Part shown: positions 1 to 53,806 of the stretch, in pieces
How positions within the stretch are numbered: position 1 is the stretch's first letter
How the letters are laid out: the number at the start of each line of letters is the position of its first letter
Assembly (NCBI RefSeq): GCF_029255285.1
Contig: NZ_JAPUVI010000048.1
Location: 1-53,806, forward strand
DNA from: Accumulibacter sp.
GTDB lineage: Bacteria; Pseudomonadota; Gammaproteobacteria; Burkholderiales; Rhodocyclaceae
Length of the DNA stretch: 53,806 bases
Direction: 5' to 3'
Translations under genes and position numbers: made by a program
The notes under the pieces: generated by a model
Databases searched by the model: none
What the model saw: the letters and a program-made list of their open reading frames with translations, nothing else
Told to the model about the DNA's origin: nothing

Positions 1-21
1 CCCGCCCAAGGGTTGACGTGG

Positions 22-79
22 AGGCTGGCCTCGCGGGTTTGCCGTTCTGCTTTGCTCGTGCAAACCCGCGAGCCAACCA
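22..79. repeat. Imperfect long inverted repeat
   Basis: An arm at about 22-42 (core tcgcgggtttgc) is repeated in inverse orientation at 61-79 (core gcaaacccgcga), around a loop of about 18 bases. The outer parts, ggctggc and gccaacc, also pair with small mismatches. It could fold as a long hairpin or be a REP-like palindrome. There is no T-run, so it is not a clear terminator. I see no gene between 1 and the tRNA. Confidence 0.6.
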
Positions 80-272
80 TTCCCGTCGGCGCACGCATAA
101 GTGGTTGACGAACAACGCCGTCTGCGTGTGCCACGGCGAAGAAGTTGGCGCAGGTTTCGAGAGAAGATAGGGCGGAACAGGGGCGAACCGGGGGAATTAG
201 GTCGCTCGTGTCCGGAGTGGCTGGCACACGCAGAATGGCCCGGAACCCTGCGTGACGTGCGGAATCCACAAA

Positions 273-302
273 CGAAAACGCCCAACCGAGAACGGTTGGG
301 CG
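273..302 (-). terminator. Rho-independent terminator of tRNA-Phe
   Basis: Ten-base arms at 279-288 and 293-302 pair perfectly around a 4-base loop. On the minus strand the stem is followed by TTTT and CGTTT. It lies just downstream of the 3' end of the minus-strand tRNA-Phe, so it is the expected terminator of that transcript. Confidence 0.85.
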
Positions 303-310
303 CTGAATAG

Positions 311-386
<76 letters not shown>

Positions 387-398
387 GATGAGCGGCGG

Positions 399-427
399 AT
401 TATAGTCAATCAGTCGTCAGTCGTCAA
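399..427 (-). promoter_or_regulatory. Sigma-70 promoter of tRNA-Phe
   Basis: On the minus strand a TTGACG -35 box (422-427) and a perfect TATAAT -10 box (399-404) are separated by 17 bp. The predicted start falls a few bases before the mature 5' end at 386. Confidence 0.9.
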
Positions 428-571
428 AGAGAAACCTTGTCCAATGTGGAGAACCGGAGATGTAGAACGTCATTTGTCCGGTGTGTCTTGGCTTCCCGAA
501 GGGCGCGCAGGGATCGGGTGCGGCGAAGCGAAGTTTCCCGGATAATGTGAAAAATTCTTCCGAGAGTCCAC

Positions 572-2203
572 ATGCTCGTCAGATCACCGCTTGTTTCCGC
601 CGTCCCGGCCTCACGCCTCCGGCGCTGGGGAGCTTCCGCCGCCTGCCTCGCCATCGTGCTGACGGCGGCGAGCGCTCACTCGTCGGGCAGCGAACCGCTT
701 TCGTGGTTTGGCCGCGGGGGGCCGACTCCGGCCGCTCGTCAAGCCGTTGCCCTTTTGTCCGACGCCGCGGCCGAAGGACTGGAAGCCCGTGACTACGGCG
801 TGAAGGAATTGCAGGAGAGCTTGGAGAATGCCGGCGGCGCGTCCGAGTTGAGCGAATATCGTATTGCCAGACTCGATGCCGCGCTGACTGCCGCATTGCG
901 GCGTTATCTGGTCGACCTGCGCTTCGGGCGCGTCGACCCGCATCGGCTGGGTGAAAAGTACACTTCCGCCAGTGGCAGCGACTTCGATCCTGACCTCTTG
1001 CTGCAGTCGGCCGTGGCGGAAGACCGGCTGGCCGAGACGCTGCGCAACGCGGCGCCGCGCTCGGCGCAGTACGACAGCTTGCGGCAGGCGCTGGCCTCGT
1101 ACCGCCGCCTTGTCGGCCACCCCGCCTGGCAGCAGGAGCTGCCGCCGCTGCCGGCCGGCAAGCTCACCCCCGGCCAGGTCTACGCCGGAACTTCGCGCCT
1201 CGCCGAGCGCCTGAGCCTGCTCGGCGACCTGCCGGCCGAAACGGCCGTGCCGCCGCGCTACGAAGGCAAACTGGTCGACGGCATCAAGTCGTTTCAGGAG
1301 CGGCACGGGATGGCGCCGGACGGTGTGATCGGCCGGGAAACCTTCGAGCAGCTCAAGGTGACTCCGGAAGTACGCGTCGAACAACTCGAACTGGCGCTCG
1401 AACGACTGCGCTGGATGCCGCTACTACCGGCTGGCCGGATCGTCGTCGTGAACGTGCCGGAGTTCATGCTGCGCGGCTATCTGGTCGGCGATGGCCGAAT
1501 CGAGCCTGGGCCCGCCATGCGGGTCATCGTCGGCAACGCGCGCCGGACCCGCACGCCGCTTTTCGATGCCCAGATGCGCGCCATCGAATTCAGCCCCTAC
1601 TGGAACGTCCCCCCGTCGATCACGCGCGGCGAGACCTTGCCCAGGCTGCGTCGCGACCCGGGCTATTTCGACCGTCAGGGCTTCGAACTGGTCGACAGCG
1701 AGGGCCGGGTGATCAGCGGCCTGCCCGAGGGAGGCCTGGACGCTCTCGAGCGGGGACAGGTGCGCATTCGCCAGAGACCAGGAGCGGCGAACGCACTCGG
1801 CGATATCAAGTTCGTTTTCCCCAATGGCGACAACATCTACTTCCACCACACGTCGAGTCCGCAGCTCTTCAAGCGCGACCGGCGCGACTTCAGCCATGGC
1901 TGCATACGGGTCGAGGCGCCGGCCGAACTGGCGCAATTCGTCCTCGGTGACGAACGGGAGTGGCCCCGCGAGCGCATAGTCCAGGCGATGCGCAAGGGAA
2001 GGTCGATGACCGTTCGCCTGACGGAAACGATTCCGGTGCGCATCGCCTACGATACCGCGGCGGTCAGGAACGGTCGCGTCCATTTCTTCCCCGACATCTA
2101 CGGCCGCGACCGCGTGCTGCGCGATGCCCTGCGCCAGCGCTCGATCAGCATTCGGGCCGATGCCTCGCCCGCGATGGCCATCGGTCTGAAAGCAGCCAAC
2201 TAG
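572..2203 (+). CDS. L,D-transpeptidase, YcbB/LdtD family
   Basis: Predicted periplasmic peptidoglycan cross-linking enzyme of 543 residues that forms 3-3 links between meso-diaminopimelate residues. The N-terminus is basic then hydrophobic (about residues 1-35), as in a signal peptide. A scaffold region follows, then a PG_binding_1 domain (about 230-265, GVIGRETFEQL) and a YkuD catalytic domain. The catalytic motif SHGCIRVE puts the nucleophilic Cys near residue 444, with an upstream His in the IYFHHTSS stretch. The length fits YcbB-type enzymes rather than the short ErfK/YbiS group. A weak GAGAG ribosome site precedes the ATG. A YcbK-like peptidase follows after about 18 bp, a pairing also common in other proteobacteria. 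Confidence 0.93.
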   Translation: MLVRSPLVSAVPASRLRRWGASAACLAIVLTAASAHSSGSEPLSWFGRGGPTPAARQAVALLSDAAAEGLEARDYGVKELQESLENAGGASELSEYRIARLDAALTAALRRYLVDLRFGRVDPHRLGEKYTSASGSDFDPDLLLQSAVAEDRLAETLRNAAPRSAQYDSLRQALASYRRLVGHPAWQQELPPLPAGKLTPGQVYAGTSRLAERLSLLGDLPAETAVPPRYEGKLVDGIKSFQERHGMAPDGVIGRETFEQLKVTPEVRVEQLELALERLRWMPLLPAGRIVVVNVPEFMLRGYLVGDGRIEPGPAMRVIVGNARRTRTPLFDAQMRAIEFSPYWNVPPSITRGETLPRLRRDPGYFDRQGFELVDSEGRVISGLPEGGLDALERGQVRIRQRPGAANALGDIKFVFPNGDNIYFHHTSSPQLFKRDRRDFSHGCIRVEAPAELAQFVLGDEREWPRERIVQAMRKGRSMTVRLTETIPVRIAYDTAAVRNGRVHFFPDIYGRDRVLRDALRQRSISIRADASPAMAIGLKAAN

Positions 2204-2221
2204 CCTTTGGACGAAATCATC

Positions 2222-2779
2222 ATGTGGCAATCACAACGCTTCTCGCGACGGCGCTTTCTCGGACACGTGACGCGGCTGGCCGCCGCCGGGACGGTCATGA
2301 CCTTGGCCCGACCCGCCTTGGCGTCCTTGCCGCAGGCGCGGCGGCTCGATTTCGATCACCTCCATACCGGCGAACGACTTTCGCTCGTTTTCGCGCTCGG
2401 CGAACGCTACCTTCCTGAGGCCTTGACCCGGCTCAACCATTTTCTGCGCGACCATTATTCGGGTGAAGTCGGCGCCATCGATCCGTTGCTGCTCGACCTC
2501 CTTTTCCGGACCCGGCGCGAGCTCGAGTGTCCGCGACCATTCCAGGTCATCTCCGCTTACCGCGGCGCCGCCACCAACCAGCAGCTGCGTCATGGCGGTC
2601 GCAGTGGCGTCGCGAGGCAGAGCTTGCACATGCAGGGGCGGGCGATCGACGTCCGCCTCGAAGGCGTACCGCTGGTCGACCTTCGTGACGCCGCCATGTC
2701 CTTGCAGGCCGGCGGCGTCGGTTTCTACCCGCGCAGCGAGTTTGTCCACCTCGACACCGGGCACGTCCGTACCTGGTAA
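2222..2779 (+). CDS. YcbK-like DUF882 / M15_2 peptidase
   Basis: Predicted zinc-dependent cell-wall peptidase of about 185 residues. The N-terminus has a twin-arginine-type signal (SRRRFLG followed by a hydrophobic stretch ending ARPALA), implying export of a folded protein. The M15 zinc ligands are visible in SLHMQGRAIDV (His and Asp) and in FVHLDTGH near the C-terminus. I chose ATG at 2222; an in-frame TTG at 2207 would overlap nothing but places five residues before the Tat motif. It is probably cotranscribed with the L,D-transpeptidase upstream. It is convergent with the APE operon, with 134 bp between the stops. Confidence 0.9.
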   Translation: MWQSQRFSRRRFLGHVTRLAAAGTVMTLARPALASLPQARRLDFDHLHTGERLSLVFALGERYLPEALTRLNHFLRDHYSGEVGAIDPLLLDLLFRTRRELECPRPFQVISAYRGAATNQQLRHGGRSGVARQSLHMQGRAIDVRLEGVPLVDLRDAAMSLQAGGVGFYPRSEFVHLDTGHVRTW

Positions 2780-2913
2780 GCCTGCGTTTTGCCCACGCTC
2801 AGGGTGCGCGGCGCGACGAAGGAGCGGCGTGGGTCCGAAAAGAAGAGGAGGTCAAGCCGTCGACGGCGGAGGCCGGTAAGTCGCCACCATCCGGCCGCCA
2901 GGTCGGGCCGGCG

Positions 2914-3633
2914 CTAGATCAGGCCGCCGTTGATCGAAATGACCTGGCCCGAGATGTAGGCGGCCCGCTCCGACGCCAGAAAACCAACCAGGTCGGCCAC
3001 TTCCTCGGGCTGGCCGGCACGTTGCATCGGTACCCGTGCCTTGATCGTCGCGCTGTCGAAAGCGCCGCCGCTCATCGCGCCGGCGATGATCCCCGGCGCC
3101 ACGGAATTGACCGTGATGCCGCGACTCGCCACTTCCAGGGCGAGCGCCTTGCCGGCCGCATGCAGCGCGCCTTTCGCTGCCGAATAATTGACTTGGCCGC
3201 GATTGCCGACGACGCCGGCGACCGACGAGACGTTGACGATTCGTCCCCAGCGCGTACGGATCATCGGCAGAATCAACGGTCGGGTGACGTTGAAGAACCC
3301 GTTCAGCGAGACGTCCAGGACGCTGTCCCATTGTTCGTCGGACATGCCGGGAAAAACCGCGTCGGCGTGGATGCCGGCGTTGTTGATCAGCACCTGAATC
3401 GGCCCGTCGGCAAGAAGATCGGCCAGTACGGCAGCGGCCGACCGGCGGTGGGTGACGTCGAAAACGACGCTTTCGGCAGAACCCCCGGCCGCGACGATCT
3501 GGCCGACGACCTCGTCCGCCCGGTCGCGACGGCTCCTGGCGTGGACGATCACGTAGCAACCATCTGCCGCCAGGCGGCGGCAGATGGCGGCGCCGATGTC
3601 GCCGCTGCCGCCGGTCACCAGCGCACGCTTCAT
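2914..3633 (-). CDS. apeQ: APE 3-oxoacyl-ACP reductase (ApeQ/FabG-like)
   Basis: Short-chain dehydrogenase of 239 residues, predicted to reduce the 3-keto group in each polyene elongation round with NADPH. The cofactor loop TGGSGDIG is at residues 7-14, NNAG at 84-87, Asn111, Ser137, and Tyr150/Lys154 of the YxxxK pair. Its ATG overlaps the stop of the dehydratase gene by 4 bp (ATGA), so translation is probably coupled. It is the last gene of the 15-gene operon. The family is certain; the APE role comes from context. Confidence 0.92.
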   Translation of the reverse strand: MKRALVTGGSGDIGAAICRRLAADGCYVIVHARSRRDRADEVVGQIVAAGGSAESVVFDVTHRRSAAAVLADLLADGPIQVLINNAGIHADAVFPGMSDEQWDSVLDVSLNGFFNVTRPLILPMIRTRWGRIVNVSSVAGVVGNRGQVNYSAAKGALHAAGKALALEVASRGITVNSVAPGIIAGAMSGGAFDSATIKARVPMQRAGQPEEVADLVGFLASERAAYISGQVISINGGLI

Positions 3634-4082
3634 GACGCCGCTGGCTCGCCAGGCGTCCCGGCGTCGAGAACGACGGCCGCGCGGCCTTCGACGAGGCAAC
3701 GACCGGCGTGACCGACCGAGAAGCGATAGAGGACGTGCCTGTCGTCGCCCGACAGCCGCTCGGCCAGAACGACGAGTTCGCCTGGCAGGTCGTCCAGCCG
3801 CGCCACGTTCAGCGTCACCCCGCGCAGGCTGGCCAGGTAGCCCTGCCGGGGCCGGTCGCCAGCCGCCGCGAGCAAGGCGCCGTGCAAGGCCATCGCCTGC
3901 GCGGCATACTCGATGCCGCTCGCCGCACCCAGGCGATCTGCCTCGCGCAGCGGGTTGGCCGGATCGGCATGGCTCGTGGCGCGACAGGAAATCGCTCCCG
4001 CCGACCAGTCGACAACGGCGTCGAGCAGGCACATGGCGCCGCTCTGCGGGACGTGTTCGGCAATCCAGCGGCGATCTAGCAT
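3630..4082 (-). CDS. apeP: APE hotdog dehydratase (ApeP-like)
   Basis: Protein of 150 residues resembling the ApeP/FabZ-like hotdog 3-hydroxyacyl-ACP dehydratases, which remove water to leave the trans double bond of the polyene. The N-terminus HVPQSGAMCLLDAVVDW matches the usual start of this family, in which the HxPQ/G-M-LLD region shapes the active site. The start overlaps the end of the chain-length-factor gene by 7 bp and the stop overlaps the reductase start by 4 bp. A second, shorter dehydratase is encoded upstream at 11548-11850, and in studied APE systems the two form a pair. Confidence 0.85.
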   Translation of the reverse strand: MLDRRWIAEHVPQSGAMCLLDAVVDWSAGAISCRATSHADPANPLREADRLGAASGIEYAAQAMALHGALLAAAGDRPRQGYLASLRGVTLNVARLDDLPGELVVLAERLSGDDRHVLYRFSVGHAGRCLVEGRAAVVLDAGTPGEPAAS

Positions 4083-4879
4083 GGGTCGAGATCGACGCGC
4101 AGTGACATCGGCGGCAGGTAATCGAGGCAGACGCTGTCTGTTTTGCGTCTGGCCAGCGATTGCAGCAGAGGCAGCGCGCGCAATGCTGGAATCGTGGTCC
4201 GCAAGTGTTCGAGCCGGTCGTCGGCCAGTTTCGCCGCGACGTCGTCGCTTGGCGCGAGCGCCAGGCGGGCCAGCGAAAGGGCGCTGCGGTCGGGCGTCAA
4301 CAGCAAGGCGACACCGGCGCAATCGCCGATCGGCCGCTTGCTGTGCAGCGGTTCCGGATACTCGCTGTCGTAGGCGATGAGCAAGACCGGCCGCTGCTCC
4401 GCGACGACCTGCGCCAGCGCCTCGAGCAGGCCGGCGCCGAAACTCGCGTCGAAAGCGCAGAGCACCTGGCAAGGCGCCATCGAGCCGGTGGCGATGCCCC
4501 AGTAACCGGCGGCGGCGTTATGCACCGAGTTGTGAAAGCGGGTTGGCGAAACCCGCCGGTCGTCGCTCGCCAATTGCTCGCACAGCGCATGGCAATTGTG
4601 ACCGTCGGCGCCCGAGGCGGTAAACACCGTGGCCAGCGTGGTGAGTTCGGCGCCGGCTTGGGCCGCGGCTTCGAGGCCGAGCGCGAGAGCCAGCCGGACG
4701 ACCCGGCTGGCGCGCCGACGCTCGGCCGCCGGCAGCAGGCTGGGCACCGGCAGCCGCGTCGGCGCCGGCGCGTACGCCTGCTCGCCGCACAGCACCGCAC
4801 AGGCCGTTGGCCAGTCCGGCAAGCCGGGGGCAAGGCAGCCGATACCTTCGATCCAGGCGCCGAGCGGGGCGGGTCTCAT
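4076..4879 (-). CDS. apeC: Beta-ketoacyl synthase-like chain-length factor (ApeC-like)
   Basis: Protein of 267 residues related to the N-terminal half of beta-ketoacyl synthases, the type annotated as 'beta-ketoacyl synthase chain length factor'. The canonical nucleophile motif is replaced by CAFDASFGAG and no C-terminal His motifs are present, so it is probably non-catalytic and pairs with the ketosynthase encoded just upstream to set chain length. Conserved family stretches include NSVHNAAAGYWGI. The start overlaps the ketosynthase stop by 4 bp (ATGA). Confidence 0.85.
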   Translation of the reverse strand: MRPAPLGAWIEGIGCLAPGLPDWPTACAVLCGEQAYAPAPTRLPVPSLLPAAERRRASRVVRLALALGLEAAAQAGAELTTLATVFTASGADGHNCHALCEQLASDDRRVSPTRFHNSVHNAAAGYWGIATGSMAPCQVLCAFDASFGAGLLEALAQVVAEQRPVLLIAYDSEYPEPLHSKRPIGDCAGVALLLTPDRSALSLARLALAPSDDVAAKLADDRLEHLRTTIPALRALPLLQSLARRKTDSVCLDYLPPMSLRVDLDPC

Positions 4880-6123
4880 GGTGCCAGGCCGAAAACCAGG
4901 CTGCAGTTGCTGCCGCCGAAACCGAAAGAGTTGCTCAACACCCGTCGCACGCGGCCGTTGCGGGCTGTCGTGAGATAGTCCAGCGACAGTGCCGGATCCG
5001 GCGTCTCGGTATGCGGGCTGCCGGGCAGCAGGCCGGACGTCAGCGCCAGCCCGCAGATCGCCGCCTCGACCGCGCCGGCGGCGCCGAGCGTGTGGCCGGT
5101 TGCCCCCTTGGTCGAGCTGCAGGCGACGCCGCGCTGGCCGAACAAGTCGACGACCGCCTGGCCTTCGGCGGCGTCGTTGCTCGGCGTACCGGTACCGTGC
5201 AGGTTGAGGTAATCGATCTCGGGTGCTGTGAGACCGGCCGAGCGCAACGCCGCGGCCATCGCCAGCCGGGCGCCAAGACCCTGTGGGTGCGGCGCCGACA
5301 TGTGGTAGGCGTCGCTCGATTCGCCGTAGCCAAGCAGCAGGAGCGAAGCCGGGGGCACTTCGGCCGGCAGACGCTCGAGTAACGCGAAAGCCGCCCCCTC
5401 GGCCACCGAAATGCCGTTGCGCCGCAGGTCGAACGGCCGGCACGGGCGACTGGACGTCAGTTCGAGCGAGGCGAAACCGTAAAGCGTGGTCAGGCAGAGC
5501 GAGTCGACGCCACCGACCAGCGCCGCGTCGATACCGTCGCAGGCGATCAGGCGGGCGGCCGCGGCAAAGACTTTGGCGCTCGACGAACAGGCGGTCGACA
5601 CCGCCGCCGCCGGTCCTTCGAGGGCGAAGTAGTCGCGCGCGAATTCGGCCAGCGAAAACGGATTGTGTGTGTGGCGATAGAGGAAATCGGCGGGCAGCTC
5701 GCCGCTCTGCGGGTCGCGCCGCCGATACGCCAGTTCGGCCTGTAGGATGCCGGACGTGCTGGTACCGAGAAAAACGCCGACGCGCTGGCGGCCGTAGCGC
5801 TGGATCGCCGTGCGGACCGCAGCGGCGAAGCCGTCGGCTTCGAGGGCCAGTTGCGCCAGCCGGTTGTTGCGGCAATCGTAGCGCCTGAGTGCCGCGGGCA
5901 ATCGCTGCTCATCGACTGCCGCCACCTGGCCGACCCAGGTCTCGATCTGGACACTCTCGAAGGCGCAGGGCGTCAGGCCGCTGCGGCCGGTGCGCAAGCC
6001 GTCCAGCGTGTGCGCCAGGCCATGGCCGAGGCAGGTGGTCAGCGTGCAGGCGGAAAGAAGCAATGGAGTCAAGTTGGCGGTCCCGATCGTTGCGGGCGAA
6101 TAGTAGCAGAGGTCGACGCTCAT
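4876..6123 (-). CDS. apeO: APE ketosynthase (ApeO-like, FabF type)
   Basis: Beta-ketoacyl-ACP synthase of 415 residues with an intact triad: Cys179 in STACSSS, His309 in LHGTGTPSND and His344 in KGATGHTLGAAG. It condenses malonyl-ACP with the growing polyene. Being encoded next to the chain-length factor suggests the heterodimeric condensing enzyme; the ApeO label rests on that pairing. The start at 6123 gives an extra 20 residues before the KS fold begins (TPLLLSACTLTT), so a later start is possible. Confidence 0.88.
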   Translation of the reverse strand: MSVDLCYYSPATIGTANLTPLLLSACTLTTCLGHGLAHTLDGLRTGRSGLTPCAFESVQIETWVGQVAAVDEQRLPAALRRYDCRNNRLAQLALEADGFAAAVRTAIQRYGRQRVGVFLGTSTSGILQAELAYRRRDPQSGELPADFLYRHTHNPFSLAEFARDYFALEGPAAAVSTACSSSAKVFAAAARLIACDGIDAALVGGVDSLCLTTLYGFASLELTSSRPCRPFDLRRNGISVAEGAAFALLERLPAEVPPASLLLLGYGESSDAYHMSAPHPQGLGARLAMAAALRSAGLTAPEIDYLNLHGTGTPSNDAAEGQAVVDLFGQRGVACSSTKGATGHTLGAAGAVEAAICGLALTSGLLPGSPHTETPDPALSLDYLTTARNGRVRRVLSNSFGFGGSNCSLVFGLAP

Positions 6124-6188
6124 CCGCCGCCGCGCCTCCCCGGCCTGGCCGGCCGGTCGCTGGCCGGCGCCTGCCGCTCCGGCAGAGG

Positions 6189-6911
6189 TCAGGCCGGCAG
6201 CCGACAGACCAGCAGGGTGTTGGCGAACGGTTTCCCTTCGCTCATCGGCGCGCTGTCGACGACGAAACCCAGCGCTTGCAGCAGCTCGACCCATTCCCCG
6301 AGGCGTCGGCCGTACAGCTTCGGCAGGCGATGGCCGCGGGCAAAGACGACGGCGTGATCGACCCAGTTGGAAAGCTGGTAGGGCAAACCGGCGCCAGCGT
6401 CGCCGATGCGCGTGACGAACAGGCCACGCGCCGGCAAGGCGGCGCGGATCCGGCGCAGAACGTCTTCCTGCTGCAGGTAGTCGATGTAGTGCAGTGCGTC
6501 GAGGATGGTGACGACGTCGGCGACACCGAAATCCGCCTCGCGCATGTCGCCGAGCCGGATATCGACCATGGGGTACCGGTTGCCGAAAGCCCGCCCGGCG
6601 CGTTCGACGTCCTTGGCCATCAGTTCGTAGCCGCGCAGGCGGAGTGGTTTCGGCGCCGCCGGCCAGTGGCTCGGCCAGTCGCCCTTGTCGTATCGCGCGC
6701 GCGCCGCCAGCAGCCAGGAAAATAGGCAGCCCTGGCCACAACCGAGGTCGAGATAATGCCCTTCGGCGGGGAAAAGCCCACGCTCGAGAAGGGCGCGGAA
6801 GACGCAGTCGCCGCCCAGCTTGCCGCGCGCGTAGTGGTAGGCGAAGCGTCCGCCGGAACGGAAGGGCTGGCTCGCGTCGTCGAGCAGGCGGCGCAGGAAA
6901 GCTTGGCTCAT
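6189..6911 (-). CDS. SAM-dependent methyltransferase (APE-associated)
   Basis: Class I methyltransferase of 240 residues. Motif I LDLGCGQG is at residues 54-61, and the acidic and post-I motifs follow (RLGDMREADF, VTILDALHYIDY). In APE clusters such enzymes modify the aromatic head group, for instance by O- or C-methylation; the substrate here is inferred. The start codon overlaps the stop of the deacetylase gene by 4 bp. Downstream, 65 bp separate it from the ketosynthase, the largest gap in the operon. Confidence 0.85.
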   Translation of the reverse strand: MSQAFLRRLLDDASQPFRSGGRFAYHYARGKLGGDCVFRALLERGLFPAEGHYLDLGCGQGCLFSWLLAARARYDKGDWPSHWPAAPKPLRLRGYELMAKDVERAGRAFGNRYPMVDIRLGDMREADFGVADVVTILDALHYIDYLQQEDVLRRIRAALPARGLFVTRIGDAGAGLPYQLSNWVDHAVVFARGHRLPKLYGRRLGEWVELLQALGFVVDSAPMSEGKPFANTLLVCRLPA

Positions 6912-7717
6912 GGCGCAGCGGTGGTCAGGGTGACGGGGTTCAGGCGGCGCTCGGCGATCGCCTGCAGCAAGCTGGGCAGCGCGGCGACGATGACCGCCGT
7001 CCCGGCATCCGTCCGGGCGGCGTTGCCGTCGTGCAGGAGCAGGATGTCGCCAGCGCCGAGTCGCCGGGTCAGCCGAAGACAAACGCGCCGCGCATCGCGT
7101 TGGCGGGTGTCGAAAGCGCGGCGTGTCCAGCTTGCCAGCCGCAGGTCGAGGCGAGCCAGCACCGGGTCGAGCAGCGGGCTGCGCAAGCCGGCGGTCGGCC
7201 GGAAGAAGCGCGGTTCCTGCCCGGTAATGTCGGCGAGAGTGGCTTGCGCCGCCGCGATGTCGGCTTGCAGGCGGCGCGTTCCAAAGGCGGCGAAGGACCA
7301 CGCGTGCGAGTCGCCGTGGTTCTCGACGCGGTGGCCGCGGTCGGCGATGGCGCGGCAGAGGGCCGGAAACCGCCGGGCGCGATGGCCGATGCAGAAGAAA
7401 CTCGCCTTGACGCTGGCGGTGTCGAGCAGATCGAGAACCTGTGGCGTGATTTCCGGATCCGGTCCGTCGTCGATGGTCAAGGCGATTTCACGGCGCGCCG
7501 TGGCGGCGGCCGGCAAGCGGCTGAGGTTGGGTCCGAGCAGACGACTGCGCGGCAGCAAGCCGGCGCCGGTCAGCAGCAGGTGGTTGGCGGCTAAAGCGCC
7601 GACAGCCACCGGCCAGCCGTCCGGAGCGGCGAGCAGGCCGAGCCCGGCCGCCGCGTGCGCGGCGAAGGAAAGCTTGATCGCCGGCGAGGGCTGCCAGGCT
7701 GGCGGCGGACGCGTCAC
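6908..7717 (-). CDS. Polysaccharide deacetylase family protein in the APE operon
   Basis: Protein of 269 residues with a short hydrophobic N-terminal region (about residues 15-55, one or two membrane segments), then a NodB-homology domain. The catalytic pair is in LTIDDGPD (Asp83/Asp84) and the metal site in ENHGDSHAW (His134, His138). A later RRAFDT and a LLLHD stretch fit the remaining family motifs. These enzymes remove N- or O-acetyl groups from sugars. It is not a standard APE gene, yet it is locked into the operon by a GTGA overlap with the exporter stop and a 4-bp overlap with the methyltransferase, so it probably acts on the APE-carrying lipid or its sugar. The start is GTG. Confidence 0.87.
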   Translation of the reverse strand: MTRPPPAWQPSPAIKLSFAAHAAAGLGLLAAPDGWPVAVGALAANHLLLTGAGLLPRSRLLGPNLSRLPAAATARREIALTIDDGPDPEITPQVLDLLDTASVKASFFCIGHRARRFPALCRAIADRGHRVENHGDSHAWSFAAFGTRRLQADIAAAQATLADITGQEPRFFRPTAGLRSPLLDPVLARLDLRLASWTRRAFDTRQRDARRVCLRLTRRLGAGDILLLHDGNAARTDAGTAVIVAALPSLLQAIAERRLNPVTLTTAAP

Positions 7718-10080
7718 CGGCTTCTCCCGTCGCCGGTCGCACCGGCCAGCGGGCGGCCGGTCAGACAGGCCGCCGACAAGAGCAGCGCGAGCAGCGCTCC
7801 CGGGCCGACCGTGATGCCAAGCGCCTGGAGGACAGGGACGGGCGAAGTCGCCAGCGTGCCGAAACCGATCGCCGTGGTCAGGCAGGCGATCACCAGCGAG
7901 GCGAGCGTGCGCGGCTCCTCGTCCAGCCGGTCGTTCAGGCGGTCGAAGAAAAGCGCGTAGTTGGATCCGACGGCGACGATCAGCAGCAGTCCGACCAGAT
8001 GCAGGAGTTGCAGGCGCTCGCCGGCCAGAGCGAGTCCGGCCGTGACCAGCAGGACCGCGAGCAGCAAGGGCGCCACGATGCGCAGCGCGCGGCGCAGCGC
8101 ACGCAGCGCGATGCCGAGCAGGCCGACGATGGCCGCCAATCCGGCCAGCGCGAGCCACCTCGCTTCGCCCAGGTAGTGCGCATAGAGGTCATCGACCTCG
8201 GCTTTGAGATCGATCAGCCGCGCCCCGGAGCCGGCCAGCGCCGTGCGCACGGCCGCCTCGTCGATCGCCTGCCGCTCCCCGCCCGGCGGCGGGCGCAGGG
8301 GCAGCAGAACGCTCCAGCCGTCGCCGCGCGGCAGCAGAAGAGCGTCGACGGCGAGCGCCAGACTGCTGCCGCGCCAGGTCTGCGGACCGATCGGCGGCGC
8401 CGTGCGGGCCATTTCGACATCGCGCAGGAAAGGGCCGAGCTTATCGACCGACAGCGGCAAACCGTCCAAGGCCAGCGGCAGACGCTGACGCAGTTCGTCG
8501 CCCGTCGGCAGGCTGGCGCGCCGGGCGGCTTGCGTCGCCTCGCTGGGCAGGAAGTGCGTCGGCGAATCGTAGCCGCCGATGACGCCGGCGGCGAGCAGCC
8601 GGTCGAGTCGCGCGCTGGCGCGTTCGGCGGCCTGCAGCGCCTGCTCGCGATCGATGGCGTTGACGACGACCAGCAGGCGGCCGTCTGGCGCCCCGAGATC
8701 GGCGCGCAACGCGCTGTCGGCGGCCAGATCCTCGCGACTGGCGGTACCCAGAGCCGAGAGGTCGCGCTGCCACAAGTCCCCGCGATGGGTCGCCAGACTG
8801 CCGGCCGCGAGGCCGGCGAGAACGATCAGCGGCCAGCGCCGTTTCGGCAGGTGGGCGGTAAGTCGCAGGAAAAAGCGGCCAAGCGTGCTCAGGTCGCGTG
8901 GCGCGAGGTCGGCCGGCAGCAGTTGTGGCAGGACGAAACGCGTCACCACGGCGGCGGTGAGCAGGCCGCTCAGGGAATACAGGCCGAGTTGGGCGAGGCC
9001 GGGAAAACCGGAGAAGAGCAGAACGCCAAACCCGCAGACCGAGGTCAGCACGCCGAGGCGGATCGTCGGCCAGAGCCTGGCGCGCCAGGCCGCGGCGTCG
9101 CCGCGCGCCGACTGGACGAAGTAATAGATCGAGTAGTCGACCGCTTCGCCGATGAGCGCCGAACCGAAACCGATGGTGATCCCGAAAATGCTGTCGAAAG
9201 CGAGGCCGACGGCGGCGGTGCCGACCAGCGCGCCGCTCGCCACCGGCAGCAGACCGAGGCCGACCAGCCGGGCCGAACGGTAGACGGCGAACAGCAGTCC
9301 GGCAATGGCTAGCGTGCTGATCAGCGACAAGCGCGCCACTTCGGATTTGATCGTCGCCCGCGCGTGCACGGCGAAAACGCCCGGACCGGCGATCTGCAGG
9401 CTGGCGGCCGGCAAGCCGGTCGCTTTTGCGGCTGCCGCGAAGGCGGCGCGAATGGCGTCGATGGCCGCCGCCTGCCCGTCGGTATCCGAGCCGAGCGCCG
9501 TGGTCTGCGCCAGGAGCAGGGCGCGCTCGCCGTCGCGCGATGTCCACACGCCGGCCCGGCTGTTTGGCTGGGCCGCGGCATCGAGTCGGCCGAGCAGAGC
9601 CAGAAGTTCGCCGGTCGGGTCCTGCGGCAACAGCCGCTTGGCCAGCAGACCGGCCGGCGAGGCCAGGAAGTCGATGCTCTCGGCGAGCGCGGCGTGCAGG
9701 CCGGCGACCGTAAAGCGTTCCGGGGTCACCGCCGGACTCAGCAGATAGCGCCAACGGAACAGCAGCTCGCGCTCGGCCTCCAGGCTGCCGCTCTCGCCAT
9801 TGCGCAGCGCCGCGAACTCCGGTCGGCCGGACAGCCGCGCACGCAGGTCGCGTGACAGCGCGGCGCGTTGCTCGGCATCGCCACCGTCGATGGCCAGCAT
9901 CAGCAAGCGGCCGAGCGAACCTTCGCGGATCTGATCCACCACCAGTGCCTGTTCCGCGCTCGGCTGTGCCGGCAGGAAGAACGACATGTCGGTCGAGAAG
10001 CGGCTCTGCCAGACGATCGCCGCCACGGCGAGCATGGCCAAGGACCAGAGAACGAGAGGGCGGCGGACGACCGGCGTCAC
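7714..10080 (-). CDS. apeM: MMPL/RND-type exporter (ApeM-like)
   Basis: Inner-membrane protein of 788 residues with the MMPL double layout: an N-terminal helix, a large periplasmic loop (about 35-250), five to six membrane segments including SALIGEAVDYSIYYFV, then a second helix, loop and helix bundle ending near GPGALLALLLSAACLTG. The GxxxDY-type motif in the first bundle and the NYALFFDRL motif in the second are typical of this family. It probably extracts the aryl-polyene lipid from the inner membrane with the LolA-like protein encoded immediately upstream (4-bp overlap). Confidence 0.92.
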   Translation of the reverse strand: MTPVVRRPLVLWSLAMLAVAAIVWQSRFSTDMSFFLPAQPSAEQALVVDQIREGSLGRLLMLAIDGGDAEQRAALSRDLRARLSGRPEFAALRNGESGSLEAERELLFRWRYLLSPAVTPERFTVAGLHAALAESIDFLASPAGLLAKRLLPQDPTGELLALLGRLDAAAQPNSRAGVWTSRDGERALLLAQTTALGSDTDGQAAAIDAIRAAFAAAAKATGLPAASLQIAGPGVFAVHARATIKSEVARLSLISTLAIAGLLFAVYRSARLVGLGLLPVASGALVGTAAVGLAFDSIFGITIGFGSALIGEAVDYSIYYFVQSARGDAAAWRARLWPTIRLGVLTSVCGFGVLLFSGFPGLAQLGLYSLSGLLTAAVVTRFVLPQLLPADLAPRDLSTLGRFFLRLTAHLPKRRWPLIVLAGLAAGSLATHRGDLWQRDLSALGTASREDLAADSALRADLGAPDGRLLVVVNAIDREQALQAAERASARLDRLLAAGVIGGYDSPTHFLPSEATQAARRASLPTGDELRQRLPLALDGLPLSVDKLGPFLRDVEMARTAPPIGPQTWRGSSLALAVDALLLPRGDGWSVLLPLRPPPGGERQAIDEAAVRTALAGSGARLIDLKAEVDDLYAHYLGEARWLALAGLAAIVGLLGIALRALRRALRIVAPLLLAVLLVTAGLALAGERLQLLHLVGLLLIVAVGSNYALFFDRLNDRLDEEPRTLASLVIACLTTAIGFGTLATSPVPVLQALGITVGPGALLALLLSAACLTGRPLAGATGDGRSR

Positions 10081-10643
10081 TTCGGCGTCAACGGCTCGAT
10101 GCTCATCAGCGCACGGTCGCCGTCGGTCTGCAGATACTCGATGCTGCGGATGCGGTTGCGCTGGCCGCCGATGCGGATTCTCTGAACGACCGTGGCGATC
10201 GCCTGGCTGCTCGGCAGCAGGGTCAGCGTCCAGTTCTCCCGATTGCCAGCGAGGTAGAGCGTGTAGTTCCTTTCGAGCGCCGCGCGGTCGCCGTTCAGCG
10301 CAGCGCGGATGCTGTCGACGAACGCCTGCGCTTCAGGCTGGCTGGCCAGGTCGATGCTCAGCTTCTGTTGGCCTCGCTCGATGGTCAGGCGGTCCTTGTC
10401 GAGCAACAGGAGTTCGGGGCGCGGGCTCAGTGTCCGCTTTTCGAGTCGCTCGGGCGCCGTGAAGCTCAGTTCGCCACGGCTCACCAGCGGTCGGTCGAGC
10501 AGCGCGAGGTACCGGGTTTCCACGTAACGCGCCCGTCCGCCGCGGGTCTGTGCCAACTCATCCATCAGTTGGGAGAGGTCCCAGGCGGCCAGCGCCGGGA
10601 TGGTCGACACGGTGATCAGCAGGCCGGCGAACAGTCGCTTCAT
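10077..10643 (-). CDS. apeL: LolA-related outer-membrane carrier (ApeL-like)
   Basis: Secreted protein of 188 residues: a signal peptide (MKRLFAGLLITVSTIPALA) followed by a LolA-like fold that starts with a Gln/Arg-rich helix and 'RGGRARYVETRYLALLDRPLVSRG' strands. Such proteins are the periplasmic partner of MMPL exporters in APE clusters. Both ends overlap neighbours by 4 bp (exporter downstream, acyltransferase upstream). Confidence 0.85.
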   Translation of the reverse strand: MKRLFAGLLITVSTIPALAAWDLSQLMDELAQTRGGRARYVETRYLALLDRPLVSRGELSFTAPERLEKRTLSPRPELLLLDKDRLTIERGQQKLSIDLASQPEAQAFVDSIRAALNGDRAALERNYTLYLAGNRENWTLTLLPSSQAIATVVQRIRIGGQRNRIRSIEYLQTDGDRALMSIEPLTPK

Positions 10644-11551
10644 CGCGCCGTGTGCCAGAAGTCGAAAAAGTTAAACCAGTTGTAGGGTGCCAGCCGGCAG
10701 TAGTGTTCCAGGCGAGCGACATAACGGGCCTGCGCCTGCCGAATGGCGGCGTCGCGGTCGGCCGGCGCGACCTGCGAGAAGTCGGCCAGTGCTTCGAAGT
10801 GGATACGGTAACGATTGCTCCCGAGGTACAGGCCGGTCATGAAGAAGACCGGTCGGCGCAGCATGGCGGCGAGGCGGAAGGGGCCGATCGGAAAGGCCGC
10901 TGGCTGGCCGAGAAAGTCGTATTGTCGGGTCGCTTCGTCGGCCAGTGCGCGGTCCGCCAGCAGGCCGACCAGATAGCCGCGTTCCAGCCGGTCGCGCACC
11001 TCGAGCATCGAATCGAGGCGGCCGAGCGGGATGATGTCCTGCACCGCCGCCGGGTTGATCGCGGCCAGCGTGGCGTTGATCTTGCGTGCATTCTGCTCGT
11101 ACATCAGCATCGCCACCTGCAGGCCGGCCCGGCCGCGACCGACGGCGCGCAGAACCTCGAAGCTGCCGAGGTGGGCGCCGATGAGCAGCGCGCCCGTCTG
11201 CCCGGCGAGCGCCGCGTGCAGTGCTTCGGCGCCGTGCACCTCGATGTCGAACAGGTCGAAACGGTCGTTGAGCAGATAGACGCGGTCGTGGATCGTGCTC
11301 GCAAACGACAGCACGTGGCGGTAACCGTCGGACCATTGGGCCCAGCGTCCCAGTGCCCGGCCGAGATACGCCCGGCTGGCGCGCCGGGCTTGCGGCGAGA
11401 AGAACAGGAAGTACAGCGCGATGCCGTAGAGCAGCAGGCGGCCGCTCGCGCGGCCGAGGGTCAGGGAGATCCAGACCATCAGCCGCAGGATCGCGGGATG
11501 GCTGCGTTCCGGTTGCCGCAACCAGGCCGCTGCTGCGGGACGGCCGTTCAT
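10640..11551 (-). CDS. LpxL/HtrB-like acyltransferase (ApeK-like)
   Basis: Protein of 303 residues of the lysophospholipid acyltransferase superfamily. There is an N-terminal membrane anchor near residues 25-50 and the catalytic His is in LIGAHLGSFEVLRAVG, the H-x4-E/D motif. The acyl-binding stretch FFMTGLYLGSNRYRIHFE follows. It probably transfers the finished aryl-polyene to a lipid or sugar acceptor in the inner membrane. A separate lipid A-type homologue is encoded at 21546-22412. The start is the ATG whose first bases overlap the stop of the dehydratase gene. Confidence 0.85.
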   Translation of the reverse strand: MNGRPAAAAWLRQPERSHPAILRLMVWISLTLGRASGRLLLYGIALYFLFFSPQARRASRAYLGRALGRWAQWSDGYRHVLSFASTIHDRVYLLNDRFDLFDIEVHGAEALHAALAGQTGALLIGAHLGSFEVLRAVGRGRAGLQVAMLMYEQNARKINATLAAINPAAVQDIIPLGRLDSMLEVRDRLERGYLVGLLADRALADEATRQYDFLGQPAAFPIGPFRLAAMLRRPVFFMTGLYLGSNRYRIHFEALADFSQVAPADRDAAIRQAQARYVARLEHYCRLAPYNWFNFFDFWHTAR

Positions 11552-11850
11552 CCGGCGGGTCGCAGGCGGCCGCTGGCGACTTCGCTCGCGCCGGCCCGAA
11601 TGGAGAAAGTGAGCGCCGCATCCGGCTGTTCCTGCAGGCGAAAGACCAGAGTTTCGCCGGGGCCGACCGGACGGAAGAACTTGGCCTGCGCGATCTGCCA
11701 GGCGAGGCCCGGTCTGCCGAGGAGGGCTTCGGCGAAGAGCAGCGCCCGGTCGAGCAGGACGACGCCGGGAACGATCGGACGGCCCGGGAAATGGCCGGTC
11801 AAGGCCGGGTGGCCGGCCGGAACCGCCCACGCGCCGTCAGCTTGCCGCAT
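11548..11850 (-). CDS. apeI: Short hotdog dehydratase (ApeI-like)
   Basis: Protein of 100 residues with the FabA/FabZ signature GHFPGRPIVPGVVLLD, giving His20 and Asp34 where FabZ has His and Glu. It is a small 3-hydroxyacyl-ACP dehydratase, likely the partner of the longer dehydratase at 3630-4082. It overlaps the ligase gene by 14 bp. A longer in-frame start exists upstream but would lie inside the ligase gene and precede the conserved region. Confidence 0.85.
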   Translation of the reverse strand: MRQADGAWAVPAGHPALTGHFPGRPIVPGVVLLDRALLFAEALLGRPGLAWQIAQAKFFRPVGPGETLVFRLQEQPDAALTFSIRAGASEVASGRLRPAG

Positions 11851-13192
11851 GGCGCTGGCTCCGGTTCGACTCGTAGAACGCCTGCAACTGGGCGCGCTCC
11901 AGCTTGCCGGTCGCGTTGCGCGGCAAGGCGTCGACGATGAACAGCGGGCGCGGCAGGAAGGCGGCATCGACCCGCTGCCGCAAGCGGGCGAGCAGTTGCT
12001 GCCGACTCTGACCGGGCGCTACGGCGAAGGCGCAAAGGCGCGTGATGTCGCGGTCGCCGGGAACGGCGTCCGGTTGAAAGAAGGCGGCGTCGACGACACC
12101 CGGAAGCGCCGCGATCTGGTGGTTCAAATAGGCCAGCGAACTGCGCTTGCCGGCGACGCTGACGAGGTCGGAATGGCGGCCGAGCAAAAGAAAGCGGCCG
12201 TCCGGCAGCAGCTCGATGGCGTCGGCAAGTGGCACCCGGCCTTCGATGTGGCCGCCCGAGGCCACGATCAGCTCCCCCTCGCGTTCCAGGCGCACGCCGT
12301 CCAGCGGCAGCCAGGCGGCATCGGCAAGCAGCCGGCGGCTGGCCAGTTGTCCGGTTTCCGTACAGCCGTAGATCTCCTGCAAAGGTGCTGCCAGGCGTGC
12401 TTCGGCATCGGCGGCGAGTTGCTCGGAGAGCGGCGCGGTCGCCGACAGCAGCCGGTCGACTGCCGGCACTTCGACGCCCGAGGCCAGTAGCGTGGCGAGA
12501 TGAAACGGTGTGGTGACCAGGAGTCGCGGTCGGGGGACCGCCTCGAGCGCGCAGACGATGTCCTGAGGATAAAAGGGCTTGCCCGACCAGAAAGGCGAAT
12601 TGCCATGCATGGCGAGCAGTACCGTGGATTCGAAGCCGTACATGTGTTGCGCCGGCACGGTACCGACGACAGCGTGGCGCGGACCATGCCGCAGGCCGAG
12701 TCGGTCGGCCTCGGCACGCGCGTTGCGGACCAGCGATCCCCAGGATTTGTCGTGCGGCACCGGCAGGCCGGTCGAGCCCGACGTGAAGGCCGTGATGGCG
12801 ACGTGTTCGGCCGCCACCTGCGGGATGGCGACCACCCGCTCGGGGTGCACTGCCAGCGACTCGGGATAATCGACGCGCGGCAGATCGAGGCTGTCGAAAG
12901 CGCTGTCGCACAGGCAGAAGACGTCCGGCCATCGTTGCCGAATCTGGTTCAGCGTTTCGGGCGATTGTGAAGCCGGCTGCAGGCTGCTCCGGCCGGCCAA
13001 CAGTCCGGCCGCCAGTCCGACGCTGAAACGAAAGCGGTCCTGGCAGAGGTTGAGGAAGCGCTGTCCGGCCGGCAGGCGGTCGGCAAGCGCCCAGGCGGCG
13101 GCGAGAAAAGCGCGCACGGTCAGCGGTCCGCTCGGTCGGTAGGCAAAAATCTCGTCTAGGCCGGCGTGCCCGAGCAGCGGCAGACGACTCAT
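11837..13192 (-). CDS. apeH: Acyl-ACP synthetase / AMP ligase (ApeH-like)
   Basis: ANL-superfamily enzyme of 451 residues, predicted to activate the aromatic starter acid with ATP and load it on an ACP. The P-loop-like motif ITAFTSGSTGLP (about 132-143), the adenylate-binding IYGCTETG and the C-terminal Lys in ALPRNATGKLERAQL are all present. It is shorter than typical acyl-CoA synthetases, as usual for the APE ligase. The stop overlaps ApeI; the start overlaps the stop of the membrane-protein gene by 4 bp. Confidence 0.88.
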   Translation of the reverse strand: MSRLPLLGHAGLDEIFAYRPSGPLTVRAFLAAAWALADRLPAGQRFLNLCQDRFRFSVGLAAGLLAGRSSLQPASQSPETLNQIRQRWPDVFCLCDSAFDSLDLPRVDYPESLAVHPERVVAIPQVAAEHVAITAFTSGSTGLPVPHDKSWGSLVRNARAEADRLGLRHGPRHAVVGTVPAQHMYGFESTVLLAMHGNSPFWSGKPFYPQDIVCALEAVPRPRLLVTTPFHLATLLASGVEVPAVDRLLSATAPLSEQLAADAEARLAAPLQEIYGCTETGQLASRRLLADAAWLPLDGVRLEREGELIVASGGHIEGRVPLADAIELLPDGRFLLLGRHSDLVSVAGKRSSLAYLNHQIAALPGVVDAAFFQPDAVPGDRDITRLCAFAVAPGQSRQQLLARLRQRVDAAFLPRPLFIVDALPRNATGKLERAQLQAFYESNRSQRHAAS

Positions 13193-13860
13193 CGGTCGCT
13201 CGCCAGCCAGCGCCGATCACGCATCGACTCGCGGTAGCCACGCAGGGTATCGGCGATTCCGGTACGGTCCGCCGGCGGCAGGACGCGATGACGGACCAGG
13301 TACTCGGCGACGAACATCAGGCAGAGCAGCGGCATGGCGAGCAGGTTGGCGAAGACCGACCACACGGCCGCCGAAGCCAGCAGGAAAAGCGCCGTCGACA
13401 AGGCGGCCGTGGCGACGAAGTAGACCGTCCAGGCAACGGTCACCTGTCGCGTATAGCGGCGCTGCGCGTCGGACAACACACCGTGGTGGGCCAGGCTGGC
13501 AAAACGGGTGACCAGTGGCGGCTGACCGCTGCGCAAACTGCGTCCGAACAGCAGGCCGAGCGCCAGGTGGGTGCCGGCATGCTGCAGGTAGTAGAGCAGC
13601 GCCACGTTCTGGCGCAGGGCCGGCCAGCTACAGAGGGCAGCGACGATGGCCAGCAGGCCGCCGGCGATCAGCCAGCAGGGCTTGCCGCTGCGCCACAGCA
13701 GGACGACGATGACGGCCAGCAGCCAGCTACCGGCCAGGGCGACCGCCAGGTCGGAGTCGCCGCTACCGACACTGGCCTCGTGCGCGAGCCATGCCCAGGC
13801 GATCAGCACGCCGCTCACGGCGCCGCCGCGCAGCAGGCTGGCCGGGGAAATCGCTTTCAT
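13189..13860 (-). CDS. APE-cluster integral membrane protein (ApeG-like, COG4648)
   Basis: Hydrophobic protein of 223 residues with about six membrane segments: GAVSGVLIAWAWLAHE, LAVALAGSWLLAVIVVLLW, CWLIAGGLLAIVAALC, then two more around VTVAWTVYFVATAALSTALFLLASAAVW and FANLLAMPLLCLMFVAEYLV. Uncharacterised membrane proteins of this kind sit between the ACP and ligase genes in many APE clusters. I chose the ATG at 13860 that overlaps the ACP stop (ATGA), not the upstream in-frame ATG inside the ACP gene. Function unknown. Confidence 0.8.
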   Translation of the reverse strand: MKAISPASLLRGGAVSGVLIAWAWLAHEASVGSGDSDLAVALAGSWLLAVIVVLLWRSGKPCWLIAGGLLAIVAALCSWPALRQNVALLYYLQHAGTHLALGLLFGRSLRSGQPPLVTRFASLAHHGVLSDAQRRYTRQVTVAWTVYFVATAALSTALFLLASAAVWSVFANLLAMPLLCLMFVAEYLVRHRVLPPADRTGIADTLRGYRESMRDRRWLASDR

Positions 13861-14141
13861 TGCGTGCGCTGGCACGCGATGTGTTCTGCCAGCGTGCGCA
13901 CGGAGGAGAAAATGCGCACGTTGTCGTCGTCGTCGGAACGCAACTGAAAACCGTAGCGCTTCGAAACGACCAGCGCGATTTCGAGAACGTCGATCGAATC
14001 GAGCCCCAGTCCCTCACCGAACAACGGCGCATCGGGCTCGATCTCGCTGGGCGAGAGGTCCAGATTGAGCGCCGAGACGATCAGTTCGGCGACCTCCATG
14101 AGAAGGGCTTCGGCCGCTGGCCGGCTGGCATCTTGAGACAT
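13857..14141 (-). CDS. Acyl carrier protein (ApeF-like)
   Basis: Acidic protein of 94 residues with the phosphopantetheine attachment motif GLGLDSIDVLE (Ser49). It is one of two ACPs in the operon; the other is at 15414-15659. In APE systems one carries the elongating chain and one may be specialised for starter loading; which is which is not visible here. A ribosome site (GGAAG) lies about 8 bp before the ATG. Confidence 0.93.
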   Translation of the reverse strand: MSQDASRPAAEALLMEVAELIVSALNLDLSPSEIEPDAPLFGEGLGLDSIDVLEIALVVSKRYGFQLRSDDDDNVRIFSSVRTLAEHIACQRTQ

Positions 14142-14159
14142 CGCGTTTCTTCCGGAAGG

Positions 14160-15410
14160 TTATCGGCCGGCCGCGCGGAAAGCGAGTACCGCGTTGCTGC
14201 CGCCGAAGGCAAAGGAACTGGACAATGCCGCGCGCAGCGACGGTTCGTGGCGGGCAGCGAGCACGTGGTCGATGCCGCCGCACGCCGGGTCGACGGTCGT
14301 TAGATGAGCGGTCGGCGGAATGGCCCGCTCGCGCAGCGCGAGAACGGTGACGATCGCTTCGATGGCGCCGGCGGCGCCGAGCAGATGGCCATGCATCGAC
14401 TTGGTGCCGCTCACCGCCGGTCCGCTCGTTCCCGTGCCGAAGACCCGGCGAATCGCGTCGACCTCGACCGGATCGCCTTCGCTGGTCGCCGTCCCGTGGG
14501 CATTGATGTAGTCGACTTCCTGCGGCGCGAGGGCCGCGTCGGCCAGCGTCGCGCGCAGCGCGCGAAACTGGCCGTCAAGCTCGGGACGCACCAGATGTGT
14601 GTGGTCGCAAGTCGTTGCGTAACCGATCAGTTCGGCGTGAATCTCGGCCCCGCGTGCCAAGGCATGCTCCCAGTCCTCGAGCACCAGTGCCGCGCCGCCC
14701 TCGCCGAGCACCAGGCCGTTGCGGTCGACGCTGAACGGGCGGCAGGCGCTGGCCGACGTCCCGGCATCGCCGGGCGCCAGGATGCGCAGGGCTTCCCAGG
14801 CGCGGGCGACGCCGTAGGCCTGCGGGACGTCCGAACCGCCGGTCAGCATGACCGGCGCCTCGCCGCTGCGCACACGGCGAAAAGCTTCGCCGATGGCGAT
14901 GGTCGACGAGGCGCAGGCCACCGTGTAGCTCACGCTGATGCCACCCAGGCCGAGTTGGATCGAGAGGTGGGCGTTGGCGGCGTTGTTCATACCGAGTACG
15001 ACGGACAAAGGCGAGATCCGCTCGCGGCCCTTCAACCACAGTTCGCGGTAGCCCTTTTCGTAGGCCAGCGTTCCGCCGAGCGCCGTTCCCCAGGCGACGC
15101 CCCAGTCGTCGCGTTCGGCGCCGGCCGGCCGGCGGTCGAAACCGGCGTCGTCCCAGGCGGCGAAGGCGGCGGCCGTCGCGAGCTGGGCGTAGCGATCCAT
15201 CGTCGCCGCCATGGCCTGGCCGAGGACAGTGGCGCCGTCGAAGCCGCGGCAACTCACGAAGGGAAGACACAGCGGGCGCGGTGGCTCGTCGAGACGGAGC
15301 AACTGAATGGCCGACTCGCCGTTCAACAGGCGCCCGAAAAAGTCCGTCAGACTACCGCCAAATGGGCTGACCAGGCCCAAACCCGTAATGGCAACGCGAC
15401 GCCGGTCCAT
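14160..15410 (-). CDS. Second APE beta-ketoacyl-ACP synthase (FabF type)
   Basis: Ketosynthase of 416 residues starting MDRRRVAITGLGLVSPFG, with Cys166 in TVACASS, His305 in AHGTATSEGDP and His342 in KSMHGHLLGAAG, so fully catalytic. It sits between the two ACP genes. It may be the ApeR-like enzyme for the first condensation, but ApeO/ApeR assignment cannot be settled from sequence alone. The stop is 18 bp before the downstream ACP start. Confidence 0.9.
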   Translation of the reverse strand: MDRRRVAITGLGLVSPFGGSLTDFFGRLLNGESAIQLLRLDEPPRPLCLPFVSCRGFDGATVLGQAMAATMDRYAQLATAAAFAAWDDAGFDRRPAGAERDDWGVAWGTALGGTLAYEKGYRELWLKGRERISPLSVVLGMNNAANAHLSIQLGLGGISVSYTVACASSTIAIGEAFRRVRSGEAPVMLTGGSDVPQAYGVARAWEALRILAPGDAGTSASACRPFSVDRNGLVLGEGGAALVLEDWEHALARGAEIHAELIGYATTCDHTHLVRPELDGQFRALRATLADAALAPQEVDYINAHGTATSEGDPVEVDAIRRVFGTGTSGPAVSGTKSMHGHLLGAAGAIEAIVTVLALRERAIPPTAHLTTVDPACGGIDHVLAARHEPSLRAALSSSFAFGGSNAVLAFRAAGR

Positions 15411-15413
15411 GAC

Positions 15414-15659
15414 TCAGGACGAGGACTGGCGTTCGCTGCGCAGCCGGTCCATCAGGCTTGCCATTTCGCTGACCGTCCGGGGAGTCGGCGTCCCCTTGGC
15501 GAGGGTGATTCCGAAGCGTTGCTCGAACTCGAACATCAGTTCGAGGACCATCAGCGAATCGACTCCCAGCGGCTCCAGCAGGGCCTCCGGGACGATTCTG
15601 TCAGGTTCCACGCCGAGTCGGCCTTGAAGGAATTCACGTATCAGAGAAAGGGAATCCAT
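15414..15659 (-). CDS. Acyl carrier protein, first gene of APE operon (ApeE-like)
   Basis: ACP of 81 residues with attachment site LGVDSLMVLE (Ser35). It is the promoter-proximal gene of the operon. I chose the ATG at 15659; an upstream in-frame ATG would start before the predicted transcription start. Only 3 bp separate its stop from the following ketosynthase start. Confidence 0.9.
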   Translation of the reverse strand: MDSLSLIREFLQGRLGVEPDRIVPEALLEPLGVDSLMVLELMFEFEQRFGITLAKGTPTPRTVSEMASLMDRLRSERQSSS

Positions 15660-15669
15660 GGTGGGGCGC

Positions 15670-15698
15670 ATTCTAGCCGATTGTCGTCGGCTCGCCAA
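15670..15698 (-). promoter_or_regulatory. Promoter of the APE operon
   Basis: On the minus strand TTGGCG (15693-15698) and TAGAAT (15670-15675) are separated by 17 bp. The predicted start would be near 15663, only about four bases before the ATG of the first ACP, so the mRNA may be nearly leaderless. No Shine-Dalgarno sequence is possible in that leader. Confidence 0.6.
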
Positions 15699-15739
15699 CG
15701 ACCGACGGGTGATTTCCGGAGCGTGGCCGGCCTGGCGTT

Positions 15740-15767
15740 TTGCCGATCGATCCCGACCGGCTATGAT
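15740..15767 (+). promoter_or_regulatory. Promoter of murJ
   Basis: TTGCCG (15740-15745) and TATGAT (15762-15767) with a 16-bp spacer lie about 30 bp before the murJ ATG, divergent from the APE promoter. Confidence 0.55.
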
Positions 15768-15799
15768 CCAAAGTTTCGCGCACAGGCAGCCGCCAGCCC

Positions 15800-17338
15800 A
15801 TGAACCTGCTCAAGACACTCGCCACCGTCAGCAGCATGACCCTGCTGTCGCGCATTCTGGGCTTCGTGCGCGATTTCGTGATTGCGCGCACTTTCGGTGC
15901 CGGAATGTTGACCGACGCCTTCTTTGTCGCTTTCAAACTGCCCAACCTGCTGCGCCGCCTGTTTGCCGAGGGCGCGTTCTCGCAGGCTTTCGTGCCGGTG
16001 CTTGGCGAATACCGGAACCGTCGGGGAGCCGAGGCCACCCGACAACTCGTCGACCGGGTGGCCAGTCTGCTCTTTCTCGTCGTTCTGGCGGTCACCCTGC
16101 TCGGCATGGCCGGCGCTCCGCTGCTGGTCCACATCTCGGCGCCGGGCTTCGTAGACGACGCCGCGAAGTTCGCGCTTACCGTCGAGCTGACGCGCATCAC
16201 CTTTCCCTACATTCTTTTCATGTCACTCGTCGCGCTGGCCGGCGGCATCCTCAATACCTGGAGCCGGTTCGCCGTCCCGGCCTTCACGCCGGTGCTGCTC
16301 AACGTCGCGTTCATCGTCATGGCGCTCTATGCGGCGCCGCTTTTCGAGCCGCCGATCATGGCCCTGGCCTGGGCGGTCTTCCTTGGCGGTGCGCTGCAGC
16401 TCGCCTTCCAACTTCCCAGCCTGAAGCGCCTGGGCATGCTGCCGCGCTTCTCGCTCGACCTGCAAGACGAAGGCGTGCGGCGCATCTTCCGGCTGATGGC
16501 GCCAGCCTTGCTCGGCGTTTCGGTGGCGCAGGTGAGCCTGTTGCTGAACACCATTTTCGCGTCCTTCCTGAGTACCGGCAGTGTCTCGTGGCTGTACTAC
16601 GCGGATCGTCTGATGGAGTTCCCGGCCGGCCTGCTGGGCGCTGCCCTGGGTACCATCCTGCTGCCCTCGCTCAGCCGCTGCCACGCGGCGGAACGCCACG
16701 ACGAGTACTCGAAGCTGCTCGACTGGGGTTTGCGGCTGACTTTCCTGCTCGCTGCTCCGGCGGCTTTGGCCCTGGCGCTCCTCGCCGTGCCGCTGATCGC
16801 CACCTTGTTTTACCACGGCGAGTTCACGGCGACGGACGTTTTCCGGACGCGCGACGCGCTGGTCGCCTACAGTCTCGGCCTGCTCGGCCTGATCCTGGTC
16901 AAAGTGCTGGCGCCCGGCTTCTATGCTCGCCAGAACGTCCGGACGCCGGTCAGGATCGCCCTGCTGACGCTCTGCGTGACGCAGCTGCTCAACCTGATCC
17001 TCATCCGCTGGCTGGAACATGCCGGCCTGGCGCTGGCCATCGGCCTGGCTTCCATCCTGAACGCCAGTCTGCTCTACAGCGGCCTGCGCCGGCGCGCGAT
17101 CTATCTGCCGCAGCCCGGCTGGCTACTCTTCTATGGCCGGCTCGCTTGTGCCCTGCTGAGCATGGGCGTGGCACTCTGGGCGGTGGCCGGAGAGGCCGCC
17201 GACTGGTTGGGCTGGAGCCTGGGGCAACGACTGTGGCGCCTTTCTCTGGTCGTCGCCTTTGGCGCCAGCGTCTATTTCGCTACACTATGGGTCGCAGGTT
17301 TTCGCCTGCGCGACTTCAAACGTAGCGCGGCCGAGTAA
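15800..17338 (+). CDS. murJ: Lipid II flippase MurJ
   Basis: Polytopic membrane protein of 512 residues of the MurJ/MviN family, which flips the peptidoglycan precursor lipid II to the periplasm. The start MNLLKTLATVSSMTLLSRILGFVRD and the following GAGMLTDAFFVAFKLPNLLRRLFAEGAFSQAFVPV are diagnostic. The conserved Arg of the central cavity lies in this N-terminal part. About 14 membrane segments are expected and visible as hydrophobic blocks. It is an essential gene, unrelated to the divergent APE operon. Confidence 0.97.
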   Translation: MNLLKTLATVSSMTLLSRILGFVRDFVIARTFGAGMLTDAFFVAFKLPNLLRRLFAEGAFSQAFVPVLGEYRNRRGAEATRQLVDRVASLLFLVVLAVTLLGMAGAPLLVHISAPGFVDDAAKFALTVELTRITFPYILFMSLVALAGGILNTWSRFAVPAFTPVLLNVAFIVMALYAAPLFEPPIMALAWAVFLGGALQLAFQLPSLKRLGMLPRFSLDLQDEGVRRIFRLMAPALLGVSVAQVSLLLNTIFASFLSTGSVSWLYYADRLMEFPAGLLGAALGTILLPSLSRCHAAERHDEYSKLLDWGLRLTFLLAAPAALALALLAVPLIATLFYHGEFTATDVFRTRDALVAYSLGLLGLILVKVLAPGFYARQNVRTPVRIALLTLCVTQLLNLILIRWLEHAGLALAIGLASILNASLLYSGLRRRAIYLPQPGWLLFYGRLACALLSMGVALWAVAGEAADWLGWSLGQRLWRLSLVVAFGASVYFATLWVAGFRLRDFKRSAAE

Positions 17339-17358
17339 TCAACCAGGGGGAATCAACC

Positions 17359-17988
17359 ATGAACTTGACCAGCAACAGCTTCCGTGAAGGACAAGCCATT
17401 CCGGGCGACTTCGCTTTCTGCATCGTCGACCCCGAGCACCACGTCTGTCTCGGCAGGAACCTCAACCCGCATCTGGCGTGGAGTGCCGTCCCTGAGGGAA
17501 CGCGCTCCTTTGCCCTGATCTGCCACGATCCGGATGTGCCGAGCCGGGGCGACGACGTCAACCAGGAGGATCGGACGGTGCCGGCGGCGCTGCCGCGCGT
17601 CGATTTCTTCCACTGGGTGCTGATCGATTTGCCGGCCTCTCTGCGCGAGGTGAGGGAGGGCGAATTCTCCGACGATGTCACGCCGCGCGGCAAACCGGGG
17701 CCGCATGCCGCCCACGAAGCGCGCCAGGGAATCAACGATTACACCGGCTGGTTTGCCGGCGACAACGACATGCGTGGCGACTACTACGGCTACGATGGGC
17801 CCTGCCCGCCTTGGAATGACGAGATCGTCCATCACTACGTCTTTACCGTTTTCGCGCTCGACCTTCCCCGGCTGAACGTCGAAGGCAAACTGACCGGTCA
17901 GCAGGTGCGCGCCGCCATGGCCGGCCACATCCTGGCGCAGGCCAGCCTGACCGGCACCTACACCCTCAATCCGTCACTGCGGCCGTAG
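17359..17988 (+). CDS. PEBP / YbhB-YbcL family protein
   Basis: Protein of 209 residues of the phosphatidylethanolamine-binding (Raf kinase inhibitor-like) family. LICHDPDVPSRGDDV holds the ligand-pocket DPD motif, and VDFFHWVLIDLP and PPWNDEIVHHYVFTVFALD hold the conserved His residues. It is longer than E. coli YbhB by an insertion around residues 95-140. A strong ribosome site AGGGGGAA precedes the ATG, 20 bp after murJ. Cytoplasmic; physiological ligand unknown. Confidence 0.88.
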   Translation: MNLTSNSFREGQAIPGDFAFCIVDPEHHVCLGRNLNPHLAWSAVPEGTRSFALICHDPDVPSRGDDVNQEDRTVPAALPRVDFFHWVLIDLPASLREVREGEFSDDVTPRGKPGPHAAHEARQGINDYTGWFAGDNDMRGDYYGYDGPCPPWNDEIVHHYVFTVFALDLPRLNVEGKLTGQQVRAAMAGHILAQASLTGTYTLNPSLRP

Positions 17989-18046
17989 CGCCGGCGCGGC
18001 ACCGACCGGCTCCGGGCACCGCCTGCAGCAATGCTTGCCGGCCGTT

Positions 18047-19477
18047 TCAGGTGGCCGGCAGGTGCGCGTCCAGCCAGCGATGGAGAACCGACGTCGCCGG
18101 CCAGTTGCGCAGCAAGCGGGCGCGGTCGCGCCGCCAGGCACGTGCGTGCGCGGCGGCCGACCGATGCTGGACGACGGCATCGAGGTCGATCAACACGACC
18201 CGGTCCGTTTCCCATAGCAGATTCGTCGCCTTGAGATCGCCGTGACTGATGCGCCGTCGATGTAGCGACTCGAACAGGGCGATCATCGCTGCCGCCTCGG
18301 CTGGCGGCGGAACCTCATCGGGCGACAGATGATGCAACAGGTTCGGGCCGGCGCAGAATTCGCTGATCAGCCAGGCGCGTCGCCTCAGCGGTCCGACGCG
18401 TTCCTCGATCAGCGCCAGCGGCGCCGGTGTCGCGATACCGAGAAAACGCAGGCGATGCGCTTCGCGCCACGAATGCCAGGCCCGGCTCGGCCGCCACAGG
18501 CGACCGAAGGCGTGGCTCAGGCTCTTCAGGTTGTAGCGCTTGATCAACAAGGCCCGGCCGTCGACCACCAGCCTGGCGACCGTCGTCGTGCCGCCGTCCT
18601 TGAACACGGTACCCGCCTCGAGCGCCTGATCGGGAGACGCCAGCCAGGGGGCCAGCGTGGCGGTCTCATCGCGTCGCACGGCGCAAAAGCGGGTGGCATC
18701 GTGTTCGACGGCGAACAGCGTGCATTCGCGAACGGTCTTGGCCAGGAAGTCGTCGAGCCGCCAGGCGCGGATACGCTCGATCGCCGCCTGCAGGGCCGGC
18801 AGAGCGGGCGGCGCGGTGCGCGCCGCGGCGCCATAGATGGGCAGCAGTTCGCCCAGCCGGCGATCCCATTCGTCGGGCAACTGGGCGAGCAGGATCGCCA
18901 GGTTGGCGCAGGCGTCGGCAGGCGGCAGCGAGTGGCCGGGGCAGACCGGACGCACGGCGCCGCCGTCAACGACCAGCAGCCGTCCATCGTGGCGCAGGAA
19001 GTTGCCCAGATGCAGGTCGTCCTGCACCAGCCCGGCGGCATGCAGACGACCGACGACGGTCAGGGCTGGGGCCAGCAGCGTCATGCCGGCCGCGAAAGCT
19101 GCCGGCGGCAGGTATGCCATCGTTTCGGCGAGGCTTTCCGCCGGTGCGAGAAAATCGGTCACCAGGGCGAAGCCGCCGTCAGCCATCGCCGTCGCGGCGA
19201 CCAGCGGCGGGGTGGCGATGCCGGCCGCGGAGAGCGCCGCGAGTCCTGCCCGTTCCTTTCGCCAGTGTCCTTCGCCGCGGCGCCCGATGAAGAGTTTGGC
19301 CAGCACCCGGCGGCCGTCCAGATCCGCTTCGCCGACCAGCCGTTTGCCAGGCAGAACGCGCAGCAGACGAAGCATGGTCAGCCGGTTTCCGTCGGCCAGG
19401 GCGACCCGGAAGGGCAGCGCCGGCTGGCGGCCGGCGGCGCGCAGCGCACGGCGCGTGGTCGGTTGCGGCGCAATCAT
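18047..19477 (-). CDS. Tandem LPS kinase-like protein (InaA/WaaP superfamily)
   Basis: Protein of 476 residues with two consecutive protein-kinase-like folds. The first (about 1-225) has VQDDLHLGNFLRHDGRLLVVDGG as its catalytic loop and metal site. The second (about 245-476) has ISHGDLKATNLLW and VVLIDLDAV. The second matches the InaA/Kdo-kinase type that phosphorylates LPS core sugars. Single-domain kinases of this family are about 230-280 residues, so this looks like a fusion or duplication. The ATG overlaps the stop of a 26-codon reading frame that itself overlaps waaP. Confidence 0.85.
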   Translation of the reverse strand: MIAPQPTTRRALRAAGRQPALPFRVALADGNRLTMLRLLRVLPGKRLVGEADLDGRRVLAKLFIGRRGEGHWRKERAGLAALSAAGIATPPLVAATAMADGGFALVTDFLAPAESLAETMAYLPPAAFAAGMTLLAPALTVVGRLHAAGLVQDDLHLGNFLRHDGRLLVVDGGAVRPVCPGHSLPPADACANLAILLAQLPDEWDRRLGELLPIYGAAARTAPPALPALQAAIERIRAWRLDDFLAKTVRECTLFAVEHDATRFCAVRRDETATLAPWLASPDQALEAGTVFKDGGTTTVARLVVDGRALLIKRYNLKSLSHAFGRLWRPSRAWHSWREAHRLRFLGIATPAPLALIEERVGPLRRRAWLISEFCAGPNLLHHLSPDEVPPPAEAAAMIALFESLHRRRISHGDLKATNLLWETDRVVLIDLDAVVQHRSAAAHARAWRRDRARLLRNWPATSVLHRWLDAHLPAT

Positions 19478-19554
19478 CGTTCGTCGCCTGGCGCCGACGA
19501 TCGCCGGGCCGCTTCGGCAGTCGCCAGCGGCTGGTCGATCTGCCCGGACTTCAT
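19474..19554 (-). CDS. 26-codon coupling ORF between waaP and the tandem kinase
   Basis: A reading frame starting MKSGQIDQPL fills the whole gap between two genes. Its ATG overlaps the waaP stop as ATGA (19551-19554) and its stop overlaps the ATG of the next gene as ATGA (19474-19477). Such exact linkage suggests re-initiating ribosomes cross it, either as a translated spacer or as a real micropeptide. No homology is recognised. It could also be the remnant of a longer gene. Confidence 0.4.
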   Translation of the reverse strand: MKSGQIDQPLATAEAARRSSAPGDER

Positions 19555-20375
19555 GTCATCGTCCCGGCGGCGACCTTGCGTACGAAGCGCGCCTGCAGGC
19601 GCCGCGCTTCGCGTTCCAGCCTGGCGAGCAGGGCCGCCTCGTCGCGCAGGACGAGGCGTAGCGGACGAGCGAAATAGACGCTCAGGAAACGCAGCAGGTC
19701 GCGCTGCCGCAGGCCGATGTCGAGCGCCGAGAAGTACAGCGCGGCCAGATCCTTGTCGCGCCAGCGTTGCGGTGTCGCCGCTCTGACCTGCGCCCGATGA
19801 AGATCGATGAGCGACAGTCGGATACGCTCGGCGCTTGGCGGCGGAGCGAGGTGCAGCAGGAAATGGCAGAGGTAGAGGTCGCGGTGGTTGACGCCGGCAG
19901 CGTGCATCCTGCGCACCATTTCGGCAACGCGGACGATCAGCGCACGCTTCAAGCGAACCGCGGGCGGGCGCGTCGGCCAGGCGCCACAATAGTCTTCCAG
20001 GCTGATCGTCGGGGCCAGTTCCTCGGTCACGATGAACGAGCGCTGGCGCGCCGGATTGCCGCCGCGCCGGCCGAAAGCGGCGGCTCGCAGGCTGTCCACG
20101 CCGGCTTCGTCGAGCCGCCGGATGGCGCGCCATTCGTCCTGGGCGCCGAGCACCGGCCAGCGCAGCGCGAGGAGATTCTTGGCGATCTCGAGCCAGCCGA
20201 CACCACGGTGGATCTTGACGAAATAGCCGCGTCCGGCGACTTCGCTGCGCAGCGTCCGGCGGCGTTCGAGCGCGCGGAAAACCTCGCCCTCGAGCGCTTC
20301 GACGGCGACGAAGGGATCCTGTCCCGCCCACTCGCGAGCGAAGGTCGGGTCGAGAAACAGTGTCGTCCGGCTCAT
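19551..20375 (-). CDS. waaP: LPS core heptose(I) kinase WaaP/RfaP
   Basis: Kinase-fold protein of 274 residues predicted to phosphorylate the first heptose of the LPS inner core in the cytoplasm. The N-terminal part has YFVKIHRGVGWLEIAKNLLALRWPVLGAQDEWRAI, the RfaP nucleotide-binding region. The catalytic loop is GVNHRDLYLCHFLLH and the metal-binding Asp is in LSLIDLHRAQ. It overlaps the waaG stop by 4 bp. Core phosphates crosslinked by divalent cations stabilise the outer membrane. Confidence 0.95.
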   Translation of the reverse strand: MSRTTLFLDPTFAREWAGQDPFVAVEALEGEVFRALERRRTLRSEVAGRGYFVKIHRGVGWLEIAKNLLALRWPVLGAQDEWRAIRRLDEAGVDSLRAAAFGRRGGNPARQRSFIVTEELAPTISLEDYCGAWPTRPPAVRLKRALIVRVAEMVRRMHAAGVNHRDLYLCHFLLHLAPPPSAERIRLSLIDLHRAQVRAATPQRWRDKDLAALYFSALDIGLRQRDLLRFLSVYFARPLRLVLRDEAALLARLEREARRLQARFVRKVAAGTMT

Positions 20376-21502
20376 CGGAGATCTTCCAGGATCACGTCGG
20401 CGGCGCGCTCGGCATTGCTGTAGATGTCCGCCTGCTCGGCAAAGGCTAGGGCCTTGGCGCGCCAGTCGGCGCGGGCTTGGTCGTCGTCCAGCATCTGCGC
20501 CAGTATCCGGTCGAGGCTCGACTGCACGAAAGGTTCGGGGACGACCGTGCCGGCGTCGGCTTCGGCAACGTAATGCGCGTAACCGCAGACCGCGGTGGTC
20601 AGTACCGGCAGGCCGGCGACCAGCGCCTCGAGGAGAACCGTGCCGGTATTCTCGTTGTATGCCGGATGCAGCAGCAGGTCGGCGCCGAGCAGGAAACGCA
20701 GGATGTCGCCACGGCCGCGCAGAATGTCGACGCGCGCCGCGAGGCCGAGCGCCCGCGCCTGGCCGCGGAACATCTTCGGGTTGTCGTCGCCGATGGCGAT
20801 CAGGCGGCTGCGTCGGCGCAGTGCCGGCGGCAGGGCGGCGATGGCTTTCAGGCTGCGGTCCAGGCCCTTGGTCTTGAAGCCCGAGCCGATCTGAAGCAAC
20901 AGCAGGTCGTCGTCGGCCAGCGCAAACTCGCGACGAAAGTCGGCGCGGATCGCCGGCGCGTCGGCCGGCGCACGGCGGTCGGAGGCGATTCCCGGCGGCA
21001 GCAGGTGAAGGCGTTCGGCGGGTGTCGCGTAGTACTTCTCGAACAAGGGCGCTTGGCGGGGCGAGATGAGCAGAATTTCGGTACGGCTCGACGGCCCGAA
21101 GACGGCACGCTCGTAAGCCGCGAAGTGACGGTAACGCCCGGAGAGCCGATAAAGCGGATGACGCAGGGTACGCGCCTTGTCTTCGAAACATGGATCGGCC
21201 GCGAAGTAGACATCGAGACCGGGCATCTTGTTGAAACCGACCACCCGCTCGGCCGGACGGGTGAGCAGATCCGTGCTCACCCAGGCAGTGAAGCGCGCGT
21301 AGCGGCGTGCGTTGGTGAGCGCGCTGACCGGCACCAGAACGACTTCGAAGCCGGCCGGGACGTCGCCCCGCCATTCGAGCGTATAGACCCGAACGGCGTG
21401 GCCGCGTGCCTGGCAGGCCAGCGCGATGCGCAGGAAGTCGCGCTGCAGGCCGCCGAAGGGGAAGTACTTGTAGAGGCAGAAAGCGATCTGCATCGGCTTC
21501 AT
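20372..21502 (-). CDS. waaG: LPS core glucosyltransferase WaaG (GT4)
   Basis: Family-4 glycosyltransferase of about 376 residues; the start region IAFCLYKYFPFGGLQRDFLRIA is the WaaG hallmark, holding the GGLQRD acceptor loop. The donor site contains LHPAYNENTGTVLLEALVAGLPVL (ENTG and E of the EX7E motif). It adds the first outer-core hexose to heptose II. Two in-frame ATGs, 21502 and 21493, are possible; the second gives the usual N-terminus. Confidence 0.95.
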   Translation of the reverse strand: MKPMQIAFCLYKYFPFGGLQRDFLRIALACQARGHAVRVYTLEWRGDVPAGFEVVLVPVSALTNARRYARFTAWVSTDLLTRPAERVVGFNKMPGLDVYFAADPCFEDKARTLRHPLYRLSGRYRHFAAYERAVFGPSSRTEILLISPRQAPLFEKYYATPAERLHLLPPGIASDRRAPADAPAIRADFRREFALADDDLLLLQIGSGFKTKGLDRSLKAIAALPPALRRRSRLIAIGDDNPKMFRGQARALGLAARVDILRGRGDILRFLLGADLLLHPAYNENTGTVLLEALVAGLPVLTTAVCGYAHYVAEADAGTVVPEPFVQSSLDRILAQMLDDDQARADWRAKALAFAEQADIYSNAERAADVILEDLR

Positions 21503-21545
21503 TCCGTTGCCTCGGCGTCCGATGTCCGGTGCGTGCGGCAGGCTC

Positions 21546-22412
21546 TCACACCGATTCGGCCGATACGTCGGGTGGCGGCTCGCTGCCGCGGCGTCGCTTG
21601 TAGCGATTGTAGCCCCACAGATACTGCGCCGGACACTGGCGAATCAGATGCTCGATCTCGTGGTTGATCTGTTGCGCCCGTTCCTCGATCGTTCCCCGGA
21701 TCGGTCGCGTCGGTTCCTGCAGGTGAAAATGGTAGCCCGCGCCGTGCGGCAGGCGTTCGGCCCAGACCATGATGACACTGGCGCCAGTGTCGATGAGGCG
21801 CGCCGCCAGCGTCATGGTATACGCCGGTTGCCCGAAGAAATCGAGCCAGCGACCGTCGCCGCCGCGCGGCGCCTGGTCGGGCAGCATGCCCACCGCCTCG
21901 CCGCGCTTGAGCGCCTTGAGCAGGCTGCGGACGCCCGATACGTCGGCCGCCGCGAGAAGGAGTTGTGGCCGCGCCCGGCCGACCTCGATCAGTGTCTGCA
22001 ACCAGGCGCGCTTCGGCGGCCGATAAAGGCAGGTGATCGGCGCCCGGGTCGACAGGTATTGGGCGGTAATCTCGAAGCAGCCGAGATGCGGCGTCAGATA
22101 GATAATTCCCCGGCCGCGGCGGGTTGCCGCCTCGGCCAGTTCCCAGCCCGACACCTGGACGACGCGCGCCGCGGTCTCGGCCAGCGGCCGCAGCCAGAGG
22201 CGCGGCAGTTCGAGCATGCACTTGCCGGCTTCGCCGATCACGGCACGACGCAGGCCGGTTGCGCCCGCTTCGCCAAGTGCCAGAATCATGTTCTGCCGCA
22301 TGTGCCGGCGATAGGTCGGTGACAGCAGCCACGTCAGCCAACCGAGCAGCACGCCGAGCGCGTGCAGCCAGGCAAGCGGCAGGCGGCCGAGAAGGCGGGC
22401 GAGGGCAATCAC
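21546..22412 (-). CDS. Lipid A late acyltransferase (LpxL/HtrB family)
   Basis: Protein of 288 residues: an N-terminal membrane segment (LAWLHALGVLLGWLTWLL), then the catalytic motif IYLTPHLGCFEITAQY with the His-x4-Glu pair, and the DQAPRGGDGRWLDFFGQPAYTM acceptor stretch. It adds a secondary acyl chain to lipid A in the inner membrane. The start codon is GTG. WaaG, WaaP and the kinase follow downstream, so lipid A and core genes are grouped. LpxL versus LpxM specificity cannot be told. Confidence 0.9.
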   Translation of the reverse strand: MIALARLLGRLPLAWLHALGVLLGWLTWLLSPTYRRHMRQNMILALGEAGATGLRRAVIGEAGKCMLELPRLWLRPLAETAARVVQVSGWELAEAATRRGRGIIYLTPHLGCFEITAQYLSTRAPITCLYRPPKRAWLQTLIEVGRARPQLLLAAADVSGVRSLLKALKRGEAVGMLPDQAPRGGDGRWLDFFGQPAYTMTLAARLIDTGASVIMVWAERLPHGAGYHFHLQEPTRPIRGTIEERAQQINHEIEHLIRQCPAQYLWGYNRYKRRRGSEPPPDVSAESV

Positions 22413-22446
22413 GAGGCAAGCACGCAGCGATCCGCGTAGACGAGGT

Positions 22447-22476
22447 TTGACCAGCGAACGGAAGAAAAACTATAAT
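22447..22476 (+). promoter_or_regulatory. Strong promoter of metK
   Basis: TTGACC (22447-22452) and a perfect TATAAT (22471-22476) with an 18-bp spacer. The predicted start is near 22483, leaving a leader of about 138 nt before the metK GTG. Confidence 0.85.
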
Positions 22477-22481
22477 TATCG

Positions 22482-22620
22482 CTCCGCCGAGTTAATCAGG
22501 ACAACTTGCAGGGCGGAGGGCGTCGCGACAGCGGCGATAAAATACTGCTAAAGCGTCGTCTGCTCGAACCCCGGAGCCGGCAACGCCGACTCATCGGGGT
22601 TTTTTTGGAGCAGACGCAGC
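22482..22620 (+). promoter_or_regulatory. Structured metK leader (candidate riboswitch/attenuator)
   Basis: The leader begins with a stem CTCCGCC/GGCGGAG (22482-22488 and 22513-22519). A second, long hairpin has outer arms gtctgctc (22558-22565) and gagcagac (22608-22615), and an inner stem accccg/cggggt followed by seven T. The inner stem plus T-run looks like an intrinsic terminator, and the outer 3' arm contains the GGAG Shine-Dalgarno (22607-22610) of metK. Folding could therefore stop transcription or hide the start site. I do not recognise a known SAM or SAH riboswitch consensus. Confidence 0.6.
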
Positions 22621-23787
22621 GTGAGCAAAGAGTACCTTTTCACTTCGGAATCGGTTTCCGAAGGCCATCCGGACAAAGTCGCCGATCAGATTTCCGACGC
22701 CATCCTCGACGCCATCCTGGCCGACGATCCGCCGGCCAGAGTGGCCTGCGAAACCCTGGTGTCCACCGGCCTGGTCGTCATCTCCGGCGAGATCACCACC
22801 AAGGCGCACATCAACTATCGCGAAATCGCGCAGGAGGCCGTTCGCCGCATCGGCTACACCGATTCGGAGATCGGTTTCGACTACAAGAGCTGCGCCATCC
22901 TGACCGCCATCAACCGCCAGTCGCCGGATATCGCGCAGGGTGTCAACGAGGGCCAGGGCATCGACCTCGACCAGGGTGCCGGCGACCAGGGACTGATGTT
23001 CGGCTACGCCTGCAACGAAACGGCGTCGCTCATGCCCTTGCCCATCCACTACGCGCACCGCATCATGCAACGGCAGGCCGAAGTCCGCCGCGACGGCCGC
23101 TTGCCGTGGTTGCGTCCGGACGCCAAGAGCCAGTTGACCGTCCGCTACGCCGACGGCACGCCGGTGTCGATCGACACCATCGTCGTTTCGACGCAGCACG
23201 ATCCGGACGTCTCGCACGCGCAGATCTCGGAAGCGGTGATCGAGGAGATCATCAAGCCGGTGCTGCCGAAGGACCTGCTGACTGCCAGTACGCGCTACCT
23301 GGTCAACCCGACCGGGCGCTTCGTGGTCGGTGGCCCGCACGGCGACTGCGGTCTGACCGGCCGCAAGATCATCGTCGACACCTACGGCGGCGCCGCCCGG
23401 CATGGCGGCGGCGCGTTCTCGGGCAAGGATCCGTCGAAGGTCGACCGTTCGGCGGCCTACGCGGCGCGCTACGTCGCCAAGAACATCGTCGCCGCCGGCC
23501 TGGCCGAGCGTTGCGAGGTACAGGTCGCCTACGCCATCGGCGTTGCCCGGCCGGTGTCGCTGATGGTCAATACCTTCGGCACCGGCAAGGTCGCCGACGA
23601 ACTGATCGTCGATCTGGTCGGCAAGCACTTCGACCTGCGTCCCAAAGGGATCATCCAGTCGCTCAACCTGTTGCGCCCGATTTACCGGAAAACGGCGGCC
23701 TATGGCCACTTCGGCCGCGACGAGCCCGAATTCACGTGGGAAGCGACCGACAAGGCGAGCGCGCTGCGCGCCGCGGCGGGCCTCTAA
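22621..23787 (+). CDS. metK: S-adenosylmethionine synthase
   Basis: Methionine adenosyltransferase of 388 residues, making SAM from ATP and methionine as a cytoplasmic tetramer. Family motifs: [21 protein letters not shown] at the N-terminus, the methionine-loop [12 protein letters not shown] and the phosphate-binding [16 protein letters not shown]. The length is normal. The start is GTG, about 10 bp after a GGAG sequence. It is monocistronic in this window; ahcY, its frequent neighbour, is absent. Confidence 0.98.
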
Positions 23788-23797
23788 GCAACTCGCG

Positions 23798-23836
23798 AGA
23801 CGGCTGACGGGGCCCTTGCTGGCCCCCGGCCGTCGG
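23798..23836 (+). terminator. Possible metK terminator hairpin
   Basis: A GC-rich stem (gacgg..ggggcc against ggcccc..ccgtc) lies about 10 bp after the metK stop. No T-run follows (gggttgtc), so it may be a Rho-assisted or mRNA-stabilising hairpin. The rest of the interval to 23991 shows no convincing gene. Confidence 0.4.
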
Positions 23837-23991
23837 GTTGTCATCGTTGCGAAGAATCGACGTGCCGCCGCCAGCGGTCGCCGCGCCGACCCGAGGTGCA
23901 ACCTGGTTGTGCCGGATGAATTTTCGGCGCGCGCCGGAGGTGTCGATCGCCTACTGCGGCGGCGCGACTTCGATGAGTTTTTCCCTGCCGG

Positions 23992-24645
23992 TCAGGATAT
24001 GCCTTTCTGATCTGCCACTTGCGCGAAATGCTGGAGCACGTGGTGAACGGAGGTGTACGGGTTGTACCCGTTGCGCTCTGCTCGATTCTCGACCCAGGCG
24101 GCGTTTTCGACGGCCTCTTTCAGCCGCGGCGTGAGTTGCTTGGCGATCGTCGCCTCCGCTTTTTCGTAGCCGGGCAGTTTCTTGCGTAGCCGCTCGATCA
24201 CATCGGCGCAATGGTTGAATGGAGCATCCGTTTTTTCGTAGTGTAGGAGCAGCCAGAACTCGAAACAGGGGATCGAAATCGCTTCCCGAATATCGAGTGG
24301 CTTGTTCTTGCGCCCGGCCAGCGTTGCCATCCGTTCCCGTGCACGGCCAAAGCTCTCGTGACCGTTACGGTCAAAGACGCAATAAATCCGATCATAGCCG
24401 CCGCGCTCCGTACACTTCGCTTCGGCGCACGCGACGACGCTGACGGGTGCGGCGCCTTTCGTGTTCTCGGCAAGAACGATTTCCGCCGTCGTCAGCCCGT
24501 ACTGAATACGCGCGGCCGCGAAATACTCCTGTTCGGTCTCGCCCTCGCACACGATGAGGGTGATGGACCGGGGCGGCTTCTGCCCCGCGGTACGACGGAA
24601 TGAACCGCTGTCCCGCGGCTTGGAGATCGGCATGCGACGCGCCAT
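23992..24645 (-). CDS. rloB: RloB-domain protein (AbiLii-like)
   Basis: Protein of 217 residues of the RloB family, with a Toprim-like core: ITLIVCEGETEQEYF near residue 30 supplies the Glu, and DRIYCVFDRNGHE gives the acidic pair. The second conserved block is SIPCFEFWLLLHYEKTDAPF. It is encoded 3 bp after the RloA-type ATPase and is its usual partner in AbiL-type abortive-infection systems, where it is the likely effector nuclease. Base composition is lower in GC than flanking genes, suggesting transfer. Confidence 0.88.
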   Translation of the reverse strand: MARRMPISKPRDSGSFRRTAGQKPPRSITLIVCEGETEQEYFAAARIQYGLTTAEIVLAENTKGAAPVSVVACAEAKCTERGGYDRIYCVFDRNGHESFGRARERMATLAGRKNKPLDIREAISIPCFEFWLLLHYEKTDAPFNHCADVIERLRKKLPGYEKAEATIAKQLTPRLKEAVENAAWVENRAERNGYNPYTSVHHVLQHFAQVADQKGIS

Positions 24646-24648
24646 ACG

Positions 24649-25947
24649 TTACCCCGCGATGCTGCCGATGAACGGAATCGCCCCGTAACGACCTTTGAGA
24701 TAACCCCGCTCCAGGGCTTCATCCTTGCGCGGCGAGTATTCCAGTAGCGAATAGAGCGACGATGAGCCCTGCTTGTCTTTCTCCACGAACCAAATCTGGT
24801 CGCGCCGTAGAAGCTCGGTGTCGAGCAGGGTCGTATCATGCGTCGTGAAAACCAGTTGGGCGTTCTTGTCGTTTTTCCGGCTATGAAATAGCCCCACAAG
24901 GAAGCGGGTAATGTGGGGATGCAGGCTGCGGTCCAACTCGTCGACGAGCAGCGTCGCCCCCCATTCAAGCGCCCGTAGCCAACCGCCAGAGAACTCGAAC
25001 AGCTTCTGCGTGCCGTCGGACTCCTGATCGATGTCGAGTGCCACTTCTTCGCGGGAATCCGCCCGCTTGTGCCATGCCAGGACGCGCAGACGCTTTGGCG
25101 TTTGCGGCGAAGAACCCGAAGGCAGGCCAATCTCGAAATGAAGCCGTACGGCGCCCGGTGGAAGCTTTCCCGCGGGGGCCGAGGGAGAGTCCTCTTCCAG
25201 CAGTTCCAAACGATCAATGCCGATGTCCGCCGCACGCATAAAGCGCATGATCTGCTCGTGCTCATCCACGTCCCGTAGGAGGTTGAGACTCAGAAATGGG
25301 TTCATGACGACGCCGGGCACCAGCACGATGAGCTTCTGGGTAATCCAGTTGAATACCGGCCGGAGTTGAGCATTGTTCAGTTGAATGGCCGTCGACAGGA
25401 ACAAGGCATTGTCCCGGGTGAAGTCGTGCCAAACCTTGCGCTCCGCCCGTTCGGCGCTGAAATTGGGGCCGAACCACCACCGTTGCGCCTTACTTCCGGC
25501 GTCGTATTCCCGTTCAAACCACCGTTGTGCGCGCCCACGCGGGTAGGCCACCAGCCATTCCTTGAACACCCGTTCCGAGCTTGCTGCGCAACTGTAGTGA
25601 TAGCGGACACCGTCGTCGGCCGTGAAGATGATTTCGAACTCGGAAGGCTCTGCACATGATGCCTCCTCCGCAAAGAGAAACGGGGTCACGGGGATGGCGT
25701 AGCCTTCCTGGAAACCCGTGGCCGAGTTCTGCACGAGTTGTCGAAAAGTTTCCACGGCGCGTAGAAGGTTGCTCTTGCCTGCCGCGTTGGCGCCATAGAT
25801 GACCGCCGACCGCAGCAACCGCAGTTCCTTGTTCTGGCCCGGGCTGACGTTGCGCTGAAGATGCGTGGCGTCCGGACTCGCCACCATGCTCAGCTTCTGC
25901 CGGGTCCGAATCGAGCGGAAATTCGCCACGCCAAACTCGATCAACAT
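24649..25947 (-). CDS. rloA: RloA-type AAA ATPase (AbiLi-like)
   Basis: ATP-binding protein of 432 residues of the AAA_15/OLD-like group. The N-terminus FGVANFRSIRTRQKLSM is the usual SMC-like start; Walker A is GANAAGKSNLL (about 54-64), Walker B/D-loop is LLVDELDRSLHPH, and FTTHDTTLLD holds the switch His. Paired with RloB it forms a two-gene defence module against phage, with the ATPase probably sensing infection and gating the RloB effector. The pair stands alone between metK and intron fossils. A palindromic element precedes it. Confidence 0.88.
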   Translation of the reverse strand: MLIEFGVANFRSIRTRQKLSMVASPDATHLQRNVSPGQNKELRLLRSAVIYGANAAGKSNLLRAVETFRQLVQNSATGFQEGYAIPVTPFLFAEEASCAEPSEFEIIFTADDGVRYHYSCAASSERVFKEWLVAYPRGRAQRWFEREYDAGSKAQRWWFGPNFSAERAERKVWHDFTRDNALFLSTAIQLNNAQLRPVFNWITQKLIVLVPGVVMNPFLSLNLLRDVDEHEQIMRFMRAADIGIDRLELLEEDSPSAPAGKLPPGAVRLHFEIGLPSGSSPQTPKRLRVLAWHKRADSREEVALDIDQESDGTQKLFEFSGGWLRALEWGATLLVDELDRSLHPHITRFLVGLFHSRKNDKNAQLVFTTHDTTLLDTELLRRDQIWFVEKDKQGSSSLYSLLEYSPRKDEALERGYLKGRYGAIPFIGSIAG

Positions 25948-25970
25948 GTCTGCCGATTCACCAAAAGTGA

Positions 25971-26020
25971 AATCAAGGTTTGATTGTTGCTTCTTTTCCG
26001 CAATTTTGCAATCAAACCTT
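25971..26020. promoter_or_regulatory. Palindromic candidate operator upstream of rloAB
   Basis: AATCAA-GGT-TTGATT (25971-25985) is a perfect short palindrome. It is part of a larger inverted repeat, AAGGTTTGATTG at 25975-25986 and CAATCAAACCTT at 26009-26020. It lies 25-75 bp before the rloA ATG, where a repressor or dimeric regulator could control the defence pair. Confidence 0.5.
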
Positions 26021-26109
26021 TGTATTCAACGATCGTGACGAGACTCATACTGCGGCTCATCGGCCCGCGCCCGCCGTTCGGATAAGTCGCAATTCAGCAG
26101 TGGCTTCGT

Positions 26110-26515
26110 TTGTTGGGACGGCAAATGCCTTTGGTCACGTGGAACACTGCCGCAAGGCCGGCTACGGTGAATCCACTGTGCGATATCAGCCAGTGGGTAC
26201 GGCGCAAGTTGTATGGCCATCCCGGGAGACAATGGGGCCCGGCCGGCTATCGGGAACTGCGCAAGCGCGTGGTGTCCGTGCGCGAAGCGTGGGTTCATTC
26301 TCCCTGGTGATCCTCAAAGACGCCGGCGTTGGCGTTTGCGCTGCCATGGCGCTTCTTCATGGACTTGGGAGTGCCAAGCCTTGGCTCGGTAGTGATTCAG
26401 TTCATCGAATAGCCGGATACGTGACCCCTACCTCCGGAAGCGTGGGAGGAAGGGGCTGCGAGGCTTCGTCCTATCTCGATTGGGCGCCGCAACATGGAGC
26501 AGTCGTGCCCTGTTT
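26110..26515 (+). mobile_element. Group II intron 3' remnant, copy 1
   Basis: The plus strand encodes a decayed C-terminus of a group II intron reverse transcriptase/maturase: ISQWVRRKL...QWG...YRELRKR...REAW, then in another frame KTPALAFALPWRFFMDLGVPSLG. After it come the intron RNA parts: a domain V-like stem with gccggatacgt and cctccggaag (about 26405-26440) and a GC-rich domain VI-like stem ending near 26515. The RT lacks its N-terminal domains and is frameshifted. The same 3' end occurs again at 30490-30710. Confidence 0.7.
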
Positions 26516-26524
26516 TTCCACCAT

Positions 26525-26850
26525 TTACCCAGCCATTTGGCGTGCTGCGGACGCACCTGTGCCTGAGCCGACCATTTCCGGTGCGAGATTCGCCGCGTGC
26601 ATCAGGTTGTGCGCCAGGGCAAACAGAACGGCCACGGCCTTCACTTTCCGGATACCTCGTACCAGCAGTCGCGTCATCCTGCGGTTCCGAGCCTGCGCAT
26701 GGACATATTCGGCGGTGGAGGCCCGCTGCTTGTACAGATCCTTGGCTTCCGCACCGGCCATTCGCTTGCGCCAATCGGCCACCGCAGGACTGTCACCGTC
26801 CTTCGGTTGGTGAACGTCGACAATCAGGGGGGCGGCGAGCCGTCGTCCTG
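26525..26850 (-). pseudogene. IS1182-family transposase C-terminal fragment
   Basis: About 105 codons match the end of an IS1182-type DDE transposase: PKDGDSPAVADWRKRM, then KDLYKQRASTAEYVHAQARNR, then TRLLVRGIRKVKAVAVLFALAHNL. The usual protein is over 450 residues, so the N-terminal and central DDE region are missing. It overlaps the end of the anti-sigma gene, so the insertion or deletion ended exactly there. Confidence 0.8.
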
Positions 26851-27027
26851 GCCATTCCATCGTCGCATGAACTGGCGGCATGCCAGGCGCAGGAAATCCA
26901 TCTGCGTGCGGAAATTGCGGCAGCCGCGACACATTGCCAGATGCATTTCGAGCAGCAGTTTCTCGCCACGGCTCAATGGGCGATCCTGCGCTTCGGACAT
27001 CAGCCGGGTGGCCTCCTTGCAGCTCAA
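26824..27027 (-). CDS. Zinc-finger anti-sigma factor (ZAS type)
   Basis: Small protein of about 67 residues with the zinc motif H-x3-C-x2-C in EMHLAMCRGC and an extra Cys near the start (LSCKEATRL), typical of cytoplasmic anti-ECF factors. It would bind and silence the ECF sigma encoded just upstream. No ATG fits; TTG at 27027 overlaps the sigma stop (TTGA) and starts the conserved LSCKEA region, with another TTG at 27030. Its tail runs into the IS1182 fossil, so the last residues may be foreign. Confidence 0.75.
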   Translation of the reverse strand: MSCKEATRLMSEAQDRPLSRGEKLLLEMHLAMCRGCRNFRTQMDFLRLACRQFMRRWNGQDDGSPPP

Positions 27028-27617
27028 CAAGGTTTTTCTCCCGAGGAGAACCAGTTGCTTTCCAGGCAACGGCGAAGGCCGTTGCGGGCCCGGTGCAGGA
27101 TCACGTTGCAATTGCTGATCGTCAGGTTGAGCTTACGGCAAACCTCGTCGGTTTCGAATTCGAGAAACTCGCGCATCATGAACACGCGTGCCGTTTTCTC
27201 CGGCAGGTGGTTGAGGCAGATTTCGAACACCTCCCAAAAGCGTTCCTGCCGCAGGGTATCCTCCGGGTTGCCCCAGCCAAACGGGCGGGCCTCCGGGCGC
27301 CAATGGGCGTTCGCCTTGAACAACGCTTCGAAGGTTTCGTCCATTCCGGCCTCGTCGTCCGCCAGCGCCGACACGTTCGTCGTTCTCGACTGCAGACGGA
27401 TCAGATCGACGATCTTGTTGCGCAGGATGGAGAACACCCAGGTCTTCAAGGCGGCCCGACCGGCGAAACTGCGCTCGCCGGCCAGCGCCGCAGCGAGCGC
27501 CTCCTGCACCGCGTCTTCGGCCATCGCCGCATCGCGGAGCTGCATTTGTGCAAACTTCAACATGTCGCGACGGACCGCCGCAACGAACTGGTCATCGATT
27601 ACTGGGGTGTCGGACAC
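27024..27617 (-). CDS. ECF RNA polymerase sigma factor
   Basis: Sigma factor of about 197 residues. Region 2 includes AMAEDAVQEALAAAL and KTWVFSILRNKIVDLIR; region 4 has ICLNHLPEKTARVFMMREFLEFETDEVCRKLNLTISNCNVILHRAR, the helix-turn-helix. The gene order with DoxX, DUF2063 and DUF692 proteins matches the Neisseria Ecf operon. I chose GTG at 27617, which overlaps the doxX stop by 19 bp; ATG at 27662 would add 15 residues inside doxX. It probably activates its own operon in response to metal or oxidative stress. Confidence 0.88.
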   Translation of the reverse strand: MSDTPVIDDQFVAAVRRDMLKFAQMQLRDAAMAEDAVQEALAAALAGERSFAGRAALKTWVFSILRNKIVDLIRLQSRTTNVSALADDEAGMDETFEALFKANAHWRPEARPFGWGNPEDTLRQERFWEVFEICLNHLPEKTARVFMMREFLEFETDEVCRKLNLTISNCNVILHRARNGLRRCLESNWFSSGEKPC

Positions 27618-28141
27618 GAGACCGTCGAGAATTCCGGGTGGTTGGCAGGTTGTGCGCTGCACTGCCGCCGAATCCAGGCGTCGATCGACAACTTGCCGGG
27701 GCCGCAGAGCAGTAGCGGCAACAGCATACCAATGAACAGCACCGGCAGCTTGAAATTTCCGGCGCCGTTGTCGGAAAAAACATAGCCCAGCATCAGTTCA
27801 CCGAAGCTGCTCCATGTTTCTGGCCAATGCACGGCGGCAATGGCGACAACGGTGAGCACGATCAAGGAGATCGAAACAAAGCGCGTTGCCAGGCCGATCA
27901 CCAAGGCGATGCCACCCAGCAATTCGAACCAGGTTGCCATCTGCCAGCTTACTTCAGGCGGAACGATGTTGAACGGGAAAGGAAAGCGCTCCTGAATATC
28001 GAAGAACCAGTTGTTGCCACGAAATTTCTCCAGGCCGGACTCGAAGTAATCCCAGCCGAGCAGGATGCGCAGGCTGAGAAGGCCAAGCCAGAAACCCAGG
28101 CTATCGACGGTGCGGATGGTCCGCAGGGCGAGATTTATCAC
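27599..28141 (-). CDS. DoxX-family membrane protein
   Basis: Protein of 180 residues with four membrane segments (LGFWLGLLSLRILLGWDYF, WFELLGGIALVIGLA, ISLIVLTVVAIAAV, LPVLFIGMLLPLLLCG). DoxX proteins are inner-membrane components linked to redox stress and, in copper-RiPP operons, often follow the two modification genes. The start is GTG, overlapping the hvfC stop by 4 bp. The C-terminal 25 residues after LSIDAWIRR are hydrophilic. Confidence 0.85.
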   Translation of the reverse strand: MINLALRTIRTVDSLGFWLGLLSLRILLGWDYFESGLEKFRGNNWFFDIQERFPFPFNIVPPEVSWQMATWFELLGGIALVIGLATRFVSISLIVLTVVAIAAVHWPETWSSFGELMLGYVFSDNGAGNFKLPVLFIGMLLPLLLCGPGKLSIDAWIRRQCSAQPANHPEFSTVSCPTPQ

Positions 28142-28881
28142 AGCTTTCTCCCAAGAACGATACCCTGCTGCTGCAGTTCGCCGAGCAGGCCGGCGCCGAA
28201 TCCAAGCAGTTTCTGCGGATCGGGATGTTTGAGTTGGTTGGCCAAGTGCAGGATTGCCCGTCTTCCGCTCGTCGGTTCGGAGGCCAGCAGCTCGATCAGG
28301 CGTCCGGTGATCGGTGTGACGACGGAAAAGCGAACGATGTCGTCGGCGTCGCGATAGACCACCAGGTGGGTCGGCCGGCGCTTGCGGGGTCGGAACTCCT
28401 GGCCGATCAGATGGACCGGCCAGGCATAGGCCAGATTCATCAAGGCCGGATTGAGCGCCACCGTGCCGTCCATCAGATCACCTGCCGGGTCGACTCGCGG
28501 TAGCGGCGCATCGATCACGTCGACCGCGAGTTCGGCCCACTCGTAATGAGCCAGTTCGGGCAGCCAGCGCGGCAACGGCAGGCGGACCTCCGCCTCGTGG
28601 AGATAGCGCACGAATTCGCGGGGAATTTCGCGGAACCACGGCGTGTGCATCGGCCAGTCGCGCAGGAAGGTCCGGCACAAGAGGCGCCAGCGCGTTTCGC
28701 CAGCCAAGCTGCGACAAACCGGAAAACAGGTATCGACGAAGCCGCACAGGTTGTTGAATACCAGTTCTTGATAGACCGCCACACGACGCTGCGGCGTACC
28801 GGCGGGACGCGGCACCCGATGTGGGTCGCACAGATGGCGGCCGAATTCGTGCTGAAACTTCTGAAAGTCGCGCAGCATCAT
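28138..28881 (-). CDS. hvfC: HvfC/BufC-type DUF2063 partner protein
   Basis: Protein of 247 residues of the DUF2063 family. The N-terminal half has FQHEFGRHLCDP, RVAVYQELVFNNLCGFVDTCFPVCRSL and LPELAHYEWAELAVDV, all characteristic. It is the recognition partner of the DUF692 enzyme, delivering the precursor peptide. The ATG overlaps the stop of the DUF692 gene (ATGA). Confidence 0.9.
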   Translation of the reverse strand: MMLRDFQKFQHEFGRHLCDPHRVPRPAGTPQRRVAVYQELVFNNLCGFVDTCFPVCRSLAGETRWRLLCRTFLRDWPMHTPWFREIPREFVRYLHEAEVRLPLPRWLPELAHYEWAELAVDVIDAPLPRVDPAGDLMDGTVALNPALMNLAYAWPVHLIGQEFRPRKRRPTHLVVYRDADDIVRFSVVTPITGRLIELLASEPTSGRRAILHLANQLKHPDPQKLLGFGAGLLGELQQQGIVLGRKL

Positions 28882-29726
28882 GTCACCTGTCTGACGGCGT
28901 CGCGTGCCTGCGCTTGCAGGCGGGCGATCTGATCAAGCTCGGCGGTCAGTTGCGCCAGATCGGGGACGTTGAAATCTCGTTCGAGGCAGGTCGGCAGGTC
29001 GCTGCCGATGCGCCGGTAGGTCTCGGCCAGCAAGGACCACACCGGGTCGACCACCGTGGCACCGTGCGTATCGACCAGCAAGCCGTCCGGCTCGACATGA
29101 TGTCCGGCAACGTGGATGTAGCAGGTGCGCTCCAGGGGCAAAGCGTGCAGGAAAGCCAGCGGATCGAAACCGAAGTTGCGGCTGTTGACGTAGATGTTGT
29201 TCACGTCGAGATGCAGTAGGCAATCCGCTTCGTGAATGATGGCCGAGATGAATTCGGTCTCGTTCATTTCCGCACCCGGCGGTGCGAAATAGTACGAGGC
29301 GTTTTCGATGCCGATCCGGCAGCCCAGGATGTCCTGCGCCTGGCGGATGCGTCCGGCCGTCCACCGCACGGCTTCCTCGCTGAGCGGAATCGGCAGCAGT
29401 TCGTAGAGATGGCTGTCATCGGAGCACCAGGACAGGTGCTCGGTGTAGAGGTTGATCGAATGTTCGGTCATGAAAGTCCTGATGCGGCGCAGCAGCGGCA
29501 GATCCAGTGGAGCCGGCCCGCCCAGCGACAGCGATAGGCCGTGACAGACGAAGTGATGGCGTTCGGTAAAATAGCGTAAATCTCTGGCCGATTTTCCGCC
29601 CATGCCGGCCCAGTTTTCCGGAGCCAGTTCGAAAAATCCGATGGCTGCGGGAATCCCGTTCTTGAGTTCGGCGATCAGCTCGCGGCGAAAACCGAGTCCG
29701 GCGCCTTGCAGGGGGCGATGATTCAT
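28878..29726 (-). CDS. hvfB: HvfB/BufB-type DUF692 (MNIO) RiPP enzyme
   Basis: Multinuclear non-haem iron-dependent oxidase of 282 residues with a TIM-barrel fold. Metal ligands are visible in VCHGLSLSLGG, NLYTEHLSWC, GIENASYYFAPP, LLHLDVNNIYVN and YIHVAGHH. Enzymes of this family turn precursor cysteines into oxazolone/thioamide or related copper-binding groups. It is encoded 67 bp downstream of a matching precursor. Cytoplasmic. Confidence 0.95.
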   Translation of the reverse strand: MNHRPLQGAGLGFRRELIAELKNGIPAAIGFFELAPENWAGMGGKSARDLRYFTERHHFVCHGLSLSLGGPAPLDLPLLRRIRTFMTEHSINLYTEHLSWCSDDSHLYELLPIPLSEEAVRWTAGRIRQAQDILGCRIGIENASYYFAPPGAEMNETEFISAIIHEADCLLHLDVNNIYVNSRNFGFDPLAFLHALPLERTCYIHVAGHHVEPDGLLVDTHGATVVDPVWSLLAETYRRIGSDLPTCLERDFNVPDLAQLTAELDQIARLQAQARDAVRQVT

Positions 29727-29793
29727 GACGTTTCCTGGCTATGTCGCAACCCGCGCGGCGACGAACACGATGCTCGCGCCGCATCGTTGGCGG

Positions 29794-30084
29794 CTACTTT
29801 TTGTCGACACCTCCCTTCTTGTCCGCGCTTCCCTTCTTGTCCGCACCGCACTTGGCTTCACCGCATTTGCCGTCCTTCTTCTTGTCCGCCGTCTCCTTCT
29901 TGTCGGCGCCACACTTGGCTTCGCCGCACTTGCCGTCCGTTTTTTTGTCGGCTTGAGCCAGTTGATAGCCGCCCGACAGTCGTTTTGCGGCAAACGGATT
30001 GTCGTCAGCGTGTGCGGTGGAACCGAGGGTGGCAGCGGCGACCAGGGAACCGACGGTCAAGGAAACGAGGGCTTGTTTTTTCAT
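29794..30084 (-). CDS. hvfA: HvfA-family copper-binding RiPP precursor
   Basis: Secreted precursor of 96 residues. A signal peptide (about 1-26, ending ADAHA-like STAHA) is followed by the family start DDNPFAAKRLSGGYQLAQADKK and a Lys/Asp-rich tail with two copies of DGKCGEAKCGADKK, giving Cys53, Cys58, Cys74 and Cys79. EGKCGE-type Cys motifs are the known substrate of DUF692 enzymes in the Haemophilus oxazolin system. I chose ATG 30084 because GGAG lies 6 bp before it; ATG 30096 and 30087 are alternatives. It is the first gene of the operon hvfABC-doxX-ecf-anti-sigma. Confidence 0.92.
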   Translation of the reverse strand: MKKQALVSLTVGSLVAAATLGSTAHADDNPFAAKRLSGGYQLAQADKKTDGKCGEAKCGADKKETADKKKDGKCGEAKCGADKKGSADKKGGVDKK

Positions 30085-30143
30085 CATCTTCTCCATAGTG
30101 GTTGGTAGGTTGCGAGCGTATTGTTGGTTGGCTCGAACGATTG

Positions 30144-30169
30144 GTCGGAGCTCGTGCCGATTTATTACA
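30144..30169 (-). promoter_or_regulatory. Candidate ECF-type promoter of hvfA
   Basis: On the minus strand TGTAAT (30164-30169) and CGAC (30144-30147) are 16 bp apart, close to the TGTAA...CGTC pattern recognised by ECF sigma factors of related operons. It lies about 60 bp before the hvfA start and would allow autoregulation. The -10 differs from CGTC by one base. Confidence 0.4.
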
Positions 30170-30489
30170 CCCCGGACAAAGCCTTCTCGAAGAGCGGCAG
30201 TTCGGTCGCCGAAGCCCGGGCCGGCAGGGCAGTTCATCTCCTTCGGCGGGCCGCCGACTGTAGACACCCGCCTACCGTCTCGGAAAGGCGGAGCGATGTC
30301 TTCGCTCACTACGAGTCGACTCACGTCGAATTCGGGGCGACGGGGCACAACTTGTCGACCCAAATCGATAAGTCCAGCCCGGACAGGGCTTGGCGCGCCG
30401 CCGTGCGCCGGAGGAAGTGGCGCAGGCGACCGACGAGCGGCCGATGGCGGAAGGGCCGCCGGCCGGCAAGGCAGCTCGATCTTGGCCGG

Positions 30490-30710
30490 CCAATTCCATG
30501 GCGGCGACCGAAAACGTCGGCCTTGGAGTTTGCGCTACCATTGTGCGTCTTCATGGATCCAGGCTGTCCAGCCTTGGTCCACGCGAGAAATTCCGTTCAT
30601 CGAACAGCCGGATACGTACTCCATATCTCCGGTGGTTTGGGGGGCGAAGCCGCGAAGCGGCTTCCTGTCCCGAATTGGCGCCGCAACATGAACCCGTCGT
30701 GTCCTACCAG
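30490..30710 (+). mobile_element. Group II intron 3' remnant, copy 2
   Basis: A maturase C-terminal scrap (KTSALEFALPLCVFMDPG) corresponds to KTPALAFALPWRFFMDLG in copy 1 at 26110-26515. It is followed by a domain V-like hairpin (gaacagccggatacgt ... ctccggtggttt, about 30600-30638) and a domain VI-like stem near 30640-30690. Both copies share ggcgccgcaacatg and a cgtgYcct end, which marks the intron 3' boundary near 30700. The catalytic RT domains are absent. The stretch 30180-30490 holds no recognisable gene. Confidence 0.65.
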
Positions 30711-31106
30711 CTCTTAGCTGACGTCGTCCTCGTCATCCACTTCGGAGTCGTCCTCTTTGTCGTGGGCGGCCTCGTCGTGGTTGTGGCGGGAAACTGGCGG
30801 CACTGGCGCTGGGTCAACGAATGGCGCTTCCGGCTGGCGCATCTCGCCGCCATCGCCTTCGTGGTAGTTCAGACCTGGTTTGGGCAATCTTGTCCACTCA
30901 CCTCACTCGAATCCTGGCTCCGCGGTCAAGCGGGCATCACCGCGTACCGCGCGAGTTTCATCGAGCACTGGATCCAGAAGCTGATCTACCACGAGGCTCC
31001 GTTGTGGGTATTTACCGCGGCCTACACGGTGTTCGCCGGACTGGTGCTTCTGGCCTGGTGGCGCTTCCCGCCGCGCCGCGGTCGGAGCAGAAGCCGAGGC
31101 GCCTGA
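30699..31106 (+). CDS. DUF2784 membrane protein
   Basis: Membrane protein of 135 residues: LADVVLVIHFGVVLFVVGGLVVVVAG, AHLAAIAFVVVQTWFGQSCPLTSLE and VFTAAYTVFAGLVLLAWWRFPP, the three- to four-helix DUF2784 pattern with the conserved CPLT-x-WE-like block. The only usable start is GTG at 30699, which lies within the shared 3' end of the group II intron, and no ribosome site is visible. The intron may have replaced the original start region. Function unknown. Confidence 0.75.
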   Translation: MSYQLLADVVLVIHFGVVLFVVGGLVVVVAGNWRHWRWVNEWRFRLAHLAAIAFVVVQTWFGQSCPLTSLESWLRGQAGITAYRASFIEHWIQKLIYHEAPLWVFTAAYTVFAGLVLLAWWRFPPRRGRSRSRGA

Positions 31107-31196
31107 CCACCCCGTTCCGTTGCTGCCACAGGCCGACGATCGCCGGCGCGAACGCCGAACCAGGGCGACGCTTGCGCTGGCGCCGACCGACCGCGG

Positions 31197-33275
31197 CTAG
31201 GCCTTCGCCACCTCGACCAGGCAATCGTAGAACGTTGCACCGCCGCCCATGTCGGTCAGCGCCTGGCTGGTGACTTCGTTGCAGTTGCGGCCGTCGGGCG
31301 ACCGCTTGCGCCACCAGATCGACGTCGCCATCGCGACTCCGGAGCGCACGCGGTCGGTGACCACGACGCGGGCGCGAAACTCGCCGCGCCGGTTGAAGAC
31401 GCGTACCGGGCTGCCGTTGGCGATGCCGCGTGCGGCGGCGTCGGCGGGGTGCAGGTGTATCTCCGGCGACTCTTCCTGTGCCAGAAAGCGCGCCGAGTTG
31501 GCGAAGCTGGTGTTCAGGAAGTTGCGCGCCGGCGGCGTGATCAGGGCCAGCGGAAAGTCGGCCGCCAGCGCGCTGTGCTGCCATTCGCGAGGCGCGATGA
31601 AGTCGGGCAGCGGATCGAGACCCTGGCTCGCCAGCCATTCGCTGTAGAACTCGCATTTGCCGGAAGGCGTCGGGAAGCCGCCGGCGGCAAAAGGCGCGCT
31701 GCCGCGTGGCAAGGCCAGGCGGGCGTGGCCATCGGCTTTGAGCTTCTCCCACGACAGGCCGGCCAGGCGGGGATCGCTCCAGTCGAAGGCCTGGCGGCAC
31801 AGATCGTCGTCGCTGTCGGCGAAGCAGGCGTCGTCGAAACCCAGGCGTCGGGCCAGGCGGCGGAACAGCTCGGTGTTCGGCAGAGCCTCGCCGAGCGGCG
31901 CGATCGCCGGCCGATTCACTTGCAGGTACAGGTGGCCGTAGGACTTGTGGATGTCGAGCTGCTCCATGTGGCTGGTCGCCGGCAGAAGGATGTCGGCGTA
32001 GTCGGCGGTATCGGTCTGGAAGAGATCGTGCACGACGGTGAACAGATCGGGGCGGGCGAAGCCGCGTACCACCTCGGCGGCTTGCGGGGCGACCGCCACC
32101 GGGTTGCTGTTGTAGACGAAGAGCGCTCGGATCGGTGGTCGGGCGTGTAGCAGATCGTTGCCGATGGTGCTCATGTTGATCGTTCGTGGCGGCGGACTGG
32201 GCATCAGGTCGGGGCGCTCGAGCGCCGCGCTGGCCACCGGATAGTGGCCGGAAGTCGACAGCAGAACGCCGCCCGCCGGCTGCCGCCAGGCGCCGGTCAG
32301 CGCCGGCAGGCAGGCCACGGCACGCAAGGCCATGCCGCCGCCGGCGGTGCGGTTGATGCCGTAGTTCGTGCGGATCGCCGCCGGCGCGAGCGTCGCGTAG
32401 TCGTGCGCCAGTTGCTCGACCGTCGCTTCGTCGAGGCCGCAGATCGCCGCCACGCGCGCCGGCGCGTACGACCGGACGCGTTCGGCGAGCGCGTCGAAGC
32501 CCAGCGTGTAGCGCGCGATGTAGTCGCGATCGATCAACTCGTCGCGGATCAGCACGTGCATCAGGCCGAGCGCCAGCGCGCTGTCGGTACCTGGCAGCAA
32601 CGCGATGTGCTGATGGCACTTGTCGGCCGTCGCCGTGCGGTACGGGTCGATGGCGATCAGCCGGGCGCCACGCCTCTTGGCTTCCTGCGCCAGGCGCCAG
32701 AAGTGGAGATTGGAGACCACGCTGTTGGTCCCCCAGAGAATGAGCAGCCGCGCATCGACGACGTTCTCGGGGTCGAAGCCGACGCTGGCGCCGATCGTCG
32801 CCCGGTAGCCCATCGCCCCGGCGCTGGCGCAGATCGTCCGGTCGAGCTGCGCGGCGCCGAGGCGGTGGAAGAAGCGGCGATCCATCGAACCGTAGCCGAG
32901 CATTCCCGAGTTGCCGGCGTAGCTGTAGGGAACGATTGCCTCGGCGCCGTGCTCGGCGGCGATGCGCTGGAAGCGCTCGGCGATCGCCGTCAGCGCTTCG
33001 TCCCAGGTGATCCGTTCGAAGCGGGCGCCAGGTCCCTTGGCGCCGATGCGACGCTGCGGGTAAAGCAGCCGGTCGGGGTGATGGATGCGCTCGGGGTAGA
33101 AAGCGACCTTGGTACATAGCACGCCAGCGGTCGGCGCATGATCGGCGGCGCCGGCCACCTTGATCACGCGGCCGGCGCTGACGGTCACTTCGAGCGCGCA
33201 GGTGTCCGGGCAATCGTGCGGGCAGGCGCCGTGAACGGTCCGGTCGGCGGCGGGCAGCGGTGCGGTCTCGGTCAT
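31197..33275 (-). CDS. Molybdopterin-dependent oxidoreductase (DMSO reductase family)
   Basis: Protein of 692 residues. The N-terminus ACPHDCPDTCALEV plus a later GVLCTK supplies four Cys for a [4Fe-4S] cluster (C-x3-C-x3-C-x~26-C). The catalytic domain has NSVVSNLHFWRLAQEAKRRGARLIAIDPYRTATAD and FVYNSNPVAVAP; the C-terminal ADAAARGIANGSPVRVFNRRGEF is the molybdopterin-dinucleotide-binding domain. No Tat signal is seen, so it is probably cytoplasmic. No partner subunit is encoded nearby and the substrate is unknown. A GAGGA ribosome site precedes ATG 33275. Confidence 0.9.
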   Translation of the reverse strand: MTETAPLPAADRTVHGACPHDCPDTCALEVTVSAGRVIKVAGAADHAPTAGVLCTKVAFYPERIHHPDRLLYPQRRIGAKGPGARFERITWDEALTAIAERFQRIAAEHGAEAIVPYSYAGNSGMLGYGSMDRRFFHRLGAAQLDRTICASAGAMGYRATIGASVGFDPENVVDARLLILWGTNSVVSNLHFWRLAQEAKRRGARLIAIDPYRTATADKCHQHIALLPGTDSALALGLMHVLIRDELIDRDYIARYTLGFDALAERVRSYAPARVAAICGLDEATVEQLAHDYATLAPAAIRTNYGINRTAGGGMALRAVACLPALTGAWRQPAGGVLLSTSGHYPVASAALERPDLMPSPPPRTINMSTIGNDLLHARPPIRALFVYNSNPVAVAPQAAEVVRGFARPDLFTVVHDLFQTDTADYADILLPATSHMEQLDIHKSYGHLYLQVNRPAIAPLGEALPNTELFRRLARRLGFDDACFADSDDDLCRQAFDWSDPRLAGLSWEKLKADGHARLALPRGSAPFAAGGFPTPSGKCEFYSEWLASQGLDPLPDFIAPREWQHSALAADFPLALITPPARNFLNTSFANSARFLAQEESPEIHLHPADAAARGIANGSPVRVFNRRGEFRARVVVTDRVRSGVAMATSIWWRKRSPDGRNCNEVTSQALTDMGGGATFYDCLVEVAKA

Positions 33276-33443
33276 CGGGCATCCTCGGTTGGGTTTGGAC
33301 GGTGAGAAGATAGCAGTTCCGCTGCCTTTGCGGCGCTGCGGCTTCCCGTTTGCTTCCGGCTCGCCGTCGTCGCCGGCGCTACCGCATCGCCCGGCACCCA
33401 AAACGGCGCTCAATCCTCTCCCGCCGCATTCGCTATTCCCGGT

Positions 33444-34169
33444 TCAACTGTCCAGGGTGAATTGCAACGGTACGAGCACGGAGGCCTCGACGGCTTCCGT
33501 TCCCTGCCTGGCCGGGACGAATCGCCAGCGCTGCACCGCCGCACGGGCGGCTTGATCCAGACGCGGAAAACCGCTCGACTGCTTGACATCCACCTCTGCC
33601 GGCCAGCCCTGCGCGCTCACCCTGACGCGCAGAAGCACCCGCCCCTCCTCGCCCAGGCGGCGCGACGCGATCGGATAGACCGGCTGGGGATTGTGCAGGT
33701 AATCGGCGTCGAAGCGTGCCGCGCTGCCCGGCCCCGGCGTCGGCGCCGCAGGCAGCGGTTCGGCCGGCCCGCGGGAGGGTTGGGGTGGAACGGCCGATGA
33801 ATGCGCCGTGGCCGCCGTCGCCGTCTCCCGGAGCGGCGGCGCCGCCGCCTTGGCCGGCCGGCCGGCCAAGGCGGCAGGCTTTGACCGTACAGTCACGTTC
33901 GGCGGCTCACGCCGGCTGGTTTGCGCGAACTTCCCGGGCCGCGGCGCCGGTTCTCGCACGTCGACCGTCAGCGCCGGAGGAAACGCCGGTGTGGGTGGTC
34001 GAACGACCACCCCGAACGCCAGCCGGAGAGCTAGGACGTGGAGTGCGACGGAGAGCAGCAGGAAGGGAATCGTCCGCCGGAGTGACGGTCGGGGCTTCTC
34101 CGGCAAGGCGGGCAAGCCGCCTGCCGCGGCGCTCAGGTCGGTTTCGGAGAGCACGGCCGGTGTCGCCAA
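33444..34169 (-). CDS. TonB-family energy-transducing protein
   Basis: Protein of about 241 residues: one N-terminal membrane helix (RTIPFLLLSVALHVLALRLAFGVVV), a Pro/Ala-rich periplasmic linker, and a C-terminal TonB domain with YPIASRRLGEEGRVLLRVRVSAQGWPAEVDVKQSSGFPRLDQAARAAVQRWRF. It transmits proton-motive energy to outer-membrane receptors such as the copper receptor at 51349. No exbB or exbD is adjacent. The TTG start at 34169 is doubtful; GTG 34154 is an alternative. A TAGAAT box lies just upstream. Confidence 0.9.
   Translation of the reverse strand: MATPAVLSETDLSAAAGGLPALPEKPRPSLRRTIPFLLLSVALHVLALRLAFGVVVRPPTPAFPPALTVDVREPAPRPGKFAQTSRREPPNVTVRSKPAALAGRPAKAAAPPLRETATAATAHSSAVPPQPSRGPAEPLPAAPTPGPGSAARFDADYLHNPQPVYPIASRRLGEEGRVLLRVRVSAQGWPAEVDVKQSSGFPRLDQAARAAVQRWRFVPARQGTEAVEASVLVPLQFTLDS
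33844..33875. repeat. Perfect 32-bp palindrome inside the tonB-like gene
   Basis: The 32 bases from gccgcctt to aaggcggc read identically on both strands, with no loop. They encode ALAGRPAK-like residues in the linker of the TonB protein. A palindrome this long in coding sequence is unusual, though the region is GC-rich and the linker is tolerant. Confidence 0.85.
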
Positions 34170-34452
34170 AAGAACACGATTCTAGGCTTTCCAACACGCC
34201 TTCAGGTGCGGCATTTCGTCTCATGCCACAGGTTGGCCAGGCACAACTCGAAGGTTCGCTGACGGTGCCGGCCGATGTAGCGCCTGGGTCGTCTGCCGAT
34301 CGGTCGGAACGTCTCCCGTCCACGCGCGGCTCTGCGCCAGCTTGCGCACCCGGTCTACCTGCCTCGCGCCGCCGGATTCGGCGAGTATCTCCTTGATCTG
34401 GCGGCGGATCGTTTCCTGGTCCACGCCACGCCGCGCAGCGGATCGACCGTTT
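34170..34452. other. Intergenic stretch upstream of the tonB-like gene
   Basis: A minus-strand frame (34221-34424, starting MDQETIRRQIKEILAESGG) has a plausible first half but no recognised family and no clear ribosome site. Otherwise only the putative tonB promoter (TAGAAT on the minus strand near 34180) is seen. Confidence 0.4.
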
Positions 34453-34853
34453 CTACCAGGTGCCGACGTTGGGCAACTCCACCCAGGGTGCCTGCGGGGG
34501 CAACGGTGCTCCGGTTTGCCGCAATTCGATGGAGATATTGTCCGGCGAGTGGTCGAAGGACATGCGGCCGTCGCGCGGCGGCCGGGCGATGGTCAGCCGC
34601 GGGCTCGCCGGCGTTCGCGGGCGGTGCAGATGTCGTCGACCTGACAGGCGATGTGGCCGAAATTGCGCCCGCCGGTGCAGGTCTCCGGGTTCCAGTTGTG
34701 GGTCAGCTCGATCTCGGCCGCTTCGTTGCCGGGCGCGGACAGGAAGGTCAGCGTGAAGCGGCCGGCGGGGTTCTCGCAGGTCCGGCGCAGTTCCAGGCCC
34801 AGAGCGTTGCAGCAAAAGGCGAGCGAAGCCGGCGGGTCAGTGACGCGAACCAT
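34453..34853 (-). pseudogene. Frameshifted lactoylglutathione lyase (GloA-like)
   Basis: Two frames together make a nearly full glyoxalase I. The first reads [24 protein letters not shown] to [15 protein letters not shown] and stops at ARERRRARG. The second picks up at [27 protein letters not shown] and ends [11 protein letters not shown]. One indel near 34605-34620 explains this. The usual HYLHTMVRV start also lacks an in-frame Met upstream, and the Tyr of AFYCD is Cys here. The intact enzyme isomerises the methylglyoxal-glutathione adduct. It is the last gene of the electrophile operon. Confidence 0.85.
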
Positions 34854-34924
34854 GGTGTGCAGGTAGTGCTGGCATTTTCTCGGTTTCGCTGCGACGGCGG
34901 GCGGGCACCGCCGCAGCGCGGGGG

Positions 34925-36028
34925 TCATCGACGGGCGTTGCCGCCGGTGCCGGTCCACACGCGCATGATGCGGTAGGGGGGTTGGCCGAGATCGTCGCCG
35001 CCGGTGAAGGCGCTGGTCTTGTGCAACTGGTTGACCGAGACATATAGCCAGGATTCCGGGCCGAACTGGGCATTGTCCGGCCACGACAGGCGGGCATCGC
35101 GGACCAGCGGCTTGAGGCGGCCCCGGCGGTCGAGGCGGTCGATGCCGTTGGCGTTGAGGTTGGTGAAGAAGTGGTTGCCGGCATCGTCGGTCGCCACGCC
35201 GTCGGACACCGGCTTCCTGCCGACGCTGCGGATCGCCGCGGCGATGGACCGGTCATCGGCGCCGTCGCGGAAGAGGTGGGTCGGCACGCCATACCACTTG
35301 AGGCCGTTCATGGCACCGAAGTAGAGCGTCTCGCCGTCCTTCGACAGCGTCAGCGGGTTCACGCCGATGCTGGCCGGCTTGCCGCCGAACAACGTTGGCT
35401 TGCCATCGACCTTCATGACGGCCTTGGGGTCGGCCAGCAGGGTCGGCGAGGCCGAGAAGCGGCGCGCTTCGCCGGTCTTGATGTTGAGGGCGATCAGGGC
35501 CGGTGGGGCGATGTCGGCGAGGTAGCCCCAGCCGCGTTCGCTGTCGACCGCCAGGTCCTGCACGAAGGCGCCCTTCGGGGCGACGTCGGCGGGCAGGGTG
35601 AACTTGTGCGCCAGCTTGCCGCTCGCGATGTCGAAAGCCCAGACGCGGGTCTTGCCGAGGTTCAGGCCCATGTCGACGATCCACAGGCGGTTGGCCTTGT
35701 CCTGCGCGATGCCGAGCGGCGTGTCGATGCGATCGTCGCCCTTGTTGTCGGCCGCGCTCTGATAGCTGGCATCCGGCCAGGGGCGGTAGGCGTCCGGCCC
35801 GGTGACTTCCATCAGCTGCACGCCCGAGGGTTTGTCGAGCGGATGCACGGTGGCAAAGACGCGGCCGGCGTTGGTGGCGGTGACGTTGCCGGGGCGGATG
35901 GGCAGTCGGGCCACCTCCTCGAGGGTGCCGACCGGCGGGGCGGCGGCGGCCAGCTGGGCAAGGCCGAGCAGGGCTGCGGCAACGAGGGTGTACGGTGTGC
36001 GCCGGGCGTGGTGGAGCGTGTGGGGCAT
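34925..36028 (-). CDS. Secreted major royal jelly / Yellow-family beta-propeller
   Basis: Protein of 367 residues with a signal peptide (about 1-30, ALLGLAQLAAA) and a propeller with MRJP-type blocks: LGIAQDKANRLWIVDMGLNLGKTRVWAFDIASGKL, FVQDLAVDSERGWGYLADI and DGVATDDAGNHFFTNLNANGIDRLD. It is a periplasmic protein; bacterial members have no assigned reaction, though related propellers are lactonases or bind quinone-like small molecules. It lies 33 bp downstream of the cytochrome b gene in the same operon. Confidence 0.85.
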   Translation of the reverse strand: MPHTLHHARRTPYTLVAAALLGLAQLAAAAPPVGTLEEVARLPIRPGNVTATNAGRVFATVHPLDKPSGVQLMEVTGPDAYRPWPDASYQSAADNKGDDRIDTPLGIAQDKANRLWIVDMGLNLGKTRVWAFDIASGKLAHKFTLPADVAPKGAFVQDLAVDSERGWGYLADIAPPALIALNIKTGEARRFSASPTLLADPKAVMKVDGKPTLFGGKPASIGVNPLTLSKDGETLYFGAMNGLKWYGVPTHLFRDGADDRSIAAAIRSVGRKPVSDGVATDDAGNHFFTNLNANGIDRLDRRGRLKPLVRDARLSWPDNAQFGPESWLYVSVNQLHKTSAFTGGDDLGQPPYRIMRVWTGTGGNARR

Positions 36029-36061
36029 GGTGGTTTTCCTTTTCTTGTAAGGATGATGGAG

Positions 36062-36751
36062 CTACCAGTCCATGGTCGGGCTGGTGGCAGGGGTGACAGG
36101 CGCCGGCAGCCAGGTGCCGCTGGCAGCATAGACGACGAGCAGCGCCAGCGCGAGGGAGAAAGCCAGGGTATGGCGGCTGCCGCCGCAGGTCGGCTGGGCG
36201 CCCTGGCCTTCGTGCCAGCCGGTGATCATGGGGCGGATGAGGTTCTGGCGCTTGATGCGGGCATGGAAGGCAATCGCCGCGACCTGCCGTGCGACCAGCA
36301 GGTAGAGGACATTGACGGCCGTGCGGTGCCAGCCCGTGGCGGCATCGTTCGTCGCCTTGTCGATCAGCGCGTAGAACGGCCCGTTGAAGGCGATGTCGTC
36401 GTTGGCCAACAGGCCCCTGCTTGCCTGGAAGGCGACGGTGCCGAGCAGGGCGAGTACCGAGAGGGCGGCCAGCGGGTTGTGGCCGATACCGCGCCATGCA
36501 CCGCGCAGATAGGCAGCGACCTTGCCCGGCGTCGGCCAGAAAGACGAAAAGCGGGCATGGGTCGGGCCGGCGAAACCCCATACGAGCCGAAAAGCCGGCC
36601 GCCCGACCGCCACCAGCCCCAGGCGTTGGTGCCAGATCATCCAGTTGCCGCCGGTCAGGCCGCTGGCTATGGCGCTCAGGACGGCGGCGGCGAGGCTCCA
36701 GTGGAAGATGCGGATGGGAAGCTCCCACAGGCGAATACGGGCGGCGGTCAT
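36062..36751 (-). CDS. Cytochrome b561-type membrane protein
   Basis: Four-helix di-haem cytochrome of 229 residues. It opens RLWELPIRIFHWSLAAAVLSAI, whose His is a haem ligand, continues through IWHQRLGLVAVGRPAFRLVWGF (second ligand), and ends with GWHRTAVNVLYLLVARQVAAIAFHARI and ITGWHEG. It would pass quinol electrons to the periplasmic cytochrome c' encoded 15 bp upstream or the reverse. The function in this operon is inferred. Confidence 0.88.
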   Translation of the reverse strand: MTAARIRLWELPIRIFHWSLAAAVLSAIASGLTGGNWMIWHQRLGLVAVGRPAFRLVWGFAGPTHARFSSFWPTPGKVAAYLRGAWRGIGHNPLAALSVLALLGTVAFQASRGLLANDDIAFNGPFYALIDKATNDAATGWHRTAVNVLYLLVARQVAAIAFHARIKRQNLIRPMITGWHEGQGAQPTCGGSRHTLAFSLALALLVVYAASGTWLPAPVTPATSPTMDW

Positions 36752-36766
36752 GGCGGGCCTCGGCGT

Positions 36767-37246
36767 TCAGTCCTTGCGGAACGCGTCGTGGCAGCCCTTG
36801 CCGGCCTTGCCCATGTCGTCGAAAGCGACCCTGACCTGTGCCTGATTACTGCTCGCGGCAGCCGTCGCCAGCTTGCTGCCGGCGGTCCGGCAGGCGCCGG
36901 CCACTTCCTTGACCTTGTCCGGCTGGGTGAAGAATTCCGGCTTCAGGCGCGTCTTCTCGCTTCCGATGTCCTTTTCGGTGCCTGGCAGGTAGAGCGCCCC
37001 CATGCCGGAATTGACGGTGCTGTTGATCACCGTGGCAGCGGCCAGTACCTGATCCTTGTTGTAGGGCAGGCTGCCGTCGAGCATGGCCTTGATCTTCAGC
37101 ATGTTTCTGTTGGCGAAGGCATAGCCTGCCTTGCGGTAGCGGGTGGCTTCCTCCGGCTTCAGTTGCGGGAGTTGCTGCGCCAGGACGCTGCCAGAAACGG
37201 CCAGCAGGATGCTCACGGCCAGGCCTTGCTTGAATCGATGAAGCAT
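36767..37246 (-). CDS. Class II cytochrome c' with degenerate haem motif
   Basis: Secreted four-helix cytochrome of 159 residues: signal peptide (about 1-23), long helical body, and a C-terminal haem-binding site. The expected CKGCH is GKGCH: residue 149 is Gly (codon GGC at 36800-36802 on the minus strand) where TGC would give Cys, while Cys152 and His153 are kept. A single base change explains this. Haem may be attached by one thioether bond or not at all. Family members bind NO or act in electron transfer. Confidence 0.85.
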   Translation of the reverse strand: MLHRFKQGLAVSILLAVSGSVLAQQLPQLKPEEATRYRKAGYAFANRNMLKIKAMLDGSLPYNKDQVLAAATVINSTVNSGMGALYLPGTEKDIGSEKTRLKPEFFTQPDKVKEVAGACRTAGSKLATAAASSNQAQVRVAFDDMGKAGKGCHDAFRKD

Positions 37247-37272
37247 GTTTTTCTCCGTGGGCTTGGGGGGAA

Positions 37273-37926
37273 TCAGATTTGTGTGATAACGCTTTCCTCC
37301 TGCAGGCGGGATTTCGGCAGCCGGGCGTTGAAGTCTTCGCTGCTCCGGTAGCCGAGGCAGGCGATGACGACGCTGCTCAGCCCTTGGCCGCGCAGGCCGA
37401 GTTCCTCATCGAGGGTTTTGGCGTCGAAGCCTTCGATCGGCGTTGCGTCGATTTGCAGCGCGGCCGCCCCCAGCAGCAGGGTGCCGAGCGACAGGTAGAC
37501 CTGCTTCTCCATCCAGTGCTGGACATCCTTGTTGTCGTAGAGATGCAGGTTGACGTAGAAGCTGCGGGTGGTGTGCTGGCCGGTCCGGGCGTCTGGTGTG
37601 GCAAAGCGGCCATCTTTATCTTCCTGCGCCAGCAGGTTCTGCAGGTGCGCTTCATCGATGCCTTGACGGGCGCAGAAGACGACGACGTGCGAGGCGTTCT
37701 TGATCTTCGCTTCGTTGTAAGCGTAAGCCGGTTGCGTCGCCTTGGCGATGCGGGACTTGCCTTTGTCGGTGCTGGCGATCACGAAGTGCCAGGGCTGCGA
37801 ATTCACCGATGACGGCGCGTAGCGCAACAGGGTCTGCAGGTGAGCAAACTGCTCGGCCGGGATTTTCCGGGTCGGGTCATAGGCCTTGGTGGTGTAGCGG
37901 GCCTTGACGATCTGGCTGAGATTCAT
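37273..37926 (-). CDS. Oxygen-insensitive NAD(P)H nitroreductase (NfsB-like)
   Basis: FMN-dependent homodimeric enzyme of 217 residues. RYTTKAYDP, LRYAPSSVNSQPWHF (FMN contacts) and TPIEGFDAKTLDEELGL follow the NfsB pattern. It reduces nitroaromatics and quinones by two-electron steps. It is within the electrophile operon, 34 bp after the MDR gene. Confidence 0.92.
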   Translation of the reverse strand: MNLSQIVKARYTTKAYDPTRKIPAEQFAHLQTLLRYAPSSVNSQPWHFVIASTDKGKSRIAKATQPAYAYNEAKIKNASHVVVFCARQGIDEAHLQNLLAQEDKDGRFATPDARTGQHTTRSFYVNLHLYDNKDVQHWMEKQVYLSLGTLLLGAAALQIDATPIEGFDAKTLDEELGLRGQGLSSVVIACLGYRSSEDFNARLPKSRLQEESVITQI

Positions 37927-37960
37927 GAAATTGTTTCCGTGGTGAGTCGGTAAATGGATG

Positions 37961-38977
37961 TCAAAATCCTTCGAGAACGATCTTGCCGCGGGCTTTGCCG
38001 CTTTCCAGCAGGGCGTGGGCGCGCTTCAGGTTGGTCGCGCTGACGGTACCGAAGCGCTCGCCGACGGTCGTCCGGATGACGCCCTCGTCGACCAGGGCCG
38101 CCACCTCGTCGAGCAGGCGGTGCTGGGCGATCATGTCGTCGGTCTGGAACAGCGAACGGGTGAACATCAGCTCCCAGTGCAGCGAGATGCTCTTGCCCTT
38201 GAGCTTTATGATGTCGAGCGGGGCCACCGGGTCGTCGATCAGGGCGAATCGGCCTTGCGGCGCGATGACCTCGGCGATCTGCGCGAAATGCCCCTCGCTG
38301 TCGTTGAGGCTGGCTACCAGGGTGACGTTCTTCAGGCCGATGCCTTGCAGTTCCTCGGCAAACGGGCGGCTGTGGTTGATGACGTGATGGGCGCCCAGTT
38401 CGCGCACCCAGGCCTGGGTTTCCGGCCGGGAGGCGGTGCCGATGACGGTCAGCGGCGTCAGGCGGCTGGCCAGCTGAGTCAGGATGGAGCCAACACCGCC
38501 GGCTGCGCCGACGATGAGCAGCGACGCGCCGGTCGGGCGCTTGCCGGGGGCGACGCCCAGGCGGTCGAAGAGCAGTTCCCAGGCGGTGATGGCGGTCAGC
38601 GGCAGCGCGGCGGCTTCGGCAAAGCCCAGCCGGGCCGGCATGTGGCCGACGATGCGCTCGTCGACCAGCTGCAGCTCGGCATTGCTGCCCGGGCGCGTGA
38701 TGTCGCCGGCGTACCAGACGCGGTCGCCCGGCTTGAACAGCGTGACCTCGGGGCCGACGGCGCGGACGATCCCGGCGGCGTCCCAGCCCAGCACGCCCCA
38801 CTGGCCGGCAGCGGGCTGGCGGCCCTGGCGTATCTTGTAGTCGACAGGATTGACGGAAATTCCCTTGACTTCGACGAGCAGGTCGCGGCCGATGGCGACG
38901 GGGTCCGGCAGTTCGATGTCCTGCAAGGCGGCGGGATCGTCGATGGGGAGGTTCTTCTGGTAGGCAACGGCTTTCAT
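37961..38977 (-). CDS. Zinc-independent MDR / quinone reductase-like dehydrogenase
   Basis: Medium-chain dehydrogenase of 338 residues. SVNPVDYKIRQG is typical of the zinc-binding alcohol dehydrogenase/quinone oxidoreductase subgroup, LGWDAAGIVRAVGPEV starts the substrate domain, and LLIVGAAGGVGSILTQLA is the NADPH Rossmann loop. No structural zinc Cys cluster is present. It probably reduces enones or quinones with NADPH. Spacing to neighbours is 21 and 34 bp. Confidence 0.88.
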   Translation of the reverse strand: MKAVAYQKNLPIDDPAALQDIELPDPVAIGRDLLVEVKGISVNPVDYKIRQGRQPAAGQWGVLGWDAAGIVRAVGPEVTLFKPGDRVWYAGDITRPGSNAELQLVDERIVGHMPARLGFAEAAALPLTAITAWELLFDRLGVAPGKRPTGASLLIVGAAGGVGSILTQLASRLTPLTVIGTASRPETQAWVRELGAHHVINHSRPFAEELQGIGLKNVTLVASLNDSEGHFAQIAEVIAPQGRFALIDDPVAPLDIIKLKGKSISLHWELMFTRSLFQTDDMIAQHRLLDEVAALVDEGVIRTTVGERFGTVSATNLKRAHALLESGKARGKIVLEGF

Positions 38978-38998
38978 GGATATTCCTTGGGTGTGGGG

Positions 38999-39286
38999 TC
39001 AGGCAATGTGGTTCAGGCGCTGGATGTCGATGCCGGCGGTCTTGTCGCCGATGATCGCTTTCAGCTGCGCCATGTGGGGCGTGGCGACATGGGCGTCGAG
39101 CGCGGCATCGTCGGTCCAGCGTTCGATCATGACCATGCGGTTCGGGTCGGCCTGGTCGACGTGCAGGTCGTATTGCCGGCAGCCGGCCTCGGCACGGGTG
39201 GGAGTCAGCATGGCGCTCAGGGCCTGGCGGACGGTTTCCCGGTGTTCGGGGTGGGCGACGATGCTTGCGATGATGCTCAGTGACAT
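38999..39286 (-). CDS. ABM-domain monooxygenase (putative quinol monooxygenase)
   Basis: Small protein of 95 residues of the antibiotic biosynthesis monooxygenase superfamily, similar to YgiN/ActVA-Orf6. Diagnostic stretches are TRAEAGCRQYDLHVDQADPNRMVMIERWTDDAALDAHVATPHM. Such proteins act as dimers on quinols or polycyclic phenols without cofactors. It lies between the Old Yellow Enzyme and MDR genes. Confidence 0.88.
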   Translation of the reverse strand: MSLSIIASIVAHPEHRETVRQALSAMLTPTRAEAGCRQYDLHVDQADPNRMVMIERWTDDAALDAHVATPHMAQLKAIIGDKTAGIDIQRLNHIA

Positions 39287-39307
39287 GGCTGTTTTCCTTT
39301 TGGGGTC

Positions 39308-40417
39308 TTATTGGGGGAAGACTGCGCTATGGGGTTGAAAATCGGCATAGCCCCGCGCGTCCCCGCCGAACAGGGTGGCAGGGTCGAAGTCGGCCAGTGG
39401 CCAGCCGTTGGCCAGGCGGGCGGGTAGATCGGGGTTGGCGATGAAGGGGCGGCCGAAGGCGACCAGATCGGCCAGCCCGGTCGCGAGCACGGCTTGTGCA
39501 CGCGACCGGTCGTAGCGTCCGGCGACGATCAGGGTGCCGCCGAATGCCCGGCGCAGCTCGAGACGGAAACTGTCCGGAACCTGCGGCGCATCGTCCCAGT
39601 CCGCTTCCGAGAGGTGGATGTAGGCGATGCCCAGCCGCTCGAGTTCACCGGCGGCATGGAGAATGGCCGGGATGATCTCCGGGCAGTGCATGTTGCGCGC
39701 CGTGATGTAGGGCGAGAGGCGGACCCCGACACGTTGCGCCCCGATGGCTTCGGTCACGGCGCTCGCCACCTCCTTGAGAAAGCGGCAGCGGCCGGCGATG
39801 CTGCCGCCGTAGGCATCGGTGCGGCGGTTGGCGGTGCTGCGCAGGAACTGGTCGATCAGGTAGCCGTTGGCGCCGTGGATTTCGACGCCATCGAAGCCGG
39901 CGGCAATGGCATTGACCGCCGCCTGGCGGAAGTCGCCGACGATCGCGGCGATTTCACCGATGCTCAGGGCGCGAGGCACGGGGCAATCGACCATGCGGCC
40001 GACCCCGTCGCCGCCGACCACCCAGACCTGGGCATCGGGCGCCAGCGCCGACGGGGCGGCCGGCGGCTGGCCATCGTGGAAGCAGGCATGCGACATCCGG
40101 CCGACATGCCAGAGCTGCAGGAAGATGCGCCCACTGGCCTGATGGACGGCGTCGGTGACCAGTCGCCAGCCGGCGATCTGCTCCGGGGTGTGAATGCCCG
40201 GCGTGAAACTGTAGCCCTGACCCTGGCGGGAGATCTGCGTCGCCTCGCTGACGATCAACCCGGCGCTGGCGCGCTGGGCGTAGTAGGTCGCCATCAGCGC
40301 GTTGGGGACATCGCCCGGCTGGGTTGTGCGGCAGCGAGTCATCGGCGCCATGACGATGCGATTGGGCAAGGGCATGGTGCCGAGGGGAAAGGCGTCAAAC
40401 AGGGTCGTGTTCGGCAT
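39308..40417 (-). CDS. nemA: Old Yellow Enzyme alkene reductase (NemA-like)
   Basis: FMN-dependent enzyme of 369 residues. The N-terminus LFDAFPLGTMPLPNRIVMAPMTRCR, the FMN region VSEATQISRQGQGYSFTPGI and GFDGVEIHGANGYLIDQFLRSTANRRTDAYGGS (His/Asn pair for substrate, Tyr proton donor) are all present. It reduces activated C=C bonds and nitro groups. The gene order OYE plus glyoxalase recalls E. coli nemA-gloA. It starts 3 bp after the VOC stop. Confidence 0.93.
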   Translation of the reverse strand: MPNTTLFDAFPLGTMPLPNRIVMAPMTRCRTTQPGDVPNALMATYYAQRASAGLIVSEATQISRQGQGYSFTPGIHTPEQIAGWRLVTDAVHQASGRIFLQLWHVGRMSHACFHDGQPPAAPSALAPDAQVWVVGGDGVGRMVDCPVPRALSIGEIAAIVGDFRQAAVNAIAAGFDGVEIHGANGYLIDQFLRSTANRRTDAYGGSIAGRCRFLKEVASAVTEAIGAQRVGVRLSPYITARNMHCPEIIPAILHAAGELERLGIAYIHLSEADWDDAPQVPDSFRLELRRAFGGTLIVAGRYDRSRAQAVLATGLADLVAFGRPFIANPDLPARLANGWPLADFDPATLFGGDARGYADFQPHSAVFPQ

Positions 40418-40420
40418 GGC

Positions 40421-40852
40421 TTACTCCGGTTGCGGTGGCGAATAGTCGGCGGCTGTCGATCCGGCCGTTCCCACGGGGACGTCGAGTTCGACCACGAACT
40501 TCTCGGCAATCTGAACAAAGATCTGTGCCGTATCCGTTTCCGGAATACGCATGACGCGATAGGGCAGGCCGCTGGCGGTGACCGCCGGCAGCACCGTATC
40601 CAGCGGACGATGGCTGCGGAAGGCGAGGTGGTCGAAGGTTGCCCCCCCGTTTACGGCAGCATCGATGACGTGCAGTAGCGGGGTTTCGTCCTGATAGAAC
40701 CAGTTGCCGCCGAAGGGGAAGGCCGGGCGGCGGCCGGGTTCCAGGCCGAGGAGCGCGGCCAGCCCGCAGACGCCCGTGTCGCCCGGTGCGGCCAGCAGGG
40801 TCAGGTGGTCGAACTGCCAATCGTTGGTGCTATGGGCTGGGGCCTCGGTCAT
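40421..40852 (-). CDS. VOC-superfamily protein, first gene of the electrophile operon
   Basis: Protein of 143 residues with one vicinal-oxygen-chelate fold: FDHLTLLAAPGD, FPFGGNWFYQDETPLLHVID, FDHLAFRSH and VQIAEKFVVELDV provide the usual His/His/Glu metal ligands. It may be a glyoxalase-like or dioxygenase-like enzyme; substrate unknown. It is the gene nearest the LysR promoter region. Confidence 0.82.
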   Translation of the reverse strand: MTEAPAHSTNDWQFDHLTLLAAPGDTGVCGLAALLGLEPGRRPAFPFGGNWFYQDETPLLHVIDAAVNGGATFDHLAFRSHRPLDTVLPAVTASGLPYRVMRIPETDTAQIFVQIAEKFVVELDVPVGTAGSTAADYSPPQPE

Positions 40853-40893
40853 GGTGTCTCCCGGTCGGTTTGGAACGTGGACGCATCATGAGC

Positions 40894-40976
40894 CTGTTTG
40901 ATTTGCAAAAAAACTGGCTTCTGTTTGATTCACTTATCAGAATTATTTAAAAATAAGCCCTTGCCCTGACTACAAT
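40894..40976. promoter_or_regulatory. LysR divergent control region
   Basis: Direct repeats CTGTTTGATT at 40894-40903 and 40921-40930 (27 bp apart) lie in an AT-rich stretch between the operon and lysR. TACAAT (40971-40976) could be the -10 of the LysR gene, whose ATG at 40983 would then be almost at the transcript start. The repeats are candidate regulator-binding sites. Confidence 0.4.
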
Positions 40977-40982
40977 GAGCGG

Positions 40983-41900
40983 ATGCAAACCCTGCGCGAC
41001 CTCGAGGTGTTCCAACTGGCGGCCGATACCGGCAGCCTGTCGGCGGCAGCCCGGCGTCTCGACATGACGCCGGCGGCGGCCAGCATGAGCTTGAAACGCC
41101 TGGAGGCCGAGCTGGGGGTGCCGCTGTTCCTGCGCTCGACACGCAGTTTGCGCCTGACCGACGAGGGACGGGTTTACCTCGATCACTGCCGACAGGCGCT
41201 GCAACTGCTGGCCGATGGGCGCGAAGCGGCATTGACCGGCAGCGCTGCGCTGCGCGGCATGTTGCAGCTCTCCATGCCTTCGGATCTCGGCCGCAACGTC
41301 GTCCTGCCCTGGCTGGACCGCTTCCAGGAAGACCATCCGAATATGCAGCTGCGCCTGCTGCTGACCGATCGCCTGGCCGACATCTATCGCCAGCCCGTCG
41401 ATCTCGCGCTGCGCTACGGAAGCTTGCCCGATTCGTCGCTGGTGGCGTTGCCCGTGGCGCCGGGGCACTGCCGTATTCTGTGCGCCTCGCCGGCCTATAT
41501 CGCGCGTCATGGCGCCCCCGAAACGCCGGGGGATCTGGCGCGGCACAACTGCCTGACCTATCTGCTCGGCGATTACGTCCATGACCGCTGGCGTTTCTTC
41601 CGCAACGGCGGCGAGTCCTCGGTTCAGGTATCGGGCAACCGCACCTCCGACGACGGGGATGCCGTACGTCGCTGGGCGATCGCCGGTCAGGGCGTGGCCT
41701 ACAAATCGTCGCTGGACGTGGCGCACGACCTGATCGCCGGGCGTCTCGTCCACCTGTGTCCCGATTGGGCCGGGGAGCCTGCGCCGCTCAGCCTGCTGTG
41801 CGCCGGCCGGCGGCGCATCAGCCCCGTCGTCCAGGCCTTGCGCGGCTACCTGGCCGAACGCTGCGCCCAATTGCTGTCGTCAATCGCCAAACCGGAGTAA
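40983..41900 (+). CDS. LysR-family transcriptional regulator
   Basis: Regulator of 305 residues. The N-terminal winged helix is TLRDLEVFQLAADTGSLSAAARRLDMTPAAASMSLKRLEAELGVPLFLRSTRSLRLTDEG; the rest is a LysR substrate-binding domain. It is divergent from the electrophile operon and probably regulates it. The subgroup resembles those controlling quinone/enone reductases. The inducer is unknown. Confidence 0.93.
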   Translation: MQTLRDLEVFQLAADTGSLSAAARRLDMTPAAASMSLKRLEAELGVPLFLRSTRSLRLTDEGRVYLDHCRQALQLLADGREAALTGSAALRGMLQLSMPSDLGRNVVLPWLDRFQEDHPNMQLRLLLTDRLADIYRQPVDLALRYGSLPDSSLVALPVAPGHCRILCASPAYIARHGAPETPGDLARHNCLTYLLGDYVHDRWRFFRNGGESSVQVSGNRTSDDGDAVRRWAIAGQGVAYKSSLDVAHDLIAGRLVHLCPDWAGEPAPLSLLCAGRRRISPVVQALRGYLAERCAQLLSSIAKPE

Positions 41901-41904
41901 TAAC

Positions 41905-42201
41905 ATGCCGATCGATGCACTCGAATCAAATACGCCGCGTTTCTTCGCGGTCAGCGCAACGGGGCAGCGTGTCGCCCTTGATGCCACCAACCTGGTCGTG
42001 GCATTTGCCAACGGCCGCGAGCTGGAAATCCACCCCGATTGCCCGCCGGGAGAAGTCGCTGGCATCGCTGTGGAGGCACCCAACCCTGACGTGCCGGTGC
42101 CGACCACAGGCTACGCGCTGGCCCTTCGGCCCGCGGCAAGCAACGTCGTGCGTATTGCTGTCGAGGAGTATGCTGTGAATGCTGAAATCGATGGACTTTG
42201 A
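41905..42201 (+). CDS. Conserved-type small protein of unknown function
   Basis: Protein of 98 residues without a membrane segment, beginning MPIDALESNTPRFFAVSATG. It is 4 bp after the lysR stop, with a GGAG-like sequence 8 bp before the ATG, so it may be cotranscribed. No family is recognised. It has a DCPPGEVAGIAVEAPNPD stretch and mostly beta-strand character. Confidence 0.6.
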   Translation: MPIDALESNTPRFFAVSATGQRVALDATNLVVAFANGRELEIHPDCPPGEVAGIAVEAPNPDVPVPTTGYALALRPAASNVVRIAVEEYAVNAEIDGL

Positions 42202-42260
42202 GGCGGCAGTTGGCCGGCAGGCGGTAACAACCTTTCCGGCCAACTCGCTTTGGTAAGCCC

Positions 42261-42689
42261 ATGACCAGATACGACGAGGCTTTTCTCGACGAACTAGTGA
42301 CCTTTTGGCAGTTGGCCACCGGGCGCTACTTCTGGCTCTCAGCCGTTCTGAGAGTGATTCCGACTTTTGTGGTGTTCAAGGTCGATAGCGGAGCATTGTT
42401 CGTACTCTATTTTGCGACCGTATGTCTGTTGACCCGCAGCGCCAGAATGGGTGGATTGATTGGCTGGTTCGTTGCGGCCCAGACGGCTTTCATTTACTAC
42501 AACTATCCATTGGCAGAACATTTCATTGAGATACTCATGCGAGCCTCGGCCGGTTCTGGCGGCACTATCCCATCCTCTGAGCAGGTGCTGGCCAATATTC
42601 CGGCAACATTTTCGGGGAAGTTCTTTTTTTCTCTCGTCTTTGGAGTTCGTGCTGGAGCCGTTGGTTTGGGATTCGGGTTCCTCGGCTGA
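42261..42689 (+). CDS. Hypothetical integral membrane protein
   Basis: Protein of 142 residues with three to four hydrophobic segments (YFWLSAVLRVIPTFVVF, ALFVLYFATVCLL, GGLIGWFVAAQTAFIYY, FFFSLVFGVRAGAVGLGFGFLG). Codon use is slightly AT-richer than the neighbours. No family recognised. The stretch 42690-42880 after it holds no gene I can support. Confidence 0.55.
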   Translation: MTRYDEAFLDELVTFWQLATGRYFWLSAVLRVIPTFVVFKVDSGALFVLYFATVCLLTRSARMGGLIGWFVAAQTAFIYYNYPLAEHFIEILMRASAGSGGTIPSSEQVLANIPATFSGKFFFSLVFGVRAGAVGLGFGFLG

Positions 42690-42880
42690 AAATTCTGGCA
42701 TGCCCGCCAGAAGGAATAGTCGGCACAGAAACGGATCTGCATGCTTTTTGGCCAGACGGGCGAAACAAGTGACTGCCCAACCGCCGCAGCGGACAAAAAA
42801 TGGGTGACGGGGTCAGCCGCCCCGCCCGAACCGAACGCCAAGAGACCCTATGGCGCATCGCAGAGGTTTTTGAGGCTCTA

Positions 42881-43912
42881 TTAGTTCTTGCGCGGCGGCG
42901 GAACGTCCGTGCAGGAGCCGTGCGCGACTTCGGCGGCCATGCCGGCCGTCTCGCCCAGCGTCGGGTGCGGGTGAATGTTCTTGCCGATGTCGACCGCATC
43001 GCAGCTCATCTCGATGGCCAGGCAGACTTCGCCGATCATGTCGCCGGCCGAGGGGCCGACGATGGCGCGGTGCGTCCCGGCATCGAAGATCAGCTTGGTG
43101 AAGCCGTAGTCGGCAGCGTTGGCGATGGCGCGACCGGAGGCCACCCACGGGAACTTGGCGGTTCCGATCTTGCGGCCTTCCGGATTGGCTTGGTCTTCGG
43201 TGCAGCCAAGCCACGCCACTTCCGGATGGCTGCAGGCGACGCCGGGGATGATCTGCGCGTCGAAGGAAGTCTTGTGGCCTGCGGCGACTTCAGCGGCCAC
43301 ATGGGCTGCGGGATATTGGTGCGCATCTGGGCATCGACCGGGATGAAGCCGCAGTCGCTGACGATGACGCCCGCCTTCTCGGCGGCGATCTTCTTGCCGT
43401 TCGGCGCACGGCCGGCGGCTTGCAGGATCATGCCGTACTTGACCGGCTCGGCCGGTGCTCCGTCGCCTTCGAAGGTGACGTAAAGTCCGTCGTCCTTGGC
43501 GTCGACCACAATCGTCTTGGTCTTCAGCATGATCTTGTCGCCGCGGTGCAGGTTCTGCTTGTCCCAGACCTTGATGGCGTCGCGGTCCGGACCTTGCGTC
43601 AGCGCGTCGGCCATTTCGACGACATCGACCTTGGCGCCGGTCTTGTTCTGGCCGCTGCCGTCGGTGACTTCTAGCTCGACGTGATTCGGGTCGATGAAGG
43701 CGCCGTAGCCGCGCTCGACCTCGACCTGGCGGCCCTTGGCCATGCCGGCCAGGCCGCCGGTCAGCTTGCCGACGACCTTTTCCTTGTTCCAGGGTAGCGA
43801 TGGTATCGTCCACCTTGATGCTGTCGCCGACCTTGACGAACAGGTCGATGACCGGCAGGTCGGAGAAAGCGCCGACATCCGGGACTTTGACTTCAGCGAG
43901 ACCCGTGGTCAT
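42881..43912 (-). pseudogene. lpdA: Dihydrolipoyl dehydrogenase (PDH E3) pseudogene
   Basis: Pieces of a lipoyl-domain-fused E3 are in order but damaged. A start of a lipoyl domain (VPDVGAFSDLPVIDLFVKVGDSIKVDDTIATLE) jumps to KEKVVGKLTGGLAGMAK, dropping the lipoyl Lys, FAD GxGxxG and the redox CxNxGC disulphide. A second in-frame jump, TGAK to VDVVEM, removes the NAD-binding GxGxxG. A third, TNIPQ to AHVAAE, removes the GD FAD motif and shifts frame. THRAIVG is also shortened. The end AGDMIGEV to HGSCTDVPPPRKN with the HPHPT catalytic region survives. About 230 residues are missing, so it is not functional. Confidence 0.92.
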
Positions 43913-43918
43913 CTCCCC

Positions 43919-45241
43919 TTAAAGCGCCACGCGGCGGAAGTCGGCCAGCAGCTTGCGCAGGTGCACAAGGAAGCGCGCCGCGGCGGCGCCGTCCACCGCC
44001 CGGTGATCCCAGGACAGTGAGAGCGGCAGGATGGTGCGCGGTACGAATTGTTTGCCATCCCACACCGGCTTTACGCTGCTGCGGGTGACGCCGAGGATCG
44101 CGACTTCGGGTGCATTGATGATCGGCGTGAAGCCGGTGCCGCCAATGCCCCCCAGGCTGGAGATCGTGAAGGTGCCGCCTTGCATTTGTTCCGGCTTGAG
44201 CTTGCCGTCGCGGGCCAGGCGGGCCAGGTCGGCGCTTTCGCTGGCGATCTCGACGATACTCTTGCGGTCGGCATCGCGAATCACCGGCACGACCAGGCCG
44301 TTCGGCGTATCGGCGGCGAAGCCGATGTGCCAGTAGCGTTTTTCGACCACATCGTCGCCATCGAGCGAGCTGTTGAACGCCGGATAGGTTTGCAGGGCAT
44401 GCACCGCCGCCTTGGTCAGGAAGGCAAGCAGGGTCACCTTGGCACCGTCCTTGTCCTGCTCGCCGTTAACCTGCTGGCGGAAGGCTTCGAGATCGGTGAT
44501 GTCGGCCTCTTCGAAATTGGTGACGTGCGGCATCATCACCCAGTTGCGGTGCAGGTTGGCCGCCGAAATCTTCTGGAGGCGCGACATTGGGCGCCGCTCG
44601 ACCGGGCCGAACCTGGCAAAGTCGACCTTGGGCCAGGGCAGCAGGTCGAAGGGTGCGCTACCGCCTGTCGCCGTGGCCGGTCCGGCGCCGGCCTGCATGG
44701 TGGCCTTGACGTGGGCGATCACGTCCTCCTTCGAGAGGCGCCCCTTGGCGTCGCTGGCCCGGACCTTGATCAGGTCGACGCCGAGTTCGCGGGCCAGGCG
44801 GCGGACCGATGGCGAGGCGTGCACGCGAGCGCCCGTGGCTGGGGTCGCCGCCGGGCTTGCAATCGGGGTCGGGTGCGGTGAGGCCGGTTGTGGGGTCGAG
44901 GCTGGAGCAGGGGCCGGCACGGCCGTGACGTTCGCTGCCGCTGCGGGTGGCGGCGCGGTGGTCTCTATGGCGGGAACAGACGGCGCTGCATCGGCACCCG
45001 CCGCCGCTTCGACGCGGACCAGCAGGCTGCCTTCGGCAACGCGCTCACCGACCTTGACCAGTACCTCGGCAACGACGCCGCCGACCGTGGCCGGCACATC
45101 CATCGTCGCCTTGTCCGACTCCAGCGTGACGATGGCGTCATCCACCTTGATGCTGTCGCCGACCTTGACGAAGAGGTCGATGATCGGGACTGCCTTGAAG
45201 TCGCCGATATCCGGCACCTGGATGTCGATGAGTTGACGCAT
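43919..45241 (-). CDS. aceF: Pyruvate dehydrogenase E2, dihydrolipoyl acetyltransferase
   Basis: Protein of 440 residues. One lipoyl domain at the N-terminus (LESDKATMDVPA, Lys44), an Ala/Pro linker, the E3/E1-binding domain (HASPSVRRLARELGVDLIKVRASDAKGRLSKEDVIAHV) and the acetyltransferase domain ending SLSWDHRAVDGAAAARFLV with the catalytic His and Asp. E. coli has three lipoyl domains, beta-proteobacteria often one or two. It takes acetyl groups from E1. It is 12 bp after aceE, so one operon. Confidence 0.96.
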   Translation of the reverse strand: MRQLIDIQVPDIGDFKAVPIIDLFVKVGDSIKVDDAIVTLESDKATMDVPATVGGVVAEVLVKVGERVAEGSLLVRVEAAAGADAAPSVPAIETTAPPPAAAANVTAVPAPAPASTPQPASPHPTPIASPAATPATGARVHASPSVRRLARELGVDLIKVRASDAKGRLSKEDVIAHVKATMQAGAGPATATGGSAPFDLLPWPKVDFARFGPVERRPMSRLQKISAANLHRNWVMMPHVTNFEEADITDLEAFRQQVNGEQDKDGAKVTLLAFLTKAAVHALQTYPAFNSSLDGDDVVEKRYWHIGFAADTPNGLVVPVIRDADRKSIVEIASESADLARLARDGKLKPEQMQGGTFTISSLGGIGGTGFTPIINAPEVAILGVTRSSVKPVWDGKQFVPRTILPLSLSWDHRAVDGAAAARFLVHLRKLLADFRRVAL

Positions 45242-45253
45242 GGGAACTTCTCC

Positions 45254-47950
45254 TCAGAAGCCGAGCGGGCTCGGTTTGTCGGCGTTGATGCCGAACTGGG
45301 TCAGCGCGCGGGCCAGGATGCCGCGCTCGATGTCGCCGTCGTCGGCCAGGCTCTTCAAGGCAGCGAGGACGATGTAGCGGGCGTCGATCTCAAAGAAATC
45401 GCGCAGCGCGACGCGGGTGTCGGAACGACCGAAGCCGTCGGTGCCGAGCACGGTGTAGCGACGCGGCACCCAGTTGCGGATGAGGTCGGCGTAGGCGCGC
45501 ATGAAATCGCTGGCGGCGATGATCGGACCGCGGCTGGCGCGCAGCTGGGCGGTGACATAGGGCTCCCGCTGCTCGCTTTCCAGGTGGAGCAGGTTCCAGC
45601 GGTCGCAGGCGATGCCGTCCTTGCGCAATTCGCCGAAGCTGGTTGCGCTCCAGACGTCGGCGGCAATGCCGAAATCGCTTTCAAGAATGGCGGCGGCCGC
45701 CAGCACCTGACGCAGGATGCTGCCGCTGCCGATCAGCTGGACGCGCGGCTTGTCGTCGGCGAGCAGCGCGCTGCGCAGGCGGTAGAGGCCGCGGTGAATG
45801 CCTTCCTCGGCGCCGGCCGGCATGGCCGGGTGCGGGTAGTTCTCGTTGTAGAGCGTGACGTAGTAGAAAACGTTTTCGCCGACGTGCATCATCCGGCGCA
45901 CGCCATCCTCGGCGATCACAGCGACTTCGTAACCAAAGGCCGGGTCATAGGCGCGGCAGGTGGGAATGGTCGCGGCGTAGATCTGGCTCTGCCCGTCTTC
46001 GTGTTGCAGACCTTCGCCGGAGAGCGTCGTCCGGCCGGCGGTGGCACCGAGCAGGAAGCCGCGCGCCTGGCAGTCGGCGCCGTTCCAGATCAGATCGGCG
46101 ACGCGCTGGAAGCCGAACATCGAATAGAAGATGTAGCACGGCAGCATCGGCTGGTCGCTGTGCGACCAGGCCGTGCCGGCCGCCAGCCAGGAACCGAGCG
46201 AGCCGGCCTCGGAAATACCTTCTTCGAGGATCTGGCCCTTGATGTCCTCGCGATAGAAGGCGAGCTGGTCCGAGTCCTGCGGTGTGTAGCGCTGGCCCCA
46301 GGGCGAGTAGATGCCGAACTGGCGGAACATGTCCTGCATGCCGAAGGTACGTGCCTCGTCGGCGACGATGGGGACGATGCGCTGGCCCAGGTTGCTGTCG
46401 CGCATCAGCTTGGTCAGCAGGCGGACGAAGGTCATCGTCGTCGAAAATTCACGCTCGCCGGAGTCGGCATGGAAGGCGGTGTACAGGTCCGGCGTAGCCA
46501 CGGCAATCGGCGTCGCTTCCTGACGCCGCTGCGGCACGAAACCGCCCAGCGCGGCGCGGCGCGCCTTGAGGTAGCGCACCTCCTTGCTGTCTTCACCGGG
46601 GTGGTAGAAGCGGGCGTTTTCGAGGTCGTCGTCGGAGAGCGGCAGGCCGAAGCGTTCGCGGAAGTGGCGCAGGTCGTCATGCGCCAGCTTCTTGGTCTGG
46701 TGCGAGGTGTTGGCGCCCTGGCCGGAGGCGCCCATGCCGTAGCCCTTGGTCGTCTGCGCCAGGATCACCGTCGGCTGGCCGCGATGCTTGGCCGCCGCGG
46801 CGTAGGCGGCATAGACCTTGATCGGATCGTGTCCGCCGCGGATCAGCGCGTCGATGTCCTTGTCCGACATGTTGGCGACCAGCGCCGCCAGTTCAGGATA
46901 GCGCGAGAAGAAGTGCTGGCGGTTGTAGTGGCCGTCGGTGGCCGACAGCTTCTGGAATTCGCCGTCCACCGCTTCGGCCATGCGCTTCAGGATCCAGCCT
47001 TCGGTGTCGCGGGCAAAGAGCACGTCCCAGTTGCTGCCCCACAGGCACTTGATGACATTCCAGCCGGCACCGGCGAACAGCGTTTCCAGTTCCTGCACGA
47101 TGTTGCCATTGCCGCGCACCGGGCCGTCGAGGCGTTGCAGGTTGCAATTGACCACCAGGATCAGGTTGTCGAGCTGTTCGCGGGCGGCGAGCGAGATGCC
47201 GGCCAGCGATTCCGGTTCGTCCATTTCGCCGTCGCCAACATAGACCCAGATCTTGCGGTCGTTGGCCGGCATGATCTCGCGGTGCTGCAGGTAACGCTGG
47301 AAGCGCGCCTGGTAGATCGCAGTGAGCAGGCCGAGGCCCATCGAGCCGGTGGGGAACTGCCAGAATCCCGGCATCAGCGTCGGGTGCGGGTAGGACGACA
47401 GGCCGCGACCGATGCCGCCAGAGACTTCACGGCGGAAATGGTCGAGGTTGTCTTCGCTCAGCCGGCCTTCAAGAAAGGCGCGGGCATAGACGCCGGGCGC
47501 GGCGTGGGGCTGGAAATAGACCAGATCGCCGGGGTGGTCGGCACTGGGGGCGCGGAATAAATGGTTGAAGCCGACCTCGAAAAGGTCGGCAATCGAGGCA
47601 TAGGTGGCAATGTGGCCACCGAGTTCGGGATGCGCCTGGTTGGCTCGCATCACCATGGCCAGCGCGTTCCAGCGGTGGATGGCGGTGATGCGGGCTTCCA
47701 GATCAAGATCGCCAGGGTAGGGCGGCTGCGCCTCCACCGGAATGGTGTTCCGGTAAGGCGTGGTGTGGCGGGTGTGGAATCGGCCACCCGCCCGGCGGCC
47801 CGACTCGATCAGTCGGTCTACCAGAAACTCGGCACGCGGCACACCAGCGCGCTCGATCACTTCCTGCAGGCTGGCTTGCCAGTCCTGCGTTTCGTCGTCG
47901 TCTTCATCGACCCAGTCCTGGGCCGGGTGGCGGCTCGTGTCCTTGCTCAT
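45254..47950 (-). CDS. aceE: Pyruvate dehydrogenase E1, homodimeric type
   Basis: Thiamine-diphosphate enzyme of 898 residues, the normal length for AceE. The ThDP motif GDGEMDEPE...NLQRLDGPV, the N-terminal DWVDEDDDETQDWQASLQEV and the conserved SYPHPTLMPGFWQFPTGSMGLG region are intact. It decarboxylates pyruvate and acetylates the E2 lipoyl group. It heads the operon aceE-aceF-(lpdA pseudogene). An Lrp-type gene is divergent. Confidence 0.97.
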   Translation of the reverse strand: MSKDTSRHPAQDWVDEDDDETQDWQASLQEVIERAGVPRAEFLVDRLIESGRRAGGRFHTRHTTPYRNTIPVEAQPPYPGDLDLEARITAIHRWNALAMVMRANQAHPELGGHIATYASIADLFEVGFNHLFRAPSADHPGDLVYFQPHAAPGVYARAFLEGRLSEDNLDHFRREVSGGIGRGLSSYPHPTLMPGFWQFPTGSMGLGLLTAIYQARFQRYLQHREIMPANDRKIWVYVGDGEMDEPESLAGISLAAREQLDNLILVVNCNLQRLDGPVRGNGNIVQELETLFAGAGWNVIKCLWGSNWDVLFARDTEGWILKRMAEAVDGEFQKLSATDGHYNRQHFFSRYPELAALVANMSDKDIDALIRGGHDPIKVYAAYAAAAKHRGQPTVILAQTTKGYGMGASGQGANTSHQTKKLAHDDLRHFRERFGLPLSDDDLENARFYHPGEDSKEVRYLKARRAALGGFVPQRRQEATPIAVATPDLYTAFHADSGEREFSTTMTFVRLLTKLMRDSNLGQRIVPIVADEARTFGMQDMFRQFGIYSPWGQRYTPQDSDQLAFYREDIKGQILEEGISEAGSLGSWLAAGTAWSHSDQPMLPCYIFYSMFGFQRVADLIWNGADCQARGFLLGATAGRTTLSGEGLQHEDGQSQIYAATIPTCRAYDPAFGYEVAVIAEDGVRRMMHVGENVFYYVTLYNENYPHPAMPAGAEEGIHRGLYRLRSALLADDKPRVQLIGSGSILRQVLAAAAILESDFGIAADVWSATSFGELRKDGIACDRWNLLHLESEQREPYVTAQLRASRGPIIAASDFMRAYADLIRNWVPRRYTVLGTDGFGRSDTRVALRDFFEIDARYIVLAALKSLADDGDIERGILARALTQFGINADKPSPLGF

Positions 47951-48038
47951 GGGATCTCTCCTCGTGTCCGTTATGGCTGTCGATGGAGAAAACTATAGGC
48001 CCGCGAGCACTTTCAAGTGTTGCTATATGTGCTGCCAT

Positions 48039-48055
48039 TTGCCACTATTTGGCAA
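48039..48055. promoter_or_regulatory. Inverted repeat between aceE and the Lrp gene
   Basis: TTGCCA-CTATT-TGGCAA is a perfect 6-bp inverted repeat 24 bp before the Lrp-type ATG and 89 bp before the aceE start. It is AT-rich compared with its surroundings and would suit a dimeric regulator such as the neighbouring Lrp protein. Confidence 0.5.
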
Positions 48056-48078
48056 TATTCGATAAGAATTGATTGGCC

Positions 48079-48561
48079 ATGGGCAATAAACGAGACTTTG
48101 CGGCGCTCGATGATACCGATTGCCGTTTGCTGGAGCTGTTGCAGGCCGACGCACGCATCACCAACGTCGCGCTCGCAGAGGCGGTTCACCTCTCGCCGGC
48201 CCCGTGTTTGCGCCGCGTGCGCGACCTCGAAGCCGCCGGGGTCATCCGCGGCTACGTCACCCTGCTGGACCCGGAAAGCGTCGGCCTCGACGTCTCGACG
48301 TTCATTCAGGTCAGCCTGGAAAAACAGGTCGGCAGCGTGCTGCAGGTTTTCGAAGCGGCCATCGATTCCTGGCCGGAAGTCATGGAGTGCTACCTGATGA
48401 CCGGCGATTCGGATTACCTGCTCCGCGTCGTCGTCCCCGACCTCAAGGCCCTGCAATCCTTCATCGTCGACCGCCTGGCTCGTATTCCGAATGTCTCCAA
48501 TATCCGCTCCAGCGTGGCGATCAAGCAGATCAAATACAAGACGGCGTTGCCGGTGGCGTGA
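48079..48561 (+). CDS. Lrp/AsnC-family transcriptional regulator
   Basis: Regulator of 160 residues. The N-terminal helix-turn-helix is [50 protein letters not shown]; the C-terminal RAM domain ([34 protein letters not shown]) binds an amino acid or related ligand. I used ATG 48079; a TTG six bases upstream is possible. It is divergent from aceE and likely regulates it, perhaps by sensing a carbon or nitrogen signal. Confidence 0.93.
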
Positions 48562-48775
48562 AGGCCGATGCTGGGCCCATATTGAGTTGCCGTATTGCCT
48601 CAATAGGCTGTGGCAAATGGAATGAGCGGCAGTTCGCCGGCGCATTCCTGGCGAATGTGGCCGGTTGGCTGAAGGCCTGTTTCGGCCGAGGACTTGCCAC
48701 GGGGGCGGTCTTCTGGAACGGCTGTTCGACTCTGAAACCCAGCGTTAAGGTGGTTTCTACGAATGTTCATACCGC

Positions 48776-49060
48776 TCATGCCAGTCGGATTCCTTTTTCA
48801 TAGACCGTGCGGCTCAGCTCAACGACGGGATGAACGCCTTTCCAGGTCATGCTCTTGGGTCACTCCAGCATCGTTCGGGTGTCGGTCAGCTTGGCGCCGT
48901 TCCAGTGCTTTTCCAGGATTCCCCGGCAACGCTCCACCGGATGGTATTTGCTGTGCTAGGCGGATCGTAGAGGAGGCGGATGGATTTGCCGAGGTGATCG
49001 GCGAACTCAAGCATGCGTTTGAGAAATTGCGTGCGCCGGCCATTCTGGGGCCACGTTCAT
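48776..49060 (-). pseudogene. ISAzo13-family transposase C-terminal remnant
   Basis: The minus strand reads RRTQFLKRMLEFADHLGKSIRLLYDPP, then after a small frame change KYHPVERCRGILEKHWNGAKL, and, past an in-frame TGA, PKSMTWKGVHPVVELSRTVYEKGIRLA. These match the end of ISAzo13-type transposases. It is joined directly to an IS630 remnant. 48562-48775 between it and lrp holds nothing I recognise. Confidence 0.75.
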
Positions 49061-49570
49061 CTCGTCGACACCTTGGCGGATGCGTGTTTTGAGTTCGTCC
49101 TGAGAACTGACGCGGATATGTCGCAAGAAGGTGAGAGCCATTTTTGAGACGGCGCACTCGATGAGGTTGAGCCACGAGCCGTGTTTGGGGGTGTGGACAT
49201 ACGCCAAGCGCTCAGGGCGCGTGGCGGGCGAGAAACGCCCGGGTTTCCTTCGAGATATGTGCCGAATGATTGTCGAGGACGAGACGAACAATCGCCTCTG
49301 GAGGATAGTGGGCGTTGATGTCCTTGAGCAACTCCATGAACTCGGCGCTACGCTGCCGATCCTCGACGCGCTCGAAGATATGACCGGAGTGCCGATCGAT
49401 GCCGGCCAGAAGCGAGACGGTGCCATGGCGAACGTACTCGTAGTCGCGCCCGAGGGTAGCCGCTTTGTCAGGTATCGGGGGCAAGTCCGGCGCCGTCAGA
49501 CCCAGCGCCTGAACACCTGGCTTCTCGTCGACGCTCACGGTGTAGATCGGTTGCCGACGCGCATCATGAA
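49060..49570 (-). pseudogene. IS630-family transposase remnant
   Basis: DDE-type transposase fragment with VSVDEKPGVQALG (first Asp), IVRLVLDNHSAHISKETRAFLA (second) and, after a frameshift near 49215, YVHTPKHGSWLNLIECAVSKMALTFLR (Glu). The N-terminal helix-turn-helix domain is missing because an IS3-type element sits at its 5' end. Its C-terminus is cut by the ISAzo13 remnant. Confidence 0.85.
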
Positions 49571-49817
49571 CAGAGGTGGCCCCGTTTGTTTGGACAGGAA
49601 ATTCTCTTGGATAAGTGGAGCCCGGCCAGTTGCGGTCAAGTGACCGGTGTTGCGGTGGGTTTTGACTTTCCCGGATTTGATACAAAACGAATAGAGCTCG
49701 GTGGAGCTTGTGGGCGAAGGGACGTGCGGTGGGAAAGTCGTCAGACTTTTCCATGGCAAGCGGCCTGGTGCGCGACAGCGCATCGTCCACAAATCCACGG
49801 AGTCCCTTCCTCATCCC

Positions 49818-50648
49818 TTACGCCGCGGGTCGCGTGGCAGACGCGAGGGCTACGAAGTAGGCGACGTCCGGCGTCTTGCCTTCCAGGGAACGATGCGGTC
49901 GGCGCTCGTTCTAGAAACGTAGATACGTGGCCAGGTTGGCCTTCGCGTCGGCGACGCTGTCATGGGCCTTGAGGTAGACTTCTTCGTTACTTGGCGCTTT
50001 TCCACAAGCGCTCGACGAAGAGGTTGTCGCGCCAGGACCCCTTGCCGTCCATGCTGATCCGGATCTCGTGCGCCTTCAGGAGGCCAGTGAACTCGCCGCT
50101 GGTGAATTGACACCCCTGACCGGTGTTGAAGATCTCTGGACGACCAGAGCGGTGAATGGCTTCCCGCACGGCGTCCAGGCAGAAGTCGGTGGTGAGCGTG
50201 TTGGAGAGCCTCCAGGCGAGCACCCGGCGCGAGTACCATCGATCACCGCGCACAGGTAGAACCCTCGGCGCATCGGGAGGTAGGTGATGTCGGCTGCCCA
50301 CACCTGATTCGGTCGCTCGATCGCGAGATTGCGCAGGAGGTAGGGATAGATTTCATCCCCCCGCGGCCGACGAGAGGTGTTGGGTTTCCGATAGAGGGCT
50401 TTGATCCCTATGCGCTCCATCAGCGTGCCGATGTGCTTGCGTCCCGCAGAGAAGCCATCGGGCCGCAGCAGATCGCGCCGCATGCGGGCGCTGGCGAACG
50501 GGTGCCCGAGGTGCCACTCGTCCATCCGGCGCATCAGCGCCAGGTTCTCCCGCGTCACTTCGCGCGGGGCGTAGTACGCGGTCGAACGCGTCACCCCAGT
50601 TAGCAGGCACTGACGCGATACGGGGTTTTTGTGGCGGCGGTTAATCAT
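49818..50648 (-). pseudogene. IS3 transposase orfB, disrupted
   Basis: The reading starts MINRRHKNPVSRQCLLTGVTRSTAYY, overlapping the orfA stop (ATGA), and covers the IS3 HTH_21 region and the start of the rve integrase core (VWAADITYLPMRRGFYLCAVID). A frameshift near 50230 continues as SRRVLAWRLSNTLTTDFCLDAVREAI and FTGLLKAHEIRISMDGKG. Another indel follows KSAK, and TAG replaces the Tyr of YLRFYNERRP. The transposase is dead. Confidence 0.85.
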
Positions 50649-50950
50649 CCTCTTGCGGGAAGCCCACCCGCCTTGGTGAGCGCATGTTCAAAAAAATCAT
50701 TTTCCAGCGTCAACTGGCCGATCTTGGCGTGCCGCTTCGTCAGGTCGAAATCGCTGCCAGCCGGGCTGCTGGTGTCTCCAAAAACCTGCTCCGCGCGCTC
50801 CGTCAGTTGCCGCTTCCAGTCGGTGATCTGATTCGGGTGAATGTCATTCTGCTGCGCCAGCTCAGCTAGCGTCTTGTCGCTCTTCAGCGCCGCCAGTGCC
50901 ACCTGCGCTTTGAACGCCGGTGTGTGGTTTAGCCTGGTCCTTCTGGTCAT
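50645..50950 (-). CDS. IS3-family transposase orfA
   Basis: Protein of 101 residues with the HTH_Tnp_1 helix-turn-helix (NHTPAFKAQVALAALKSDKTLAELAQQNDIHPNQITDWKRQL) and a C-terminal Leu-rich stretch (IGQLTLENDFFEHAL). It is intact; its partner orfB is not. Confidence 0.9.
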   Translation of the reverse strand: MTRRTRLNHTPAFKAQVALAALKSDKTLAELAQQNDIHPNQITDWKRQLTERAEQVFGDTSSPAGSDFDLTKRHAKIGQLTLENDFFEHALTKAGGLPARG

Positions 50951-51236
50951 GTGCTTGCTCCTGTGGCGGCTGGTTCCGCAGCCGTTCGTTGGGGCAAGGC
51001 TATCACTTATCCTCCTGTCCGAATTTCCGGGGCCACCTCTCCGAGCCGAGTTGCGACAGCACCAGCATCGAGGCCGCGACAAGCTCCGCTGGGCGGGGCG
51101 AATCGCGACGACTGCACCGCTTGGCGCGCCGCTTCGACCCGACACGGAAAAGCGGCTCGGCTGCCTGATGTCCGCCGCGGCCAGCGTCAGCCTTGCCGCC
51201 CGGGTAGCGCTGCGTTTCGGCAGCCCACCGCTGACC

Positions 51237-51252
51237 GATATTGATCCTTATC
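51237..51252. promoter_or_regulatory. Fur-box-like palindrome upstream of the copper receptor
   Basis: GATATTGATCCTTATC resembles the Fur consensus GATAATGATnATCATTATC. It lies about 97 bp before the receptor ATG. It could bind Fur or a Zur-like relative. The interval 51041-51236 otherwise has no recognised gene. Confidence 0.4.
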
Positions 51253-51348
51253 AAAAACCATGGCTTGTGCGGCGATATGCCACATTCTGCAAGTCAGCCT
51301 TACTTCCTAGAATGCCGGGCGCAAAGAAAACCACCCAGGGAGAGGAAG

Positions 51349-53631
51349 ATGAAGTTTGTCAGGAAACCCACCGTCGTCGCGGTTGCTTTGACTCTGCCCT
51401 GCCTCTGGCAGGGCGCAATCGCCCAGGAAAGTGCCGCGATGCCGGTGATGGGCGAAGTCGTTGTCAGGGCGTCGAAAATCGAACACCAGGAGCCATTTGG
51501 CGCCAGCCGTCTCGACGCGGCGACTCTCGCCCCCTATCGCGCGGCAACCAGTGACACGGCCAGCCTGCTCGACCGCCTGCCGGGCGTCAGCCTCTACGGC
51601 GCCGGTGGCGTTTCCAGCCTGCCGGTCCTTCGTGGCCTGGCCGACGACCGCATCCGGATCAAGGTCGATGGCATGGATCTGATCTCCTCCTGCGCCAACC
51701 ACATGAACCCACCGCTGTCCTACATCGACCCGACCAACGTCGGCAGCGTCATGCTGTTCGCCGGCATCACGCCGGTCAGCGTCGGCGGCGACAGCATCGC
51801 CGGCACGATTCTCGTCAACTCGGCGGCGCCGGAGTTCGCCAAAGCGGGCGAGGGTGCCTTGCTCAAGGGGCAGGCCGGCGCCTTCTATCGCAGCAATGGC
51901 AACGGCCGGGGAGCCAACCTGTCGGCCACGCTGGCCAACGAAATGTTCAGCGTGAACTACTCGGGCTCCACCGCGCAGGCTGACAACTACACTGCGGGGG
52001 GGCGCTTCAAACCTGCTGGACTATCAGTGGGAACCTCGGAGCGGCTGGCCGGTGACGAAGTGGGCTCGACGCAGTACAAGTCCGAGAACCAGTCGCTTGG
52101 CTTCGCGCTGCGATATGCGGAGCACCTGCTCGAACTCAAGTTCGGCTACCAGCACATCCCCTACCAGGGTTTTCCGAACGAGCGCATGGACATGACGCTC
52201 AACGACAGCCACCAAGTCAATCTTCGCTATCTGGGGCAGTACGGCTGGGGTTCGCTGGAGGCGCGCGCCTATTACAACGACACCCGCCACAAGATGAATT
52301 TCCTCGCGGACAAGCTGACCCTGGCAAATCCGGCCGGCATGCCGATGGATACAGAAGGTAAGACCGCCGGTGCGCTACTCAAGGCGGATGTCTTCGCCTC
52401 CGATCGCGACCTGTTCCGCGTCGGCGGCGAGTACCAGAGGTATCGCCTGGATGACTGGTGGCCGGCCATCGGGCCGTACGTACCGCCCATGGGCGGGATG
52501 GGCGGCATGGCCGGCATGAGCATGAACATGATGAACGGTTCGACCTTCTGGAACATCAACGACGGCAAGCGCGACCGCTTCGATGTCTTTGGCGAATGGG
52601 AAGCGCGCTGGAGCGGGCAATGGCTGTCCCAATTGGGCTTGCGCAGCAGCACCGTATGGATGAATACCGGCGACGTGCAGGGCTACAACCCGGTGGTCTA
52701 CGGCGATCCGGCGAACCCGAAGTCGATCCCGGGCGCGTTCAATGCCGCCGATCGCAGTCGAACCGATCACAACCTCGATCTGACGGCATTGCTGCGCTTC
52801 ACTCCCGACGCCCAGCAGACCTACGAAGCCGGTGTTGCGCGCAAGACGCGCTCGCCGAACCTGTATGAGCGCTACGCCTGGTCAACCAACAACACCATGA
52901 CGATGACCATGATCAACTGGTTCGGCGACGGCAACGGTTACGTCGGCAACCTCGAGCTGAAGCCGGAAGTCGCCAATACTGTCAGTGCCACCGCCAGCTG
53001 GCACGACGCCGAGCGCGAGCAGTGGGGTTTCAACGTCACGCCCTACTACACCCACGTCCAGGACTACATCGACGCACGTCGGTGTTCCGGGGGAGCGATG
53101 ATGACGTCCTGCGATCGCAACAACGTGATCGCGACGACCGGCTTCGTCAATCTCCAGTTCGTCAATCAGTCGGCTCGCCTGTACGGCGCCGACATTTCCG
53201 GCTTCTTCACGCTGCTCCAGGGTGGGGAGCTCGGCAAGGTGAAAATGACGGGAGTGGCGAGCACCGTCAGGGGCAAGAACGCGGACACCGAAGACAATCT
53301 CTACCACCTGATGCCCTTGAACGCCAAACTGGCTCTGGTGCAGCAATCGGGGCCGTGGACGAACACTCTCGAAGGCGTCTTCGTAGACGCCAAGACCCGG
53401 GTTTCCAGCGTTCGCAACGAGTTGGAAACCGCTGGCTACGCCTTGATGAATCTGCGCAGCAGCTACCAGTGGAAGCAGCTTCGCCTCGATGTCGGCGTCG
53501 AGAACGTGTTCAACCGGTTCTACGATTCGCCGCTCGGCGGTGCCTATCTTGGCCAGAGGCCGATGGTCTATGGCACCGCCGTTCCCGGCATGGGGCGCTC
53601 GCTCTATGCCGCTGCCAACCTGCGGTTCTGA
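51349..53631 (+). CDS. TonB-dependent copper receptor (OprC/NosA family)
   Basis: Outer-membrane receptor of 760 residues: signal peptide (1-25), plug domain from about 35 to 155 and a 22-strand barrel ending in the final Phe. The plug holds LISSCANHMNPPLSYID with Cys115 and Met119, the CxxxM copper site known from OprC. A Met-rich loop MGGMGGMAGMSMNMMNG lies near residues 383-399. It would bring copper to the periplasm at the expense of TonB energy. The RBS GGGAGAGGAAG precedes ATG 51349. A Fur-like site lies upstream. Confidence 0.92.
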   Translation: MKFVRKPTVVAVALTLPCLWQGAIAQESAAMPVMGEVVVRASKIEHQEPFGASRLDAATLAPYRAATSDTASLLDRLPGVSLYGAGGVSSLPVLRGLADDRIRIKVDGMDLISSCANHMNPPLSYIDPTNVGSVMLFAGITPVSVGGDSIAGTILVNSAAPEFAKAGEGALLKGQAGAFYRSNGNGRGANLSATLANEMFSVNYSGSTAQADNYTAGGRFKPAGLSVGTSERLAGDEVGSTQYKSENQSLGFALRYAEHLLELKFGYQHIPYQGFPNERMDMTLNDSHQVNLRYLGQYGWGSLEARAYYNDTRHKMNFLADKLTLANPAGMPMDTEGKTAGALLKADVFASDRDLFRVGGEYQRYRLDDWWPAIGPYVPPMGGMGGMAGMSMNMMNGSTFWNINDGKRDRFDVFGEWEARWSGQWLSQLGLRSSTVWMNTGDVQGYNPVVYGDPANPKSIPGAFNAADRSRTDHNLDLTALLRFTPDAQQTYEAGVARKTRSPNLYERYAWSTNNTMTMTMINWFGDGNGYVGNLELKPEVANTVSATASWHDAEREQWGFNVTPYYTHVQDYIDARRCSGGAMMTSCDRNNVIATTGFVNLQFVNQSARLYGADISGFFTLLQGGELGKVKMTGVASTVRGKNADTEDNLYHLMPLNAKLALVQQSGPWTNTLEGVFVDAKTRVSSVRNELETAGYALMNLRSSYQWKQLRLDVGVENVFNRFYDSPLGGAYLGQRPMVYGTAVPGMGRSLYAAANLRF

Positions 53632-53678
53632 GTGGAAGTGCCGCCACTGAGTAACCGGTAACTACCCGGCGTTCTTGC

Positions 53679-53805
53679 CTACGCCCGAAGGCTGTGCAAA
53701 GGCGATCGAAGTGGATTGCGGGCGAAGAGTTTCTTCCAGAGTCGCGGCGTGAGTTCGTGGACACGGCTGGCCGGAGGCTGGCCGACTCGCGGCAGCACAT
53801 CGACC
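53679..53805 (-). mobile_element. IS66-family transposase C-terminus (cut by window end)
   Basis: The minus strand ends VDVLPRVGQPPASRVHELTPRLWKKLFARNPLRSPLHSL and a stop, matching the conserved C-terminal tail of IS66 TnpC transposases. Only the last 41 codons are in view. It lies 47 bp past the copper receptor stop, on the opposite strand. Confidence 0.75.
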
Positions 53806-53806
53806 A

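Follow-up and report, generated by a model that had tools for sequence, protein, structure and literature searches.

The closest described relatives of the locus analyzed here come from Neisseria and Haemophilus. As far as the available passages of the source papers describe them, the Neisseria sigma-E operon (NMB2140-2145, NGO1948-1943) is the gonophorin cluster, has MseR as its anti-sigma factor and belongs to a regulon that includes msrAB, and the Haemophilus influenzae oxazolin operon hvf is associated with RpoE2/HrsE, a ZAS-controlled ECF sigma factor that reacts to HOCl and has the doxX operon and msrAB among its targets. In the same partial accounts, a gonococcal relative responds to H2O2, and the meningococcal sigma-E is described as unresponsive to peroxide, diamide and singlet oxygen. 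In the part of the literature consulted, the modification demonstrated for the EGKCG/oxazolin class, in the hvf and ngo products, is a 5-thiooxazole that costs 4 Da per cysteine (PMC13097082), and characterized EGKCG and bufferin peptides bind copper. A third described system, the Caulobacter sigma-F regulon with its DUF2282/BufA1 operons, places two MNIO operons and YedY under an ECF sigma factor; according to the sections available, it differs from the present case in that NrsF, for which six membrane segments are predicted, takes the place of a ZAS protein, and in its DUF2282 precursors.

The stretch of DNA that we analyzed, hereafter the window, comprises 53,806 nucleotides of an Accumulibacter sp. 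contig (NZ_JAPUVI010000048.1). It contains a real and complete operon of six genes, all on the minus strand within 26824-30096, that encode, in order of transcription, an HvfA-type precursor, HvfB, HvfC, HvfX, an ECF sigma factor and a ZAS anti-sigma factor. At the inferred gene starts, hvfA and hvfB are separated by 67 nt, and the remaining four of the five junctions overlap: hvfB/hvfC by 4 nt, hvfC/doxX by 4 nt, doxX/sigma by 19 nt and sigma/ZAS by 7 nt, the last with a TTG start of the ZAS gene at 27030. Five of the six products score above the cut-offs of NCBIfam models at equivalog or subfamily level, and the precursor exceeds that of a domain model only; the six frames and the promoter are unbroken, and the key residues that were checked are present. 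The initial annotation had described an ECF-controlled RiPP operon running in one direction with stop-start overlaps between most neighbours, and our study supports it on the identity of the genes, on the structure of the operon, on ECF control and on the RiPP class.

The precursor gene hvfA (29794..30096, minus strand) encodes 100 amino acids, although a later ATG start is also possible, and is recognized by NF050137 above its cut-off (E 4.3e-14); against the full-length HvfA equivalog NF050188, it scores 33.5 bits, below the cut-off of 95. At E 0.1, no Pfam family matched the precursor, and BufA2 was not among its NCBIfam hits. Its N-terminus has a signal-like start, judged by eye, and is accompanied by the leader NPFxxxxLxxGYQLAQAD, which is conserved across an alignment of 80 sequences. 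As initially proposed, the core consists of two repeat units with four cysteines: they lie in tandem at 29815-29877 and 29878-29940, measure 63 nt each, are 84% identical and each encode DGKCGEAKCGADKK, with the cysteines at C57, C62, C78 and C83. The units carry DGKCG-EAKCG twice, a repeat of the (E/D)GKCG type. By analogy with the characterized products, the cysteines of HvfA are probably turned into copper-binding rings; since four cysteines would each lose 4 Da, a shift of about -16 Da is expected, and a change of -2 Da per cysteine is not. The small peptide is probably exported, and it is more likely to reside in the periplasm than to be released from the cell.

The maturation proteins place the cluster, on family models and enzyme residues, among the oxazolins of the EGKCG type ("captophorin"), beside gonophorin and fontiphorin. 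HvfB (28878..29726, minus strand; 282 aa) is an MNIO (DUF692) peptide maturase that matches PF05114 with 317 bits and NF003818 with 386 bits (cut-off 360), and its nearest solved chain is 3bww. It has the residues of Lys-Cys enzymes, RR at R14-R15 and DF at D251-F252, whose counterparts in FonB are given as R15-R16 and D249-F250 in the portion of that report available. HvfC (28138..28881, minus strand; 247 aa) is an RRE-type partner of the PME1/DUF2063 kind, given that its gene adjoins hvfB with the 4-nt overlap and that it reaches 268 bits against NF050145 (cut-off 142); it also matches PF09836 and NGO1945_C, and the Neisseria gonorrhoeae chain 3dee is the only solved chain that it matched. 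HvfX (27599..28141, minus strand; 180 aa) is a DoxX-family protein (PF07681; 143 bits against NF050144 matur_HvfX_fam, cut-off 80). The earlier designation "oxazolin/bufferin type" thus stands in its first half only: HvfB exceeds the HvfB model and reaches 238.6 bits against the bufferin maturase model NF050167, below the cut-off of 310, and these models together with the RR and DF residues rule out a bufferin reading of this operon. A methanobactin reading was also rejected (34.6 bits against the MbnB model, cut-off 325).

The sigma factor (27024..27617, minus strand; GTG start, 197 aa) scores 258 bits against TIGR02943 (cut-off 162) and contains Sigma70_r2 and r4_2. The adjoining ZAS gene (26824..27030, minus strand) encodes 68 amino acids with zf-HC2 and a match to NF052368 above cut-off; no membrane segment was seen in the protein by eye, and its C4, H30, C34 and C37 occupy positions identical to those of meningococcal MseR (NMB2145). 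The likeness to Neisseria claimed by the initial annotation therefore holds for content: from what the available text describes, both operons have six genes ending in sigma and then ZAS, both encode a DoxX-like protein, a DUF2063 protein, an MNIO and a Cys peptide, both ZAS proteins carry Cys4/His30/Cys34/Cys37, and the promoters agree in part. Gene order does not match, since the Neisseria operon opens with the DoxX-like gene, which here takes the fourth place. In the case of Haemophilus, the HvfA, HvfB, HvfC and HvfX types, a ZAS-controlled ECF sigma and, on the regulon predicted here, co-regulated msrAB are in common on the published details at hand, but the sigma and ZAS genes lie outside the hvf operon there, and the double motif of HvfA occurs three times (six Cys) as opposed to twice (four Cys) here. 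The same gene order and promoter class were found in four Dechloromonas/Azonexus loci (L033, L034, L035 and L037), with HvfB 78-86% and sigma 81-85% identical, three of which (L033-L035) encode an HvfA with three core units (six core Cys). We regard the operon as a well-supported further example of a kind of system also present in Neisseria, which would extend the link between captophorins and methionine repair known from Neisseria and Haemophilus to environmental Rhodocyclales.

Special attention was given to the promoter. A conserved element upstream of hvfA (30141..30168, minus strand, read from 30168 to 30141) consists of a -35 region GTAATAAAT, a 12-nt spacer and the -10 region CGACCAA. 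The ECF-like promoter previously placed at 30144-30169 is essentially this element, so that the proposal holds up at the level of sequence conservation and only the exact limits change. The strict pattern matches once in the 4.19-Mb genome, against 0.003 matches expected from the base composition of the window. Relatives were assessed in 80 named loci, which are not a random sample because they were chosen as closest to the HvfB of this operon. An element of the promoter class precedes hvfA in 23 of the 25 named loci with sigma-ZAS downstream, compared with 64 of 15800 (0.4%) in a shuffle control; where the arrangement is divergent, 12 of 14 loci have it upstream of ZAS, at a distance of about 70 nt. 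One class of loci, labelled div_lowid, is based on weak similarity and may mix sigma kinds. The spacing fits the Neisseria sigma-E consensus (GTMAGBWTT and CGTCTAAH, spacer 12-13) as given in the accessible part of its description, but several positions differ, the -10 CGTCTAAH there corresponding to CGACCAA here. The Caulobacter promoter, GTAACC-N16-CGAA in the excerpt available, is unlike that of the hvf operon. Of the 44 loci that have a linked sigma belonging to the operon's group, none has a sigma-F-type promoter (GTAACC-N15-17-CGAA) upstream of hvfA, and 7 of the remaining 36 do, so that promoters of this type do not explain the hvf operon; L110, a locus without hvfA, was scored as a miss in both the promoter and the sigma-F-type counts.

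Across the 4.19-Mb genome, a promoter-class pattern that was loosened after the msr site had been seen gave three matches, at the hvf operon, a BufA2 operon and msrB-msrA, and none in a reversed control. This set of sites is reminiscent of the regulons described in Neisseria and Haemophilus. The BufA2 operon (L001) is unlinked to the hvf operon and qualifies as a bufferin operon; it had been considered as a BufA1/DUF2282 cluster, but Pfam found no DUF2282 and NCBIfam gave BufA2. Such an operon with this promoter class is a difference from Neisseria, to the extent that the latter is covered in the source. MsrB and MsrA have signal-like starts, and a promoter-class element is absent from L146, the other MsrA locus of the genome. 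Within the genus, the promoter is present at 15 of 16 bufA2-type loci (one MNIO locus per genome examined) and absent from the two other HvfB loci (L150 and L152). Looser patterns in other genomes had a background: one gave 30 matches against 24 in the reversed control, and another 10 against 9. Of the 30, 18 preceded MNIO, msr or ZAS genes and 12 preceded genes of other kinds. The conserved promoter is usable for target prediction, and it offers a specific reason to think that BufA2 bufferins, whose clusters are reported without sigma genes in the part of PMC12452194 available, can come under the control of an ECF sigma encoded at another place in the genome.

Based on these comparisons and on analogy, it is highly probable that the operon is an autoregulated system of the sigma-E/MseR type for an EGKCG (oxazolin-type) captophorin, with the regulon as proposed. 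At rest, the ECF sigma would be held by the small ZAS protein; thiol-reactive stress, caused by an oxidant or by thiophilic metals, for example Cu(I), would damage the C4/C34/C37 zinc-thiol site, and the freed sigma would transcribe its own operon from 30168-30141. The genes and the conservation of the promoter are established here; the signal, for which copper is a candidate, is one that we infer. By the chemistry of close relatives, HvfB and HvfC would act together on HvfA, each of whose four Lys-Cys-Gly cysteines would become a 5-thiooxazole with a loss of about 4 Da, Sec would export the modified peptide to bind Cu(I) in the periplasm, and HvfX would assist in the membrane. Because the promoter class also precedes the BufA2 operon and msrB-msrA, the response, as we read the regulon wiring, probably couples copper buffering to the repair of oxidized methionine.

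How far the operon's sigma reaches beyond its own operon may depend on a second, orphan sigma-ZAS pair, whose copy in this genome lies at C22:133665-134207. We give slightly less than an even chance to the view that within a single genome one promoter class, served by paired ECF sigma/ZAS systems, joins two classes of thiooxazole copper peptide, an EGKCG oxazolin and a BufA2 bufferin, to methionine sulfoxide reductases of the periplasm, with a horizontally acquired hvf sigma cross-talking with the resident orphan pair and BufA2 operons controlled in trans. Another account, on which opinion could fall nearly either way, restricts the operon sigma to its own operon and assigns the bufA2 and msr promoters to the genus-wide orphan pair, the two sigmas being separate or partly overlapping. 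For this account, the orphan sigma forms a separate clade; 26 of the 28 same-genus genomes, this one included, contain a strong match to it that runs unbroken (E 3e-59 or better); and the -10 at bufA2 is CGTCTAA, against CGACCAA at the hvf operon. In a tree made by a quick search without bootstrap, drawn with a single sigma from each related genome (none with a locus came from G003 or G023, and a second G018 sigma, 51%, was left out), the hvf-linked clade contains no other same-genus sigma, for which reason another sigma probably reads the bufA2 promoter at the other loci of the genus; the paralogous orphan sigma may read both the bufA2 and msr promoters. On the other hand, the msr -10 is CGACCAA, as at the hvf operon; nine of the 28 genomes carry the orphan sigma without an MNIO match (two of the nine being only 83-88% complete), which requires further targets for it; in this genome, two frames share the orphan ZAS, which is thus split; and no promoter-class element precedes the orphan sigma at its C22 locus or at 25 other same-genus loci, so that it does not look autoregulated by this class. 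ZAS patterns among relatives were counted only where tblastn found ZAS.

It is possible, but we consider it doubtful, that defence against HOCl or peroxide is primary and copper binding secondary, the peptide guarding against Cu-catalysed damage or scavenging oxidant through its thiols. The presence of msrB-msrA in the predicted regulon, the redox-type ZAS cysteines and the HOCl response of Haemophilus RpoE2 speak for this, against which stand the copper binding of the characterized peptides and, as far as that source goes, the unresponsiveness of meningococcal sigma-E. In the window, a tRNA was the sole Rfam match at gathering thresholds.

With respect to origin, the six-gene operon recurs in the same order in named Rhodocyclales loci, but HvfB at 73% identity or more occurs in only three of 28 same-genus genomes, and the operon sigma is nested among Azonexaceae hvf-linked sigmas; this scattered occurrence within the genus and the closest affinity, to Azonexaceae, make it probable that the operon was acquired. 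When the DUF2784 neighbour was looked for in relatives, no empty site came to light, the same-genus matches being distant (at most 44% identity). The distribution of the operon, together with a fragment of a transposase immediately downstream and a direct repeat present in two copies, one on each side of the operon, would also be compatible with an island that was acquired recently, may be silent and lies outside any integrated stress response. We consider this quite improbable, given that the six frames, the promoter and the checked key residues are intact: if the acquisition dates back to the split from the nearest relatives (86% HvfB), decay would be expected to show, and it has not.

The six genes hvfA, hvfB, hvfC, hvfX (DoxX), ECF sigma and ZAS fill positions 26824-30096 of the minus strand; overlaps join hvfB/hvfC, hvfC/hvfX, hvfX/sigma and sigma/ZAS, and a 67-nt gap separates hvfA from hvfB. 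HvfB (NF003818), HvfC (NF050145), HvfX (NF050144), the sigma factor (TIGR02943) and the ZAS (NF052368) all scored over their NCBIfam cut-offs, and the precursor passed the HvfA-family domain model NF050137 while falling below the cut-off of the full-length HvfA equivalog. By sequence, the top solved-structure matches were 3bww for HvfB and 3dee, from N. gonorrhoeae, for HvfC. None of the papers found by our literature searches described, in its title or abstract opening, this operon in Rhodocyclales.

The HvfA precursor consists of a signal-like start (identified by eye), followed by DDNPFAAKRLSGGYQLAQAD and two 21-residue units with DGKCGEAKCGADKK in each. Residues N33, P34, F35, L40, G43, Y44, Q45, A47, A49 and D50 are identical in 77 to 79 of 80 aligned HvfA sequences, which comprise the window and 79 of our 80 named loci, L110 being without hvfA. 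This conserved segment sits between signal and core, and we infer that it may form part of the HvfC recognition site; in Haemophilus, the signal sequence itself has been reported to influence HvfA modification (PMC13419390). In this class Cys is converted to 5-thiooxazole, with a mass change of -4 Da each, as demonstrated for fontiphorin, oxazolin and gonophorin, and the enzyme residues RR and DF have been tied to Lys-Cys substrates (PMC13097082). The window HvfB carries these Lys-Cys residues as RR at 14-15 and as D251-F252; in the genome's bufferin enzyme, RS and DD stand in their place. Among the 80 loci, GFRR or GLRR was present in 79 and ERDFN in 73, this second motif search giving no match in seven.

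Upstream of hvfA lies the promoter element GTAATAAATCGGCACGAGCTCCGACCAA (30168-30141, minus strand). It resembles the Neisseria sigma-E consensus, given as GTMAGBWTT, 12-13 nt, CGTCTAAH (PMC2893595), in the GTAA, the spacing and most of the -10, although some positions differ. We scored the position of the sigma gene relative to hvfB in the 80 named loci and searched up to 250 nt upstream of hvfA for GTAAn5-n10..14-CGnCnAA. The element was found in 23 of the 25 loci with the sigma gene downstream, six of the 20 with no sigma found, three of the 16 with a weak divergent match, none of the 14 divergent loci and none of the five with sigma upstream on the same strand; shuffled upstream sequences contained it in 64 of 15800 cases. 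In the divergent class, ZAS is the first gene of the operon, and the element precedes it in 12 of 14 loci. A sigma-F-type element, GTAACC-N15-17-CGAA, was also observed upstream of hvfA at L046, L053, L057, L061, L065, L070 and L075. These seven belong to the 36 loci in which no sigma of the window group is linked (shuffles, 7/15800), which suggests promoter exchange between sigma families. The Caulobacter sigma-F regulon is already known to join two MNIO operons with YedY.

In the genome as a whole, GTAANAAATN{11,13}CGACYAA matched once, in the window. The pattern GTAANNAATN{11,13}CGWCYAA, fixed before the result was known, matched there and at C86:2002-2030 (0.04 expected from base composition). 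The latter site ends 71 nt ahead of the start of a BufA2 bufferin precursor, whose MNIO and DUF2063 genes follow. GTAANNNWTN{11,13}CGWCYAA, relaxed only once the msr site had been seen, gave three matches (0.43 expected from base composition). The third, separated by a leader of about 240 nt, stands ahead of an MsrB gene that has a signal-like start and is followed by MsrA; a further MsrA locus in this genome (L146) lacks the element. For each of the three patterns the reversed control gave zero. In same-genus genomes, the element lies upstream of 15 of 16 BufA2-homologue loci, every one with CGTCTAA. A related pattern gave 30 matches in 37 genomes versus 24 for the reversed control. The 30 comprise 12 before bufA2 homologues, three at msrB-msrA, two at another MNIO cluster, one before a ZAS adjoining a sigma gene and 12 before other genes. 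In other genomes (L166, L168, L170, L174, L176), with gene identities assigned by eye and a high pattern background, it precedes YedY/MsrP-, thioredoxin- and EgtB-like genes, DUF1223 and a small CTAKHPCAEKK-containing peptide. Among the papers that our searches listed, no title or abstract opening mentioned a promoter common to oxazolin, BufA2 and msr. Sigma genes have been reported in Buf1 and not in Buf2 clusters, and section 15 of the same study names none for EGKCG clusters (Antoine et al. 2025, PMC12452194). In Cupriavidus the sigma gene rpoQ is close to the gig (bufferin) operon, and RpoQ is dispensable for gig expression (PMC13192273).

A second sigma factor of the group, 55% identical to that of the window, is encoded at C22:133665-134207. 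It belongs in our tree to a clade of 26 same-genus sigmas, itself among the 26, with no hvf gene in the surrounding DNA (flanks up to 1.5 kb), and the window sigma is placed among hvf-linked Azonexaceae sigmas (nearest, Dechloromonas sp. CZR5, 86%). An MNIO match is absent in nine of 28 same-genus genomes. Because all nine possess this orphan sigma, which forms a separate, hvf-unlinked clade, it probably reads the bufA2 promoter in genomes without hvf; the absence of a promoter-class element upstream of the orphan sigma itself counts against this. The window sigma may share the bufA2 and msr promoters in its own genome. The orphan ZAS gene there is split over two frames (positions 4150-4500 of its locus, L145), which may be a natural break or an assembly error.

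The window ZAS has C4, H30, C34 and C37. Work on meningococcal MseR dealt with these same positions and reported the cysteines, but not His30, to be essential. Counting only loci with a ZAS found by tblastn, C...HxxxCxxC occurs in the window protein, 25/25 of the downstream class, 20/20 of the orphan class and 22/22 others. As to the signal, meningococcal sigma-E is reported to be insensitive to peroxide, diamide and singlet oxygen, the gonococcal genes to respond to peroxide, and Haemophilus RpoE2 to HOCl; copper would be an inducer here judging from the function of the product.

HvfB with at least 73% identity occurs in three of 28 same-genus genomes, this one included, and the copies in Dechloromonas/Azonexus reach 86% identity to it; the two other same-genus HvfB loci (L150, L152) have no promoter element. 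Directly downstream of ZAS is a DDE_Tnp_1_6 C-terminal transposase fragment (26525-26932, minus strand), and a 197-nt direct repeat, 74% identical, flanks the operon on both sides (26317-26511 and 30511-30705); a 161-nt query from it matched nowhere else in the genome. The patchy presence of HvfB in the genus, its closeness to Dechloromonas/Azonexus, the transposase fragment and the repeat suggest that the operon was acquired. One same-family genome (G035) has a sigma identical to that of a locus labelled Propionivibrio, an indication of Rhodocyclaceae. Beside the operon lies a DUF2784 gene (30705-31103, plus strand) whose same-genus matches are distant; its closest relative, at 64%, belongs to a different family of the order, and a search of relatives for this gene turned up no empty site. 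An AAA_21 ATPase and, after it, an RloB-like protein (23992-25947, minus strand) are possibly a defence pair.
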